From: Hyphomicrobiales bacterium
GTDB lineage: Bacteria; Pseudomonadota; Alphaproteobacteria; Rhizobiales; Beijerinckiaceae
Direction of reading: 5' to 3'
DNA length: 64,000 bases
Assembly (NCBI GenBank): GCA_027483895.1
Contig: JAIXTP010000007.1
Span: forward strand, 1 to 64,000
In this document: piece by piece, positions 1 through 64,000 of the stretch
How the letters are laid out: each line of letters starts with the position of its first letter
Numbering within the stretch: position 1 is the first letter of the stretch
The notes under the pieces: generated by a model
Seen by the model: the letters and a program-made list of their open reading frames with translations, nothing else
What the model was told of the DNA's origin: nothing
The model's database searches: none
Program-made: the position numbers and the translations under genes

Positions 1-129
1 CTCGTGGTCGGCGACGAATGGTCCGACTATCTCGAAGGCTCGAAGGACCTGATCTCCGATTGGCGCGCTCCGCTCTCCTGCGGCAACTTCAACGTGAAGA
101 CCGGCAAGTGCGGCGGCGCCGCCAAGTGA
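1..129 (+). CDS. urtA: UrtA, urea ABC transporter substrate-binding protein (C-terminal end only)
   Basis: Only the last 42 codons are in the window, ending in TGA at 127-129. The tail contains DWRAPLSCGNFNVKTGKC, which resembles the C-terminal segment of UrtA proteins (periplasmic type 1 binding proteins of the urea/amide transporter), where a Cys-Gly-Asn-Phe/Tyr-Asn stretch is followed by a second Cys. The two Cys could form a disulfide in the periplasm. The immediately following urtBCDE genes support the assignment. The start, signal peptide and ligand-binding residues lie outside the window, so only identity by context and tail can be claimed. Confidence 0.85.
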   Translation, partial: LVVGDEWSDYLEGSKDLISDWRAPLSCGNFNVKTGKCGGAAK

Positions 130-154
130 GCCGGGCCCCGACCCCCTGACGACG

Positions 155-180
155 GGGCGGGGCCGGCGACGGCCCCGCCC
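155..180 (+). terminator. strong GC stem-loop between urtA and urtB
   Basis: GGGCGGGGCC at 155-164 pairs perfectly with GGCCCCGCCC at 171-180 around a 6-nt loop (GGCGAC). It is followed by the pyrimidine tract TTCCTTTCCTTCC rather than a pure T run. It lies 26 bases after the urtA stop and 57 bases before the urtB start. I infer a partial terminator or 3' mRNA-stabilising hairpin, which would let the binding protein be made in excess over the membrane components; true intrinsic termination is less certain because the tract is interrupted by C. Confidence 0.6.
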
Positions 181-236
181 TTCCTTTCCTTCCGACAACG
201 AGAACACGCCGCCTTCGAGCGGCCCGGGAGCAGCCC

Positions 237-1838
237 ATGCGAGCGTCACGCCTCGTCGCGGTCTTCGGCCTGCTGTTCGCCTTGTTGCCCTGCGCCGTCG
301 CGGTGCGGGCGCAGGATGCCGGACCGGCCTTCGCGGACATCGCGAGCGACAATTTCAACCGCATCGAAGCGGGCATCACGGCGCTGGCCGGCAGCGGCGC
401 GCCGACCGCGGCGCCGACGCTCGAAGCGCTGGCCGAGGGGCGTCTCTTCTTCACCCCGTCGCGCGACCTTTTCCTGAAGGACAAGGCGGGCGCGACCTTC
501 GACGCGCGGACCGGCGCCGCCGTGACCGAGGCGCCCGGCGGCCTCAAGCCCGTGCGCGTGAACAACCGCATCCGCCGTGCGATCGACGCGGCGCTCGGAA
601 CCCTGACGCTGCTTTCGCCGGATCCCGCCAAGCGGCGGGCCGCGGCGGAGGCCGTGTTCAAGTCGCGCGACGCTGCGGCGCTGCCGGCGCTCGAAGCGGC
701 GCTCGCCAAGGAGCAGGACGCGGGCGTCCGCAAGCTCCTCGCCCGGGCCCGCGCGGCGGTCGTCATCGCCGACAAGTCCGCGCCCGAAGGCGCGCGCGTC
801 GCCGCCGTCGAGGTGCTCGCCGAACGCGGCGACCAGGACGTGCTCGCGCTGTTCAACACGGTGAAGGCGGATGCGCCGCCCGCGTTGAAGACCACGGTGG
901 AAGCGGGCGTCGCCGCCATCGAACGGCGCATGCAGCTGCTCGAAGGCGTGCAGAACGCTTGGTACGGCCTGTCGCTCGGCTCCGTGCTGCTGCTCGCCGC
1001 CATCGGCCTCGCGATCACCTTCGGCGTGATGGGCATCATCAACATGGCCCATGGCGAGATGGTGATGATCGGCGCTTACACGACCTTCGTGGTGCAGGAG
1101 GTGATCCGCACGCGCTTCCCCGGCCTGTTCGACTGGTCGCTCGCCATCGCCGTGCCGCTCGCCTTCCTGACCGCGGGCGCGGTCGGGCTGCTGCTCGAAC
1201 GCACCGTGATCCGCTTCCTCTACGGACGTCCGCTCGAAACGCTGCTCGCCACCTGGGGCGTGAGCCTGATGCTGCAGCAGGCCGTGCGCTCGCTGTTCGG
1301 ACCCAACAACCGCGAGGTCGGCGCGCCGGCCTTCATGAGCGGTTCGACGGAAGTCCTCGGGGTCTCCGTCGCCTACGGCCGGCTCTGGATCGTCGTGTTC
1401 GGGCTCATCGTGTTCACGGCGCTTTTCGTGGTGCTGCGCGCCACGTCCTTCGGGCTGAAGATGCGGGCCGTGACGCAGAACCGGAAGATGGCCGCCTCGA
1501 TGGGCATCCGGACGCCGTGGGTCGATGCGCTGACCTTCGCGCTCGGCTCCGGCATCGCGGGCATCGCGGGCGTGGCGCTCTCGCAGATCGACAATGTGAG
1601 CCCCAATCTCGGCCAGAGCTACATCATCGACAGCTTCATGGTCGTGGTGTTCGGGGGCGTCGGCAATCTCTGGGGGACGCTGTTCGCGGCGTTGTCGCTC
1701 GGCGTGGCCAACAAGTTCCTCGAACCCGTCGCGGGCGCGGTTCTCGGCAAGATCCTCGTGCTCGTCTTCATCATCCTCTTCATCCAGAAGCGGCCGCGGG
1801 GGCTCTTCGCCCTCAAGGGCCGGGCGGTGGAAGCATGA
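237..1838 (+). CDS. urtB: UrtB, urea ABC transporter permease
   Basis: Inner-membrane permease of the urea ABC transporter (533 residues). Residues 1-26 form a signal peptide ending in AVRAQ. Residues about 27-235 form a helical, Ala-rich soluble region that is typical of UrtB but absent from LivH. From about residue 240 a branched-chain-type permease domain follows, with multiple hydrophobic segments and the family motif NMAHGEMVMIGAY. It heterodimerises with UrtC. The ATG at 237 directly precedes the signal peptide. The stop overlaps the urtC start (ATGA at 1835-1838), so the two are translationally coupled. Confidence 0.95.
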   Translation: MRASRLVAVFGLLFALLPCAVAVRAQDAGPAFADIASDNFNRIEAGITALAGSGAPTAAPTLEALAEGRLFFTPSRDLFLKDKAGATFDARTGAAVTEAPGGLKPVRVNNRIRRAIDAALGTLTLLSPDPAKRRAAAEAVFKSRDAAALPALEAALAKEQDAGVRKLLARARAAVVIADKSAPEGARVAAVEVLAERGDQDVLALFNTVKADAPPALKTTVEAGVAAIERRMQLLEGVQNAWYGLSLGSVLLLAAIGLAITFGVMGIINMAHGEMVMIGAYTTFVVQEVIRTRFPGLFDWSLAIAVPLAFLTAGAVGLLLERTVIRFLYGRPLETLLATWGVSLMLQQAVRSLFGPNNREVGAPAFMSGSTEVLGVSVAYGRLWIVVFGLIVFTALFVVLRATSFGLKMRAVTQNRKMAASMGIRTPWVDALTFALGSGIAGIAGVALSQIDNVSPNLGQSYIIDSFMVVVFGGVGNLWGTLFAALSLGVANKFLEPVAGAVLGKILVLVFIILFIQKRPRGLFALKGRAVEA

Positions 1839-2971
1839 TCACCCTGCGTCTCCTCTCGAAGCTCGACGCCTCGGGCCGCATCTTCCTCGCCGTGCTCGCT
1901 GCCGTGACGGTGCTGGTGCCGGTGCTCAATCTGGCGCTCCCGCCCGAGTCGCCCTTCCACGTGCCGACCTATGCGATGTCGCTGCTCGGCAAATATCTCT
2001 GCTACGCGCTGCTCGCGGTCGCGCTCGATCTCGTCTGGGGCTATTGCGGCATCCTCTCGCTCGGCCACGGCGCGTTCTTCGCGCTCGGCGGCTACGCGAT
2101 GGGCATGTATCTGATGCGCCAGATCGGGCCGCGCGGCGTCTATGCGCATCCGGTCCTGCCCGACTTCATGGTCTTCCTGAACTGGCAGGAATTGCCGCTG
2201 ACCTGGTACGGCTTCCAGCACTTCCCCTATGCGGCGCTGATGGTGCTGCTGGCGCCGGGGCTTCTGGCCTTCGTCTTCGGCTGGTTCGCCTTCCGCTCGC
2301 GGGTGACGGGCGTCTATCTCTCGATCATCACGCAGGCCATGACCTATGCGCTGCTGCTCGCCTTCTTCCGGAACGACATGGGGTTCGGCGGCAACAACGG
2401 CCTGACCGACTTCAAGGACATCCTCGGCTTCAGCGTGCAGGCGCAGAGCACGCGCGCGGCGCTCTTCGCGGCTTCCGGCATCGCGCTGGCGCTCGGCTAC
2501 ATGCTGGCGCGGGCCATGGTGAACTCGGCCTACGGCAAGGTGCTGATCGCCATCCGCGATGCCGAGAGCCGGACGCGCTTCCTCGGCTATCGGGTGGAAC
2601 GCTTCAAGCTGCTCGCCTTCACGGTCTCGGCCTGCATGGCGGGCGTGGCGGGCGCGCTCTACGTGCCGCAGGTCGGCATCATCAACCCGTCGGAATTCGC
2701 GCCCGCGAATTCGATCGAGGCGGTGATCTGGGTCGCGGTGGGCGGCCGCGGCACGCTGGTGGGCGCCGCGCTCGGCGCGGTGCTCGTGAACTTCGGCAAG
2801 ACGTGGCTGACGGGGGCGCTGCCGGAGGTGTGGCTCTTCGCGCTGGGCGCGCTCTTCATCCTCGTGACGCTGTTCCTGCCCAAGGGCATCGTCGGAACCC
2901 TGCAGGCGCGGGCCCGCCGGCCGAAGGCCGCCGACGTTCCCGCCGCCCCGATCGCGGAGCCCGCCCGATGA
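1835..2971 (+). CDS. urtC: UrtC, urea ABC transporter permease
   Basis: Second inner-membrane permease of the urea transporter, 378 residues, LivM-like. The family motif YCGILSLGHGAFFALGGYAM lies around residues 69-88, and about ten hydrophobic segments follow. It pairs with UrtB to form the translocation channel. The start chosen is ATG 1835, inside the ATGA overlap with urtB; a much longer upstream extension of the frame is antisense or shadow coding. Its own stop overlaps the urtD start (ATGA at 2968-2971), continuing the tightly coupled urtBCD series. Confidence 0.95.
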   Translation: MITLRLLSKLDASGRIFLAVLAAVTVLVPVLNLALPPESPFHVPTYAMSLLGKYLCYALLAVALDLVWGYCGILSLGHGAFFALGGYAMGMYLMRQIGPRGVYAHPVLPDFMVFLNWQELPLTWYGFQHFPYAALMVLLAPGLLAFVFGWFAFRSRVTGVYLSIITQAMTYALLLAFFRNDMGFGGNNGLTDFKDILGFSVQAQSTRAALFAASGIALALGYMLARAMVNSAYGKVLIAIRDAESRTRFLGYRVERFKLLAFTVSACMAGVAGALYVPQVGIINPSEFAPANSIEAVIWVAVGGRGTLVGAALGAVLVNFGKTWLTGALPEVWLFALGALFILVTLFLPKGIVGTLQARARRPKAADVPAAPIAEPAR

Positions 2972-3738
2972 GCGCCGTCGCGAATCTGAAGCCGGACCTG
3001 ACCGATTCGATCCTCTATCTCGACGCGGTGAGCGTGACCTTCGACGGCTTCCGCGCGATCAACGGGCTGTCGCTCGTGATCGCGCGCGGCGAGATGCGCG
3101 CCGTCATCGGCCCCAACGGGGCGGGCAAGACCACGATGATGGACATCATCACCGGCAAGACGAAGCCGGATGCGGGCGACGTGCTCTATGACGGGCGCAC
3201 GGACCTGACCAAGCTCGACGAGGCGGCCATCGCCGAACTCGGGATCGGCCGCAAGTTCCAGAAGCCGACGGTGTTCGAAAGCCAGACGGTGGCGGACAAC
3301 GTGCTGCTGGCGCTCAAGGGCCCGCGCTCGGCCTTCGACGGGCTGTTCGGCCGGCGCAACCGGGTGCCGCCGGAGCGGATCGCGGAGATCCTCGAAACCG
3401 TGGGCCTCGCCGAACACGCCGAGCGGCCGGCGGGCGACCTGTCCCACGGCCAGAAGCAATGGCTCGAGATCGGCATGCTGCTGGCGCAGGACCCGAAGGT
3501 GCTGCTGGTCGACGAGCCCGTGGCCGGGATGACCGACGCCGAGACGGAGGAGACGGCGCGTCTCTTGCGCCGGATCGCGGAGGATCATGCGGTCGTCGTG
3601 GTGGAACACGACATGGCCTTCGTCCGCGCGCTGGGCTGCAAGGTCACCTGCCTGCACGAAGGCAGCGTGCTGGCCGAAGGAACCATCGACGCGGTGTCGT
3701 CCGACCCGCGGGTCATCGAAGTCTATCTGGGGCGCTGA
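2968..3738 (+). CDS. urtD: UrtD, urea ABC transporter ATP-binding protein
   Basis: Cytoplasmic ATPase of the urea transporter, 256 residues, LivG class. Walker A GPNGAGKTT is at about residues 48-56. The signature is LSHGQKQWLEIGM, followed by Walker B (VLLVDEPVAGM) and a switch His in VVEHDM. The LivG-type class lacks the usual LSGGQ, as seen here with LSHGQ. Start ATG 2968 overlaps the urtC stop; the urtE start follows the stop with one base between them. It works with UrtE as the heterodimeric motor. Confidence 0.95.
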   Translation: MSAVANLKPDLTDSILYLDAVSVTFDGFRAINGLSLVIARGEMRAVIGPNGAGKTTMMDIITGKTKPDAGDVLYDGRTDLTKLDEAAIAELGIGRKFQKPTVFESQTVADNVLLALKGPRSAFDGLFGRRNRVPPERIAEILETVGLAEHAERPAGDLSHGQKQWLEIGMLLAQDPKVLLVDEPVAGMTDAETEETARLLRRIAEDHAVVVVEHDMAFVRALGCKVTCLHEGSVLAEGTIDAVSSDPRVIEVYLGR

Positions 3739-3739
3739 G

Positions 3740-4441
3740 ATGAGCACGCTCGTCGTCGACGGCATCGACCTTCACTACGGCGCGGCGCAGGCGCTGCGCG
3801 GCGTCTCCCTCTCGGCCGAACCCGGCAAGGTGACCTGCGTGCTCGGCCGCAACGGCGTGGGCAAGACCTCGCTGATGCGCGCGATCGTCGGGCGCGAGCG
3901 CGTCTCGGCGGGCTCGATCTCGCTCGGCGGGGAGCGGATCGACGCGATGGCCTCCTATGACCGGGCGCGCAAGGGCATCGCCTTCGTGCCGCAGGGGCGC
4001 GAGATCTTCCCGCTCTTGACGGTGAAGGAAAATCTGGAGACGGGCTTCGCGCCGCTCGCGCGCAAGGACCGCTTCGTGCAGGACGAGATCTTCGACCTCT
4101 TCCCGGTGCTCAAGACCATGCTGCACCGGCGCGGCGGCGATCTTTCCGGCGGGCAGCAGCAGCAGCTCGCGATCGGCCGGGCGCTGGTGACGCGGCCGAA
4201 GGTACTGGTGCTCGACGAGCCGACCGAGGGCATCCAGCCCTCGATCATCAAGGATATCGGCCGGGCGATCGACTATCTCCGCGGCAAGGGCACGATGGCG
4301 ATCGTGCTCGTCGAACAATATTTCGAATTCGCGCGCGATCTGTGCGACAGCTATGCCGTAATGGACCGCGGGCAGGTGGTGCTTGCGGGCGACCGGGCGG
4401 GGATGGTCGAGAGCGATGTCAGACGCCGTCTCTCCGTCTGA
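3740..4441 (+). CDS. urtE: UrtE, urea ABC transporter ATP-binding protein
   Basis: Second cytoplasmic ATPase of the urea transporter, 233 residues, LivF class. Walker A GRNGVGKTS, Q-loop VPQGREIFP, signature LSGGQQQQLAIGR, Walker B VLVLDEPTEGIQPS and the switch region VLVEQYFEFA are all present. The TEGIQPSII stretch is characteristic of UrtE rather than of LivF. The start at 3740 was preferred because it lies one base after the urtD stop and gives the standard length. ureD follows after 21 bases, so transport and hydrolysis genes probably share a transcript. Confidence 0.95.
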   Translation: MSTLVVDGIDLHYGAAQALRGVSLSAEPGKVTCVLGRNGVGKTSLMRAIVGRERVSAGSISLGGERIDAMASYDRARKGIAFVPQGREIFPLLTVKENLETGFAPLARKDRFVQDEIFDLFPVLKTMLHRRGGDLSGGQQQQLAIGRALVTRPKVLVLDEPTEGIQPSIIKDIGRAIDYLRGKGTMAIVLVEQYFEFARDLCDSYAVMDRGQVVLAGDRAGMVESDVRRRLSV

Positions 4442-4462
4442 GCCGCCGGATCGGAGCGCGGC

Positions 4463-5305
4463 ATGACCGTTCCTTCCGCCTCTCTGCCCGGGCCGGTGCC
4501 GCTGATGCCCGCCTATATCCGGGCGCGCGGGCGGCTGACGGTACGCTTCGCGCCGACGCCGCGGGGGACGCGGGCGGTCGGTTTTTCCGAGACGGGCGGG
4601 TATCGGCTGAAATTTCCGCGCGCGGACGGCTGCGAGGCCATGGTGGTGAACACCGGCGGCGGCGTCGCGGGCGGGGACGGGCTGGTGCTCGAAGCCGTGT
4701 GCGAGCCGGGCGCCGCCGCGACGATCTCCACCCAATCGGCGGAAAAGATCTATCGCGCGCAGCGCGACCCGGCGCGGATCGCGGTCGATCTCGCGATCGG
4801 GGAGGGCGCGGCGCTTGCCTGGCTGCCGCAGGAAACGATCCTGTTCGACGGCGCGAAGCTCGAACGCCGCGTCGACGTCGCCATGGCCGAGGACGCGAAG
4901 CTGACGCTGTGCGAGGCGGTGGTCTGCGGCCGGTCGGCGATGGGCGAGCGCATGGAGCGCGGCCTGCTTTCCGACAAATGGTTCGTGCGGCGGGGCGGAC
5001 GGCTCGTCTATGCCGACTGCCTGCGGCTCGAAGGCGACGTGGCGGGGCGGCTCGACCGGCCGGCGGCGGGCGGCGGCGGGCAGGCCTTCGCCACGATCCT
5101 CAGGATCGCGCCCGACGCGGCCGCGCATGTCGACGCGCTGCGCGAGACGCTCGAAGGCGCGGCGCTCGACTGGGGCGTGAGCGCCTGGGACGGCGTGCTC
5201 GCGATCCGCTTCTCGGCGAAGGACGCGGCGGTGCTGCGTCGTGAACTCGTCAAGGTTCTCGCTCATTTCTCGGACTGCGCCGTTCCGCGCATCTGGGCCT
5301 GGTGA
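4463..5305 (+). CDS. ureD: UreD (UreH), urease accessory protein
   Basis: Urease maturation chaperone, 280 residues. UreD binds apo-urease first and forms the scaffold onto which UreF and UreG assemble to deliver nickel and CO2. The family hallmarks NTGGGVAGGD (about residues 56-65) and LPQETILFDGA (about residues 118-128) are intact, as is the C-terminal region ending in IWAW. The ATG at 4463 gives the usual length. It is the first urease gene after urtE and is followed closely by an unrelated acidic protein gene. Confidence 0.94.
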   Translation: MTVPSASLPGPVPLMPAYIRARGRLTVRFAPTPRGTRAVGFSETGGYRLKFPRADGCEAMVVNTGGGVAGGDGLVLEAVCEPGAAATISTQSAEKIYRAQRDPARIAVDLAIGEGAALAWLPQETILFDGAKLERRVDVAMAEDAKLTLCEAVVCGRSAMGERMERGLLSDKWFVRRGGRLVYADCLRLEGDVAGRLDRPAAGGGGQAFATILRIAPDAAAHVDALRETLEGAALDWGVSAWDGVLAIRFSAKDAAVLRRELVKVLAHFSDCAVPRIWAW

Positions 5306-5316
5306 GGAGAGACGAG

Positions 5317-5667
5317 ATGAAGACGATCCGCAGCGTGAAATGCGTTTATGCGATCGAGCGCGAGGCCTGGGCCATCGTGCTGACCTTCGACGAGGGCGAG
5401 GACAAGCGCTTCGTGATGGATCCCGAGCGGATCCCGATGTTCCTCGAAGCCGTCGATGACGCGACCGAGGCGCTCTACGACGACGCCGCCGACGAGGTGG
5501 TGCTGTCCTTCGAATATGCCGATCTTTCGGACTACGACGACTTCGACGACGAGGACGACGAGGACCTCGACGACGAAGACGAGGACGACGAAGACGAAAA
5601 CGAAGACGATGAGGACGACGACGAGGACGAGAAGGCCTCGTCGAAGAAACGGAAGAAGAGGTCATGA
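5317..5667 (+). CDS. small protein with an extreme Asp/Glu tail inside the urease operon
   Basis: 116 residues, no function recognised. Residues 1 to about 72 look like a small globular alpha/beta region ([18 protein letters not shown]...). Residues about 73-105 are almost entirely Asp/Glu, and the last residues are basic (KKRKKRS). The acidic run is encoded by GAC/GAG/GAA/GAT triplets at about 5530-5632 and is a coding low-complexity tract. ATG 5317 is preferred over an in-frame GTG at 5302 because GAGGAGA lies 6 bases upstream. The stop overlaps the ureA start (ATGA at 5664-5667), so it is co-translated with urease structural subunits. A role in holding metal or keeping apo-urease soluble is possible but is inference only. 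Confidence 0.85.
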
Positions 5668-6284
5668 ATCTCACGCCGCGCGAGAAGGACAAGCTCTTGG
5701 TCGCCATGGCCGCCATGGTGGCGCGACGACGCCTCGAGCGCGGCGTGAAGCTCAACCATCCGGAGGCGGTGGCGCTGATCACCGATTTCGTGGTGGAGGG
5801 CGCGCGCGACGGTCGCTCCGTCGCCGAGCTGATGGAAGCGGGGGCGCACGTCATTACCGCCGATCAGGTGATGGAGGGCGTCGCGGAGATGATCCACGAC
5901 GTGCAGGTGGAGGCGACCTTCCCCGACGGGACGAAGCTCGTGACCGTGCATGAGCCGATCCGCGGCGCCTCGGGCCGCATCCAGCCCGGCGAGGTGATGA
6001 CCGCGCCCGGCGACATCGTCATGAACGAGGGCCGGGAGACGGTGACGCTCACGGTCGCGAACGTCCGCGACCGGCCGATCCAGGTGGGCAGCCACTACCA
6101 TTTCGCCGAGGCCAATCCGGGCCTCGAATTCGACCGGGCGAAGGCGCGCGGCATGCGCCTCGACATTCCTGCGGGGACGGCCGTGCGCTTCGAGCCGGGG
6201 CAGACCCGCGAGGTGCGGCTGGTGGCGCTCGGCGGAGACCGGATCGTCTACGGGTTCCGGCAGGACGTGATGGGCAAGCTCTGA
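5664..6284 (+). CDS. ureA: fused urease gamma-beta subunit (UreA-UreB)
   Basis: Structural urease subunit, 206 residues. Residues 1-100 are the gamma domain ([52 protein letters not shown]). From about residue 105 the beta domain follows ([33 protein letters not shown]). In most bacteria these are separate ureA and ureB genes; the fusion resembles the arrangement in Helicobacter and in several Rhizobiales. It assembles with UreC in the cytoplasm. Start ATG 5664 overlaps the preceding acidic-protein stop; ureC follows after 22 bases. Confidence 0.95.
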
Positions 6285-6306
6285 GAGCGCGCAGGGAGAA
6301 CACACG

Positions 6307-8019
<1,713 letters not shown>

Positions 8020-8046
8020 AATGGGACGGTTGCGAGGAGGTTCGCG

Positions 8047-8517
8047 ATGGCCGACCCTGCCCTGAAGCGCCCGGACGAGCCGGGTCTGTACGAGCGTGAT
8101 TTCTACGAATGGTCGCAGGGCATGGCGCGCGCGCTGCGCGAGGGCCGTCTCGGTGATCTCGACATCGAGAACGTCGCCGAGGAAATCGAGAGCTTGGGCC
8201 GCAGCGACAAGAGAGAAATCGGGAACAGGTTGGGCGTATTGCTCGTCCACCTTCTGAAATGGCGCTTTCAGGCCGAGGCACGGTCGAGCGGTTGGTGGGG
8301 GACGATCCTCACGCAGCGCGACGGCATTCGTGCACTGATCGAGGAAAGCCCGAGCCTGCGGCGGCATCCGGCGGGCGTGCTCGCGAAGGAATACCAGCAA
8401 GCCCGAAAGGTCGCCGCCATCGAGACCGGCCTGCCGATCGAGACCTTCCCGGAACTCTGCCCGTTCCGGATCGAGCAGGTGCTCGACGACGACTTCCTGC
8501 CTCAAAGCGATCGATAG
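8047..8517 (+). CDS. DUF29 family protein inserted in the urease operon
   Basis: 156 residues. The N-terminus [20 protein letters not shown] followed by [20 protein letters not shown] and [11 protein letters not shown] is the DUF29 pattern, a small all-helical family common in cyanobacteria and alphaproteobacteria with no established biochemical role. A near-perfect Shine-Dalgarno sequence GAGGAGG at 8034-8040 lies 6 bases before ATG 8047. It sits between ureC and ureE in the same direction, with 27 and 71 bases on either side, so it is probably co-transcribed. DUF29 genes are often scattered and sometimes multicopy; whether this one serves urease or is a passenger is unknown. Confidence 0.85.
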
Positions 8518-8588
8518 GCCGCGCATCGCCCGGCGAGCGCTGTTATCGTCGCGATCACGCACAAACGAAGAGACGAGAAGACCAACCC

Positions 8589-9314
8589 ATGCTCCGCGCC
8601 GCATCCGTCGTCCGCAAGCCCGCCGTGAAGGCCGAAAAGGTGATCGATACCGTGGTGCTCGACCATGACGGCCGGCACAAGCGGCGCATCCTGCTGTCGG
8701 GCAAGGGCGGAACCGCCTTTCTGATGGATCTCGACAAGGCGACCGTGCTCGACGACGGCGATGCGCTGAAGCTCGAGGACGGACGGCTGATCGCGGTGGA
8801 AGCCGCGCCCGAAAAGCTCTTGGAGATCACGGCGGAGAACCCGCTGCGACTGCTGCGGACCGCGTGGCACATCGGCAACCGGCACACGCCCGCCGAGATC
8901 ACGGCCGAGGCGATCTATATCGAGGACGACCACGTGCTCGCCGAAATGATCCGCGGACAGGGCTGCGCCATCCGGCATGTCGAGCGCCCGTTCCGGCCCG
9001 AGCGCGGGGCCTATGACCACGGCCATGCGCATGCGCACGACCACGACCATGCGCACGGCGCGTCCTGCGGCTGCGGCCACGACCACGGCCACGATCATCA
9101 TCACCACGATCACGAGCACGGCCACGCCCATGCCGCGGGCGGGTCATGCTGCGGCGGCGCGCATGCGCACGGCCATGAGCACGCGCACGACCACGGCCAT
9201 GGTCACGAGCACGAGCACGAGCACGAGCATCATGCCAACGAGCACGGATCGTCCTGCGGATGCGGGCATGATCACGGGCACGGGCACCACCATCACGACC
9301 ACAAGCATGGCTGA
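8589..9314 (+). CDS. ureE: UreE, urease nickel metallochaperone with very long His/Cys tail
   Basis: Nickel-binding chaperone that delivers Ni(II) to the UreDFG-apourease complex; 241 residues. Residues 1-140 are the UreE N-terminal and metal-binding domains ([25 protein letters not shown], ending at [10 protein letters not shown]). Residues about 143-241 are a low-complexity tail with roughly 40 His and three Cys pairs (SCGCG, SCCGG, SCGCG). It includes two near-identical blocks of the type [16 protein letters not shown]. Klebsiella UreE has a shorter His-rich tail. The tail may store nickel or bind zinc. The stop lies 8 bases inside ureF. ATG 8589 fits family length. Confidence 0.95.
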
Positions 9315-9987
9315 TGCGGGGTCCCTGCCGCTGATGGTCTGGCTGTCCCCGGCCTTTCCGGTCGGGGCCTTCGCCTATTCCCACGGGCTCGAATGGGCGG
9401 TGGAGCAGGGCGAGGTGACGGATGCCGAGACCTGCCGCGGCTGGATCGCCGATCTCCTCGCCTTCGGATCGGGTCGCAACGACGCGGTGCTGCTGGCCGC
9501 CGCTTGGCGTGCCGCCGCGGCGCGGGACGATGCCGCGTTGCATGCCGCGGCGGAGCTCGCGGCCGCGTTGCAGCCTTCGCTCGAACGGCGGCTGGAGACG
9601 ACCGCGCAGGGCAACGCCTTCGTGACGGCGGTGCGCGCGGCCTGGCCGACGGAGACGGTGGAGCGGCTGAAGGGCGCGTGGGACGGCGACGTCGCCTATC
9701 CCGTCGCGCTCGGCACGGCGGCCGCCGGACACGGGATCGGCCTGCGCGCGACGCTCGACGCCTTTCTGCTGGGTTTCGTCTCCAACATCGTCTCGGCCGT
9801 GGTGCGGCTGGGCCCCATCGGGCAGACCGACGGCCAGCGCATTCTCGCGGCGCTGATGCCCGCGATCGCCGAGACGGCGGCCTTCGCCGAGGCCTCGACG
9901 CTCGACGATCTCGGCGCCTGCGCCTTCCGCTCCGACATCGCCTCCATGCGGCACGAGACGCAATACACGCGTCTCTTCCGCTCCTGA
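9307..9987 (+). CDS. ureF: UreF, urease accessory protein
   Basis: GTPase-regulating subunit of the urease activation complex, 226 residues, all-helical. Hallmarks are [20 protein letters not shown] near the N-terminus and the C-terminal segment with [10 protein letters not shown] and [18 protein letters not shown]. UreF links UreD-urease to UreG and gates nickel delivery. The chosen ATG 9307 overlaps the end of the ureE His-tail by 8 bases. Starts further upstream in the same frame would translate the His-tail DNA out of frame and were discarded. ureG follows after 17 bases. Confidence 0.93.
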
Positions 9988-10004
9988 CCTTCGAGGATCC
10001 TTCG

Positions 10005-10640
10005 ATGACCCGTTCTTCCCACGGCCCGCTGCGCGTCGGCATCGGGGGGCCCGTCGGCTCCGGCAAGACGGCGCTGATGGAAGCGCTCTGCAAGCGCATG
10101 CGCGACGCCTACGATCTCTGCGCGATCACCAACGACATCTATACGAAGGAGGACGCGCGCCTCCTGACGGTGGCGGGCGCGCTGCCGGAAGAACGGATCA
10201 TGGGCGTGGAGACCGGCGGCTGCCCGCATACCGCGATCCGCGAGGACTGTTCGATCAATCTCGCGGCGGTCGACGAGATGAGCCGAAAATTCCCCGATCT
10301 CGATCTGATCCTGATCGAGTCGGGCGGCGACAATCTGGCCGCGACCTTCTCGCCGGAGCTGGCCGACATCACGGTCTACGTGATCGACGTGGCGGGCGGC
10401 GAGAAGATCCCGAGGAAGGGCGGGCCGGGCATCACGCGGTCCGACCTTCTGGTCATCAACAAGATCGACCTCGCCCCGCATGTCGGCGCGGATCTCGCGG
10501 TGATGGACCGGGACGCCAAGCTGATGCGGCGCGAGAAGCCTTTCGTCTTCGCCAATACCCGGGCGGGCGAGGGCGTCGCGGCGGTGGCGGATTTCATCAT
10601 CCGCGCGGGCGGGCTCACGCCGAAAGCCTCGGCCGCCTGA
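10005..10640 (+). CDS. ureG: UreG, urease accessory GTPase
   Basis: SIMIBI-class GTPase that carries nickel to the UreDF-urease complex, 211 residues. The P-loop [13 protein letters not shown] is at about residues 14-26. [14 protein letters not shown] and [15 protein letters not shown] follow, the latter containing the Cys-Pro-His nickel-binding motif. [15 protein letters not shown] and the guanine-specificity motif [13 protein letters not shown] complete the set. All family landmarks are intact. Start ATG 10005 gives standard length; the longer frame upstream is a shadow of ureF. Confidence 0.97.
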
Positions 10641-10699
10641 CTCCGGCGGCCCGGGTCTTGCTTTACGGGTTCCGACGCATTCCAGCCGGAGCCTACGAG

Positions 10700-11254
10700 A
10701 TGAACCGCATCGCCTTCGTCCTTCTCTTCGCCGCCGTCGCGGGGCCTGCCTTCGCCCATACGGGCCATGCCGAGGCGCAGGGTTTCCTGGCGGGCGCGCT
10801 GCACCCGTTCGGCGGGGCCGATCACGTGCTCGCGATGCTGGCGGCGGGGCTTTGGGCGGGAATCGCGGGCGCGCGCGCGGCCCTGATGTGGCCCGCGGCC
10901 TTTCTTGGGGCCATGGCGGCGGGCTTTTCGATTGCGGTGTCCGGAACGGGCCTGCCGGCGGCGGAGGCCGTGATCGCGGTTTCCGTGGTCGCGCTCGGCG
11001 CGGCGGCGGCCTTCGACGCCCGCCCTCCGGTCGCGATCGGGGCAACGGTCTGCGGTCTTTTCGCGTTCTTCCATGGCGCGGCGCACGGCACCGAAATGCC
11101 CGCGAATGCGGCAGCGATCGCCTATTCGGCGGGCTTCCTGCTCTCCACCGCGCTGCTGCTCGGCACAGGCCTCGTCGCGGTCCTGACGGGGCGGCTCGCG
11201 CGCGTCGCGGCGCTCGGCGCGGCGGTTGCGGGACTGGCGTTGCCGGCGGCGTGA
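10700..11254 (+). CDS. ureJ: HupE/UreJ family membrane protein, probable nickel permease
   Basis: 184 residues. A signal peptide (to about residue 20, ending GPAFAHTGHA) precedes six predicted hydrophobic helices. The HupE/UreJ pattern HPFGGADHVLAML near the N-terminus and FFHGAAHGTEMP in the middle supply the His and Asp/Glu residues thought to bind nickel. It is the last gene of the urease cluster, 59 bases after ureG, so a nickel-supply role is strongly suggested by context. ATG 10700 is preferred over an upstream in-frame start at 10658 because it leads straight into the signal peptide. Confidence 0.88.
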   Translation: MNRIAFVLLFAAVAGPAFAHTGHAEAQGFLAGALHPFGGADHVLAMLAAGLWAGIAGARAALMWPAAFLGAMAAGFSIAVSGTGLPAAEAVIAVSVVALGAAAAFDARPPVAIGATVCGLFAFFHGAAHGTEMPANAAAIAYSAGFLLSTALLLGTGLVAVLTGRLARVAALGAAVAGLALPAA

Positions 11255-11261
11255 GGGAAGC

Positions 11262-11363
11262 CGTCATTGCGAGGAGCGAAGCGACGAAGCAATCCAGAAA
11301 GCGCCCGACGTGGGGCGCTATGGCGACCGTCGTCTGGATTGCTTCGCTTCGCTCGCAAGGACG
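11262..11363 (+). repeat. family A palindromic repeat (about 100 bp)
   Basis: Begins CGTCATTGCGAGGAGCG and ends with the near reverse complement GCTTCGCTCGCAAGGACGG, with CAATCCAG/CTGGATTG flanking a roughly 35-bp core. It sits between the convergent ends of ureJ and the FAD oxidoreductase gene and may double as a bidirectional terminator or an mRNA 3' end stabiliser. Confidence 0.85.
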
Positions 11364-11384
11364 GGCGAGGCGGCGCTCGACGCG

Positions 11385-12485
11385 TCAGCCCAGACGGTCG
11401 GCGGTTTCTCGGGCGATGGCGAGGGAGGCGGTGAGGCCCGGGCTTTCGATGCCGAAAAGGTTCACGAGGCCCGGCACGCCGTGGACCTCCGGTCCGTCGA
11501 TGCGGAAATCGGGGGCGGGATCGTGCGGGCCGCAGATCTTCGGCCGAATGCCCGAATAGCCGGGGCTGAGCGCGCCGTCGGGCAGGCCGGGCCAATAGCG
11601 GCGGATCGCTTCGTCGAAGCCTTCGGAACGGCTCGGATCGACCGCGTAATCGAGGCCCTCCACCCATTCCACGTCGGGGCCGAACCGGGCTTGGCCGCCG
11701 AGATCGAGCGTGAGGTGGACGCCGAGCCCGTGCGCGTGCGGCGCGGGGTAGATGAGGCGGGAGAAGGGCGCGCGGCCGGACAGGACGAAATAATTGCCCT
11801 TCGCATAGTTGGTGACCGGGACATGCGCGGCCGCGAGGCCGTCCATGGCGGCGGCGGCCTTCGATGCGTGAAGCCCCGCGCAGTTGACGAGCACGTTGCA
11901 GGTGAGCCGCATGGGCTCGGCCCCGCCGGTCTCGACCGTGATGACGTTGCCGGAGACGTCGGCGCGCAGGAAGGGCGTGTGGAAGGCGAAGGCGGCGCCC
12001 GCCTCCTCGGCGTCGCCCTGCAGCGCGAGCATATAGGCGTGGCTGTCGAGGATGCCCGTGGAGGGCGACCACAGCGCGCCGATGCAGGAGAGCGCGGGCT
12101 CCATGCCCATCGCTTCGGCGGCGGAGATCATCACGAGATCGTCGCAGCCGTTCACGAGGCCCTTGCCGCGGATGCTTTCGACGGCGGCGAGTTCGGCCTC
12201 GTCGGTGGCGACGATCAGCTTGCCGCAGCGGCGATAGGGAACGCCGTGCGAGTCGCAGAAGGCGTAGAGCGCCTTGCGGCCCTCCACGCAGAGCTTCGCC
12301 TTGAGACTGCCCGCCGGGTAATAGAGCCCGGCATGGATGACCTCGCTGTTGCGCGAGGAGGTCTCGGTGCCGATGCCCTCGGCCGCTTCGAGCACGACGA
12401 CCGACCGGCCGCGCAGCGCGAGTTCCCGCGCCGCGGCGATGCCGATCACTCCGGCTCCGATCACGATCGCGTCGACGTCGGCCAT
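11385..12485 (-). CDS. FAD-dependent oxidoreductase, L-2-hydroxyglutarate oxidase (LhgO)-like
   Basis: 366 residues of the DAO/GlpD fold. The N-terminal dinucleotide-binding motif [15 protein letters not shown] is followed by a Glu ending the second strand (VVLEA). Then come [29 protein letters not shown], and the C-terminal [14 protein letters not shown] that closes over FAD. The [20 protein letters not shown] segment is typical of LhgO/L2HGDH-type enzymes, which oxidise L-2-hydroxyglutarate to 2-oxoglutarate. Substrate is inferred from family only. Monocistronic, convergent with the urease cluster; ATG 12485 is the natural start just before the Rossmann strand. Confidence 0.85.
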
Positions 12486-12540
12486 GGATGCAGTCTTCTC
12501 CCGTTTTCGTAACCTTCGGTGAGAGGGCGCTGCGCGCGCC

Positions 12541-12594
12541 CCCTCATCCGGCCGGCCTTCCGCCGTCCGCCTTCTCCCCCCGAGGGGAGAAGGA
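12541..12594 (+). repeat. family E repeat (CCTCATCCGGCC...GGGGAGAAGG)
   Basis: Starts CCCTCATCCGGCCGGCC and ends CTTCTCCCCCCGAGGGGAGAAGG, where CTTCTCCCC pairs with GGGGAGAAG. It lies just downstream of the Old Yellow Enzyme gene and upstream of the FAD oxidoreductase gene. A second copy of the same element is found inside the dnaE2 reading frame (29874-29926). Confidence 0.75.
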
Positions 12595-12606
12595 AGAAGC
12601 GGCCGA

Positions 12607-13716
12607 TCAGGCTTCGCGCGCGAGCGCGGCGCCGGGCCACACCTTGGGGCGGGCGCGGTCGTATTGCGGCGGGCGCGGGAAGTCGAGGCCGAGTTCGTCG
12701 GCGGCGTGCCAGCCCCAGCGCGGATTGTCGAGGAAGGCGCGGCCGAGCGCGATCTGATCGGCGTCGCCCGCCTGCAGGATCTCTTCGGCCTGTTTCGGCG
12801 TGACGATCATGCCGACGGCGCGGGTGACGATGCCCGAGCGGCGCTTCACCTCGGAGGCGAAGGCGACCTGATAGCCGGGGCCGACATTGATGCGGGCCTT
12901 GGGATCGAGCCCGCCGGAGCTGACGCAGGCGAAGTCCATGCCGCGGGCCTTGAGATCGGAGGCGAAGCGGACGGCGTCCTCCACCGAGAGGCCTTCCTCC
13001 ATCCAGTCCGAACCGGTGATGCGGGCGCCGACCGCGGTCTGCCGGCCGACGGCGGCCTTCACCGCCTCGGCGATCGCGAGGCCGAAGCGGGCGCGGTTCT
13101 CGTAGGAACCGCCCCAGCGGTCGGTCCGCTTGTTGGAGATCGGCGAGAGGAACTGATGCACGAGATAGCCGTGCGTCATGTGCAGCTCGATGACCTCGAT
13201 GCCCAGACGCTCGGCGCGCACGGCGGAATCGACGAAGGCCTTGATGATGCGCTCGATTCCCGCTTCGTCGAGGGCTTCCGGAACGTGCCAGTCGTTGAAG
13301 GGCAGCGCGGAGGCCGACACCGTTTTCCACGGATCCTCGTTCGGGCCGAGGGCTTGGCCGTTCTCCCACGGGCGACGGGAGGAGGCCTTGCGGCCCGCAT
13401 GGGCCAGCTGGATCGCGAATTTCGTGCCGGGCAGGGCGACGGCGCGCGCGGCGTCGAGGCCGCGCTTCATGGCGCGCTCGGTGGCGTCGTCATAGAGGCC
13501 GACGCAGCCGTGCGTGATGCGGCCGCACCGTTCGACGGCGGTCGCCTCGATGGTGACGAGGCCCGCCCCGGACATCGCGAGATTCATCCAGTGCTGAAGA
13601 TGCCAATCCTCGGCGCAGCCGTCATGGGCGGAATACTGGCACATGGGCGCGACGGCGATGCGGTTCGGCAGTTCGACCGGGCCGACTTTGAGGGGCGAGA
13701 AGAGAAGGGGACGCAT
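12607..13716 (-). CDS. NADH:flavin oxidoreductase, Old Yellow Enzyme family (YqjM/NamA-like)
   Basis: FMN-dependent ene-reductase, 369 residues, single TIM-barrel domain. The N-terminus [21 protein letters not shown] with CQYSA carries the Cys typical of the YqjM subgroup. [10 protein letters not shown] supplies the substrate-binding His. The long motif ending [17 protein letters not shown] is diagnostic, and [12 protein letters not shown] binds the FMN phosphate. Substrates are probably alpha,beta-unsaturated carbonyls; the natural one is unknown. ATG 13716 is chosen because family members start within a few residues of LFSPL; 74 more in-frame codons upstream have no family match. Confidence 0.92.
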
Positions 13717-13874
13717 GTTCTTGATTGTCCTCGGGTCCGTGCCGGCTCCCGACCGGCGGGGGGACCATAAGGGACGATGCGGCCTGCGGAAAGCGCCGGA
13801 ACGACGGGCCGCAACGCGCGCCTCGCACGGCTCGCGCCGCCGCGCTATAGCAGGAGGAAGCTCCGGAGACCGCC

Positions 13875-15044
13875 ATGCCCGTCGCCAATCCGCTCGTCCG
13901 CGACACCGGATCGCCGCCGATCCCGGAGGCTCAGGCATGGCTGAAGCTCTATGACGGACGGCGCGGCCCGGCGATCGACCTCTCGCAAGCCGTGCCGGGC
14001 TATCCGGCTCATCCCGAAATGCTGGAACGGCTCGCGCGGGCCGCGGGCTCGGCGGCCTTCGCGGGCTACGGGCCGATCATGGGCGATGCCGCGCTGCGCG
14101 AGGCCTATGCGGCGCATCTCTCCGCGATCTACGGCGCGACGGTGAGGCCCTCGCAAACGGCGATCACGGCGGGCTGCAATCAGGCCTTCGTCACGGTGAT
14201 GACGGCGCTCGCGAAGGCGGGCGACGCGGTTCTGCTGCCAGCGCCCTGGTATTTCAACCATGCGATGACCCTGCAGATGTTCGGCATCGAGGCGCGGCCG
14301 CTGCCCTGCCGGGCCGAGGACGGAATGCTGCCCGACCCCGCGGAAGCCGAACGGCTGATCGGCGGGCGGACCAAGGCGCTCGTGCTGGTGACGCCGAACA
14401 ATCCCACCGGCGCGGTCTGCCCGCCCGAACGCATCGCGGCTTTGGCCGAGGTCTGCCGCCGCAAGGGCGTCTGGCTCGTGGTGGACGAGACCTATCGCGA
14501 CTTCCTGCCCGATACGGGCCTGCCGCCGCACCGGCTCTTCGACGATCCGGCCTGGGGCGAGGGGGTGGTGAGCCTTTACTCCTTCTCGAAGAGCTATTGC
14601 ATTCCCGGCCACCGTGCGGGCGCGATCACGGCCAGCGAGGGGCTCATGGCGGAGATCGCGAAACTTCTCGACTGCATCCAGATCTGCGCGCCGCGACCGG
14701 CGCAGGCGGCGCTCGCTTGGGCGATCCCGGCGCTCGGGGTGTGGCGGGCGGGCAATCGCGACGTGATCCTGCGGCGGGCGGCGGCCTTCCGCCGCGCGTT
14801 CGAGCGCGTGCCGGGCTGGCGGATCGAGACGCTCGGGGCCTATTTCGCCTATGCGGCGCATCCGTTTCCCGGGCGGCTTTCGGGCGAAGTGGTGCGCGAT
14901 CTCGCGACCGAGCGGGGCGTGCTGGCGCTGCCGGGGCCGTTTTTCGGGCCGGGGCAGAAGGGGCATCTGCGCATCGCCTTCGCCAATGCCGACGAGGCCG
15001 CGCTGGCGCTGCTGCCGGAACGGCTGGCGGATTTCGCGATCTGA
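13875..15044 (+). CDS. PLP-dependent aminotransferase, class I/II
   Basis: 389 residues, fold type I aminotransferase. YGPIMGDAALREAYAAHL, TAGCNQAFVTVM, the PLP-pocket segment LVTPNNPTGAVCPPE, VVDETYRDF and the Schiff-base Lys in YSFSKSYCIPGHRAGAI are all recognisable, with a C-terminal Arg in LRIAFAN binding substrate carboxylate. The exact amino acid substrate cannot be read from sequence. It is divergent from the Old Yellow Enzyme gene with 158 bases between. The start at ATG 13875 gives the usual length. Confidence 0.9.
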   Translation: MPVANPLVRDTGSPPIPEAQAWLKLYDGRRGPAIDLSQAVPGYPAHPEMLERLARAAGSAAFAGYGPIMGDAALREAYAAHLSAIYGATVRPSQTAITAGCNQAFVTVMTALAKAGDAVLLPAPWYFNHAMTLQMFGIEARPLPCRAEDGMLPDPAEAERLIGGRTKALVLVTPNNPTGAVCPPERIAALAEVCRRKGVWLVVDETYRDFLPDTGLPPHRLFDDPAWGEGVVSLYSFSKSYCIPGHRAGAITASEGLMAEIAKLLDCIQICAPRPAQAALAWAIPALGVWRAGNRDVILRRAAAFRRAFERVPGWRIETLGAYFAYAAHPFPGRLSGEVVRDLATERGVLALPGPFFGPGQKGHLRIAFANADEAALALLPERLADFAI

Positions 15045-15052
15045 TCGGCTGG

Positions 15053-15207
15053 TCCTTCGAGACGCGGCCTTTCGGCCGCTCCTCAGGATGAGGGTGCCCT
15101 TCCACCGTCATTGCGAGGAGCGGAGCGACGAAGCAATCCATGGGACGGCGGGCGTGGAGCGCTGTGCCGGCCGTTTTCTGGATTGCTTCGCTTCGCTCGC
15201 AATGACG
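15053..15207 (+). repeat. adjacent family C and family A palindromic repeats
   Basis: Family C is at 15053-15094 (TCCTTCGAGACGCGGCC...CTCCTCAGGATGAGGG) and family A at 15106-15207 (CGTCATTGCGAGGAGCGGAG...GCTCGCAATGACGG). They fill the gap between the convergent aminotransferase and MBL-hydrolase genes and leave almost no unique intergenic DNA. Confidence 0.85.
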
Positions 15208-15237
15208 GGGGAGGTTCCTCGCAACGACGGGCGAGCC

Positions 15238-16059
15238 TCACCGTCCGGGCAGGACGCGGACCGTGGGGCGGGAGGGGAGGGTCGGGCGGGAGACGACGAT
15301 CGAGGGCGTAGGCTCGCGGACGATGTCGTGCTTGTCGCTCATCTTCGCGAGAAAACGCTCCAAGGTCGTCGGGCCGAAATAATGCATCGGGATCACGAGC
15401 GGCGCGCCGATCGACTCCACCACCTCCACCATGCCGTCGAGATCGAGCGTCCAGCTGCCGTCGACGGGGACGAGGAGCACGTCGATCTTGCCCATGCGGA
15501 TCAGCTGGTCGGGGCTCAGCGTATGGTGCAGATGGCCGAGATGGGCCACGCAGAGCCCCGCCGTTTCCATGATGAAGATGGAATTGCCGCCGTAATCCGT
15601 GCCGCCGCCGCCCCATTCGCGGATGTTGGTGGGCACGTTCCGCACGCGCATGTCCCCCATGGTGACGTCGTGACGCGCGACGCCGCCCGCCGGATTCCAG
15701 CCGCGCAGCAGATGGACGATGCCGGGATCGGGCCGCGTGCTGTTATGGGTCGAATGCGCCCGGTTCATCGTCGCGATCTCGGGCGTGACGTCGGGGCGGA
15801 CATAATCGTTGTAGTCGGTCGCGACGCGGATCCCGCCGGGGCTCTCGACGAGGAAGGTCGCGTGGCCGACGAAGGTGATCGCCGCTTCCTCCGGGCCCGG
15901 CTTGGGCGTGAGCGCGGCGAGCATGATTCGCGGTGCGGCGCGGGCGACGGGCGGAATGCAGCCCGGCGCGCTCTCGTCGGCGGCGCGGGAGGGCGTCGAG
16001 GCGAGCGCCGCGAGCAGCGCGAAGGCGGCAAGCAAGGAATGCGGGAGGCGCGGCGGCAT
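15238..16059 (-). CDS. secreted MBL-fold metallo-hydrolase (UlaG-like)
   Basis: 273 residues. Signal peptide at residues 1-26 (LLAAFALLAALASTPSRAA) indicates periplasmic location. The metallo-beta-lactamase-type core includes FVGHATFLVES, a His-rich GHLHHTLSPDQL and VIPMHYFGPTTLE, similar to UlaG/RomA-like hydrolases. Metal ligands appear present but the first HxHxDH motif is atypical (NRAHSTHNSTRPD), so catalytic competence should be treated as likely rather than proven. Substrate unknown. It is convergent with the aminotransferase and divergent from the next gene. Confidence 0.8.
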   Translation of the reverse strand: MPPRLPHSLLAAFALLAALASTPSRAADESAPGCIPPVARAAPRIMLAALTPKPGPEEAAITFVGHATFLVESPGGIRVATDYNDYVRPDVTPEIATMNRAHSTHNSTRPDPGIVHLLRGWNPAGGVARHDVTMGDMRVRNVPTNIREWGGGGTDYGGNSIFIMETAGLCVAHLGHLHHTLSPDQLIRMGKIDVLLVPVDGSWTLDLDGMVEVVESIGAPLVIPMHYFGPTTLERFLAKMSDKHDIVREPTPSIVVSRPTLPSRPTVRVLPGR

Positions 16060-16199
16060 GGCGGGCTCCGGTCTTCCTGTGGAAGGATAGGCTCAATGTG
16101 GCGCAGAACGGTCGCGAGGCAACATCTCCACCTTGTCGCGGGCAAGGCTTCGCTCCAGTCTCCTGCCGGACCGGAGCTGCGGTCGCGGGGGTGAGAGTC

Positions 16200-16370
16200 A
16201 TGGCCGAGACCGCGAAGACCATCGTGATGAAGCAGAAGCAGGGCGAAAGCCTCGCCTCTTTCCGCGAACGCCTCGCCGAGGCCGAGCGCCGGGCGCCCGC
16301 CGATGCCGTGATCTATGTGGTCGCGGCGCGGGCCGAGGCTCCGGCCGCGCGATCCCGTCGCGCCGCGTGA
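16200..16370 (+). CDS. hypothetical small protein
   Basis: 56 codons starting MAETAKTIVMKQKQGESL, charged and Ala-rich, with no recognised domain and no membrane segment. GGTGAGAG lies a few bases upstream as a possible ribosome binding site. It is 76 bases before the ABC exporter gene in the same direction and could be an upstream small gene in that operon. Codon composition is compatible with coding, but it has only weak independent support. Confidence 0.45.
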   Translation: MAETAKTIVMKQKQGESLASFRERLAEAERRAPADAVIYVVAARAEAPAARSRRAA

Positions 16371-16446
16371 TCCTTCGGCCGCGGGGGCCGGCCGAAGGGC
16401 GGGCGGTGCCCGATATTCCTTCCGTCCCGTGACATCGGTCGATCCC

Positions 16447-18540
16447 ATGCGTCGTTTTTCGATTCTCGTCGTCGTCGTGGCTCTCGCGCTCGGGGCCGTC
16501 GGCCTCGACGCGTCCGACAAGGGCCTGCTCGGCCTCGCGGCGGCGGGCGGGCTGCTCGCGCTGACGACCTGGCGGGCCGAGACGATCTCGCCCTTCCTCA
16601 AGATCTTCGCCGCGATCTTCGCGACGGAATATGCGGTGTTCGGCGCGACGGCGCTGCTGGCGGCGACGGGGGCATGGCCGCAGGCCATCGCGGATTACCG
16701 GCCGCCGCAGAGCCTCACCGCGACGGTGGCGGTGTTCGGCATCCTGATCTTCGTCGTCTCGCATGTGCCGGTGATCCGCCGCGTGACGGACATCGCCGAC
16801 CGCTATTTCCTCGGGGCGGGGCGGACGACCGTGCATCTGTGGCCGTTCAAGCCCTTCGAGGCGAGCGAGCGGAAGCTCGCCCTGTGGATGCTGGTCTTCC
16901 TGATCGTCGTGAACCAGGCGCAGGTGGGGATGAGCGTGCGGCTCTCCTTCTTCAACCGCGACTGGTTCAACGCCATCCAGAACAAGGACGAGGCGGCCTT
17001 CTGGGGGTTGCTGCTGACCGTGTGGCTGTTCTGGGCCTCGATCTACATCGCCAGCGCGATCATCGAATATCTGGTGAAGTCGTCGCTGATGATCCGTTGG
17101 CGGCGTTGGCTGACGGAGCGCTATATCGGCGACTGGCTGGACGGCGGCACGCATTACAAGCTCGCGCTGAAGGGCGACGGGGCGGACAACCCCGACCAGC
17201 GCATCGCCGAGGACGTCGGCGCCTTCATCAACCAGACCTACGGCTTCTCGATCACGCTGCTGGCCACGATCAGCTCGCTGGTGTCCTTCTCGATCATCCT
17301 GTGGGGCATTTCGGCCAATTTCACGCTGCCGGGAACGGACATCGTGGTGCCGGGCCTCTTGTTCTGGTGCGCGCTGATCTATGCCGTGATCGGCACCGCG
17401 ATCACCCATGTGATCGGCCGCAGCCTCGTGGCGCTCAATTTCGAGCAGCAGCGTTACGAGGCGGATTTCCGCTTCGCGATGGCGCGGCTGCGCGAATATG
17501 CCGAACAGGTAGCGCTGCTCGGCGGCGAGCCGACCGAGAAGCGGCGGCTCGCCGGCCGTTTCGGTGCGGTGGTGCGCAACTTCTTCGCCATCGTCGACCG
17601 CGAGAAGCGGCTGATGATGTTCACGGCGAGCTACGGGCAGCTGAGCCCGATCATTCCCTATGTCGTCGCCGCGCCCTTCTACTTCCTCGGCAAGGTGCAG
17701 CTCGGCGTGCTGACCCAGACGGCCGGCGCCTTCGGCCGCGTGGAAGGGGCATTGAGCTTCGTGGTCGACCGCTACAGCGCGCTTGCGGGCTATGCGGCGG
17801 TGCTGCGCCGCCTCGCGACCTTCGATGCGGGCCTCATGGAGGCGCGCGCGCTCGGGACCGTGGCGCCGCGCATCGAGCATGAGCGCGGCAAGCGGGAAAA
17901 GGGTCTCGCGATCGAGGATCTGCGCCTCGCGCTGCCCGACGGCCGCCCGCTGGTGCGCGCCGACATCGCGTTCGCACCCGGCGAGGCGGTGCTCGTGACC
18001 GGCCCGTCCGGTTCGGGAAAGTCGACGCTGCTGAGGGCCTTGGCGGGGATCTGGCCCTACGGCACCGGGCGCATCACGACGCCCGATGGCGCGGACGCCC
18101 TGCTGCTGCCGCAGCGGCCCTATCTGCCGTCGGGCCCGCTGAAGGCCGCCGTCGCCTATCCCGAAGCGCCGGGCCGGCACGGGGATGCGGAGATCGTGGA
18201 GGCGCTGCGTGCCGTGGGGCTCGGCGCCTTGGTCGAGGCGCTCGACGAAGAGGACGTGTGGGCGCGGCGCCTGTCGGGCGGCGAGCAGCAGCGGCTGGCT
18301 CTGGCGCGTGCGCTGTTGTCGAAGCCCGATTGGCTGTTCCTCGACGAGGCGACCTCGGCGCTCGACGAGGTGGGCGAGCGGCGGCTTTACGAGATGCTGG
18401 CGGAGCGCCTGCCCGCGACGACCATCGTCTCGATCGGCCATCGCTCGACGCTGGTGCGCTTCCATCGGCGGCTGTTGGAACTGCAGCCGGATGCCGACGG
18501 CGTCCATGTGCCCCGCGACCTGCCGCGGGCGGCGGAGTAA
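16447..18540 (+). CDS. ABC transporter, fused permease/ATPase of the BclA/SbmA-BacA-like group
   Basis: 697 residues. Residues about 1-360 carry six to eight membrane segments of the SbmA/BacA or ABCD-like type (VRLSFFNRDWFNAIQNKD is a family landmark). The C-terminal ABC ATPase follows from about residue 485: Walker A GPSGSGKSTLLRAL, signature LSGGEQQRLALARAL, Walker B WLFLDEATSALDE and switch His in SIGHRS. In rhizobia, BclA of this architecture imports host antimicrobial-like peptides; elsewhere the group is linked to peptide uptake, very-long-chain fatty acids or B12. The substrate here is not determinable. ATG 16447 starts directly before the first hydrophobic segment. Confidence 0.87.
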   Translation: MRRFSILVVVVALALGAVGLDASDKGLLGLAAAGGLLALTTWRAETISPFLKIFAAIFATEYAVFGATALLAATGAWPQAIADYRPPQSLTATVAVFGILIFVVSHVPVIRRVTDIADRYFLGAGRTTVHLWPFKPFEASERKLALWMLVFLIVVNQAQVGMSVRLSFFNRDWFNAIQNKDEAAFWGLLLTVWLFWASIYIASAIIEYLVKSSLMIRWRRWLTERYIGDWLDGGTHYKLALKGDGADNPDQRIAEDVGAFINQTYGFSITLLATISSLVSFSIILWGISANFTLPGTDIVVPGLLFWCALIYAVIGTAITHVIGRSLVALNFEQQRYEADFRFAMARLREYAEQVALLGGEPTEKRRLAGRFGAVVRNFFAIVDREKRLMMFTASYGQLSPIIPYVVAAPFYFLGKVQLGVLTQTAGAFGRVEGALSFVVDRYSALAGYAAVLRRLATFDAGLMEARALGTVAPRIEHERGKREKGLAIEDLRLALPDGRPLVRADIAFAPGEAVLVTGPSGSGKSTLLRALAGIWPYGTGRITTPDGADALLLPQRPYLPSGPLKAAVAYPEAPGRHGDAEIVEALRAVGLGALVEALDEEDVWARRLSGGEQQRLALARALLSKPDWLFLDEATSALDEVGERRLYEMLAERLPATTIVSIGHRSTLVRFHRRLLELQPDADGVHVPRDLPRAAE

Positions 18541-18571
18541 GGCGGGGCGCGTCTCGGCCGCGGCTGCCCTT

Positions 18572-18889
18572 GTGTCATCCCGGGCGGCAAAGCCGACCCG
18601 GGATCCAGAAAACGTGTGTGGAGTCGAGCGGTCTGCTGGATCCCGGCTTTCCGCTCCGCTGCGGCCGGGATGACACGGGACGAGTGGACCGCCCTCATCC
18701 TGAGGAGCGCCCGAAAGGGCTCGTCTCGAAGGATGGTTAGAGACGCCGGGCTTCGGCCCGGCTCCTCACCATGAGGGGCTCACTTTTCGTCATTGCGAGC
18801 GGAGCGAAGCAATCCAGAGAACGGCGGCGGTGGAGCACGATGCCCTGCGTCAGCTGGATTGCTTCGTCGCTTCGCTCCTCGCAATGACG
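18572..18889 (+). repeat. repeat array B-C-D-A
   Basis: The gene-free stretch between the ABC exporter and the META gene is a mosaic of four palindromic elements. Family B is at 18572-18676 (GTGTCATCCCGGGCGGC...GGCCGGGATGACAC), family C at 18693-18736 (CTCATCCTGAGGAGC...TCTCGAAGGATGG), family D at 18738-18778 (GAGACGCC...CTCCTCACCATGAGGGG) and family A at 18788-18889 (CGTCATTGCGAGCGG...TCGCAATGACGG). No gene is apparent in the region. Confidence 0.85.
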
Positions 18890-18932
18890 GGGAGGGGGCC
18901 GTTGCGGCCGAGTGTACGCCCTTGCGCCGAAG

Positions 18933-19394
18933 TCAGAAGGTGCGTTCGAAGCGCAGTTCGCCGCCCTGGCCGACGAGGATCAGCGCGCCGTCCTTGACGT
19001 CCCATTGCTGCGCGGTGCGCAACGCGATGAGGAAGGCGCGCTCGCGTTCCATCAGCTTGGCGTCGCAGGTCTTCTTCGTCAGGGCGAGAGGGCCCACCGC
19101 GAAACGCTGCTGGTTGAGCGGATAGGACGTCGCCGAGAAGGTGTTGCAGCCGCCGAAACCGCGGGCGCGCATTTGGGAATCGATGCTGAGCGCCGGCCGG
19201 TCGGCCGTGTCGTAGCGCTGGCCGTTGAGGCTGACCGCCAGCCACTGGGCGCCGAACGGGAACTGCTTGCGCGCCTGCGGCATCGACCGCTCGTCCTGAG
19301 CCGGAGCTTCGGCGGGCCGGTTTCCCTGCTGCGCGGCGGCGAGTCCCGGAAGGGCGAGGGCCGTCAGGGCGGCGAGAAGGACACGAGACGTCAT
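18933..19394 (-). CDS. secreted META-domain (HslJ-like) protein
   Basis: 153 residues from ATG 19394. A signal peptide (MTSRVLLAALTALALPGLAA) is followed by a linker and a META domain: WLAVSLNGQRYDTADRPALS, FGGCNTFSATSYPL, LTKKTCDAKLMERERAFL and a C-terminal strand GELRFERTF. The GCNxF...TxxxC pattern is characteristic of the family, whose roles in cell-envelope stress and protease shedding are poorly defined. A start 32 codons upstream exists but the signal peptide argues for 19394. Confidence 0.85.
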   Translation of the reverse strand: MTSRVLLAALTALALPGLAAAQQGNRPAEAPAQDERSMPQARKQFPFGAQWLAVSLNGQRYDTADRPALSIDSQMRARGFGGCNTFSATSYPLNQQRFAVGPLALTKKTCDAKLMERERAFLIALRTAQQWDVKDGALILVGQGGELRFERTF

Positions 19395-19489
19395 CGGCGA
19401 TCCCCTTGAGGAAGTCGGGCGGAGCATAGTTTCGGCGGACCTGCGCCGCAATGACGCGTCGTCCTTGTGATCCGGATCCGGGGCGACCA

Positions 19490-19594
19490 CGTAATTCCCC
19501 GTGACGCGACCGACGCGTCCTTCCCCCCGATCGGTTCTCCCCCGAGCCGATCTTCCCCAGAGAGGCCGCTCCCCCCCGGGCGGCCTCTTTTTTT
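19490..19594 (+). ncRNA. candidate small RNA: three hairpins with C-rich loops and a terminator
   Basis: Three consecutive stem-loops lie on the plus strand in DNA that no gene explains: 19503-19508/19514-19519 (GACGCG/CGCGTC); 19529-19537/19544-19552 (GATCGGTTC/GAGCCGATC, 9 bp with one G-T pair, loop TCCCCC); and 19561-19569/19580-19588 (AGAGGCCGC/GCGGCCTCT) followed by seven Ts. Linkers and loops are runs of C (CTTCCCCCC, TCCCCC, CCCCCCC), the layout of alphaproteobacterial trans-acting RNAs that pair with G-rich ribosome binding sites. The 5' end is a guess; a weak TTGTGA at 19465-19470 could be a -35. META lies divergently on one side and hisG on the other strand. Confidence 0.4.
19561..19594 (+). 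terminator. Rho-independent terminator, plus strand
   Basis: A perfect 9-bp stem AGAGGCCGC/GCGGCCTCT encloses a C-rich loop and runs into TTTTTTT at 19588-19594. The T run is on the plus strand, so it cannot serve hisG, which ends here on the minus strand. No plus-strand protein gene lies upstream within 1 kb, which is why a small RNA is proposed. Confidence 0.75.
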
Positions 19595-20579
19595 ATCCGA
19601 TCCGAGCTTCGAGCCGGCCGAGAAACGCGTTGGCGGGCCGGAACACGTAATCGACCTGCGCGACCGCGACGCGCTCGGCCCCCTTGGCGACCAGCCAATC
19701 GGAGAGGGCGAAGACGCGGTCCTTGGAAACCTGCAGCGTGATGTCGCGGGTGCCTTCCGGCACGTCCACGACGCCCGCGCCGAAGGCCGCCTCGGCCTCG
19801 TCGGCGAGACCCGCCGGACGGCGCGCGAAGCGGGCGCGGACCTCGCGGGTCGTGCGCGCCTCCTCCTCCGCCGCGATCCGCGACAGGATCGTGCGCACCG
19901 CGCCGCGGGCGCGGGGACCCCAGTCGGCCGTCAGCGAAGCCACCAGATTGGCCTGGCTCTTCAGCATCACGCCGTCGGAGATGATCTTGAGCGCATTCGC
20001 GGCCAGCGTGGAGCCCGTGGTCGTGATGTCGACGATCAGCTCGGCGGCGCCCGAGGCGGGCGCGCCTTCGGTGGCGCCGAGGCTTTCCACGATGCGGTAA
20101 TCGGCGATACCGTGATGGGCGAAGAAGCGCCGCGTGAGGTTCACGTATTTCGTGGCCACGCGCATCTTGCGGCCGTGACGCATGCGGAAGGCGGCGGCGA
20201 CGTCCTCGAGATCCGCCATGCGGCGCACGTCGATCCAGGCCTGCGGCACGGCGACCACCACGTCGGCATGGCCGAAGCCGAGGGGCGTGACGAGCTCGAG
20301 CCGCTCGGAGGCGTCGGCGATGTTTTCGCGGATCAGGTCCTCGCCGGTGACGCCGAGATGGGCGCCGCCCGAGGCGAGCTCGCGTGCGATCTCGGAGGCC
20401 GAGAGATAGAGCACCTCGATGTCGGGCACGCCCGCGACCGCGCCGCGATAGTCGCGCTCGCCGCGGGCCTGCACGAGCGAGAGGCCCGCGCGGGCGAAGA
20501 AGGCCGAGGCGTTTTCCTGCAGGCGTCCCTTGGAGGGGACGGCGAGGACGAGCGGGGGATCGGTCCGGTCCGCGGTCAT
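19593..20579 (-). CDS. hisG: HisG, ATP phosphoribosyltransferase catalytic subunit
   Basis: First step of histidine synthesis, joining ATP and PRPP; 328 residues. [41 protein letters not shown], the PRPP-binding segment [19 protein letters not shown], and [12 protein letters not shown] are typical. HisG that works with HisZ is usually the short form (about 220 residues); this one has an extra C-terminal region of about 100 residues, as I recall for several Rhizobiales. The ATG overlaps the hisZ stop (ATGA at 20576-20579), so HisZ and HisG are translationally coupled. It ends in TAA abutting the opposite-strand terminator. Confidence 0.94.
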
Positions 20580-21694
20580 GCGTCCTCTCCGATGAGGCGG
20601 TCCATCCAGATCGAGCAGCCGACGGCCGGGATCGGCTCGGGCGCGCCCAGCGTCGCGCAGAGCCGGTCATAGCGACCGCCGCCGACGAGCGGCTTGCCCT
20701 CGGCGCGGGCGGGATCGCGGATCTCGAAGACGGCGCCGGTATAGTAGTCGAGATTGCGGCCGAATGCGGTGGAGAAGGCGATGGCGTCCACCGCGACGCC
20801 GCGCGCGGCGAGGAAGCCGGTGCGGGCCTCGAAGAGGTCGAGCGCGGGATCGAGCTTCAGCCCCGCATCGTCCACCAGATCGCGCAGCGCGGCGGCCGAG
20901 GCGTCCGGATCGCCCGCGATGGCGAGATAGCGGGCGAGCACGGTGCGGGCCTCGTCCGACAGGCCGGAGGAGTCGGTCTCGGCCTGCGCGAGGAAGCGCT
21001 CGGCGATCTCGCCCGCGCTGCGGCCGACATTGCCGGCGATGCCCGCGATCTTCAGCAGATCCTCGACGAAGGCGCGCGCGGCGCGCGGATCCTGCCCGGA
21101 CAGCGCGGCAAGCAGGCCCGCATGTTCGCCCGCGGCGGGCGCCTCGACGGCGAAGCCCGCGAGGCTCTCGGCGGAAAGGGCGCCCTGCGCGAAGGCGCGC
21201 TTCAGGCGGCGCAGAAGCGCGGGCGGCAGCGCCAGCGCGTCGGTCAGCGCGGTGAAGAGGCCGACATCGCCCAGGCGGATTTCGGCCCGGACGGGGCCGT
21301 CGGCCGCCGCCACCGCTTCCAGCGCGAGGGCGAGGATCTCGGCATCGGCGGCCGCCGTGTCCGTGCGGCCGAAGGACTCGATGCCGGCCTGCACGAACTC
21401 GCCGCTCTCGCCCGGACGGAGGCGGAACACGCGGCCGCAATAGGAATAGGCCGCCTTGCCGCCCGCCTCGGGCGAGGCGAGGTGGAGGCGCGCGACGGGG
21501 ATGGTGAATTCCGGCCGGAGCGCCATCTCGCGCCCGTCGGCGTCGGTCGTGACGAACATGCGCCGGCGGATGTCCTCGCCCGAAAGGTCGAGGAAGACGT
21601 CCGCAGGCTGCAGCACCGGCGGTTCGACGCGCGCGTAACCGAGCCGCACGAAGCGTGCGACGAGTTCTTCGGCGGATAGACGAGCCCTGACCAC
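20576..21694 (-). CDS. hisZ: HisZ, ATP phosphoribosyltransferase regulatory subunit
   Basis: HisRS-like regulatory subunit that forms a complex with HisG and confers histidine feedback control; 372 residues with GTG start at 21694. Class II synthetase-like features remain: [63 protein letters not shown] and [10 protein letters not shown]. It lacks the C-terminal anticodon-binding domain of real HisRS. GTG 21694 is chosen because AGGGA lies 8 bases upstream; the frame extends further up but only through repeat DNA. Confidence 0.92.
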
Positions 21695-21796
21695 GGCGAA
21701 GTCCCTGTTGACGGCGCGCCGTATAGCAGTCGCGGCGCCGCGGGGCGACCGAAAAACGCCGGAGGCGGGTTCCGGGGCGAGGGCGGCCCGGCTGCG

Positions 21797-22163
21797 AATG
21801 GTTCGAGACGCCCGGCGGTGGCTTCTTGCCATGAGGCGGTGCTTCGTCATTGCGAGCGAAGCGAAGCAATCCGGAAAACCGGCAGCGACGTGCTCCGTGC
21901 CCGGCGCTCTCCGGATTGCTTCGTCGCTTCGCTTCTCGCAATGACGGGAAGGGTGCGCGGTGCCCTTTTTGTGCCGGTCACAAGGTCGACCGTCATCCCG
22001 GGCGGCGGAGCCGACCCGGGATCCAGAAACGGTCGGACGTCGTGCGGTTCGAATGTCCTCTGGATCCCGGCCCTCCGCTGCGCTGCGGCCGGGATGACAC
22101 GGGGAGGCTTCCTCCGCCTTTCTCATCCTGAGGAGCGGTCGGAAGGCCGCGTCTCGAAGGATG
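21797..22163 (+). repeat. repeat array D-A-B-C
   Basis: The gap between hisZ and hisS is filled by family D at 21797-21833 (AATGGTTCGAGACGCC...CCATGAGG), family A at 21845-21946, family B at 21992-22100 and family C at 22122-22163 (TCTCATCCTGAGGAGC...CTCGAAGGATGCGG). The array separates two genes of the same direction and could uncouple their expression. No coding or RNA gene is otherwise seen here. Confidence 0.85.
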
Positions 22164-22171
22164 CGGCCGTC

Positions 22172-23686
22172 TCAGCCGTGGCGGGCGAGGACCTTGCGGA
22201 CGGCGGCGACGAGGTCCGATTCGGGGACGGCGAACTGCGCCTCGGCCTGCGCCTTCAGATAGGCCTCGCGATCGGGGGCGGAGGAGAGCGCGGCGCCGAG
22301 GATCAGATCCTTGATCTGCACCTCGCCCCGCACCTTCTCGTCCGAGCCCTGAATGACCACGCAGACGGAGCCGCGGCGGTCGGCATATTTCATCTGCGGC
22401 TTCATGCCGGCGCCGCCGAGATACATCTCGGCCCGGATGCCCGCCGAACGCAGCGTGGCGACGAGGCGCTGATAGTCGGCGGCGCGGTCGCGGTCCATGA
22501 CCAGCACCACGACGGGGCCGACGGTCTTCTCCGCGCCGACCTTGCCGAGAACCTTCAGCGCGGCGAGCAGGCGCGAGACGCCGATGGAGAAGCCCGTGGC
22601 GGGCACGGGTTCGCCGCGGAAGCGGGACACGAGGCCGTCGTAACGGCCGCCGCCCGCCACCGAACCGAAGCGCACGGGGCGGCCGTCCTCGTCCTTCACC
22701 TCGAAGGTGAGCTCGGCCTCGTAGACGGGGCCGGTGTAATATTCGAGGCCGCGCACGACGGAGGGATCGATGACCACGCGGCCGTCGTCATAGCCCGCGG
22801 CCGCGACGAGCGCGGCGATCTCGGCGAGTTCGTCGACGCCCGCGAGACCCTGCGCGGAGCCTGCGACGACGGCGCGGAGATTGTCGAACGTGCGCGCCAC
22901 GTCGCCCGCGCCGGCGGCAGTGAAGGCGAGGACGCGCTCGATCTGGTCCGGGCCGAGACCCGCACCCTTGGTGAAGTCCCCCGAGGGGTCCATGCGGCCC
23001 GCGCCGAGAAGATCGCGCACGCCTTCGGGGCCGACCTTGTCGAGCTTGTCGACGGCGCGAAGCACGATCAGCCGGCGGGCGGCATGCTCGTCGCCCGCAA
23101 GACCGATGACCTCCATCACGCCGTCGAGAACCTTCCGGTTGTTGACCTTCACGGCATAGTCGCCGCGCGCGACGCCGACCTTTTCCAGCGTGTCGGCCGC
23201 CATCATGCAGATCTCGGCGTCGGCGGCGACGGAGGGCGCACCCACGGTGTCCGCGTCGAACTGCATGAACTGGCGGAAACGGCCGGGACCGGGCTTCTCG
23301 TTCCGGAACACCCAGCCGCAGCGATAGGAGCGGTAGGGCTTCGGCAGGCGGTCGAAATTCTCCGCGACGTAACGGGCGAGCGGCGCCGTGAGGTCGTAGC
23401 GCAGCGAGAGCCACTGGTCGTCGTCGTCCTGAAAGGAAAAGACGCCTTCATTGGGGCGATCCTGATCCGGCAGGAACTTGCCGAGCGCGTCGGTATATTC
23501 GACGAAGGGCGTCTCGACCGCCTCGAAGCCGTAGAGCTCGTAGACCTCGCGGATGGCCGCGAGCATGCGTTCGGTGGCCGCGATGTCGGCGGGGCCGCGA
23601 TCGGCGAAGCCGCGGGGCAGTCGCGCGGCGGGGCCGCGGGCTTCGGCGGGAGCTTCGGAGGCGGGGCTGCTCGCGGGCTTCGACAT
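22172..23686 (-). CDS. hisS: HisS, histidyl-tRNA synthetase
   Basis: Class II aminoacyl-tRNA synthetase charging tRNA-His; 504 residues, slightly longer than the E. coli enzyme (424). Motif 2 region ([20 protein letters not shown]), the histidine A motif [11 protein letters not shown], motif 3 ([11 protein letters not shown]) and a C-terminal anticodon-binding domain ([18 protein letters not shown]) are present. The N-terminal region (about 25 residues) is Ala/Pro-rich. ATG 23686 gives a plausible N-terminus; an upstream extension in the frame runs through intergenic DNA. It is divergent from the dcm-type gene. Confidence 0.94.
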
Positions 23687-23841
23687 GGGACAACGCTGCT
23701 CCGGAAAGGACGGGCGGGGGATAACGCATGGGCTCCCGCTTGTCATCCCGAGCGCGGCTTGAGCGGGGCTCGCGCGCGTGTCAGCGTCGCCCGACGGTGC
23801 CCGGCCGATTCCCGGGCGGACTTCGCGTCGCGCGGACATCC

Positions 23842-24927
23842 ATGACGTTTCGGGTCATCGACCTCTTTTCCGGTGCGGGCGGGCTGACGCTCGGCTTCAC
23901 GGACCGCCGTTTCTGCGGCGGCTTCGAGAGCGTCTGGGCGCTGGACAAGGATGCGGCCGCGGTCGCGACCCACAAGCTGAATTTCGGCCCGCATGCCGAT
24001 TGCGGCGACATCGAGCATTGGCTGGCGGACGGCCGCCCGGTGCCCGCGGCGGACGTGGTGATCGGCGGGCCGCCCTGCCAAGGCTTCAGCCTGCTGAACA
24101 AGAACCGCGCGGGCGACGCGCGCCGGGCGCTGTGGCAGCCCTTCATGGACGTGGTGGAGCATTCGGGCGCTTCGGCCTTCGTGATCGAGAACGTGGCGGA
24201 GCTGAAGGCCTCGCCCGAGCATGAGGCGATCCGGGCACGGGCCGCGGCGATGGGCTTCGATACCGTGTCGGCGGTGCTGAACGCGGCCGATTACGGCGCG
24301 CCGCAGACGCGGCGGCGGATGCTGATGATCGGCTTCCGGCAGGGTGCTGCGGCGCCCGACTTCCCGCCGTCCCCTTCCCATGCCGCGCCCAAGGAGCGCG
24401 CCGCGGGCTCGAACCTGCCCGCGTGGCGGACGGTGCGCGAGGCCATCGGCGATCTGCCGGCGCCGACCGGCACCGAGATCCGGACCGGGGTTCGGCCGCC
24501 GTTGGATCTCCATTTCGGCCGGACGCCGACCGAGATGAGCCGCCGGCGCTACGAGGCCGTGCCGCCCGGCGGCAACCGGTTCGACCTGCAACGCAACGCG
24601 CCCGAGATCACGCCCGCCTGCTGGCTGCGTAAGCCGACGGGCGGCACCGACCTTTTCGGCCGCCTCTGGTGGGACCGGCCGTCGGTGACGATCCGGACCG
24701 AGTTCTTCAAGCCGGAAAAGGGGCGCTATCTGCATCCCGAGGCGCATCGCCCGATCACGCATCGGGAGGCGGCGCGGCTCATGGGCTTTCCGGACGATTT
24801 CCGTTTCGCGGGCGGCAAGAACGAGATCGCGCGGCAGATCGGCAACGCCGTGCCTCCCGCGCTGGGCGGCGCCGTGGCGCGGCTGGTGAAGGCGATCCTC
24901 GACGGTCGGGGTCGCGCGGCGGCTTGA
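23842..24927 (+). CDS. C5-cytosine DNA methyltransferase (Dcm-type)
   Basis: 361 residues, with conserved motifs in order: [14 protein letters not shown] (AdoMet binding), [11 protein letters not shown] with the catalytic Cys, [25 protein letters not shown], a target-recognition region at about residues 185-300, IX and X ([16 protein letters not shown]). It should be an active methyltransferase. The only partner nearby is a Vsr-type mismatch endonuclease gene on the opposite strand; no restriction endonuclease gene is seen, so it may be an orphan (regulatory or protective) methylase. ATG 23842 directly precedes motif I. Confidence 0.93.
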
Positions 24928-24930
24928 GCG

Positions 24931-25228
24931 GTCCTTCGAGACGCGCCTCAGGATGAGGGGGCTTCTTCTCCGTCGTTGCGAGGCGAAGAGCGACGAAGCG
25001 ATCAGGCACGGCGGCATCGAGCGCTTTGCCCGGCGTTCTCTGGATTGCTTCGCTTCGCTCGCAATGACGGAGGTGGGGCAGGACGGGTTCTTGTCCGGCT
25101 CCTCACTGAGGGATTGTTCGTCTTTCCGTCATTGCGAGGAGCGGAGCGACGAAGCAATCCAGAGAACGCCGGGCATGGAGCGCTACGCCGGCGGTTTTCT
25201 GGATTGCTTCGCTTCGCTCGCAATGACG
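24931..25228 (+). repeat. repeat array C-A-A between dcm-type gene and vsr
   Basis: A shortened family C element at 24931-24961 lacks its central palindrome, and two family A copies (24971-25069 and 25127-25228) follow in the same orientation. They fill the space between the convergent methylase and vsr genes. The first A copy carries small changes at its left end (CGTCGTTGCGAGG). Confidence 0.8.
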
Positions 25229-25239
25229 AGCTGCGGCGT

Positions 25240-25650
25240 TCACTCCGTCAGGAAGGCGCGAAGCCGGGCTTCGAGCGCCGCGTCGTCGCGGGTCTCGCAT
25301 TCCCACACGACCAGTACGCGCCAACCGGCGGCGATGAGGTCGCGCTCCTTTCGGGCGTCGCGGGCGACGTTGCGGGCGAGCTTCTCGGTCCAGAATTCGA
25401 CGCGGGTGGACGGCATCGTCGCACGCGGGCAGCCGGGATGGGCGTGCCAGAAGCAACCGTGCACGAAGATCGCCGCCCGGTGCTTGGGCAGCACGATGTC
25501 GGGCGTGCCGGGCAGGTCGCGCCGATGCAGCCGGAAACGGAAGCCCGAGCGGTGCAGGAGCGAGCGCACGCGCATTTCGGGCTTGGTGTTCTTGGACCGC
25601 ACCTGCGCCATGGCGCGGCTGCGCTGCTCGGGCGTCATCACGTCGGCCAT
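25240..25650 (-). CDS. vsr: Vsr, very short patch repair endonuclease
   Basis: 136 residues. Vsr nicks 5' of the T in T:G mismatches created by deamination of 5-methylcytosine, starting repair. The start MADVMTPEQRSRAMAQVRSK is the classic Vsr N-terminus. LPGTPDIVLPKHRAAIFVHG includes the catalytic Asp, followed by the zinc-binding CFWHAHPGC and RVEFWTEKLARN. All look intact. The frame extends upstream through a family A repeat, so ATG 25650 is chosen. It is convergent with the cytosine methylase it presumably backs up. Confidence 0.93.
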   Translation of the reverse strand: MADVMTPEQRSRAMAQVRSKNTKPEMRVRSLLHRSGFRFRLHRRDLPGTPDIVLPKHRAAIFVHGCFWHAHPGCPRATMPSTRVEFWTEKLARNVARDARKERDLIAAGWRVLVVWECETRDDAALEARLRAFLTE

Positions 25651-25736
25651 GCGCCCTTGTATCGCCGCGCGCGGCGGCGGGCGACGAGTTTCGAAGCGTT
25701 CGGGCCGTGTTCGGGAGCGGTGCGGTGGGCCGCGCG

Positions 25737-25864
25737 CTCCATGCCCGGCTTTTTCTGGATTGCTTCGTCGCTTTCGCTCCTCGCAATGACGGGGAGGGGC
25801 GGTCGGGCCCAAACGCCCTCCGTCATTGCGAGCGCAGCGAAGCAATCCAGAAAAGCCGGGCATG
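25737..25864 (+). repeat. family A element in inside-out arrangement
   Basis: The right half of a family A element (25755-25791, CTGGATTGCTTCG...CAATGACGG) comes first and a left half (25821-25850, CGTCATTGCG...CAATCCAG) second. The outer flanks (CATGCCCGGCTTTTTCTGG and CCAGAAAAGCCGGGCATGG) are also reverse complements. The whole is a large inverted repeat with a roughly 29-base spacer between vsr and the M23 peptidase gene. No gene is seen in 25651-26013. Confidence 0.75.
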
Positions 25865-26013
25865 GATCTCCATGCCGACGCTCGGATTGCGCAGCGTCCG
25901 GAGGGACGAGCTGCTTTCGAGGGTCACACCGGCGACGAAAAAAGCCGCGGGCGTTTCCGAATTCTTCCCGATTTCCCCGCCATCCTGCGCCGCGATCAGG
26001 AGCGGGGAACGGC

Positions 26014-26985
26014 ATGAGGCTTGGTCGGGCGGGCGTGATCGCCCTCTTCATCGCGATGACGGCACCGGCCGGAGCGGCGGAGCCGCCGCGGCTCTCGGTG
26101 CCCGTGCGCTGCACGCTCGGTACGGACTGCTTCGTGCAGAACCTCGTCGATCACGATCCCGGGCCGGGCGTGTCGGACCATGCCTGCGGGGCGCGCAGCT
26201 ATGACGGGCATGACGGAACGGATTTCCGCGTCGCGAGCCTGCGCGACGTCGCCCGCGGCGTCGATGTGGTCGCGGCGGCGGACGGGACGGTGAAGGGCAC
26301 GCGCGACGGCATGAAGGACGTCTCCGTGCGGACCGTCGGCCGCGCCGCGCTGGGCGGGCGCGATTGCGGCAACGGGGTGACGCTGGAGCACGGCGACGGC
26401 TGGGCCACGCAATATTGCCATCTCGCGGAAGGCAGCATCGCGGTCCGCTCCGGCCAGAAGGTGAAGCGGGGCGACGTGCTCGGCCGCATCGGGCTCTCCG
26501 GCAATACGGAATTCCCGCATGTCCATTTCGGCCTGCGCAAGGACGGGCGGCCGGTCGACCCGTTCGCCTATGGCCGCCCGCCGCTCGCCTGCGGCGGAGG
26601 AACGCCTCTCTGGGCGCAGCCGGTGCCCTCGCCGGGACGGGCGGTGCTGCTGCGCGGCTTCGCGGACGGCCCCGTGACGGGAGCGGAAGTGGATGCGGGC
26701 ACGGTCGCGGACCGGCGCCCGTCCCCGACATCGGCCGTGGTGGCGTGGGTGCGCGCGATCGGGCTCGAAGCCGGAGACGTGCCGCATCTCATGGTGACGG
26801 GGCCGGACGGAGCCGTGCTGGCCGAAACGAAACCGGCGCCGCTCGACCGCGCGAAGGCGCAATACGATCTCTTCGTCGGCCGGAAGGCGGTGCCCGGGCC
26901 GGGGCTTTATGCGGCGCGGCTCGTGGTGCGGAACGGCGAGCGGACGGTGCTGGAGGACCGCTTCACGGTCGAGATCGGCCCCTGA
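26014..26985 (+). CDS. secreted M23 family metallopeptidase
   Basis: 323 residues. Signal peptide at about residues 1-22 (ALFIAMTAPAGAAE) directs it to the periplasm. The LytM/M23 domain has the zinc ligands in YDGHDGTDFRV (HxxxD), AGWATQYCHL-like QYCHLAEGSI, and HVHFGLRKDG (HxH). A C-terminal roughly 110-residue beta-rich extension has no recognised identity. Such enzymes cleave peptidoglycan cross-links or act as LysM-independent endopeptidases. AGGAG lies upstream of ATG 26014. It converges on the dnaE2 gene with only 3 bases between the two stops. Confidence 0.87.
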   Translation: MRLGRAGVIALFIAMTAPAGAAEPPRLSVPVRCTLGTDCFVQNLVDHDPGPGVSDHACGARSYDGHDGTDFRVASLRDVARGVDVVAAADGTVKGTRDGMKDVSVRTVGRAALGGRDCGNGVTLEHGDGWATQYCHLAEGSIAVRSGQKVKRGDVLGRIGLSGNTEFPHVHFGLRKDGRPVDPFAYGRPPLACGGGTPLWAQPVPSPGRAVLLRGFADGPVTGAEVDAGTVADRRPSPTSAVVAWVRAIGLEAGDVPHLMVTGPDGAVLAETKPAPLDRAKAQYDLFVGRKAVPGPGLYAARLVVRNGERTVLEDRFTVEIGP

Positions 26986-26988
26986 CGC

Positions 26989-29900
26989 CTAATGGAAGTC
27001 GCGTGACTTCGGCAGGATGCGGACATTGCGCGGATGCTGCAGGCCGCGGGCGCCCGCGCCGCCGGAGCGGCCCTCGGCGACGGGGCGGCGGACCTCGTCG
27101 GCATTGGCGAGGGGCACGGGCATGAGATCGCGCGAGAGCAGCAGGAGATCGACGGAGCGGTCGACGAGCCGCTCGGCGACGAGATGCACGATGCCCTCCG
27201 GGCTCTTCTGGATGCGGCCCTCGACGACGACGAGCCGCGCGCCCATCACCTCCTTGCGATAGGCGACGGTGACGCTCGGCCAGACCACGCAATTGACGAT
27301 GCCGGTCTCGTCCTCGAGCGTCATGAAGACCACCCCCTTGGCGCTGCCCGGCTTCTGGCGGACGAGCACGACGCCCGCCGCCGTCACGCGCCGGCCGTCC
27401 CGCGCCGCAGCGAGCTCGCGGCAGGTCGAGACGCCCTTGCGGGCATAGAGCGCCCGCAGAAAGCCCATCGGGTGCCCCTTCAGCGAGAGATGCAGGGTGC
27501 GGTAATCGGCGGCGACATGCTCGCCGAGCGGCATGGTCGGAAGCTCGACCATGGGCTCCTCGGCGAGCTCCTCGGCATGCATGGCTGCAAACAGCGGCAA
27601 CGCGACGTCGTCGGGCAGCCGCCGGACCTCCCATGCGGCCTCGCGGCGATCGAGGCCGAGGGAGCGGAAGGCGTCGGCCTCGGCGAGCTTCACCAGCGCG
27701 GCCTTGGGCAGGCCCGCGCGCCGCATCAGGCTCTCGGCCGAGGCGTAGAAACCGTTGCGCCGGGCCGTGAGCCGCTCGGCCCACTCCTCGCGGAAACCTT
27801 CGATCCGGCGGAAGCCGAGACGGATGGCGAGGGTTCCGTCGGCGCGCTCTTCGAGCGTGTTGTCCCACCGGCTCGCATTGACGTCGGGCGCGCGGACCTC
27901 GACGTCGTGATCGACCGCGTCGCGCACGATCTGCGCGGGAGCGTAGAAGCCCATGGGCCGGCAGTTGAGCAGCGCCGCGGCGAAGGCTGCGGGGTGCCGG
28001 CATTTGAGCCAGGCGGAGGCATAGACGAGCAGTGCGAAGGACGCGGCATGGCTCTCGGGAAAGCCGTATTCGCCGAAGCCCTCGATCTGCTTGAAGCATT
28101 GCGCGGCGAAGCGCGCGTCGTAGCCGCGCCGCACCATGCCTTCGACCATCTTCTGCTGAAACAGATGGATGGTGCCGACCCGCCTGAAGGTGGCCATGGC
28201 GCGGCGCAGGCGGTTGGCCTCGTCGGGCGTGAATTTCGCCGCCTGGATGGCGATGCGCATGGCCTGTTCCTGAAAGAGCGGCACGCCGAGCGTCTTGCCC
28301 AGCACCTTCTCCAATTCATCGGGCGGGCCGTGCTCGGGCGCGGGCTTGGGGAAGACGACCGGCTCGCGGCTGCGGCGGCGACGCAGATAGGGATGCACCA
28401 TGTCGCCCTGGATGGGCCCCGGCCGGACGATCGCCACCTCGATCACGAGATCGTAGAAGCGCTCGGGCCTGAGGCGCGGCAGCATGTTCATCTGCGCGCG
28501 GCTCTCGACCTGGAAGACGCCGACGGAATCCGCCCGCTGCAGCATGCGGTAGACCTCGGGGTCCTCGCGCGGCACGGTGGCGAGCGACAAAGCGGGGCCG
28601 CCATGGCGTTCGATGAGCGCGAAGGCCTTGCGGATGCAGGTGAGCATGCCGAGCGCGAGGACGTCGACCTTCATGATGCCGAGCGCGTCGATGTCGTCCT
28701 TGTCCCATTCGATGAAGGTGCGGTCGTCCATCGCGGCATTGCCGACGGGCACGACCTCGTCGAGCCGGCCGCGCGTGAGCACGAAGCCGCCGACATGCTG
28801 GGAGAGATGGCGGGGGAAGCCCATGAGCCGCATCGCGAGATCGACCGTGCGGCGGATCATGGGATTGGCGGGGTCGAGCCCCGCCTGCCGGATCTGCGTC
28901 TCGTCGAGCCCCTTGCCCCAGCTGCCCCAGACGGTGTTCGCCAGCGCCGCGGTGACGTCTTCGGTGAGCCCCAGCGCCTTGCCGACGTCGCGCACGGCGC
29001 TGCGCGCGCGATAGCTGATGACGGTGGCGGCGAGGCCCGCGCGCTCGCGGCCGTAGCGCTCATAGATCCACTGGATCACCTCTTCCCGCCGCTCGTGCTC
29101 GAAATCGACGTCGATGTCGGGCGGCTCGCGCCGCTCCTCGGAGACGAAGCGCTCGAAGAGCAGGTCGATCTCGGTGGGATCGACCGAGGTCACGCCGAGG
29201 CAGAAGCAGACGACGGAATTGGCCGCCGAGCCGCGCCCCTGACACAGGATGCCGCGGCTGCGGGCGAAGGCCACGATGTCGTTCACCGTGAGGAAATAGG
29301 GCGCGTAGCCGAGCCGCTCGATCATCGCCAGTTCCTTGTCGAGCGCGGCCGCGACCTTGGCGGGAATACCTCCGGGGTAACGCCATGCCGCGCCCTTCAG
29401 GGCGAGATCTTCGAGATGGGCCTGCGCGCTGCGGCCGGGGGGGACGGGCTCTTCGGGATATTCGTAGCGCAGCTCGTCGAGGGAGAAGCGGCACTCGTCG
29501 AGGAGCTTCAGGCTCTCGGCCACGGCCTCCGGCGCGTGGCGGAAGAGGCGCGCGATCTCGGCGGGGGGCTTGAGGTGCCGCTCGGCATGAGCTTCGAGCC
29601 GGCGCCCTATGGTCTCGATGGTCGCATGCTCGCGGATGCAGGCGAGCACGTCCTGCAGCGGGCGACGCTCGGGCGCGTGATAGAGCACGTCCGTGAGCGC
29701 GACGAGGGGAATGCGCGCCTCGGCGGCGAGCGCCTGCAGGCGGGCGAGACGGCGCCGGTCCGACCCCGCATGCGGCAGCGTCGCGCCGAGGCGGAGAGAG
29801 GCGGGGCCCGCGGCGGCGAGGGCGTGGAGCAGGGCGGGGAGGGGTGCGTACTTTTCGGAGGGTTTCGCGAGACCCCTCATCCGGCCCGCCTGCGGCGGTC

Positions 29901-30357
29901 CACCTTCTCCCTCAAGGGGAGAAGGAAAGGTCACGGCGGCGGGCGTCGCGGGGAGGCGGAGGGGCGGGATCACCACGAGGTTCTGGCCCTCGGCGACGGC
30001 GAGGAGATCGGGGAGGGCGAGAAGGCAGTCGCCCTTCGCCGCGCGGCGCTTGCCGAGCGTGAGCAGGCGCGAGAGCCGGCCGTAGGCGGCGCGGTCGCGC
30101 GGGAAGCAGAGAATGTCGGGCGTGCCGTCGGCGAAGACGAGGCGCGCGCCGACGGCGAGGCGCAGGCCGGTCTTGCCCGCCTCGGTCTCCTTGAGCGCCA
30201 CATGCGCCCGCACGACGCCCGCCAGCGTGTTGCGGTCGGCGATGCCGAGGCCGGCAAGGCCGAGCCGCGCGGTTTCGGCGACCAGTTCCTCGGCATGCGA
30301 GGCGCCGCGCAGGAAGGAGAAATTCGTCGCGACGCCGAATTCGGCGAAGCCGGTCAC
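26989..30357 (-). CDS. dnaE2: DnaE2 (ImuC), error-prone DNA polymerase III alpha subunit
   Basis: C-family polymerase of the SOS mutasome, 1122 residues from GTG 30357. PHP domain at the N-terminus ([20 protein letters not shown]). The palm region has [20 protein letters not shown] and [20 protein letters not shown] with catalytic Asp residues, followed by the [9 protein letters not shown]-type helix-hairpin-helix and OB domains ([19 protein letters not shown]). The C-terminus is ILPKSRDFH, typical of DnaE2. The start overlaps the DUF559 stop (GTGA at 30354-30357). Odd point: residues about 143-162 are encoded by a family E intergenic repeat inserted in frame. Confidence 0.94.
   Translation of the reverse strand: [1122 protein letters not shown]
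29874..29926 (-). repeat. family E repeat embedded in frame in dnaE2
   Basis: On the plus strand it reads CCTCATCCGGCCCGCCTGCGG...CTTCTCCCTCAAGGGGAGAAGG, matching the intergenic copy at 12541-12594. Read as DnaE2 codons on the minus strand it gives [18 protein letters not shown] at about residues 145-162, with no frameshift or stop. Confidence 0.85.
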
Positions 30358-30680
30358 GATGCGGCCTCCTCCTCTTGCTCCCCGTCCCCGGCGAGCGCGG
30401 CGGCGATGCGGGCCTCGACCTCGGGGAAGCCGTGGAGCAGTTCGCGCCTTCCGAAGATCAGCACGCGGAAGCCCTGCGCTTCGAGGGCCGCGCAGCGGGT
30501 CCTGTCGGGCGCATGCGGCGGTTCGGAGATCGCCAGCACCAGCCGCGCGGCAAGGCAGCGATAGGCCGGGACGTCCGGGCCGAGGAGCGGAAGCCTGCGG
30601 AAATGCCGGCCCTGCGCGGACGGACGGAGCAGATGCGCGTGCAGCCGCCGCTCGGCCGGCGAGGGGGCGGAGGCGGTCAT
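30354..30680 (-). CDS. DUF559 (PD-(D/E)XK-like) protein in the mutasome operon, probably catalytically dead
   Basis: 108 residues. RLHAHLLRPSAQGRHFRRLP, RLVLAISEPPHAPDRTRCAAL and QGFRVLIFGRRELL follow the layout of DUF559 (Vsr/EndoMS-like endonuclease fold). However, the family's catalytic Asp in (Y)IVDF is replaced (DVPAY), and the Glu and Asp of LVIELDG become Ala and Ser (LVLAIS). His and the D..R pair after it are kept. The C-terminus is acidic (DGEQEEEAAS). It overlaps imuB by 4 bases (ATGA at 30677-30680) and dnaE2 by 4 (GTGA), so it is translated with them. A structural or protein-binding role in the mutasome is inferred. Confidence 0.82.
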   Translation of the reverse strand: MTASAPSPAERRLHAHLLRPSAQGRHFRRLPLLGPDVPAYRCLAARLVLAISEPPHAPDRTRCAALEAQGFRVLIFGRRELLHGFPEVEARIAAALAGDGEQEEEAAS

Positions 30681-32263
30681 GCGAAGACCCCGTGCAGATA
30701 CCAATGCGGCCGGTCGGTCTCGCGGCCGTAAAGACCGTCGCGGAACAGCCAGAAACGGCGGCCGTCGGCATCCTCCACGCGGAAATAGTCGCGCGTGGGG
30801 GTGCCCTCGGGCGCGCGCCACCATTCGGGGGCGATGCGCTCCGGCCCCTCTGCCCGGACCACGGCATGCAGCACGCGGCGCAGGCGGAAGCGGATCGGCG
30901 GGCCGTCCGGCACCTCGGCCAGCACCTCGATGCGCTCGGGCGGGTCCATCAGGCGGATCGGGCGGGGCGGGGCGGCATCGGCTTCGGGCGCGAAGATCGT
31001 CCAATCCGCGGCGAGCGCGGCGTTGCCGTGCTGCGCGGGCAGGAAGGGCGCGGCGCGTTCGGGCAGATGGGTGTCGCGGGCGGCGGGGCGCAGCACGCGC
31101 CGGCTGCCGAAACGGGCGGCGAGACGGTCGATCAGCGCGGAAAGCTCGGCCTCGAAATCCGGGCCGCGATCGAGCCGCACGGCGATCTCGGAAAAGGCTT
31201 CGACGGCGAGCGCGCACAGGCGGATCACGTCGAAGCCGAAGCCCGGATCGACCGGATCGGCGAGGGCGTCGAGCCGCTCCGCGAAGAGCCGCAGCACGCC
31301 CGAAGGTTCGCGCAGCGGCCGCCCCGTCTCGACCGCGACGGAACGCATGGCGCCGTCGGCCCGGAAGAAGACGAGTTCGAGCGCGCGTGCGCCCTCGCCC
31401 CGGCGTTCGAGGATGCGGGCGAGATCGGCCGCGAGCACGAGGATGGTTCGACGCACGTCTTCCTGCCGGCCGATGGGCTCGGCGAAACGGCGCTCGGCGA
31501 TGCAGGCGGGCGGCGCCCGGCGCGGGGAGATCGGGGCGCGGGCGAGGCCGCGCAGGAGGTCGAGCCGTTCGAGCGGCGCCCGGCCGAAACGGGCGACGAG
31601 CGGTGCGCGGGGGCGCAGCGCGAGATCGGCGACGGTCCTGAGGCCGAGATGGAGCAGGCCGCCCTGCGTCGCCGCATCGAGGCGCAGCGCGGCGATCGGC
31701 AGGCCCGCGACGGCTTCGGCCTCGCCGCCCGGCGGCACGATGCCGCCGCCGCCGCATTCCGCGACGGCCCGGGCCGCGGCCGCAGTGCCCGCGACGGCGG
31801 CGCGGACGGAAAAACCGAGCCGGCCGAAGCGCGACACGGCGTCTTCGATCACGTTTCGTTCTCCGCCGAAGAGATGCGCGGCGCCCGTGATGTCGAGCAG
31901 AAGGGCGTCGTCGCCGTCGAGGCCGACGAGCGGTGTCCAGCGTTCCGCCCGGTCCGCGAGAGCGGAGAGGAGGGCGCGGTCGGCCGTGGGGTCGGCCTCG
32001 TGGACGGCGAGGTCGGGCCGGATCGCGCGGGCGGTGGCGAGCGTCATGCCGGGATGCAGGCCGAGGGCGGCTGCGGCCTCGTCCACCGCCGCGAGCGCGG
32101 AGGCGCCGCCCGCCCGCATCACGGTGACGAGGGGGGCGGGTTCGAGGGCGGTGGCGTCAGGCCCGGAGGCGGACGACCGCGCCTTCCGCTTCAGCCGGTC
32201 GGTCGCCAGCGTCGGGAAGACGAGCGCCAGAATGCGTTGCGGGTTCGAAACGGCGTCGCTCAT
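30677..32263 (-). CDS. imuB: ImuB, Y-family polymerase-like mutasome protein
   Basis: 528 residues. In the mutasome ImuB bridges DnaE2, ImuA and the beta clamp. N-terminal RILALVFPTLATDRLKRK and the strand LDGDDALLLDITGAAHLFGG match ImuB. The Y-family catalytic acidic residues (DxDxF near the N-terminus; SxDE) are absent, consistent with a non-polymerising role. The C-terminus DYFRVEDADGRRFWLFRDG is typical. ATG 32263 leads directly into the conserved strand but lies 107 bases inside imuA, an unusually long overlap. The stop overlaps the DUF559 start. Confidence 0.92.
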   Translation of the reverse strand: MSDAVSNPQRILALVFPTLATDRLKRKARSSASGPDATALEPAPLVTVMRAGGASALAAVDEAAAALGLHPGMTLATARAIRPDLAVHEADPTADRALLSALADRAERWTPLVGLDGDDALLLDITGAAHLFGGERNVIEDAVSRFGRLGFSVRAAVAGTAAAARAVAECGGGGIVPPGGEAEAVAGLPIAALRLDAATQGGLLHLGLRTVADLALRPRAPLVARFGRAPLERLDLLRGLARAPISPRRAPPACIAERRFAEPIGRQEDVRRTILVLAADLARILERRGEGARALELVFFRADGAMRSVAVETGRPLREPSGVLRLFAERLDALADPVDPGFGFDVIRLCALAVEAFSEIAVRLDRGPDFEAELSALIDRLAARFGSRRVLRPAARDTHLPERAAPFLPAQHGNAALAADWTIFAPEADAAPPRPIRLMDPPERIEVLAEVPDGPPIRFRLRRVLHAVVRAEGPERIAPEWWRAPEGTPTRDYFRVEDADGRRFWLFRDGLYGRETDRPHWYLHGVFA

Positions 32264-33005
32264 GGTTCCACTCCAACATCCATGATCCCGGTTCCCCGGT
32301 TCCGCCGATCTGGCGGTTGCGTTCCAGCGTCGCGAGAAAGGCGGGCGGGCCGAGGCCGAGCCCCGCCTCCGCCCGGCTCGGCGCGGCGGCGACGGACCAG
32401 CGCGTCGCCGCGGCATCGGGCCCGCCGCGCCCGCCCGAGCGCAGGAGCAGCGCGGGAACGCCCGAGCCTTCGGCGGCGAGGACGAGCCGGCGCAGCGCGG
32501 TGAGATCGAGCGCCTTCGGGTCGCCCCAGGGCTCGACGATCACGGCGCCGAGCGCGGCGCAGCGCAGTGCTTCCTCGCCGGCGCGCAGCACGTCGCGTGC
32601 ATCGGCCGCGGCGACGAGCGTGAGGCGCGACGGATCGAGGCCCAGCCCGGCGAGGCCCGGGGCATGGATCTCGCCGAATTCGCGCACGGCCATGTCCTGC
32701 CGCACCCAGACGATCGGCCGGTCTCCGGCGAGACGCATCGCGGCGAGCGCGGCGAAGCCGCAGGCCGCGGGCTCGTCGCCATAGGCGGCGGGCAGGACGG
32801 CATGCAGGGCCCCGCGCGCCGGCCCCCCTCCGAGCGCCCGATCGGCCTCCGCATGGCCGAGAGGGATGCGGGCGGTCTTCTCCTCGGGCGCGAGCTCCCG
32901 CGCCCGACCGTCCGCACCGACGGCCGCGATCTTCCGCCTCAACTCCTGAAGGTGGTCCTGCGACGCCGTACCCATCGAACCCGGCGCGTGCCGGCTCCTT
33001 TCCAT
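32157..33005 (-). CDS. imuA: ImuA, RecA-like mutasome protein
   Basis: 282 residues from ATG 33005 (272 from ATG 32975). HLQELRRKIAAV, ARIPLGHAEADRALGGGPARGALHAVLP and PIVWVRQDMAVREFGEIHAPGL follow the ImuA/SulA-like pattern: a RecA-related core without a proper Walker A Lys (GGGPARGALH). In known systems ImuA is required for SOS mutagenesis with ImuB and DnaE2. A LexA box lies 10 bases upstream of ATG 33005, so the first codons of the long frame (to 33092) are untranscribed promoter DNA. Its 3' end overlaps imuB by 107 bases. Confidence 0.87.
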   Translation of the reverse strand: MERSRHAPGSMGTASQDHLQELRRKIAAVGADGRARELAPEEKTARIPLGHAEADRALGGGPARGALHAVLPAAYGDEPAACGFAALAAMRLAGDRPIVWVRQDMAVREFGEIHAPGLAGLGLDPSRLTLVAAADARDVLRAGEEALRCAALGAVIVEPWGDPKALDLTALRRLVLAAEGSGVPALLLRSGGRGGPDAAATRWSVAAAPSRAEAGLGLGPPAFLATLERNRQIGGTGEPGSWMLEWNHERRRFEPATHSGARLPDAGDRPAEAEGAVVRLRA

Positions 33006-33015
33006 CGTCTCGTAT

Positions 33016-33030
33016 GTTCGCTTTTTGTTC
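33016..33030. promoter_or_regulatory. LexA-binding site (SOS box) for the imuA operon
   Basis: GTTCGCTTTTTGTTC fits the alphaproteobacterial LexA consensus GTTC-N7-GTTC (the minus strand reads GAAC-N7-GAAC). It is the only such site I noticed in this window and sits directly upstream of imuA, whose operon is the textbook LexA target in this class. LexA bound here would block transcription until DNA damage triggers cleavage. Confidence 0.9.
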
Positions 33031-33086
33031 TCATATGGATTCCCCCGATCGTGTTCGGAGTCAATCCTCGGAGGGCTCGCTCTTTC

Positions 33087-33677
33087 CGTCATTGCGAGGA
33101 GCGGAGCGACGAAGCAATCCAGAGAACGGCGGGCGTGGAGCGCTGTGCGGGCCGTCCTCTGGATTGCTTCGCTTCGCTCGCAATGACGGGGGAAGGCCGG
33201 GTCGTGTCATCCCGGCCGTAGCGGAGCGGAGAGCCGGGATCCGGTGAACCTCCGAACCGCTCGATGCTCGACCGTTTTCTGGATCCCGGGTCGGCTTCGC
33301 CGCCCGGGATGACACTTGTGGCGAAGGCCGAACATTGCGTCCTCATGGGGAGGAGCGTGGCTCGCCGCGCGTCTCGAACCATGCGGCCGGGGGCATCCTT
33401 CGAGACGCGGCCTGCGGCCGCTCCTCAGGATGAGGGATGCGTTTCCTTCCGTCATTGCGAGGAGCGGAGCGACGAAGCAATCCATGGGACGGCGGGCGTG
33501 GGCGCGGTGCCGGCCGTTTTCCGGATTGCTTCGCTTCGCTCGCAAGGACGGGGGAGGTCGAGTGGCGTCATCCCGGCCGCAGCGGAGCGGAGAGCCCGGG
33601 ATCCGGTGAACCGTGAAGCCGCTCGGCGCCCGACTGCTTTCTGGATCCCGGGTCGGCTTCGCCGCCCGGGATGACAC
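33087..33677 (+). repeat. six-element repeat array A-B-D-C-A-B
   Basis: The longest gene-free stretch of the window (33031-33741) is a mosaic: A 33087-33188, B 33204-33315, D 33342-33383, C 33394-33436, A 33450-33550, B 33566-33677. Here the B copies are in the opposite orientation to the one at 18.6 kb. The A-B pair occurs twice about 360 bases apart with very similar sequence, suggesting segmental duplication. Short open frames across it are repeat-derived and not supported as genes. Confidence 0.88.
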
Positions 33678-33741
33678 GTAGGGGCAGGAATGGACGCTTC
33701 GAAACTTCATTGTGAAGATCGCGGCGCGCTGCGGACGCCCT

Positions 33742-35559
<1,818 letters not shown>

Positions 35560-35639
35560 GAAGAAGGCTCCGGCTCGCGAATCGGGAACGTCAGTCTAGC
35601 GCCGGGACGGGAGCGAAGAGAGGCCTGCGGGCCGTCGGC

Positions 35640-36923
35640 TCACAGGCCGACGGGGCGGCCCACCACGGTGGTGAAGATGCGGCCGTCGCCGAACAGGCGC
35701 TGCGCCGTGCGCCGCGCGTCCTCGGCCGTGACCGCGTTCACGAGATCGTTGCGGCGGTCCATGTAGTCGATGCCGAGATCGTCCGCCTGGATCTGCACGA
35801 GCTGTCCCGCGAGCTTCGTCGAAGTGTCGAAGCGCAGCGCATAGGAGCCGGTGAGGTATTTCTTGGCGGTCGCGAGTTCCTCGTCCGTCGGGCCCTTTTC
35901 GGCGAGCGAGGCGATCTCCGCCTCGATGATCGCGAGGCTTTCGGCCGCGCGCTCGTTCTTGGTCGAGGTGCCGCCGACGAAGATCGAGCCGTGCTCGAAG
36001 GGCGCGAGCTGGGAATAGACGGAATAGGCGAGACCGCGCTTCTCGCGCACCTCGCGGAACAGGCGCGAGGAGAACGCGCCGCCGCCGAGAATGTGATTGA
36101 CCACGACGGCCGCCAGCCAGTCGGGATCGTTGCGGCGGATCGAGGGGCCGCCGAAGCGGATCGAGGCCTGCGGAATGTCGAAATCGATGACCTTGCGCGT
36201 GCCGAGCCCGGCGGGCGCGCCGAACGACACCTCGGTGCGATGCGCACGGGCGGGCAGATCGCCGAACACGCGATCGAGCTCGCGGGCGAGCGTGTCGGCG
36301 TCGATCGCGCCCACGACGCCGATCTTGAGATCGGACCGGGCGAGGACGCGGGCGCGGAAGGCGACGAGATCCTCGCGGCCGATCAGCGGCAGCGTTTCGA
36401 GCGTGCCCTTGGTGGGGCGTGCATAGGGGTGGCCGGCGAAGGCGGTCTCGAACCAGGCGCGGTTCGCCATGACGTCGGGATCGGTCGACTCGTGGCGCAG
36501 CCCCGCCGCGATCTGCGCGCGGACGCGCTCGATCGGCTCCTCGTCGAGCCGCGCTTCGTTGACCGCGAGGCGGAGCATCTCGAAGGCCTCGCCGCGATGC
36601 TTGGCGAGGGTGCGCAGAGTGCCGGAAAAGCCGTCGCGGTCGGCGCCGAAATTCAGCTCGATCGCGAAATCGTCGAGCCGCTCGTGGAAGGCGGTGGAAT
36701 CGTAGGGTCCCGCGCCTTCGTCGATGAGGCCGGAGAGCAGATAGGCGGTGCCCGGCTTGTCGGCGGGGTCCTGCACCGCGCCGCCCTCGATCCGGAATTC
36801 CAGCGCCACGATGGGCACCGTATAGTCCTCGACGAGCCACGCCTCGATGCCGCTCGCGCTCGTGACGCGGCGGATGCGGTCGGCGTAGCGGGCGGGCTTC
36901 GTCGTCGCGCGGGGAGCGTTCAT
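35640..36923 (-). CDS. M16 family peptidase-like protein, non-catalytic partner
   Basis: 427 residues of two pitrilysin-type domains. The zinc-binding HxxEH that should lie near residue 60 is replaced (AYLLSGLIDEGAGPYD), while the partner-type Arg/Tyr region is kept (REVREKRGLAYSVYSQL). M16B enzymes act as heterodimers of one active and one inactive subunit; here the active subunit is encoded immediately upstream, with stop and start overlapping (TGATG at 36921-36925). The pair is probably periplasmic or cytoplasmic; no signal peptide is evident. Start ATG 36923. Confidence 0.88.
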   Translation of the reverse strand: MNAPRATTKPARYADRIRRVTSASGIEAWLVEDYTVPIVALEFRIEGGAVQDPADKPGTAYLLSGLIDEGAGPYDSTAFHERLDDFAIELNFGADRDGFSGTLRTLAKHRGEAFEMLRLAVNEARLDEEPIERVRAQIAAGLRHESTDPDVMANRAWFETAFAGHPYARPTKGTLETLPLIGREDLVAFRARVLARSDLKIGVVGAIDADTLARELDRVFGDLPARAHRTEVSFGAPAGLGTRKVIDFDIPQASIRFGGPSIRRNDPDWLAAVVVNHILGGGAFSSRLFREVREKRGLAYSVYSQLAPFEHGSIFVGGTSTKNERAAESLAIIEAEIASLAEKGPTDEELATAKKYLTGSYALRFDTSTKLAGQLVQIQADDLGIDYMDRRNDLVNAVTAEDARRTAQRLFGDGRIFTTVVGRPVGL

Positions 36924-38236
36924 CAGGCGGCCTCGTCCTTGAGGAGCTGGCCGGTGACGGCGCGGCGCGGGTCGAGCTTCTTCGCCGCTTCCATGACGTC
37001 CGCCGCGGTGACGGCTTCGACCGCCTCCGGCCAATGCTCGACATCGGCGATGGAGGAGCCGGTCGCGAGCGCCGAGCCGTACATGCGGGCGAGCGAGGCC
37101 TGGCTGTCCTGCGCATAGGCCGCATCGGCGACGAGGCGGGTCTTGGCGCGCTGCAGTTCCTTGTCGGTCACGCCGTCGCGGGCGAGTTCGGCCACGACTT
37201 CGTCGAGCGCGGTGCCGAGCGTGTCGAGATCGGTGCCCGGCAGCGGGACGGCATAGAGCAGGAGCCGCGAAGGATCGACGGCGGTCGACTGGTACCAGCC
37301 GCCTGCGGCGACCGCGATGCGCTTGTCCAGGACGAGGCGCTTGTGCAGCCGGCCGGTCTGCGGCGCGGAAAGGATCTGCAGCATGACTTCGAGCGCCTCG
37401 GCCTCGCCGGGCGCGGCCGTGGTGTAGGACGGCACGATCCAGCAGCGCTGGAGCGAGGGCTGCTCGACCTTCGGGTCGGCGAGCTTCACGATGCGGGCGG
37501 CCCGGATCTCGGGCTCCTTGGGGCGACGGCGCACGGGCGCCTCGCCGCGCGGCGGAATGCGGCCGTAGGTCGCCTCGGCATGGGCGACGACCTCCTCGGT
37601 CGTCACGTCGCCCGCCACCACGAGGATCGCGTTTTCCGGCGTGTAGAAGCGGCGGTAATAGGCGAGCGCGTCCTCGCGATCGAGGTCCTCGATCTCGTGC
37701 ATCCAGCCGATGATCGGCGTGCCGTAGGGATGATGCGCGAAGAGCGCGGCGGAGACGGCCTCGCCGAGCTGGGCGCCGGGATCCGTCTCGGTGCGCATGC
37801 GGCGTTCTTCGAGCACCACGTCGCGTTCGGGCGCGACCACGTCGTCGGACAGGACGAGGCCCGTCATGCGGTCGGCCTCGAATTCCATCATGGTGCGCAG
37901 ATGCTCGCGCGCGACCCGCTGGAAATAGGCGGTATAGTCGAGCGAGGTGAAGGCGTTCTCCTGCCCGCCGAGTTCGGTCACCTTGTCGGAGAACGCGCCC
38001 TGCGGGTGCTTCTCCGTGCCCTTGAACATCAGATGTTCGAGGAAATGGGCGATGCCGGACTTGCCGAGCGGATCGTCGGCCGAGCCGTTCCGGTACCAGA
38101 CCATGTGAGTGACGACGGGCGTGCGGTGATCCGGGATCACCACGACCTGCATGCCGTTGGGAAGGGTGACGGAGGAGATCGCGGGTCCCGCCTGCGTTTC
38201 GACTGCGGCGGGACCGGACGAGGAAGAAACGTTCAT
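36923..38236 (-). CDS. M16 family zinc metallopeptidase, catalytic subunit
   Basis: 437 residues. The inverted zinc motif HxxEH is intact at residues 64-68 (IAHFLEHLMFKG), with the distal Glu ligand at 144 in DVVLEERRMRTE. The ENAFTSLDYTAYFQ segment binds peptide. It forms a coupled pair with the inactive homologue downstream. The N-terminal 20 residues are Ser/Ala-rich without a clear signal peptide. Substrate is unknown; relatives degrade small peptides or processed targeting peptides. ATG 38236 leads into the conserved TLPNGMQVVVIPD. Confidence 0.92.
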   Translation of the reverse strand: MNVSSSSGPAAVETQAGPAISSVTLPNGMQVVVIPDHRTPVVTHMVWYRNGSADDPLGKSGIAHFLEHLMFKGTEKHPQGAFSDKVTELGGQENAFTSLDYTAYFQRVAREHLRTMMEFEADRMTGLVLSDDVVAPERDVVLEERRMRTETDPGAQLGEAVSAALFAHHPYGTPIIGWMHEIEDLDREDALAYYRRFYTPENAILVVAGDVTTEEVVAHAEATYGRIPPRGEAPVRRRPKEPEIRAARIVKLADPKVEQPSLQRCWIVPSYTTAAPGEAEALEVMLQILSAPQTGRLHKRLVLDKRIAVAAGGWYQSTAVDPSRLLLYAVPLPGTDLDTLGTALDEVVAELARDGVTDKELQRAKTRLVADAAYAQDSQASLARMYGSALATGSSIADVEHWPEAVEAVTAADVMEAAKKLDPRRAVTGQLLKDEAA

Positions 38237-38293
38237 GGGCTTCCCGCGGACGAGAGCTTCAGGACAAAGGAATGCGGCGCGACCCGAAACGGG

Positions 38294-38947
38294 TCATTGT
38301 TGCTTGCGATAGACGGACAACGGATCGGTCGGCTCGGTCGTGTTCGTCGGCGTCGTATCCCTCGGCGCGCTGACCGGGGCGCCCGGCGCGGGCTTCCGAT
38401 AGCCCTTCGGGGGATCCGTCAGATAGCGGCGGTCGGGCTCGGCGCCCGCCGCGGCGCTCGCGGCCGTGGCGGCAGTCGCGCGCTTCTCGATCGCCCTCAA
38501 CTCGTCCGGGTGGATCCACGGGGAGGCATTGATCGACGCCGCATAGGCGGACCCGCCGGGTTCCGTCGACGGAGTGCCGGGCACGCCCGCTCCAGCCTTT
38601 CGGCCCGCGCGCATCTCGTCGACCGACAGGCGCTCGGCATCCTGGCGCATCACGCGGGGCTTGTTCGCCTCGGCTTCCTTCGCCTTGCGGGCCGTGACGT
38701 CGGGATCCTTGGGCCAATTCGGGTTCGCGGCGGCGGCGCGTTCGCGCGGCGCGGGAAGCTCGGTCTTGGGAGGCACGACCAGCGGGGCGCGCTCGCGATA
38801 TTCGATCTCGGGCTTTTCTTCGCTGATCCCGAGGAGAGACTTTCCGAGATCGAGGAGTCCCTGCGCTTGGGCGGGAACAGGCGCGGCGAGCGCAAGAAGG
38901 GTCGCCGTCAGGAGCGCCTTCGGTCCGTTCAGCCGGGTCTTCGACAT
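38294..38947 (-). CDS. secreted DUF3035/BamF-like protein
   Basis: 217 residues. Signal peptide through about residue 28 (LLTATLLALAAPVPAQAQ). After LLDLGKSLLGI comes YRERAPLVVPPKTELPAPR, which matches the APLVVPP core of DUF3035 proteins (BamF, a beta-barrel assembly accessory lipoprotein in Caulobacter). No lipobox Cys is present, so it is probably soluble or loosely attached. The remainder is Pro/Ala/Lys-rich and likely disordered. The position between lspA and the M16 pair matches the usual alphaproteobacterial neighbourhood of DUF3035 genes. Function remains inference. Confidence 0.7.
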   Translation of the reverse strand: MSKTRLNGPKALLTATLLALAAPVPAQAQGLLDLGKSLLGISEEKPEIEYRERAPLVVPPKTELPAPRERAAAANPNWPKDPDVTARKAKEAEANKPRVMRQDAERLSVDEMRAGRKAGAGVPGTPSTEPGGSAYAASINASPWIHPDELRAIEKRATAATAASAAAGAEPDRRYLTDPPKGYRKPAPGAPVSAPRDTTPTNTTEPTDPLSVYRKQQ

Positions 38948-39016
38948 CCGCGATCTCCTCGTCGATCCGTCGCCGTGTGGCGCAGCAACACGTCGAAAGT
39001 GGGGCAGGAGCGGCGT

Positions 39017-39547
39017 TCAAGCCTCGGCGGAGCCGCTCTTTTCCCCGCGGAAAGAGTCATACAGAAGCAGCACGACCCCCGCAACGATGGCCGCGTCCGC
39101 GACATTGAAGACGTACCACGACCAATCGCCCCAGTGCAGATGGACGAAGTCCGCCACCGCGCCGTAGGCGACCCGGTCGACGAGATTGCCGAGCGCACCG
39201 CCGAGCAGAAGCGCGAGTGCGGTCGCGAGCCGCCGGGTCTCTGCGCGGAGCATCCAGACGCCGATGCCGATCGAGGCGGCGACCGAGAGCGCGACGAGCG
39301 CCCAGCGGCCGAGTTCATGCTCCTGCTGGAACATTCCGTAGGAAATGCCGCGATTCCAGACCATCACGAGGTCGAAGAAGGGCAGGATGCGGATCGGCTC
39401 CCGCATCTCGATGTCGATCACGAACAGCACGAAGAGCTTCGTCGCCTGATCGAGCAGGAAAACGGCCGCGGCGAGCCGCGCGCCGAAGCGCGCGGGCCCT
39501 TCGCCGAGGGCGCGACGGATCGCGGCGGGCCCGAAGGCGCCGTTCAC
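39017..39547 (-). CDS. lspA: LspA, lipoprotein signal peptidase II
   Basis: Inner-membrane aspartyl protease that removes signal peptides from lipidated prolipoproteins; 176 residues with four hydrophobic segments. Conserved [32 protein letters not shown] and the two catalytic Asp residues in AVADFVHLH and NVADAAIV are intact. The start is GTG at 39547, overlapping the ileS stop (GTGA at 39544-39547), the common ileS-lspA arrangement. Confidence 0.95.
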
Positions 39548-42537
39548 GCGCCGGTCCGGGCCGAGTCCCGCTCACGCAGCGCCGCCGCGTCGCGGGGCGT
39601 GACGTCGGGATAGTCGGCATCGAGGCCGACATCGGGCGACCACCGCCAGGAGCGGGCGCATTTGCGGCCTTCCGCGCGGCGGGGAACGACGGCGATGCCC
39701 GACACGTCCGGCAGGCGGAAGGCGTCGGCGGGCGCCGGGCCGGTCGTGACCGCGGCATCCGAGGTGATGCAGATATCGGCGAAGTCGACCGAGCGCAGCA
39801 GGGCCGCGAGATCGGCGTCCTCGACATGGACGATCGGGGCGGCTTCGAGCGAGGCGCCGATGCGCTTCTGCGCGCGCTCGATCTCCAGCGCGCCGGTGAC
39901 GACGCGACGCACCCGGCGGATCGCCGCCCATTTCTCGGCGAGCGCGTCGTCGCGCCAGGCCTCGGGCGTCTCGGGGAAGGTCATCAGATGCACCGAGCCG
40001 TCGCGGCCGGGGGTGCGGGCGAGCCAGGCTTCCTCGCAGGTGAAGACGAGGATCGGGGCGAGCCAGCAGACGCAGCGCTCGAAGAGCTGGTCGACGACCG
40101 TGAGCGCGGCGAGCCGGCGCGTGCTCGACGCGGGATCGCAATAGAGCGCGTCCTTGCGCACGTCGAAATAGAAGGAGGAGAGGTCCTGCGTCATGAACGG
40201 CACGACGGCCGAGACCACGCGCTTGTAGTCGAAGGCGGCGTAGGCCTCGCGGACGGCCTCGTCCACTTCGAGCATGCGGTGGAGCATGAAGCGCTCCAGC
40301 TCAGGCATGTCGTGGGGCGCCACGTCCTTGGCGGGATCGTGATGGGCGAGCGTGCCCAGCATCCAGCGCAACGTGTTGCGCAGCTTCCGATAGGTGTCGG
40401 AGAAGGTCTTGATGATCTCGGGGCCGATGCGCAGGTCGTCCGAATAGTCGGAGGAGGCGACCCAAAGGCGCAGGATGTCGGCGCCGGACTCGCGGATGAC
40501 GTCCTGCGGGGCGACCACGTTGCCCTGCGACTTCGACATCTTCTCGCCCTTCTCGTCGAGGACGAAGCCGTGCGTCAGCACCGCGTCGTAAGGCGCGCGG
40601 CCGCGCGTGCCGCAGCTCTCGAGCAGCGAGGAGTGGAACCAGCCGCGATGCTGGTCCGTGCCTTCGAGATACATGACCCGATCACGCCCGCCGTCGATGA
40701 CGCGGTCGATGCCCGCGAGGCCGGGGAAATGCTCCGGATCCTCGAGAGTGAAGGAATGGGTCGAGCCCGAGTCGAACCAGACGTCGAGCACGTCGAAGAC
40801 GGGTCGCCACTCGGCGGGATTCTCGACGAGACCGTCGAGGAAGCGGCGGGGATCGCCCGAGAACCACGCGTCGGCGCCGTCATGCTCGAAGGCCATGCCG
40901 ATGCGGTGCACGAGTTCGGCGCTTGCGTCGAAATTCGGGCCGGGCGCGATGTCGGTCACGTTGCCGTTGGAGTCCTCGCGCACGAAGACCGAGATCGGCA
41001 CGCCCCAGGCGCGCTGGCGCGAGACGACCCAGTCGGGGCGCGTCTCGATCATGCCGCGGATGCGGTTCTCGCCCGAGGGCGGAACCCATTGCGTGTTCGA
41101 AATGGATTCGAGCGCGATCTCGCGCAGCGGCCGGCCCTCCTGCGACGGAATCGGCCTGTCCATCGCGATGAACCATTGCGGCGTGTTGCGGAAGATCAGC
41201 GGGCCCTTCGAGCGCCAGGAATGCGGATAGGAGTGCACGAGGCGGCCGCGCGCGGCGAGCGCGCCGACTTCGACGAGCTTCTCGATGACGCGCTTGTTCG
41301 CGTCGCCTTCCTTGCCCTTCTCGTCGAAAACGCGGGCGCCTTCGAAGAGCTTGATCTGCGGATAGTAGAAGCCGTCCGGGTCGACCGTCTGGGGCACTTC
41401 CGGCGTGCCTGCGGCGGCGAAGGCCGCGCGGTTGTTCAGGAAGGTCACGTAGTCGTCCGCGCCGTGGCCGGGCGCCGTGTGCACGAAGCCCGTGCCGGCG
41501 TCGTCGCTGACATAATCGGCCGTGACCATGGGCACGTCGAAATCATAGAAGCCGTCTGCGCCCGGGACGCGTGCCAGCGGGTGCGCGCAGCAGCGGATGA
41601 AGGCGGGGTCGACCTCGCGGATGCGGGCGAAGCTCTCGACCTTCGCGGCCTTCATCACCTCTTCGGCGAGCTTGTCGGCGACGATGTAGAGATCGCCGAC
41701 CCTGGCCCAGTTGCCGTCAGGCGCGCCGGTGACCTTGTAGAGGCCGTATTCGATGTTCGGCGAATAGGCGATCGCGCGGTTGGCCGGAATGGTCCAGGGC
41801 GTCGTGGTCCAGATGAGCACATGGGCGTCGGACAGCGAGACGTCGCCCGTGTCCAGCACCTTGAACTTCACCCAGATGGTGGACGAGGTGTGCTGGTGGT
41901 ATTCGACCTCGGCCTCGGCGAGCGCGGTGCGCTCCATGATCGACCACATCACGGGCTTGGAGCCGCGATAGAGCTGGCCGGTCGTGGCGAAGGACATCAG
42001 TTCGCGGGCGATCTGCGCCTCGGCATGGAAGGCCATGGTGGTGTAGGGGCGCTTCCAGTCGCCCTCGACGCCGAGCCGCTTGAACTCCGCCATCTGCACG
42101 TCCAGCCAATGCTGCGCGAAGGCGCGGCATTCCTTGCGGAATTCGACGATCGGCACCTCGTCCTTGTTCTTGCCCTTGGCGCGGTACTGCTCCTCGATCT
42201 TCCATTCGATGGGCAGGCCATGGCAGTCCCAGCCCGGCACGTAATTGGCGTCGCAGCCGAGGAAGCCCTGCGAGCGGACCACGAGATCCTTCAGGATCTT
42301 GTTGAGCGCGTGGCCGATATGGATGTTGCCGTTGGCGTAGGGCGGGCCGTCGTGAAGGACGAACTTGTCGCGACCGGCGGCGGACTCGCGCATCCGCGCA
42401 TAAAGGTCCATCGCCGCCCAGCGCGCGAGAATCTCCGGCTCGCGCTGCGGAAGGCCCGCGCGCATCGGAAACTCCGTCTGCGGCAGGAACAGCGTGTCGG
42501 AATAGTCGCGTGCGCTCTTGTCGGAAGCGTCGTTCAT
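39544..42537 (-). CDS. ileS: IleS, isoleucyl-tRNA synthetase
   Basis: Class I synthetase charging tRNA-Ile with editing of valine; 997 residues, full length. HIGH motif in [17 protein letters not shown] in [12 protein letters not shown], the CP1 editing domain (around [14 protein letters not shown]) and the anticodon-binding helices are present. The C-terminus KCARSWRWS is a reduced version of the zinc-binding end found in other bacterial IleS. ATG 42537 begins the standard N-terminal extension ([20 protein letters not shown]). Confidence 0.97.
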
Positions 42538-42637
42538 CGTCTCGAACCGTCCTCGGAGCGGCCGGTGGACAGGGCCGCGGGATCCAAGGGACGGACTTAG
42601 AGCATTCGCGCGCCCGACGCCATACGGTGGGGACGTG

Positions 42638-42846
42638 CATCCTTCGAGACGCGCCCTTTCGGGCGCTCCTCAGGATGAGGGCCTTGCTTCTTCATTGCGA
42701 GCGGAGCGAAGCAATCCAGCGGAACGCCAGGCGTCGGGCTCCATGCCCCGCGTTCTCTGGATTGCTTCGTCGCTTTCGCTCCTCACAATGACGGGGATGG
42801 TCTTTGCGGTGTCATCCCGGGTCGGCTGCGCCGCCCGGGATGACAC
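42638..42846 (+). repeat. repeat array C-A-miniB between ileS and ribF
   Basis: Family C is at 42638-42681, family A at 42691-42794, and a minimal family B of only 38 bases at 42809-42846 (GTGTCATCCCGGGTCGGCTGCGCCGCCCGGGATGACAC). The minimal B is one half-palindrome of the full element, which shows that B is built from two such units. No gene is seen in 42538-42872. Confidence 0.85.
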
Positions 42847-42872
42847 ATTCGCAGGTCGGGAATGGACCGCGC

Positions 42873-43874
42873 TCACCGCAGCGGAAGCAGGCTCCGGGCG
42901 GGGATGTCGGCGGGGCGGGCGAGGGCGGTGCGGGCGGACCGCGAGTCGGCGTCCATGCGCGCGATCAGCGCCTCCACCGTGTCGAACTTCTCCTCGCCGC
43001 GGATGAAGGCGCAGAATTCGACGTCGACCGTGCGGCCGTAGAGGTCGCCGGAGAAATCGAAGAGGAAGGTTTCGAGCCGGGGCGCGCCGTCGTCGAAGGT
43101 CGGGCGGCGGCCGAAGCTCGCCACGCCGTCGCGGACCACGCCGTCGACCGCCATGCGGACGGCGTAGATGCCGTGGGCGAGGCCCGATTCCGGCGGAAGG
43201 ATCATGTTGGCGGTGGGGTAGCCGAGAAGCCGCCCGCGCTTGTCGCCGTGCATGACCTCGCCGCGCACGAACCAGCGATAGCCGAGCAGTTCCGCCGCTG
43301 TCTCGACGTCGCCGCGGCCGAGCGCGGCGCGGATCATGCTGGAGGAGACCGGCTCGTCGCCCTCCTTCATCGCGTCGACCACGACGACCGGGATGCCGAG
43401 CCGGGCGCCCGCTTCGACGATCATCTCGGGCGAACCTTCGCGGCCCTTGCCGAAATGGAAGTCGTGCCCGATGACGAGCCCGCCGATGCCGAGCCGGCCG
43501 ATCAGCACGTTCTCGATGAAGTCGCGCGCCGAGGTGGCGGCGAGTGCCGCGTCGAACGTCATCACCACCGCGCCGTCGAGCCCGAGCGCGCGGCCGACAT
43601 CCTCCTTCACGCCGGCGGGCGTGAGCCGGAAGACGGGATCGGAGGGGCGGAAGAAGGTCCGCGGATGGGGTTCGAAGGTCAGGATGGCGACCGGCCGGCC
43701 GGATGCCGCGGCGAGCGCTTCCGCGCGGCCGACGACGGCCATGTGGCCGCGATGCAGACCGTCGAAATTGCCGATCGCGACCACGGCGCCCGCCAGAGCC
43801 GGCGGCGGCGGAGCGGATCCGTCGACGACGGTGAAGGGTCGGTCGGACCGACCGGGGGCGGCGGAAGAGGTCAT
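42873..43874 (-). CDS. ribF: RibF, bifunctional riboflavin kinase/FAD synthetase
   Basis: Makes FMN then FAD from riboflavin; 333 residues. The N-terminal nucleotidylyltransferase domain has AIGNFDGLHRGHMAVVGRA, ILTFEPHPRTFF and VSSSMIRAALGRGD. The C-terminal kinase domain has GDKRGRLLGYPTANM and GVASFGRRPTFDDG. All essential residues look intact. ATG 43874 chosen; a longer upstream frame runs into intergenic DNA. It shares the minus-strand direction with ileS and the MaoC gene. Confidence 0.94.
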   Translation of the reverse strand: MTSSAAPGRSDRPFTVVDGSAPPPPALAGAVVAIGNFDGLHRGHMAVVGRAEALAAASGRPVAILTFEPHPRTFFRPSDPVFRLTPAGVKEDVGRALGLDGAVVMTFDAALAATSARDFIENVLIGRLGIGGLVIGHDFHFGKGREGSPEMIVEAGARLGIPVVVVDAMKEGDEPVSSSMIRAALGRGDVETAAELLGYRWFVRGEVMHGDKRGRLLGYPTANMILPPESGLAHGIYAVRMAVDGVVRDGVASFGRRPTFDDGAPRLETFLFDFSGDLYGRTVDVEFCAFIRGEEKFDTVEALIARMDADSRSARTALARPADIPARSLLPLR

Positions 43875-43942
43875 GAGGCTGCGCTGAAGGATTCGAAAGG
43901 CCCGTTCGGGCGCGCGGAACGTGGCGCGGCGGACCTCTCCGG

Positions 43943-44395
43943 TCAAGCCGTTCCGGCGCGGCCGGACCCTGCCGGGACGCTGACCCAGGCGTCGCCTTCG
44001 AGAACCGCGCGGCCGTCCGCCACGCAGGTGCAGGCGAGGCGGACGCGGCGGCCCTTGTCGAGTTTCTCCACGACCTCGACGGATGCGCACACGACGTCGC
44101 CGATCTTGACCGGCGCGAGGAAATTCAGCGTCTGCGAGAGGTAGACCGCTCCGGGCCCCGGCATCCGGCTGCCGATGACGGCGGAGATCAGGCTCGCCGT
44201 GAACATGCCGTGCGCGATGCGGCCGCCGAAACGGGTGGAGGCGGCATAATCCTCGGAGAGATGGATCGGGTTCACGTCCCCCGAGACTTCCGCGAAGTCG
44301 ACGAGATCCGTCTCCATCACGGTGCGCATCAGCACGTCGCGCGTGCCGATCGCGAGATCGTCATAGGCGTAGGTCCGGAGAGGCTGGAAGGTCAT
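43943..44395 (-). CDS. MaoC family dehydratase, (R)-specific enoyl-CoA hydratase-like
   Basis: 150 residues, hot-dog fold. The hydratase motif is intact: DVNPIHLSEDYAASTRFGGRIAHGM provides the catalytic Asp and His (shortened here to DVNPIHLSEDYA and FGGRIAHGM as two parts of one segment). SQTLNFLAPVKIGD follows. Likely acts on acyl-CoA (PhaJ-type or branched-chain). Physiological substrate unknown. ATG 44395 is the natural start. Confidence 0.88.
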   Translation of the reverse strand: MTFQPLRTYAYDDLAIGTRDVLMRTVMETDLVDFAEVSGDVNPIHLSEDYAASTRFGGRIAHGMFTASLISAVIGSRMPGPGAVYLSQTLNFLAPVKIGDVVCASVEVVEKLDKGRRVRLACTCVADGRAVLEGDAWVSVPAGSGRAGTA

Positions 44396-44480
44396 CTCTC
44401 GTTCCTCGCGAGGGGCGCCCGAGTTCGAAGCTCGAAAGCTCATACGCGGCGGGCGGGGTGCCGGATCCCTCCGGCGCCCG

Positions 44481-45344
44481 TCACCAGACGAGAACGTCGA
44501 GGATGCCGGTCGGTCGCACGGCCGATTGCGCGAGCACGAGGGCGGCGCGCTCGGCGGTGAGTTCGCCCTCGGCGAGGCCGAATTCCTCGGCATGGATGCC
44601 GCCCGCGATCATCAGCGAGTCGATGCCGTAGCCGACCGCACCCGCCACGTCGGTGCGGAAGGCGTCGCCGACCGCGAGGATCCGGCCCTTCGGCACCGGG
44701 CCGCGGCGCAGACGGTCGGCGACCGCATGCGCCTCCTCGTAGATCGGCCGGTGCGGCTTGCCGCCGAAGCTGACGCGTCCGCCCAACGCGCGATAAGCCT
44801 CGGCGATCGCACCGCCGCAGAAGACGGTCTCGCCGCCGCGATGGACCACGAGGTCGGGATTGGCGCAGATCATGTCGAGGTCGCGCGCCTTCGCCTGCGC
44901 CAGCAGGTCGGCATAGTCGTCGGGCGTTTCGGTCGTGTCGTCGTAAAGCCCCGAGCAGACCACGAATTCGGCGTCGTCGATGTCGGCTTCCGAGCCGGGC
45001 AGGCCTTCGAGCAGCGGCTTGTCGCGCTCGGGGCCGATATGGAGGAAGGGCTTCGCGCCATGGGCCGCGATGAGGCGGCGGCTGACGTCGCCCGAGGTCA
45101 CGATCGCGTCCCAGGCCTCGTCCGGCACTTTCAGCGAGCGGAGCTGCGCGGGGATCGTCGCGCCCGGACGCGGCGCGTTGGAAACGAGGATCACCGTGCC
45201 GCCCTTGCCGCGGAAGCGGGCCATCGCGTCGAGCGCGCCGGGATAGGCCGCGGCGCCGTTGTGGACCACGCCCCAGACGTCGCAGAACAGGACGTCGTAG
45301 CGATCCGCCTCCGCGCCCAAGCCCGTCCAGATGGAAGCCGTCAT
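44481..45344 (-). CDS. HAD-superfamily hydrolase, subfamily IIA (TIGR01459-like)
   Basis: 287 residues. Motif I FCDVWGVVHNGAAAYPG contains the nucleophile Asp and general acid position (DVW in place of DxD, as in this subgroup). Motif II is VILVSNAPRPG, motif III Lys in FGGKPHRPIY, and motif IV ILAVGDAFRTDVAGAV. IIA phosphatases of the NagD type act on sugar or nucleotide phosphates; the exact role of this alphaproteobacterial family is not known. Monocistronic, minus strand. Confidence 0.88.
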   Translation of the reverse strand: MTASIWTGLGAEADRYDVLFCDVWGVVHNGAAAYPGALDAMARFRGKGGTVILVSNAPRPGATIPAQLRSLKVPDEAWDAIVTSGDVSRRLIAAHGAKPFLHIGPERDKPLLEGLPGSEADIDDAEFVVCSGLYDDTTETPDDYADLLAQAKARDLDMICANPDLVVHRGGETVFCGGAIAEAYRALGGRVSFGGKPHRPIYEEAHAVADRLRRGPVPKGRILAVGDAFRTDVAGAVGYGIDSLMIAGGIHAEEFGLAEGELTAERAALVLAQSAVRPTGILDVLVW

Positions 45345-45494
45345 GTCCGTGGTCTCCGCCGTTTCCGCCGGGGCTAGGGAGCAGGTCCGGTCCTGTCAAG
45401 CGAGGCGGGGCGCATCCGGGGCGTCACGCATCTTGAACCGCGGGTTGCGCGGGCGCATTTTGGAAGGCGAACGGGTACGCATGGGAGACGCATC

Positions 45495-45688
45495 ATGACC
45501 GGAACCGCAGAACCGATCCGCCTGAAGGTCGAAGGCATGACCTGCGGGGGCTGCGCCGCCGCCGTGACGCGCGTGGTGCAGAAGAACGATCCCGGAGCGG
45601 AGGTCGCGATCGACCTGCCGACCGGCAAGGTCGAGATCCGCTCGGCGGCCGATGCGGGAACGCTCGCCGCGGCCATCACGAAAGCGGG

Positions 45689-45710
<22 letters not shown>
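45495..45710 (+). CDS. heavy-metal-associated (copper chaperone-like) protein
   Basis: 71 residues, single HMA domain. The metal motif MTCGGCAAAV supplies the CxxC that binds Cu(I) or similar. The chain has no membrane segment, so it is cytoplasmic and probably hands metal to a P-type ATPase or regulator. It lies alone on the plus strand; its 3' end overlaps the ABC ATPase gene on the other strand by 22 bases. Confidence 0.9.
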
Positions 45711-46383
<673 letters not shown>

Positions 46384-46387
<4 letters not shown>

Positions 46388-47619
46388 GACGCGCCCCGGA
46401 TGATCTCGACCGGGTGGACGCGCGCGGCCTTCCGCGCCGGGAAGTAGCCCGCGATGACCGACGAGGCGAGTGCGACGCCGCCGGCGAGCAGATAATGCGC
46501 GGGCTCGTAGATGAGGGGCAGGCCCGTGCGGTCGGAAAAGCCCGTGCGGAATTCGATGAGGCCGAGGCCGCGGCAGAGCAGATAGCCGAGCACGAAGCCC
46601 GCGAGACAGCCGCCGAGGCCGATCACCGCCGCTTCGAGCACGAAGATCCGGCGGACGACGGATTCGCGGAAGCCGAGCGACTTCATGATGGCGATGTCGC
46701 GCGCCTTCTCGTGCGTGATCGTCGAGACGATGTTGTAGGTGCCGAAGGACGCGACGAGCAGGATGGCGCCGACGACCATGATCATGATCGCGTTGCGGAT
46801 CTGGAACGCGGAGAGAAGATCCTCGTGCGCCTCCTGCCACGAGACGGATTTGTAGCCCGTGAGCTTCTCGATGCGGCCCGCCACCTCGCGGGCCTGCATC
46901 GCGTCGTCGACCCTGACGCGGATCTCGTTGATGAGCGCTGTGCGGCCCGCGAGCACCTGCGCGGTGCGCAGGAGCGTGTAGATCTGGTTCTCGTCGATCT
47001 GCCGCACGCCGGAATGGAAGAGGCCGGTGACCTGCGCGTAGAAGGCCCGGCCGTCGGCCGTGGCGAGGGTGACGGTGTTGCCCACGCGGATGCCGATGCG
47101 GCGGGCGAGCCCGTCTCCGAGGATCACGGCGTTCGACGCCTTGTGCAGCCCGTCGAGCGTGCCGTCTCGCATCTGCGTGACGAGCTGCGAGACCTTCACC
47201 TCGCGGCGGGGATCGATGCCGATGACGGTGGCGGTGGTGTCGCGGCCGCCGAAACGCGCGACGGCCTTGGTCTGCACCGAGGGCGCGACGGCGCCGGGAA
47301 CCCAGCCTTCGAGGCCCGCGATGGTCGCATAGGGATTGCTGATGCCCTTGCGCTTCTCGTCGGTCGAAAGGCCGAGCACGGCGACGGCCTGATAGACGGC
47401 GGCGGCGGGCTGGGGAGGCGGCTCGCGCCGCTCGTCGGTGACGGAGACATGCGGAAGCGCGTCGACCAGCTGGCGGATGAAGTCGCGCTGCGAGCCTTCC
47501 ATCAGCGACGCCATCATCACGGAAAAGCCGACGCCGGTGGCGACGCCGAGCACTCCGACCACGGTCTGCCGGAGCCTGAAGCGCACATGGGTGAGGGCGA
47601 TTTCGAGGACGAGGTTCAC
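46384..47619 (-). CDS. ABC transporter permease, FtsX/MacB-like (DevC type)
   Basis: 411 residues, GTG start at 47619, overlapping the HlyD stop. N-terminal membrane segment (GVLGVATGVGFSVMMAS), a large periplasmic MacB-PCD-like domain, then three C-terminal helices including VGAILLVASFGTYNIVSTI and EKARDIAIMKSLGF. The pattern membrane helix-periplasmic domain-three helices matches DevC/MacB-type mechanotransmission exporters, which drive substrates out through an outer-membrane channel. The cargo is unknown. Confidence 0.9.
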
Positions 47620-48623
47620 GGCCGGGCCTCGACCGAGACGGCGCGCCCCGGCGTCAGCCCTTCCGGTACGGGCGCGATCACGGCCTCGCCTTCCTTCGGT
47701 CCTTCGAGAACCTCCACCATCCGCGCGCCGCGGATGCCGACCCTGACCGGAACGCGGACGGCCTTGCCGTCCCGCGCCACGAGCACCGCATCGCCGGAGA
47801 TCGCGTCCGCCGGGATCAGCGGGACGGACTTGGCTTCGCGGGCGACGATGTTCGCCTCCACGCTCATGCCGATCTTGAGCGGCGTATCCTCCGGCAGAGC
47901 GATATGGATGCGGAAGGTCTTCGACACGGGGTCGCCCTTCGGCGTGACGGTGGTGAGCGTGCCTTCGAGAACGCGGCCGGGGAAGGCATCGTTGCGCAGC
48001 AGGACCTTCTGCCCCACGGCGATGCGGGCGACGTCCTCCTCGTTCACTTCGGCCGTGACCCGCAGCGGCTTCGGCGGGCCGACCCAGAAGACCACGTCGC
48101 CCTGACCGACGATCTCGCCCACATAGAAATCCTGCCGCAGCACGACGCCGTCGATGGGAGCGCGGAGATTGAGGGCTTCGAGGCGCTCGCGCGCCGCCGC
48201 GATGCGCGCCTGCGCTTCGAGGACCGCGGTGACGGCTTGCTCGACGGAGGTCAGCGAGGCGGCATTGCGCTCGAGAAGGCCGGAAACGCGGCGGCGGTCG
48301 GCTTCGAGCCGTTCGAGCCTTGCCTCGATTTCCGCAAGCGCCGCGCGCTCCTCGGCCGCGTCCTGCCGGGCGAGCACGTCGCCCTGCCGCACGGCCTCGC
48401 CCTCGCAGTCGCACATCTCGATGAGGCGGCGGCGCTGGAGCGGAATGACCTTGGCCCAGCGCAACGGCTCGACGGCGCCGGTCGCATAGACGACTTCGGC
48501 CGCATCGCCGCGCGAGACCGGCACGACGCGGACCGGGACGGGACTGAACCGGAACCAATAGATCGCGACCGCGGCGATCGCGAGAGCGAGAAAGAGCGGC
48601 CAGAGGCGCCGTATGAAGGCCAT
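47616..48623 (-). CDS. HlyD/MacA-type periplasmic adaptor (DevB-like)
   Basis: 335 residues. N-terminal membrane anchor (LWPLFLALAIAAVAIYWF), alpha-hairpin (EERAALAEIEARLERLEADR), lipoyl halves (LRAPIDGVVLRQDFYVGEIV) and beta-barrel (ADAISGDAVLVARDGKAV). It links the inner-membrane ABC exporter to an outer-membrane pore. Unusual is a Cys-Asp-Cys in RRRLIEMCDCEGEAVRQ where relatives usually have none; possible metal or redox role is unproven. First gene of a three-gene overlapping operon. Confidence 0.9.
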   Translation of the reverse strand: MAFIRRLWPLFLALAIAAVAIYWFRFSPVPVRVVPVSRGDAAEVVYATGAVEPLRWAKVIPLQRRRLIEMCDCEGEAVRQGDVLARQDAAEERAALAEIEARLERLEADRRRVSGLLERNAASLTSVEQAVTAVLEAQARIAAARERLEALNLRAPIDGVVLRQDFYVGEIVGQGDVVFWVGPPKPLRVTAEVNEEDVARIAVGQKVLLRNDAFPGRVLEGTLTTVTPKGDPVSKTFRIHIALPEDTPLKIGMSVEANIVAREAKSVPLIPADAISGDAVLVARDGKAVRVPVRVGIRGARMVEVLEGPKEGEAVIAPVPEGLTPGRAVSVEARP

Positions 48624-48725
48624 GAGTCCTCCGCGGACGGATCCGGGCGGATCCGATCCCGGGAGGCTAAGCGGCGTAGACCCGCTTGGCCATGGGGAAG
48701 AACACGGAAGCGGAGGGGGCGCCGA

Positions 48726-49766
48726 TCACTGGTGTCTGGCGGCCGCCCGCGCCGAGGATGCGCATTCGCGGACATTGCGCGAGGCGTCCCGGTCGGCGAC
48801 GACCTCCGCGACGTCTCGCGCGATCACCTCCGCACGCTCCTCGGACGGGAAGGACGCGGTCCAGAGGATGACCCCGTCATGCCCGCAGACGAGACGCGCG
48901 GCGATGCGCGGGGCCTCGCCCGCGGCACGGCGCAGCGAAAGCACGATGCCGTCTCCCGCTTCGGCGGCGGCTCCCGGACCGCGGGCGCGGACCTTCAGCC
49001 CGGGGACCCCGACCAGCGCGTCGCGCATGTTCTCGGCCAAGGGCTCCAATGCGGCGGTTTCGGCCTCGACCACGGTCGGGATCGGCGCGTGGGCCGTGAA
49101 GGCCGGGGCGGACACGGCGACGAGCGCGGCTTGGGGGGACGCCGTCCGCGGCGCATGACGAAGCGGGTCGGCGGCGCTCGAAATCCAGAAGCTCAGCCCG
49201 AAGACGGCCGCGCCGATGGGCGCCCAAAGCATGGGGCTGCGCTCGTCCAACGGACGCAGTCGCAGTCGTGCGGAGAAGGCCGTCCCGATGGAGCGGCGGC
49301 GCGGTGCGGGTTCGGCCGGGGCCGGGGCCGCCTGCGCGGGCGAGGCGTTCTCGTCGCAGGCGAAGGTCACGGCGTAGCCGCCGCGCGGCAGAACGATCCG
49401 GACGCTCTCGCCCGCCCCTTCGTTTCCGTAGAAGCGTTCGAGCGCGCGGCGAAGGCGGGTGGCTTCGACGCGCACGATCGGGTCGATGGTGGGATCGAAA
49501 TCGGAGCGGCGGCGCAGCACCTCGGTGGCGATCGTATAGGCCTTGAGCGTATGTCCGCGACCTTCGAGCGTGCGGCCGACGCTGAAGGTGAGGAAGGCGG
49601 AGAGCTGCTGCGAGGCGCGGAATTCGGAGGCCTCGAGAACCCGCGACAGAGCGCGCATGACGGCTTCGCGATCGGGAAGGGCGCCGGCGAGGGGCGCGGA
49701 AGCGGCGGCGGGCGTCGCATTTGACGAAACGTCAGTCGAAATTTCTTTCGGGTTCAAAGACTTCAT
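48726..49766 (-). CDS. single-pass membrane protein with the DNA-binding-like N-terminal domain of adenylate cyclase/TPR regulators
   Basis: 346 residues from ATG 49766. Residues about 30-125 (RALSRVLEASEFRASQQLSA, HTLKAYTIATEVLRRRSDFD, RVEATRLRRALERFYG, VRIVLPRGGYAVTFA) match the N-terminal module that precedes cyclase or TPR domains in many rhizobial proteins. A transmembrane segment follows near residue 170-190 (LWAPIGAAVFGLSFWISSA), then a periplasmic domain ending in a Cys-Arg-Ala-rich tail. No cyclase or TPR is present. Function unknown; a membrane-tethered signal or transcription role is inferred. It ends 102 bases from the exporter operon. Confidence 0.72.
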   Translation of the reverse strand: MKSLNPKEISTDVSSNATPAAASAPLAGALPDREAVMRALSRVLEASEFRASQQLSAFLTFSVGRTLEGRGHTLKAYTIATEVLRRRSDFDPTIDPIVRVEATRLRRALERFYGNEGAGESVRIVLPRGGYAVTFACDENASPAQAAPAPAEPAPRRRSIGTAFSARLRLRPLDERSPMLWAPIGAAVFGLSFWISSAADPLRHAPRTASPQAALVAVSAPAFTAHAPIPTVVEAETAALEPLAENMRDALVGVPGLKVRARGPGAAAEAGDGIVLSLRRAAGEAPRIAARLVCGHDGVILWTASFPSEERAEVIARDVAEVVADRDASRNVRECASSARAAARHQ

Positions 49767-49888
49767 CGCAAAGACCGTCACGATTCGAGGATCGGGGACG
49801 CCTGAAACTAAACCGTTTATACATCATGCCGAGTTCCGGCGAAACATCCGCGATGTTACGTTCGGCGGCCTTCGAACAGGAGTTTCCG
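49767..49888. promoter_or_regulatory. divergent intergenic region, candidate promoter
   Basis: This 122-base gap separates two divergent genes and contains the most AT-rich stretch in the neighbourhood, AAACTAAACCGTTTATACAT at 49805-49824, with TATACA as a possible -10 for the aminotransferase gene. No clear -35 box or operator was identified. The aminotransferase has a good ribosome binding site, AGGAG at 49878-49882. Confidence 0.35.
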
Positions 49889-51223
49889 ATGCCGGCTCTT
49901 CGCGACCTTCACGCCCCGAACGATCTCGAAGCGTTCTGGATGCCGTTCACGGCCAACCGCGCGTTCAAGGCGAATCCGCGGATGATCTCCGGTGCGAAGG
50001 ACATGCATTACGTGACGCCCGAGGGCCGGAAGATCCTCGACGGCGTGGCGGGTCTGTGGTGTTGCAATGCGGGCCACAACCGCGAGCCGATCGTCGAGGC
50101 GATCCGGGCGCAGGCGGGCGAACTCGATTATTCCCCGGCCTTCCAATTCGGCCATCCGAAGGCCTTCGCGCTGGCCTCGCGGATCGCGGCGATGGCGCCG
50201 GGCGATCTCGACCATGTGTTCTTCGCCAATTCGGGCTCCGAGGCGGTGGATACCGCGCTCAAGATCGCGCTCGCTTATTGGCAGGCGAAGGGCGAGGGCC
50301 GCCGGACCCGGCTGATCGGGCGCGAGCGCGGCTATCACGGCGTCGGCTTCGGCGGCATTTCGGTGGGCGGCATCGTTTCCAACCGCAAGATGTTCGGCAC
50401 CATGCTCGCGGGCGTCGACCATCTGCCGCACACCTATGACCGCTCGCAGCAGGCCTTCACCAAGGGCGAGCCGGAATGGGGCGCCCATCTCGCGGACGAA
50501 CTCGAGCGCATCGTGACGCTGCACGACGCCTCGACCATCGCAGCGGTGATCGTGGAGCCCATGGCGGGTTCGACCGGCGTGCTGCCGCCGCCCAAGGGCT
50601 ATCTGAAGCGGCTGCGCGGGATCTGCGACAAATACGGCATCCTGCTGATCTTCGACGAGGTGATCTCGGGCTTCGGGCGCCTCGGCACGGCCTTCGCGGC
50701 CGAGCGCTACGACGTGCTGCCGGACATGATCACCTTCGCGAAGGCCGTGAACTCGGGCACCGTGCCGATGGGCGGCGTGATCGCACGCAAGGGCATCCAT
50801 GACGCTTTCATGAGCGGGCCCGAGCACGTGATCGAACTGTTCCACGGCTACACCTATTCCGGCCATCCGCTGGCCGCCGCGGCGGGGCTCGCAACGCTCG
50901 ACCTCTATCGCGAGGAAAAGCTGTTCGAGCGTTGCGCGGCCATGGAGCCGCGCTGGGCCGACGCCGTGATGACGCTGAAGGGGCTGCCGAACGTGCTCGA
51001 CATCCGCACCGTGGGGCTGGTCGCGGCGATCGATCTGGCGTCCTTGCCCGACGGCGTGGGCCGGCGCGCCTTCGACGCCATGGACCGGGCCTTCCGCGAT
51101 TTCGACCTGATGATCCGCGTGACGGGCGACACGATCGCGCTGACGCCGCCCTTGATCATCTCGGAGAACGGGATCGACGAGCTGATCGACAAGGTGGGCC
51201 GGGTGATCCGCGCGGTGGCGTGA
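49889..51223 (+). CDS. class III omega-aminotransferase (beta-alanine/omega-amino acid:pyruvate type)
   Basis: 444 residues, PLP-dependent. FWMPFTANRAFKANPRM, VAGLWCCNAGHNREPI, FFANSGSEAVDTALKIA, GRERGYHGVGFGGISVGG, LLIFDEVISGFGRLG and the Schiff-base Lys in ITFAKAVNSGTVPMG are characteristic of omega-amino acid:pyruvate transaminases. Probable donors are beta-alanine, taurine-like or polyamine-derived amines. ATG 49889 is preceded by AGGAG at a spacing of 6; an upstream ATG (49826) gives no family match. A repeat array follows. Confidence 0.92.
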   Translation: MPALRDLHAPNDLEAFWMPFTANRAFKANPRMISGAKDMHYVTPEGRKILDGVAGLWCCNAGHNREPIVEAIRAQAGELDYSPAFQFGHPKAFALASRIAAMAPGDLDHVFFANSGSEAVDTALKIALAYWQAKGEGRRTRLIGRERGYHGVGFGGISVGGIVSNRKMFGTMLAGVDHLPHTYDRSQQAFTKGEPEWGAHLADELERIVTLHDASTIAAVIVEPMAGSTGVLPPPKGYLKRLRGICDKYGILLIFDEVISGFGRLGTAFAAERYDVLPDMITFAKAVNSGTVPMGGVIARKGIHDAFMSGPEHVIELFHGYTYSGHPLAAAAGLATLDLYREEKLFERCAAMEPRWADAVMTLKGLPNVLDIRTVGLVAAIDLASLPDGVGRRAFDAMDRAFRDFDLMIRVTGDTIALTPPLIISENGIDELIDKVGRVIRAVA

Positions 51224-51257
51224 GGGCGGGCGCGCCGGAACGGTGCGGCGGCGGTCT

Positions 51258-51558
51258 CATGGTTCGAGACGGCGCTGTCGCGCCTCCTCACCATGAGGGA
51301 GCATCGCAAGGGGTGACGAGTCCCTGCCCGTGTCATCCCGGGCGGCGCAGCCGACCCGGGATCCGGAAAGCGGTCGGGCGTCGAGCGGGTTCAAGGCTTA
51401 CTGGATCCCGGCTCTCCGCTGCGCTGCGGCCGGGATGACACGGCGAGGCTTTCTCCCGTCATTGCGAGGAGCGAAGGCGACGAAGCAAGCCAGAAGAAGC
51501 GGGCGTAGAGCTCCACGCGGGGCCTTTTCCGGATTGCTTCGCTTCGCTCGCAATGACG
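51258..51558 (+). repeat. repeat array D-B-A between the omega-aminotransferase gene and rsmD
   Basis: Family D at 51258-51298 (CATGGTTCGAGACGGCG...CTCCTCACCATGAGGG), family B at 51330-51441 and family A at 51457-51558, filling the space between two convergent genes. No gene is seen in 51224-51580. Confidence 0.85.
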
Positions 51559-51580
51559 AGGTGAACTCGCGAGGCGTGCG

Positions 51581-52132
51581 TCAGACCCGGGCGTAGACGA
51601 CCTGCGTGTCGCCGTAGGTGCGGCGGTCCAGTTGCTCGAAGCCTTCGGGCAGGACGAGGGCGGTCTCGGCGCTTTCTTCGACGACGATCAGCGCGCCGGA
51701 CGCGAGCCAGCCGCCGTCGCGCGCGGCGACGAGCGCCGGGGGCGCGAGATCGCGGCCGTAGGGCGGGTCGCAGAAGACGAGCGAGAACGGCGCGTTGGGG
51801 TGGACCGGGCCGAGCTTCGTCGCGTCGCGGCGGAAGACCTTGGTGATGCCCGCCATGCCGAGCGCGTCGACATTGGCGCGGACGAGCCCGCGGCCCTCGG
51901 CGGAATCGTCGACGAAGAGCGCATAGGACGCGCCGCGGGACAGGGCTTCGAGCCCCATGGCGCCGGTGCCCGCGAAGAGATCGAGGACGCGGGCGCCCTC
52001 GATCGGATCGTCATAGGCATGCGCGAGCACGTTGAAGATGCTCTCGCGCAGACGGTCGGACGTCGGCCGGACCGCCGAGGAGGACGGTCCGGTCAGAGTG
52101 CGACCCTTGAAACGGCCGGAAACGATGCGCAT
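51581..52132 (-). CDS. rsmD: RsmD, 16S rRNA (guanine966-N2)-methyltransferase
   Basis: 183 residues. MRIVSGRFKGRTL is the usual start; the AdoMet loop is VLDLFAGTGAMGLEALSRGA and the catalytic motif is FCDPPYGRD. It modifies 16S rRNA in the 30S head during assembly. It lies 12 bases after the rluB-like gene, in the same direction, and is probably co-transcribed. Confidence 0.94.
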   Translation of the reverse strand: MRIVSGRFKGRTLTGPSSSAVRPTSDRLRESIFNVLAHAYDDPIEGARVLDLFAGTGAMGLEALSRGASYALFVDDSAEGRGLVRANVDALGMAGITKVFRRDATKLGPVHPNAPFSLVFCDPPYGRDLAPPALVAARDGGWLASGALIVVEESAETALVLPEGFEQLDRRTYGDTQVVYARV

Positions 52133-52144
52133 CCGACCCTGCCG

Positions 52145-54568
52145 TCAGCGATCGTCCCGACGGGGACGACGCGGCGCGCCGCCCGACGGACGCCCGCCGC
52201 CCGGACGACCGCCGCCCGGGCCGCCGCGCGGCTTGAACGGGCGGTCCCCGCCTTCGCTGCGCGGACGCGCGGGCCGGTCGCCGCCTTCGCCGCGGGCGCG
52301 GAAGGGACGATCGCCCTCCTCGCGACGCGGACGCGCGGACCGGTCGTCGTTCGAGCGGCTGCGGAACGGCCGGTCGCCGCCCTCGCTGCGGGCGCGGAAG
52401 GGACGATCGCCCTCCTCGCGACGCGGACGCGCGGGCCGGTCGTCGTTCGAACGGCTGCGGAAGGGTCGGTCACCGCCCTCGCTTCGGGCGCGGAAGGGAC
52501 GATCGCCCTCCTCGCGACGCGGACGCGCGGGGCGGTCGTCTCCCGAACGGCTGCGGAACGGGCGGTCGCCGCCTTCGCTGCGGGCGCGGAAGGGCCGGTC
52601 GCCCTCCTCGCGACGCGGATGCGCGGGCCGGTCGTCGTTCGTACGGCTGCGGAAGGGCCGCTCGCCGCCTTCGCCGCGGGCGCGGAAGGGACGATCGCCC
52701 TCCTCGCGACGCGGACGCGCGGGCCGATCGTCGTTCGAGCGGCTGCGGAAGGGGCGGTCTCCGCCTTCGCTACGGGCACGGAAAGGACGATCACCCTCCT
52801 CGCGGCGCGGCCGGAACGGCTTGTCTTGCCGGTCGGCGCGCGGGGCGCGGCGGGGTTCGTCCTCGCGGATCTCCTCGCGGGGCTCCGACTTCACGCGTTC
52901 GACGAGAACCTTGCGGCCCTTGGGGCTTTCGATGCGGCCGGCACGTTCATGCGTGCGCTCGCCGCTTTCCGAGCGGGCCGCCTTGGGGTCGGCGCCGCGG
53001 CGCGGAACGCGCGCCTTGGGCGTGCGCGGCGCGTCCGGATCCTCGTCCGCACGCCAGATCGAGCGCAGGGGCTCGGTCGGGGCGCGGCGCTTCGGCCGGG
53101 GCTTTTCCTCGACGCTCTCCTCGCGGTCGCGGCCGAAACGGCCGCGCGGGCGGTCGCCGTCGCGGTCGCCGAAGCCGCGGTCGTCGTCGCGGGGGCGACG
53201 GGCGGGGCGGTCGCCCTCGTCCCCCCGACCCTGCCACTCGCGTTTCTTCGGGTGGAAGTCCTCGTCCTCGTAGACGAAGACGGGCGCGTCGAAATCGACT
53301 TCGGCTTCGGCCGCGAGCGTTTCGCCGAGCTGATCCTTGAGGATCGCCGTACGCACTTCCTCGACCGAGCCTTCGGGCAGGTCGTTGAGCTGGAACGGGC
53401 CGAAGGACACGCGGATGAGGCGGTTCACCTGCAGGCCGAGATGTTCGAGGACGCGCTTGACCTCGCGGTTCTTGCCCTCTCGCAGGCCCAGCGTCAGCCA
53501 GACATTGTCGCCCTGCTCGCGCTGGATCTCGGCCTCGATCGGGCCGTAATGCATGTCGTCGACGGTGATCCCGTCGGCGAGCGCGTCGAGATCGGCCTGC
53601 GTGATGGAGCCGTAGGCGCGGACGCGATAGCGGCGCAGCCAGCCGGTCGACGGATGCGAGATGACGCGGGCGAGGCCGCCGTCGTTCGTCAGCAGCAGCA
53701 GGCCCTCGGTGTTGATGTCGAGGCGACCGATGGTGACGACGCGCGGCAGGCCCGGCGGCAGGGAGGCGAACACCGTGGGCCGGCCTTCCGGATCCCAGGC
53801 GGTCGTCACGAGGCCCGCGGGCTTGTGATAGAGGAAGAGGCGCGTGCGCTCCTTGGTCGGGATCGGCTTGCCGTCGACCATGACGACGTCGCGCTCGGTG
53901 ACGTCGAGGGCCGGGCTCGTCAGGACCTCGCCGTTGACCGCGACGCGGCCCTCCTCGATCCACGCCTCGGCATCGCGGCGCGAGCAGAGGCCCGCACGCG
54001 CGATGACCTTCGCCACGCGGTCCTTGAAGGTCTTGCGGATCTTCGGACCCTTTTCGCGACGATCCGGACCGGCACCGCGGCCGCGGTCCTCGAAGCGGGG
54101 GCGGAACGAGCGCTCCCCGTCCTCGCGACGCGGGCGGAAGGGACGATCCTCGCCGGAGCGGGCGCGGAACGGGCGGTCTCCGTCCTCGCGGCGCGGACGC
54201 GCGGGACGGTCGTCGCCTGAACGGGCGCGGAAGGGGCGGTCGCTGTCCTCGCGGCGCGGACGCGCGGGGCGGTCGTCGCCTGAACGGGCCCGGAAGGGAC
54301 GGTCTGCGTCCTCGCGGCGCGGACGCGCGGGGCGGTCGTCGCCGGAGCGGGCGCGGAAGGGACGGTCTCCGTCCTCGCGACGCGGACGCGCGGGTCGGTC
54401 GTCGCCGGAGCGGGCGCGGAAGGGACGGTCGCCGTCGTCACGACGGGGACGGTCGCCGGCGTCGCGCGGGCGCGACGGGCGTTCGGTGCGGGAGCCGGGA
54501 CGGCGTGAATCGTCCCGGGGCGGACGGCCTCGGCCGCCGCCGCCGCGGTTTTTGCTGTCGTCTGTCAT
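52145..54568 (-). CDS. rluB: RluB-type 23S rRNA pseudouridine synthase with long Arg/Asp-rich repeat tails
   Basis: 807 residues. The catalytic core sits at about residues 175-420: an S4 domain (VAKVIARAGLCSRRDAEAW) and the synthase domain with the catalytic Asp in IGRLDINTEGLLLL and REGKNREVKRVLEHLGLQVN. A typical RluB is about 250-300 residues. The rest is low complexity: an N-terminal tail with five 21-residue repeats (residues 48-152) and a C-terminal tail with five 32-residue repeats (594-753), both rich in RPFRAR and DDRPARPRR. These tails probably bind RNA or drive phase separation (inference). ATG 54568. Confidence 0.92.
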   Translation of the reverse strand: MTDDSKNRGGGGRGRPPRDDSRRPGSRTERPSRPRDAGDRPRRDDGDRPFRARSGDDRPARPRREDGDRPFRARSGDDRPARPRREDADRPFRARSGDDRPARPRREDSDRPFRARSGDDRPARPRREDGDRPFRARSGEDRPFRPRREDGERSFRPRFEDRGRGAGPDRREKGPKIRKTFKDRVAKVIARAGLCSRRDAEAWIEEGRVAVNGEVLTSPALDVTERDVVMVDGKPIPTKERTRLFLYHKPAGLVTTAWDPEGRPTVFASLPPGLPRVVTIGRLDINTEGLLLLTNDGGLARVISHPSTGWLRRYRVRAYGSITQADLDALADGITVDDMHYGPIEAEIQREQGDNVWLTLGLREGKNREVKRVLEHLGLQVNRLIRVSFGPFQLNDLPEGSVEEVRTAILKDQLGETLAAEAEVDFDAPVFVYEDEDFHPKKREWQGRGDEGDRPARRPRDDDRGFGDRDGDRPRGRFGRDREESVEEKPRPKRRAPTEPLRSIWRADEDPDAPRTPKARVPRRGADPKAARSESGERTHERAGRIESPKGRKVLVERVKSEPREEIREDEPRRAPRADRQDKPFRPRREEGDRPFRARSEGGDRPFRSRSNDDRPARPRREEGDRPFRARGEGGERPFRSRTNDDRPAHPRREEGDRPFRARSEGGDRPFRSRSGDDRPARPRREEGDRPFRARSEGGDRPFRSRSNDDRPARPRREEGDRPFRARSEGGDRPFRSRSNDDRSARPRREEGDRPFRARGEGGDRPARPRSEGGDRPFKPRGGPGGGRPGGGRPSGGAPRRPRRDDR
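52310..52789 (-). repeat. tandem repeat, 5 x 96 bp, C-terminal tail of the rluB-like gene
   Basis: Five in-frame copies of a 32-residue unit (RPFRARSEGGDRPFRSRSN then DDRPARPRREEGD), differing mainly by single residues (for example NDD versus GDD, PARP versus PAHP). Unit length is a multiple of three, so expansion or contraction keeps the frame. Confidence 0.9.
54113..54427 (-). repeat. tandem repeat, 5 x 63 bp, N-terminal tail of the rluB-like gene
   Basis: Five in-frame copies of a 21-residue unit built on RPFRARSGDDRPARPRRED followed by GD, AD or SD. It shares its sub-motifs with the C-terminal array, suggesting a common origin. Confidence 0.9.
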
Positions 54569-54620
54569 CGAGCGCTGATAGCAGAGAGCGGACCCCGTTG
54601 CGAGTGTCCGCTTCCGAAAT

Positions 54621-55085
54621 ATGACCGCACCCGCCCGACCGACGACCTCGACGCCGATGGATCCGGCCTTCGACGCCGCCCGTGCCGCCGCCGAAAGGGG
54701 CGAGGTGCCGGTGGGTGCCGTCGTGGTGCGCGACGGCGAGGTGCTGGCCGCGGCGGGGAACCGGACGCTGGAGGACGCGGACCCCACGGCCCATGCCGAG
54801 ATGCTGGCGATCCGCGAGGCGTGCCGCAGGCTCGGCTCCGAGCGGCTCGTCGGCTGCGATCTCTATGTGACGTTGGAACCCTGCGCGATGTGCGCCGCCG
54901 CGATCTCCTTCGCGCGCATCCGGCGGGTCTATTTCGGGGCCTCGGACCCCAAGGGAGGCGCGGTGGAGCACGGGCCGCGCTTCTTCGCTCAGCCCACCTG
55001 CCACCACGCCCCCGAGGTCTATGGCGGCATCCGCGAGAGCGAGGCGGCGGAGCTGCTCAGGTCCTTCTTTTCCGCCCGGCGCTGA
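54621..55085 (+). CDS. tadA: TadA, tRNA(adenine34) deaminase
   Basis: 154 residues. Makes inosine at the wobble position of tRNA-Arg. Zinc motifs are intact: HAEMLAIREA (His and the proton-shuttling Glu) and EPCAMCAAAISFARI (two Cys). VPVGAVVVRDGEVLAAAGN precedes them. The gene is divergent from the rluB-like gene with 52 bases between, and its 3' end overlaps the patatin gene on the other strand by 29 bases. Confidence 0.93.
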   Translation: MTAPARPTTSTPMDPAFDAARAAAERGEVPVGAVVVRDGEVLAAAGNRTLEDADPTAHAEMLAIREACRRLGSERLVGCDLYVTLEPCAMCAAAISFARIRRVYFGASDPKGGAVEHGPRFFAQPTCHHAPEVYGGIRESEAAELLRSFFSARR

Positions 55086-55932
55086 GTTTCGGCGCGATCA
55101 GCGCTTCGAGACGGCGTTTCACCTCGTCGCGCACGGGGTCGGCCGCGCGGAAGATGGCCTTGGCCTTCAGGAAATCGAGGATCCGGTACTGCTCGACGTC
55201 GGGGCGGATCAGGATGTCGGGGCCGCCCGCGGCGATCTTCTCGGCCACGATGGCGCTCTGCATGATCTGCGCGGAGGCGAACATGGAATCCAGCGCCTCG
55301 GGCGGCTTGTCGCCGTCGCCGGACGGGCCGCCCGCGACGTCCACGGCCATGACCGTGGGGGCGCGGTTGCGAAGCCGGTCGAAGGGCAGCGGATTGACGA
55401 CGCCGCCGTCGATCAGCCAATGCCCGCCGCCCCGGACGGCGCGGGCGAGGCCGGGAACGGCCATCGAGGCCGCGACGGCCGTGACCAACGGGCCGGAATC
55501 GAAGGCGACCTCGCAGCGGCCGTAATAATCGGTCGCGACGGCGGTGAAGGGGATCGCGAGATCCTCGAACCGGTCCGGAACGCTCTCCGGCCAGAAGATG
55601 TCGAGCACCTTTTCGGGATCGAGCAGAACGGGATTGGCGAGGCCCTTCACGAAGAGATCGGTGAGCTTGCCGACCCGCGCTTCGAGCAGGCGCGAGAGCA
55701 CGCGGGCGGGATCGCGGAACTGTTCGAGGACGTGGCGGCGGAGGTCCTTGGCGGGAATGCCCGCCGCATAGGCCGCGCCGACGACCGCGCCGATGGACGT
55801 CCCCGCGATGGCGACCGGGCGGATGCCGAGATCGTCGAAGGCTTCGAGCACGACGATATGGGCGAGCCCGCGCGCGCCGCCGCTGCCCAGAGCGAGGGCG
55901 ACGGCGGGTTCGGAGGGCGGGGCGGCGATCAT
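55057..55932 (-). CDS. patatin-like phospholipase (RssA-like)
   Basis: 291 residues. The oxyanion motif LALGSGGARGLAHI, the nucleophile Ser in AGTSIGAVVGAAY and the catalytic Asp in LIDGGVVNPLP form the Ser-Asp dyad of bacterial patatins (RssA group). Probably a cytoplasmic or peripheral lipid acyl hydrolase; substrate unknown. ATG 55932 precedes the first motif. It converges on tadA. Confidence 0.9.
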   Translation of the reverse strand: MIAAPPSEPAVALALGSGGARGLAHIVVLEAFDDLGIRPVAIAGTSIGAVVGAAYAAGIPAKDLRRHVLEQFRDPARVLSRLLEARVGKLTDLFVKGLANPVLLDPEKVLDIFWPESVPDRFEDLAIPFTAVATDYYGRCEVAFDSGPLVTAVAASMAVPGLARAVRGGGHWLIDGGVVNPLPFDRLRNRAPTVMAVDVAGGPSGDGDKPPEALDSMFASAQIMQSAIVAEKIAAGGPDILIRPDVEQYRILDFLKAKAIFRAADPVRDEVKRRLEALIAPKLSAGRKRRT

Positions 55933-55993
55933 GGGCGGGAGCTTAGCGCGGTTCGATGAGGGTTGTCCTCGGGCGTCGGGGGACGGGCGGTTT

Positions 55994-56154
55994 ACTGGAT
56001 CCCGGCTCTCCGCTGCGCTGCGGCCGGGATGACACGCAAGGGCTTTCTCCCGTCATTGCGAGCGGAGCGAAGCAATCCAGTCGGGTGCAGGGCAGGGCGC
56101 TCCACGCCGACCGTCATCTGGATTGCTTCGTCGCTGACGCTCCTCGCAATGACG
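55994..56154 (+). repeat. half family B plus family A between patatin and APH-like gene
   Basis: The right half of family B (CTGGATCCCGGCTCTCC...GGCCGGGATGACAC) is at 55994-56035 and a full family A element at 56051-56154. They separate two minus-strand genes; the patatin start is 62 bases away. Confidence 0.82.
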
Positions 56155-56178
56155 GAAGAGGGCGATGCTTGGTCGGGC

Positions 56179-57258
56179 TCACCCCGCCTTCTGCGCGTAG
56201 GACCAGGCGGTGGCGGCGAGGGGGCGGACTTGGGCGGCCATGGCCGCGGCGTTCTCGTTGGATGCGGTGCCGTCGCGGACGCGACCGACGATGCCCTGCA
56301 GGATCGCCGCGAGGCGGAAGAAATTATAGGCCAGCAGCACCTCGAAATGCGGGATTTCGGGCAGCCCGGCACGCGCGGCGTAACGCGCGGCATAGGCTTC
56401 GAGCGTCGGGATGCCCGTGGCGGCGAAATCGATGCCGAGCAGGCTGCCGGTGCCCGCGCCCGTCTCCGAACGCGGCATGACCCAGGTCATGAAATGATAG
56501 ACGGCGTCGGCGACGGGATCGCCGAGGGTGGCGAGTTCCCAATCGAGCACCGCGGCGACGCGGGGCGCGTCTGGCGCGAGGATGAGATTGTCGAGCCGGT
56601 AATCGCCGTGCACGAGCGCGGGGCGGCTCGTGGGGGGAACGCGGTCCGGCAACCACGCCATCAGCCGGTCCATTTCCGGAATGCTCTCGGTCTCGCTCGC
56701 ACGGTAGTTCTCGCTCCAGCGCTTCACCTGCCGGGCGACATAGCCCTCGGGCCGGCCGAAATCGCCGAGGCCGAGCGCTTCGGGATCGAAGGCGTGAAGA
56801 CGCGCGAGCGTCTCGTTCATCGCGTCGTAGACCGCCGCGCGCTCGGCGGGATCGGAGTCGGGCATGGCCGGGTCCCAGATCACCCGGCCGGCGACATGGT
56901 CCATCACATAGAATTCGCTGCCGATGACGCCCTCGTCCGTGCAGTGGAGGAGCGGGCGCGCGACCGGGAAGCCCGCTTTCGAGAGTGCCGAGAGCACGCG
57001 GAATTCGCGGTCGACCGCATGGGCGGAGGCCAGCAGCTTGCCCGGCGGCTTGCGGCGCAGCACCCAGGAGCCGCCCGCGCCGGTGATGAGATAGGTCGGG
57101 TTCGACTGGCCGCCCTTGAACTGGCCGATCGCCACGTCGCGGTCGATGCCGGGGACGCGCTCGGCCAGCCATGCGGCGAGCTTCTTCACGTCGACGCCGT
57201 GGGAGGCGGGCAGGTCGCGGGTTCCGGAAAAGGCGTTCTGGCGGTCGAGCTTGGTCAT
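56179..57258 (-). CDS. phosphotransferase family (APH-fold) protein, ACAD10/11 N-terminal domain-like
   Basis: 359 residues. Aminoglycoside phosphotransferase fold with GGQSNPTYLIT, LVHGDYRLDNLILAPD (Brenner-type HGDxxxxN catalytic loop) and VAAVLDWELATLGDPVADA (DFG-equivalent DWE). Bacterial stand-alone members accompany acyl-CoA dehydrogenases and probably phosphorylate small hydroxylated acyl substrates; antibiotic resistance is unlikely. Start ATG 57258 overlaps the hydrolase stop (ATGA at 57255-57258), so both are coupled. Confidence 0.88.
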   Translation of the reverse strand: MTKLDRQNAFSGTRDLPASHGVDVKKLAAWLAERVPGIDRDVAIGQFKGGQSNPTYLITGAGGSWVLRRKPPGKLLASAHAVDREFRVLSALSKAGFPVARPLLHCTDEGVIGSEFYVMDHVAGRVIWDPAMPDSDPAERAAVYDAMNETLARLHAFDPEALGLGDFGRPEGYVARQVKRWSENYRASETESIPEMDRLMAWLPDRVPPTSRPALVHGDYRLDNLILAPDAPRVAAVLDWELATLGDPVADAVYHFMTWVMPRSETGAGTGSLLGIDFAATGIPTLEAYAARYAARAGLPEIPHFEVLLAYNFFRLAAILQGIVGRVRDGTASNENAAAMAAQVRPLAATAWSYAQKAG

Positions 57259-58163
57259 GCGGCGAGGAAGGGCAGGAGGGTTTCGAGGGTCGCGGCGGGG
57301 TTTTCCTCCGCCACGAAATGGCCCGCGTCCACGGCCCGGCCTTCGGCCTGCGGCGCGAAACTCGCGATCCATTGGTTGAGCGGGCCGCCCGCGGCGGGAA
57401 TGCCCGCGGAGCCCCAGATGATCGAAACGGGGCAGAAGATGCGCTTGCCCATCGCGAGATCGGCGCGGTCATGCTCCACGTCGACCGTCGCGCCGGCGCG
57501 ATAATCCTCGCAACAGGCGTGGATGCGGGCCGGTTCGGAGAAGAAGGCGCGGTAGTCATCCAGCGCGCGCGGGTCGAAGGCTTCGAGGTTCCGGTCGCGC
57601 GTCCAGCTCGCGATGGTGTGATCGATCCACATCGTCGGTGCGCCTTCGAGCAGCCTTTCGGGCATCGGCTTCGGCTGGGCAAGGAAGGCCCAGTGATAGA
57701 CCTTCAGCGCGCGTGCGGCGTCCATCGTGTCCCACATCACGACGGTGGGCGCGATGTCGAGCAGCGCGAGCCGCTCCACGCGGGCGGGATGGTCGAGCGC
57801 GAGGCGATAGGAGACGCGGGCGCCGCGGTCGTGGCCGACCACGCGGAAGCGGTCATGGCCGAGCGCGTCCATCACGGCGATCATGTCCTCGGCCATCGCG
57901 CGCTTGGAATAGAAGGCGTGCGCCGCGTCGCCCTCGGGCGCGGAGGACCGGCCGTAGCCCCTGAGATCCGGCATCACGAGCGTGAAGCGCCCGGCCAGAA
58001 CGGGGGCGAGGCGGTGCCACATCGCATGGGTCTGCGGGAAGCCGTGAACGAGCAGGAGCGGCGGGCCGGACCCCATGACGCGGACGAAGATGCGGCCCGC
58101 GGCGGTCGCGACCTCGCGGGTGGTCGATCCGGGAAACAGCGCGTCCATGCGGGGCCTCGTCAT
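57255..58163 (-). CDS. alpha/beta hydrolase, haloacetate (fluoroacetate) dehalogenase-like
   Basis: 302 residues. The nucleophile is Asp in VVGHDRGARVSYRLALDHP, the arrangement of fluoroacetate dehalogenases (Asp with two Arg for the carboxylate). The halide pocket residues His-Trp (YHWAFL) and Tyr (EDYRAG), and the catalytic His in DAGHFVAEENP, are also visible. These are the residues that define the Rhodopseudomonas palustris enzyme; substrate here could also be another alpha-halo acid or an epoxide. It is followed by an overlapping APH-fold gene. ATG 58163; an alternative ATG lies 5 codons downstream. Confidence 0.85.
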   Translation of the reverse strand: MTRPRMDALFPGSTTREVATAAGRIFVRVMGSGPPLLLVHGFPQTHAMWHRLAPVLAGRFTLVMPDLRGYGRSSAPEGDAAHAFYSKRAMAEDMIAVMDALGHDRFRVVGHDRGARVSYRLALDHPARVERLALLDIAPTVVMWDTMDAARALKVYHWAFLAQPKPMPERLLEGAPTMWIDHTIASWTRDRNLEAFDPRALDDYRAFFSEPARIHACCEDYRAGATVDVEHDRADLAMGKRIFCPVSIIWGSAGIPAAGGPLNQWIASFAPQAEGRAVDAGHFVAEENPAATLETLLPFLAA

Positions 58164-58251
58164 GCGCTTCGTCGGGCGAGCATAGCGCGGGATTTACGAT
58201 CGCGCTCCTCGTGCCGGGAACAACACCTCCGCCTCGCGGGAGGCTCTCTTC

Positions 58252-58338
58252 CGTCATTGCGAGCGAAGCGAAGCAATCCAGCCCTGAAGGCGCGCGTTCT
58301 CTGGATTGCTTCGTCGCTCTCGCTCCTCGCAATGACGG
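58252..58338 (+). repeat. family A palindromic repeat (short core)
   Basis: CGTCATTGCGAGCGAAGCG...CCTCGCAATGACGG with a core shorter than usual (total about 87 bases), between the dehalogenase-like gene and purD. Confidence 0.82.
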
Positions 58339-58366
58339 GAGGGGCGTCGTACGCGCCCCGCGCCGT

Positions 58367-59653
58367 TCAGGCGCGGCCTTCCTCGCGGTCGACGGCGCGG
58401 CGGCCGATGTCGGTGCGGTGGAAGCCGCCGGGCCAGTCGATGGCCTTCAACGCGTCATAGGCCTTGGTCTGCGCCTCGCGCACCGTGCTGCCGAGCGCGG
58501 TGACGGCAAGCACGCGCCCGCCCGCGGCCACGAGGCGACCGTCGGCCTCGCGCTTCGTGCCCGCATGGAAGACGAGCACGTCGGGCTTGGCCTCGGCGGC
58601 TTCGATGGCGCGGATCTCGGTGCCGGTGACGGGCTTGCCCGGATAATTCTCTGCGGCGAAGACCACGGTCAGCGCGGCCTCCGGACGCCAGGCGATCTTG
58701 CGGCCGGCGAGCCGGCCCTCGGCGGAGGCGAGGAGCAGGTCGAGCAGGTCCTCGGCGAGGCGCGGCATCAGCACCTCGCATTCGGGGTCGCCGAAGCGGA
58801 CATTGTATTCGATGAGCTTGGGGCCCGCCGCGGTGATCATCAGGCCCGCGAAGAGAACGCCGCGGAAGGGCGTGCCGCGCGCCTTCATCGTGCGGATGGA
58901 GGGGAGGATGATCTCCTCCATCGTGCGGCGCTCGATCTCGGACGTCATCACGGGAGCGGGGGAATAGGCGCCCATGCCGCCGGTGTTCGGGCCGGTGTCG
59001 TCGTCGCCGACGCGCTTGTGGTCCTGCGCGGAGGCGAGCGGCAGGGCCGTGTCGCCGTCGCAGAGCACGAAGAAGGAGGCTTCCTCGCCGACGAGGCATT
59101 CTTCGATGACGACTTCGGCGCCGGCTGAGCCGAGGCCGCCGGAGAACATCATGTCGATCGCGGCTTCGGCCTCTTCCACGGAGGCGGCGACGACGACGCC
59201 CTTGCCCGCGGCGAGGCCGTCGGCCTTGACCACGATGGGCGCGCCCTGCGCGCGGACATAGGCCTTGGCGGGCTCGGCGGCGGTGAAGCGGGCATAGGCG
59301 GCGGTGGGCACGCCGGCCTCGTCGCAGAGCGCCTTGGTGAAGGCTTTCGAGCCTTCGAGACGGGCGGCGGCGCGCGAGGGACCGAAGCAGCGGATGCCCG
59401 CGGCATCGAGATCGTCGACGAGGCCCGCGACGAGCGGCGCTTCGGGGCCGACGACGACGAGGCCGACGCCCTGCAGGCGGCAGAAGTCGATGACGGCGCG
59501 GTGATCGGCGACGTCGAGCACGACGTTCTCGCCGCAGGCCGCGGTGCCCGGATTGCCGGGGGCGACGAAGAGCTTTTCGAGCCGCGGGCTCTTGGCCAGC
59601 GCCCAAGCCAGCGCGTGCTCGCGACCGCCCGATCCGATCAGAAGAACCTTCAT
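58367..59653 (-). CDS. purD: PurD, phosphoribosylamine-glycine ligase
   Basis: 428 residues, ATP-grasp enzyme of purine synthesis. [20 protein letters not shown] is the typical start; [54 protein letters not shown]-like [17 protein letters not shown] and [17 protein letters not shown] cover ATP and metal binding. No defects seen. Divergent from xseA with 102 bases between. Confidence 0.96.
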
Positions 59654-59755
59654 GCCCGACTCCCTTGCCCGCGAGCCGTGTAGACCGGGCCGGGGGCCGG
59701 TTCAATCCTCGCGGGCTCTCTACCCCCGCGCCGATTCGCGGCCTATTCTCCGTGC

Positions 59756-61261
59756 ATGTCGGACACGCCCCGGACCAATCTTCCCGAATGGACCGTCACG
59801 GAGCTTTCGGGGGCGCTCAAGCGCACGCTGGAAGAGACCTATGATCACGTCCGCGTGCGCGGCGAGGTCGGCAAGGTCACCGTGCACGGCAGCGGGCACG
59901 TCTATATCCACATCAAAGACGACCGCTCGATGATCGCGGGCGTAATCTGGCGCGGCAATGCGGGCCGTCTGCGCTTCCGTCCCGAGACGGGAATGGAGGT
60001 CGTCGCGACGGGCAAGATCAGCACCTTCGCGGGCCAGTCCAAATATCAGCTGATCATCGACACGCTGGAGCCCGCGGGCGTCGGCGCGCTGCTCGCGCAG
60101 CTCGAAGAGCGCAAGCGCCGGCTCGCGGCCGAAGGGCTCTTCGCGGAGGAGCGCAAGCAGCTTCTCCCCTTCCTGCCGAACGTCATCGGCGTCGTGACGT
60201 CGCCGACGGGCGCAGTGATCCGCGACATCCTGCACCGGCTCGCCGACCGGTTTCCGCGGCATGTGCTGCTGTGGCCCGTGCGGGTGCAGGGCGAGACCTG
60301 CGCCGCCGAAGTCGCCGCCGCCATTCGCGGCTTCAACACGCTGCCGGAAGACGGCCCGATCCCGCGGCCGGATCTGATCATCGTCGCCCGCGGCGGCGGG
60401 TCGATCGAGGATCTCTGGGGCTTCAACGACGAGATGCTGGTGCGCACGGCGGCCGAGAGCCTCGTGCCGCTGATCTCCGCCGTGGGGCACGAGACGGACT
60501 GGACGCTGATCGACTATGCCGCCGACAGGCGCGCGCCGACGCCGACCGGTGCGGCCGAGATGGCGGTGCCGGTGCGGTCGGAACTCCTGATGCGCGTCGC
60601 CGACGACGGGCGCCGGCTCTCCGGCGGTCTCCTGCGGCTGCTCGACGCCCGCCGAACGGAGCTGCGCTCCGCGGCCCGCGCGCTGCCCGCGGCCGAGGAC
60701 CTGCTGGCGGGGCCGCGCCAGCGGCTCGATCTTGCGGCGACGAAACTCGGCCACGGGCTCGGGCGCAATGCGCAGATCCATGCGAGGCGTCTGGCGGAGG
60801 CCGCGCGGCGGCTCGCGCGGCTGTCGCCGGAGGCGCGGCTTTCGGGCCTCTCGGCCAAGGTCGACGGGCTCGCCAAGCGTTTGGCGGCCGCTCGCGATGC
60901 CAATTTGAGGGCCGAGCGCCGGCACATCGCCGAACGCCTGCAGCGCGTCACCGATCTCGTCGCGCGGCGCGACCGGGCGATCCGCGTCACCTTCGACCGC
61001 CGGGCGGAGAAGCTGGCCTCGCTGGCCCAATTGGCCGCGAGCTTCAGCCATGAGGCGGTGCTCGCGCGCGGTTTCGCGCTGGTCCTCGACCCCTCCGGGC
61101 GGCCGGTGCGGGAGGCTGCGGCGATCGCCGCGGGCGTGCGCTACGACGTGCGCTTCGCCGACGGACAGGCCGTCATGACGGCTGCGGACGGTGCGGCGCC
61201 GCGGCCGGCCAAGCCCCGGCCCGGCGGCGGAACGCCGGGGCAGGGCTCGCTGTTCGGCTGA
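59756..61261 (+). CDS. xseA: XseA, exodeoxyribonuclease VII large subunit
   Basis: 501 residues. OB-fold N-terminus (WTVTELSGALKRTLEETYDH, VRGEVGKVTVHGSGHVYIHI), nuclease domain with VVTSPTGAVIRDILHRLADR, IVARGGGSIEDLWGFNDEML and AVGHETDWTLIDYAADRRAP, then a helical C-terminus. Degrades single-stranded DNA with XseB, whose gene is not in this window. ATG 59756. Confidence 0.95.
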   Translation: MSDTPRTNLPEWTVTELSGALKRTLEETYDHVRVRGEVGKVTVHGSGHVYIHIKDDRSMIAGVIWRGNAGRLRFRPETGMEVVATGKISTFAGQSKYQLIIDTLEPAGVGALLAQLEERKRRLAAEGLFAEERKQLLPFLPNVIGVVTSPTGAVIRDILHRLADRFPRHVLLWPVRVQGETCAAEVAAAIRGFNTLPEDGPIPRPDLIIVARGGGSIEDLWGFNDEMLVRTAAESLVPLISAVGHETDWTLIDYAADRRAPTPTGAAEMAVPVRSELLMRVADDGRRLSGGLLRLLDARRTELRSAARALPAAEDLLAGPRQRLDLAATKLGHGLGRNAQIHARRLAEAARRLARLSPEARLSGLSAKVDGLAKRLAAARDANLRAERRHIAERLQRVTDLVARRDRAIRVTFDRRAEKLASLAQLAASFSHEAVLARGFALVLDPSGRPVREAAAIAAGVRYDVRFADGQAVMTAADGAAPRPAKPRPGGGTPGQGSLFG

Positions 61262-61347
61262 GCGAAAAGGTTTGGCGTGCCGTGCCGCGATCCGGTAGAG
61301 GAGGGCTTCCGAGCCCGCGGCGCGCCCGCAGCGTCAGGACACGAGCC

Positions 61348-61575
61348 ATGAACCGTTTCGAACGTCGCCCGGTGGTCGAGGGCGAAGCCGTCCTCGAATA
61401 TCTCGACGGCGAGTTCCGGGTGGTCCGCCACGGAACCTTCGTCCGCTGTGCAGTGACCGGCGAGCCGATCCCGCTCGAGGACCTGCGCTATTGGAGCGTC
61501 GACCGGCAGGAAGCCTATGCCTCGCCCGACGCGGTGCTGATGAGCCTCGGCGTCACGGCGAAGGCGAAGGGCTGA
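61348..61575 (+). CDS. DUF2093 family protein
   Basis: 75 residues. The conserved small alphaproteobacterial family: VVEGEAVLEYLDGEFRVVRH, GTFVRCAVTGEPIPLEDLRY and the ending YASPDAVLMSLG. No function is known. The ATG at 61348 gives the standard length. It is typically found beside xseA and lpxK, as here; the 3' end overlaps lpxK on the opposite strand by 23 bases. Confidence 0.9.
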   Translation: MNRFERRPVVEGEAVLEYLDGEFRVVRHGTFVRCAVTGEPIPLEDLRYWSVDRQEAYASPDAVLMSLGVTAKAKG

Positions 61576-62545
61576 CGGCTTTCACGAGCGTCCTGTCGAA
61601 GGCGGCATCGCGCGGCACCAGCGTGACCGGCAGAACGGCGATCCGGTCCGCGAGATCGGGGGCGACCCGGCGGATCTTCACCATGTCCTTTTCCGTCGTG
61701 ACCGGCACGAGACCGGCCGCGGCCGCGCGCGCGAGCAGTCCTTCGACGTCGCGGCGGGAATAGGCGTGGTGGTCGGGCCAGGGCTCCGTGCGGGTGGTCC
61801 GCGCGCCCACCGACCGCAAAGTCTCGAAGAATTTTTCGGGCCGTCCGATTCCCGCGAAGGCGAGGACCTCGCGGCGGAGGAACGCGGCCGCGGCCGTGGC
61901 GTCGGGGACGAGATCGGCCCGGAACACGGGCTTGCCCCATCGAAGCGCCTCGGCGATGCCCGGGCCCTCGCCGACGGCGAGCACGGCGTCGACCTTTTCG
62001 AGCTGTGCGTCGAGCGGGGCGCGCAGCGGGCCCGCGGGGAAGCACAGGCCGTTGCCGATGCCCGCGCCGCCGTCGATGACCGCGAAGGTGAAGGTCTTCA
62101 GGAGCGAGGGGTTCTGCAGCCCGTCGTCCATCACGATCACGTCGCCCGCGGTCGCGGCGAGATCGGCGCCCGCCGGGCGGTCGGCCGAGACGACGACCGG
62201 GGCGACGCGCGCGAGCAGCAGCGGCTCGTCGCCGCAATCGGCGGGGCCGTGGAGGGCGGGATCGACGAGGACCGGCCCCTTGAGACGGCCGCCGTAGCCG
62301 CGCGTGAGGAAGACCGGCATGCGGCCCGCGGCCTTGAGCCGCTCCGCGACATGGACGGCGGTCGGCGTCTTGCCCGCGCCGCCCATGGTGAGATTGCCGA
62401 TGCACAGAACGGGGATGGGGGCCCGGTGCCCGGGCTCCATCATGCGGGAACGGACCGCTTCGCCGTAGATCCGGCCGACGGGCGCGAGAAGCGTCGCCGC
62501 GAGGCTTCCGTTTCTCTGCTGCCAGAAGGCCGGGGCGCGCATCAT
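61553..62545 (-). CDS. lpxK: LpxK, tetraacyldisaccharide 4'-kinase
   Basis: 330 residues. Phosphorylates the 4' position of the lipid A precursor at the inner membrane. IPVLCIGNLTMGGAGKTPTA holds the P-loop (GGAGKT), FLTRGYGGRLKG, GDEPLLLAR and VIVMDDGLQNPSL (Asp-Asp-Gly) follow. An N-terminal amphipathic anchor is present. The start chosen, ATG 62545, overlaps the waaA stop (ATGA at 62542-62545). Confidence 0.94.
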   Translation of the reverse strand: MMRAPAFWQQRNGSLAATLLAPVGRIYGEAVRSRMMEPGHRAPIPVLCIGNLTMGGAGKTPTAVHVAERLKAAGRMPVFLTRGYGGRLKGPVLVDPALHGPADCGDEPLLLARVAPVVVSADRPAGADLAATAGDVIVMDDGLQNPSLLKTFTFAVIDGGAGIGNGLCFPAGPLRAPLDAQLEKVDAVLAVGEGPGIAEALRWGKPVFRADLVPDATAAAAFLRREVLAFAGIGRPEKFFETLRSVGARTTRTEPWPDHHAYSRRDVEGLLARAAAAGLVPVTTEKDMVKIRRVAPDLADRIAVLPVTLVPRDAAFDRTLVKAVSPSPSP

Positions 62546-63825
62546 CGACCCTCGAGATGCATGCTGACGACGAAGGGCGCCAGCTCGTCCATGGTCCGGT
62601 CGACCGCGCCTCCGAGTTCGGCGACGGCGCCGGCGGCGGCCCGCGCCATCCAGCGCAGGCCGGAAGGGTCGCCGAGCAGTTCGTCCAGCACGGCGAAGAA
62701 GTCGTCCGTCGTCACCGGAACCGCACCGCCCGCCGCGTCGAGCGCGGAGAAGACCTCCACGAAATTGTGGACGTGCGGGCCGTGCAGCACGGCCGCGCCG
62801 AGCTTGGCGGGTTCGATCGGGTTCTGGCCGCCGTGCGGCACCAGCGTGCCTCCCATGAAGGCGAGCGGAACGAGCCGGTAAAAGAGGCCCAGCTCCCCCA
62901 TCGTATCGGCGATGTAGATGTCGGTCGCACGATCGGGCTGGAGGCCGACCGAGCGGCGCCCCGTGTGGAAGCCCGAGGCGCGGGCGGCTTCCTCGATCTC
63001 CGCGCCGCGATGCGGGTGGCGGGGGGCGATGATGGTGAGGAGATTCGGATAGCGCGGCGCGAGGCGCGCATGCATCTCCATGACGATGCGTTCCTCGCCC
63101 GGATGGGTCGAGGCCGCCATCCAGACGGGTCGGCCGCCGACGAGGCCTTCCAGCGTGGCGAGCTTCAGCGGATCCGCGGGCGGGGGCGGCACGTCGTATT
63201 TCAGATTGCCGGTGACCGCCACGCGGGGCGCGCCGAGCGCGGCGAGACGACCGGCATCCGCTTCGGTCTGGGCGAGGCAGAGATCGAAATGCGACAGCAC
63301 GGCCCGGGCGACGGGGGCGAAACGGCTCCAGCGCGCGAAGCTGCGCGGCGACATGCGGGCATTGACGAGGACCAGCGGAATGCCGCGCTCGTCGGCCGAG
63401 AGGATCAGATTGGGCCAGAGTTCGGACTCGGCGAAGATCGCGAGATCCGGCCGCCAATGATCGAGAAAGCGCCTGACATAGGCGGGGCAATCCAGGGGCA
63501 CGAACTGGTGGAGCGAGCCCGGCGGCAGCCGGCGCGCCATCAGCCGCGCGGAGGTCACGGTGCCGGAGGTCACGAGCACCGCGATGCGGTCGGCCGCGAG
63601 ACGCTGCACGAGAGGCAGCAGCGAGATCGTCTCGCCGACGCTGGCGCCGTGGATCCAGACGAGCGGACCCGCGGGCCGCGGCACGGTGGATTCGCCGCGG
63701 CGCTCGCCGAGCCGGGTCCGGTCTTCCTTGCCGGCCATCGCGCGCCGGCGCAGCAGCGCGGCGAAGGCCGGGCGGCCGAGGCCGGTGAGGACCCGATAGA
63801 TGCCGAGGGCGAGCGGTCCGATCAT
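62542..63825 (-). CDS. waaA: WaaA (KdtA), 3-deoxy-D-manno-octulosonic acid transferase
   Basis: 427 residues, GT30 family. Adds Kdo to lipid IVA. The N-terminal PLALGIYRVLTGL anchors it to the membrane. WIHGASVGETISLLPL contains the catalytic Glu region; FVPLDCPAYVRRFLDHWRPD, MAASTHPGEERIVMEMHARL and FMGGTLVPHGGQNPIEPAKL bind CMP-Kdo. Start ATG 63825 overlaps the upstream acyltransferase stop (ATGA at 63822-63825). Confidence 0.95.
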   Translation of the reverse strand: MIGPLALGIYRVLTGLGRPAFAALLRRRAMAGKEDRTRLGERRGESTVPRPAGPLVWIHGASVGETISLLPLVQRLAADRIAVLVTSGTVTSARLMARRLPPGSLHQFVPLDCPAYVRRFLDHWRPDLAIFAESELWPNLILSADERGIPLVLVNARMSPRSFARWSRFAPVARAVLSHFDLCLAQTEADAGRLAALGAPRVAVTGNLKYDVPPPPADPLKLATLEGLVGGRPVWMAASTHPGEERIVMEMHARLAPRYPNLLTIIAPRHPHRGAEIEEAARASGFHTGRRSVGLQPDRATDIYIADTMGELGLFYRLVPLAFMGGTLVPHGGQNPIEPAKLGAAVLHGPHVHNFVEVFSALDAAGGAVPVTTDDFFAVLDELLGDPSGLRWMARAAAGAVAELGGAVDRTMDELAPFVVSMHLEGR

Positions 63826-64000
63826 GCCGCCCGCCTCAGATCCCGGCCGGGATCGGTCGTGCCGAGCCGGGCATGGGCATCGTGATGCACGCGGTCGAGT
63901 TCGTCCTGCACCCTGAGCCGCGCGGCTTCGAGCGCCGCTTCGTCGGCGTCCGCGGGGACGCGGATCGGCTCGCCGATCAGCGCGACGATGCGGCCGAAGG
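63822..64000 (-). CDS. DUF374/lysophospholipid acyltransferase family protein (C-terminal end only)
   Basis: The last 58 complete codons plus two bases of another, reading FGRIVALIGEPIRVPADADE near the window edge and ending RDLRRAA. FGRIVxxxGEPIRVP followed by a charged helix is the C-terminal pattern of DUF374 acyltransferases that usually precede waaA in Rhizobiales. Most of the gene lies beyond 64000. The stop overlaps waaA, so the two belong to one operon. Confidence 0.75.
   Translation of the reverse strand, partial: FGRIVALIGEPIRVPADADEAALEAARLRVQDELDRVHHDAHARLGTTDPGRDLRRAA

Follow-up and report, generated by a model that had tools for sequence, protein, structure and literature searches.

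What is a gene of the DUF559 nuclease family doing between imuB and dnaE2, inside an operon for error-prone DNA synthesis? Is its product still a nuclease? Is the gene kept by selection and, if so, does the protein act together with those encoded on either side of it? We consider these questions for a window of 64,000 nucleotides, the whole stretch of DNA that was analysed, which makes up the opening 64 kb of contig C34 in an assembly of 3.15 Mb that is 93% complete. The genome of the window is denoted G000 and its two congeners G001 and G002. The features concerned are the following.

33016..33030, minus strand: LexA-type SOS box GAACAAAAAGCGAAC, directly 5′ of imuA.
32157..32975, minus strand: imuA; NCBIfam ImuA 52 bits (cut-off 150), 70% identical in G001.
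30677..32263, minus strand: imuB, Y-family polymerase homolog; Pfam IMS and IMS_C, G001 ortholog 80% identical.
30677..30680, minus strand: ATGA overlap of the imuB stop and the DUF559 start; absent as such in G001.
30354..30680, minus strand: DUF559 pseudonuclease gene, ATG at 30680, TGA at 30354, 108 amino acids; supported by Pfam, purifying selection and predicted fold.
30513..30566, minus strand: former active-site stretch, residues 39-56; A39, A50 and S52 replace D, E and D, H56 is kept.
30354..30357, minus strand: GTGA overlap of the DUF559 stop and the dnaE2 GTG start; a 17-nt overlap in G001.
26989..30357, minus strand: dnaE2, error-prone polymerase, GTG start; NCBIfam PRK05672, 1484 bits.

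Read along the minus strand the order is a LexA-type box, imuA, imuB, the 108-codon DUF559 gene and dnaE2. This gene order behind the box is that of the ImuA-ImuB-DnaE2 mutasome operon type, and the initial annotation was right to place the DUF559 gene inside a mutasome operon with an SOS box. ImuB is a disabled polymerase and DnaE2 the active enzyme. We take GAACN7GAAC to be the alphaproteobacterial LexA box, and a box of the same form as that of the window occurs near the imuA start in G001, G002, G013, G077 and G030. On the evidence of box and gene order the DUF559 gene is probably co-expressed with the others under SOS control, and its product would be made together with ImuA, ImuB and DnaE2 once LexA is inactivated.

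The first gene of the operon is named imuA from its position and sequence conservation, the NCBIfam score being under the cut-off. Its start was picked to agree with the G001 frame, and the open frame extends to 33092. The imuA and imuB genes overlap by approximately 107 nt (32157-32263); match positions indicate long overlaps in G001 and G013 also. Within DnaE2, some 30 residues encoded in frame at 29842-29931 (minus strand) resemble a translated intergenic repeat, of which a related copy lies at 12540-12595. This stretch is missing from the G001 DnaE2.

The DUF559 layout that had been recognized in the 108-residue protein is supported by PF04480, which scores 30.5 bits against a curated cut-off of 20.6 (32.1 bits in a whole-genome scan); the G001 ortholog scores 26.5 bits. 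The vsr model TIGR00632 gave no match to this protein at E ≤ 0.1, the true vsr of the window scoring 160 bits, and PADLOC returned no match.

The active site is another matter. Alignment columns 39, 50 and 52 hold D, E and D in all of 24 other DUF559 proteins. The window protein has A39, A50 and S52, which confirms the earlier statement that the catalytic residues are replaced, and the G001 ortholog has A, V and A. The 24 relatives were picked with the window protein as query, hence without selection for an intact motif. There were 32 loci at the start; two copies of the window gene and four fragmentary or doubtful frames were taken out, L027 gave no match, and the window and G001 proteins were counted apart from the 24. 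In an alignment of loci from a profile search (n = 16, including G001) the D of DF and the E of ExDG are present in all 15 others and the D of ExDG in 14 of them, the exception being L074, with VEVEG. Two further family positions have changed in both orthologs. Q30 of FRRQ, present in 23 of 24 relatives, is leucine in the window and valine in G001, and R75 of VLRF, present in 24 of 24, is isoleucine and valine, respectively.

The acidic D and ExD of an active PD-(D/E)XK nuclease are therefore found in neither ortholog. Both orthologs retain E10 and H56, and this might allow a rearranged active site in which these two residues act with others and the enzyme still cuts. We consider that very improbable, as D39, E50 and D52 have all been lost in both proteins and the substitutes at the latter two positions differ. 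The differing replacements at 50 (A/V) and 52 (S/A), like the loss of D59 and R62 in G001 only, have the appearance of sequence under relaxed constraint. A candidate clamp-binding motif in the window protein, RRLPLLG, which is similar to the motif QLPLW, was dropped because G001 has RRVALAG at that place.

Has the fold outlived the active site? An AF2 model built from 27 rows, an input that included 26 viral-contig DUF559 sequences out of 47 loci, has a pLDDT of 81.2 and a pTM of 0.72. Prediction from the single sequence gave a model with a pLDDT of 77.6 and a pTM of 0.69, the other four of the five models being poor (54 or below). The best solved match of the 27-row model is NGO0050 (PDB code 3hrl), which we take to be a DUF559 protein, with Z 12.0 and an rmsd of 2.6 over 94 aligned residues; the single-sequence model matches the same structure with Z 10.7 and an rmsd of 2.7 over 93. 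Next, for the 27-row and single-sequence models respectively, come I-Bth0305I (Z 8.4 and 8.0) and Vsr (1cw0, Z 7.5 and 7.1), where a Z below 8 possibly means just a common arrangement. Foldseek gave nothing at E ≤ 0.001 and placed 3hrl at E 0.0018. Mitoribosome chains appear among the fold matches also, presumably as carriers of RAP domains. The models indicate that a PD-(D/E)XK/Vsr-like fold is kept in the 108-residue protein, and the description of a structurally intact nuclease holds at the level of prediction, with 3hrl the closest structure. The first half of the molecule is basic, residues 1-48 having a net charge of +6 and +9 in the two orthologs. Eleven of 14 arginines are common to both, a proportion not clearly above the overall identity of 61 in 93 core residues.

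We turn to selection. An open frame alone is weak evidence, since this G+C-rich window contains many long spurious frames. Comparison of G000 with G001 over 93 core codons gives pN of 0.229 and pS of 0.490, a ratio of 0.47 with a bootstrap 95% interval of 0.32-0.67; none of 2000 resamples from this one species pair reached 1. As controls, ratios of 1.21 to 1.57 were obtained for both alternative sense frames and for two of the antisense frames; the third antisense frame has a ratio of 0.59 and a stop in each species. With an upper bound of 0.67, simple decay of the gene is therefore unlikely as judged from this pair of sequences. The protein is, by the same measure, kept by purifying selection in the two species, the test being modest because it draws on only one pair. 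The orthologs are identical over at most 15 consecutive residues, 34-48, a run that spans the lost D39 (match permutation p 0.029). In terms of NG86 dN/dS over the full alignment the DUF559 gene stands at 0.42, compared to 0.26 for imuB and 0.18 for dnaE2.

How far is the arrangement shared? G001 has the same four-gene order, with the DUF559 ortholog in the same place. A survey of the G genomes and 80 genome_contigs records yielded 132 imuB/dnaE2 loci, 125 of them with a measurable junction. A DUF559 gene lies between in three loci, which represent two genomes (G000 once and G001 twice; some other genomes are also doubled under different handles), and in none of the other measured junctions. 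Of the 125 junctions, 101 have imuB and dnaE2 at most 30 nt apart. Three of the larger gaps free of DUF559, of 553 nt in G021, 495 nt in Rhodopseudomonas palustris and 220 nt in G014, resemble intergenic repeats by eye. A protein search of genome_contigs, which covers close relatives only, found none, and a plasmid search gave one record, a Sphingomonas DUF559 protein at 34%.

A profile with the G000 and G001 proteins as its two rows was searched against overlapping sets of 397 family, 397 order, 385 class and 398 phylum genomes, with an E limit of 1e-13 (1e-12 for class) and at most 11 candidates scored per genome, settings that divergent relatives could escape. Within those limits no further close relative was found. 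The next matches reach 60.5 bits at most; those of G000 and G001 arise by construction, as they are the rows of the profile. Two candidates were rejected. A low-scoring DUF559 match in G002 lies in the final part of a frame of 1065 residues, which by eye looks like a helicase and keeps VEVDG; it is not the ortholog. In Alsobacter metallidurans (L099) the DUF559 model also matches a gene downstream of dnaE2, which on reading is a vsr, 53% identical to that of the window.

The initial annotation saw in the DUF559 protein a subunit of the mutasome, and held that absence of the gene from the operons of close relatives would speak against this. Such absence is largely what is observed (3 of 125 junctions, two genomes). 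Because G002 and the other measured junctions lack the gene, its product is not a general part of the mutasome, which can evidently do without it. Nor do the short overlaps constitute a lasting lock. The 4-base ATGA and GTGA overlaps with imuB and dnaE2 are present in the window as had been described. In G001 a gap of 90 nt separates imuB from the DUF559 gene, which overlaps dnaE2 by 17 nt, and therefore the order is common to both species and the 4-base lock is not conserved.

These observations bring forward the possibility that the gene is a passenger, which entered the operon by chance and became inactive, perhaps since nuclease expression coupled to the SOS response was harmful, and which now persists with no role in mutagenesis under weak selection, acting for example to maintain translation of dnaE2 or to keep the protein harmless. 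We regard this as doubtful, yet nearly as likely as an accessory function. Restriction to two genomes, evolution faster than that of imuB and dnaE2, and junctions that are not conserved are all in keeping with it. So is the abundance of scattered DUF559 genes in relatives. Among 60 genomes (G000 included), 35 have PF04480 matches, 73 in all, and only those of G000 and G001 are at imuB, judged by eye with ImuB places covering G000-G035. A passenger sits less well with a frame that is intact in both species at a pN/pS clearly below 1, and with the conserved segment around the former active site.

The third congener deserves comment. MutL of G001 and G002 shares 86% and 83% identity, respectively, with that of the window, and G002 is a true congener. 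Its mutasome locus (L232, C19) has no DUF559 gene, and ImuB and DnaE2 are 42% and 54% identical to their window counterparts, as opposed to 67% and 74% for G013, which belongs to another genus. Since the G002 values fall below those of some other genera, its mutasome is probably of different descent, and the sequence comparison suggests operon replacement within the genus. Judged by ImuB, Rhizobiales bacterium TNE-4 (66%) and Alsobacter metallidurans (58%) are among the nearest named records. The surroundings of the operon vary also, with mutL as neighbour in G000 and apparent rsmD and hisS genes on either side in G001; in G002 rsmD adjoins mutL (gene names are by reading). Beside rsmD in the window is a gene at about 52150-54450 that reads as a pseudouridine synthase and has long arginine-rich repeats of DRPFRSR type at both ends. 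Its counterpart is at L231 6146-8578.

Two other genes of the window, both a few kb downstream of dnaE2, are relevant to what the DUF559 protein might do.

25240-25650, minus strand: vsr; TIGR00632, 160 bits.
23728-24927, plus strand: Dcm-type cytosine methyltransferase; TIGR00675, 155 bits.

In Alsobacter metallidurans vsr adjoins dnaE2 (L099 7479-7874), the sole vsr/dcm match in 86 loci. The two genes in the same window, and G001 DNA that matches vsr at 80%, raise the idea that the DUF559 protein is an SOS-induced DNA binder that stands alone outside the mutasome, for example as a competitor or modulator of the Vsr/Dcm system. There is a parallel in Caulobacter VsrA, a DUF559 protein which PMC12907096 describes as DNA-damage-inducible and tied to cytosine methylation. 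We think this improbable. No tie of the DUF559 gene to methylated sites was seen, and the vsr match of G001 is beside mutL on a contig different from that of the operon, in a draft assembly.

What can be concluded? The DUF559 gene is real and under selection, forms a lineage-restricted fourth member of a known operon, and encodes a pseudonuclease. The explanation that we prefer, with a confidence slightly short of even, is that a captured DUF559 pseudonuclease is co-expressed with ImuA-ImuB-DnaE2 under SOS control and kept as a non-cleaving binder. A gene for a Vsr-like PD-(D/E)XK protein would have been captured between imuB and dnaE2 in the ancestor of the two congeneric species, an event assigned to their common ancestor because the gene is absent elsewhere. 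The active site would then have been lost and the fold retained, giving a lineage-specific accessory that would bind DNA, or one of the mutasome proteins, where error-prone synthesis takes place. The basic first half could serve to grip primer-template or fork DNA, or to link proteins to one another. We infer the partnership with the mutasome, as we do binding to DNA or protein and any effect on mutagenesis. In favour are the place in the operon, the SOS box, the loss of D, E and D in both orthologs, the pN/pS, the predicted fold and the 34-48 run; against are the two genomes, evolution faster than that of imuB and dnaE2, the unconserved junctions and the single species pair.

If this explanation is correct, a disabled nuclease in the operon would show how error-prone polymerase complexes recruit new parts. 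Within the genus, two members that carry the gene (G000 and G001) can be set against one that lacks it (G002), a natural comparison. If the gene is only a passenger, the locus is a caution against inferring function from a 4-base overlap. A literature search confined to open-licence papers found no report of DUF559 linked to a mutasome operon.

Comparison with known systems is informative. The window protein resembles members of the DUF559 family PF04480, such as NGO0050 (3hrl) and Caulobacter VsrA (CCNA_02930), in Pfam match and predicted fold, and has the family landmarks AERRL, HFRR, ARLV and GFRVL.F. It differs from the usual member in lacking D, E and D and in sitting in a mutasome operon. 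With the Vsr endonuclease (1cw0) it shares a similar predicted fold, at a Z of 7.5 that may mean just a common arrangement, but not an intact catalytic centre, and the true vsr is a separate gene of the window. Two analogies provide precedent for a DUF559/Vsr-like domain that is non-cleaving or attached to another protein. FASTKD4 has a Vsr-like fold, and its authors conclude (PMC11879112) that it binds without cleavage; it is a mitochondrial RNA binder, and the comparison concerns the fold and the proposed lack of cleavage. DUF559 is also found fused to a TrmJ-type SPOUT methyltransferase, according to PMC1829167. There the domain is joined to a nucleic-acid enzyme in the context of RNA methylation, whereas that of the window is free-standing. 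We note that G054 (L243 4777-5079, minus strand) has a TrmJ-like methyltransferase frame with a C-terminal DUF559 domain whose ExDG motif is altered (IDFEPH), a possible further pseudonuclease on sequence grounds.

The operon itself has the gene order of the alphaproteobacterial ImuA-ImuB-DnaE2 operon and the SOS box 5′ of imuA, and differs from the standard form in the additional gene that separates imuB from dnaE2. Extra partners in SOS mutagenic polymerase operons have precedent in SRAP and stand-alone ImuB-C (PMC3765255), although these belong to other domain superfamilies and are widespread. The mutasome, moreover, is partly built of disabled enzymes, with ImuB and the proteobacterial ImuA group, which lacks the ATPase motifs, as the examples (PMC12926913).
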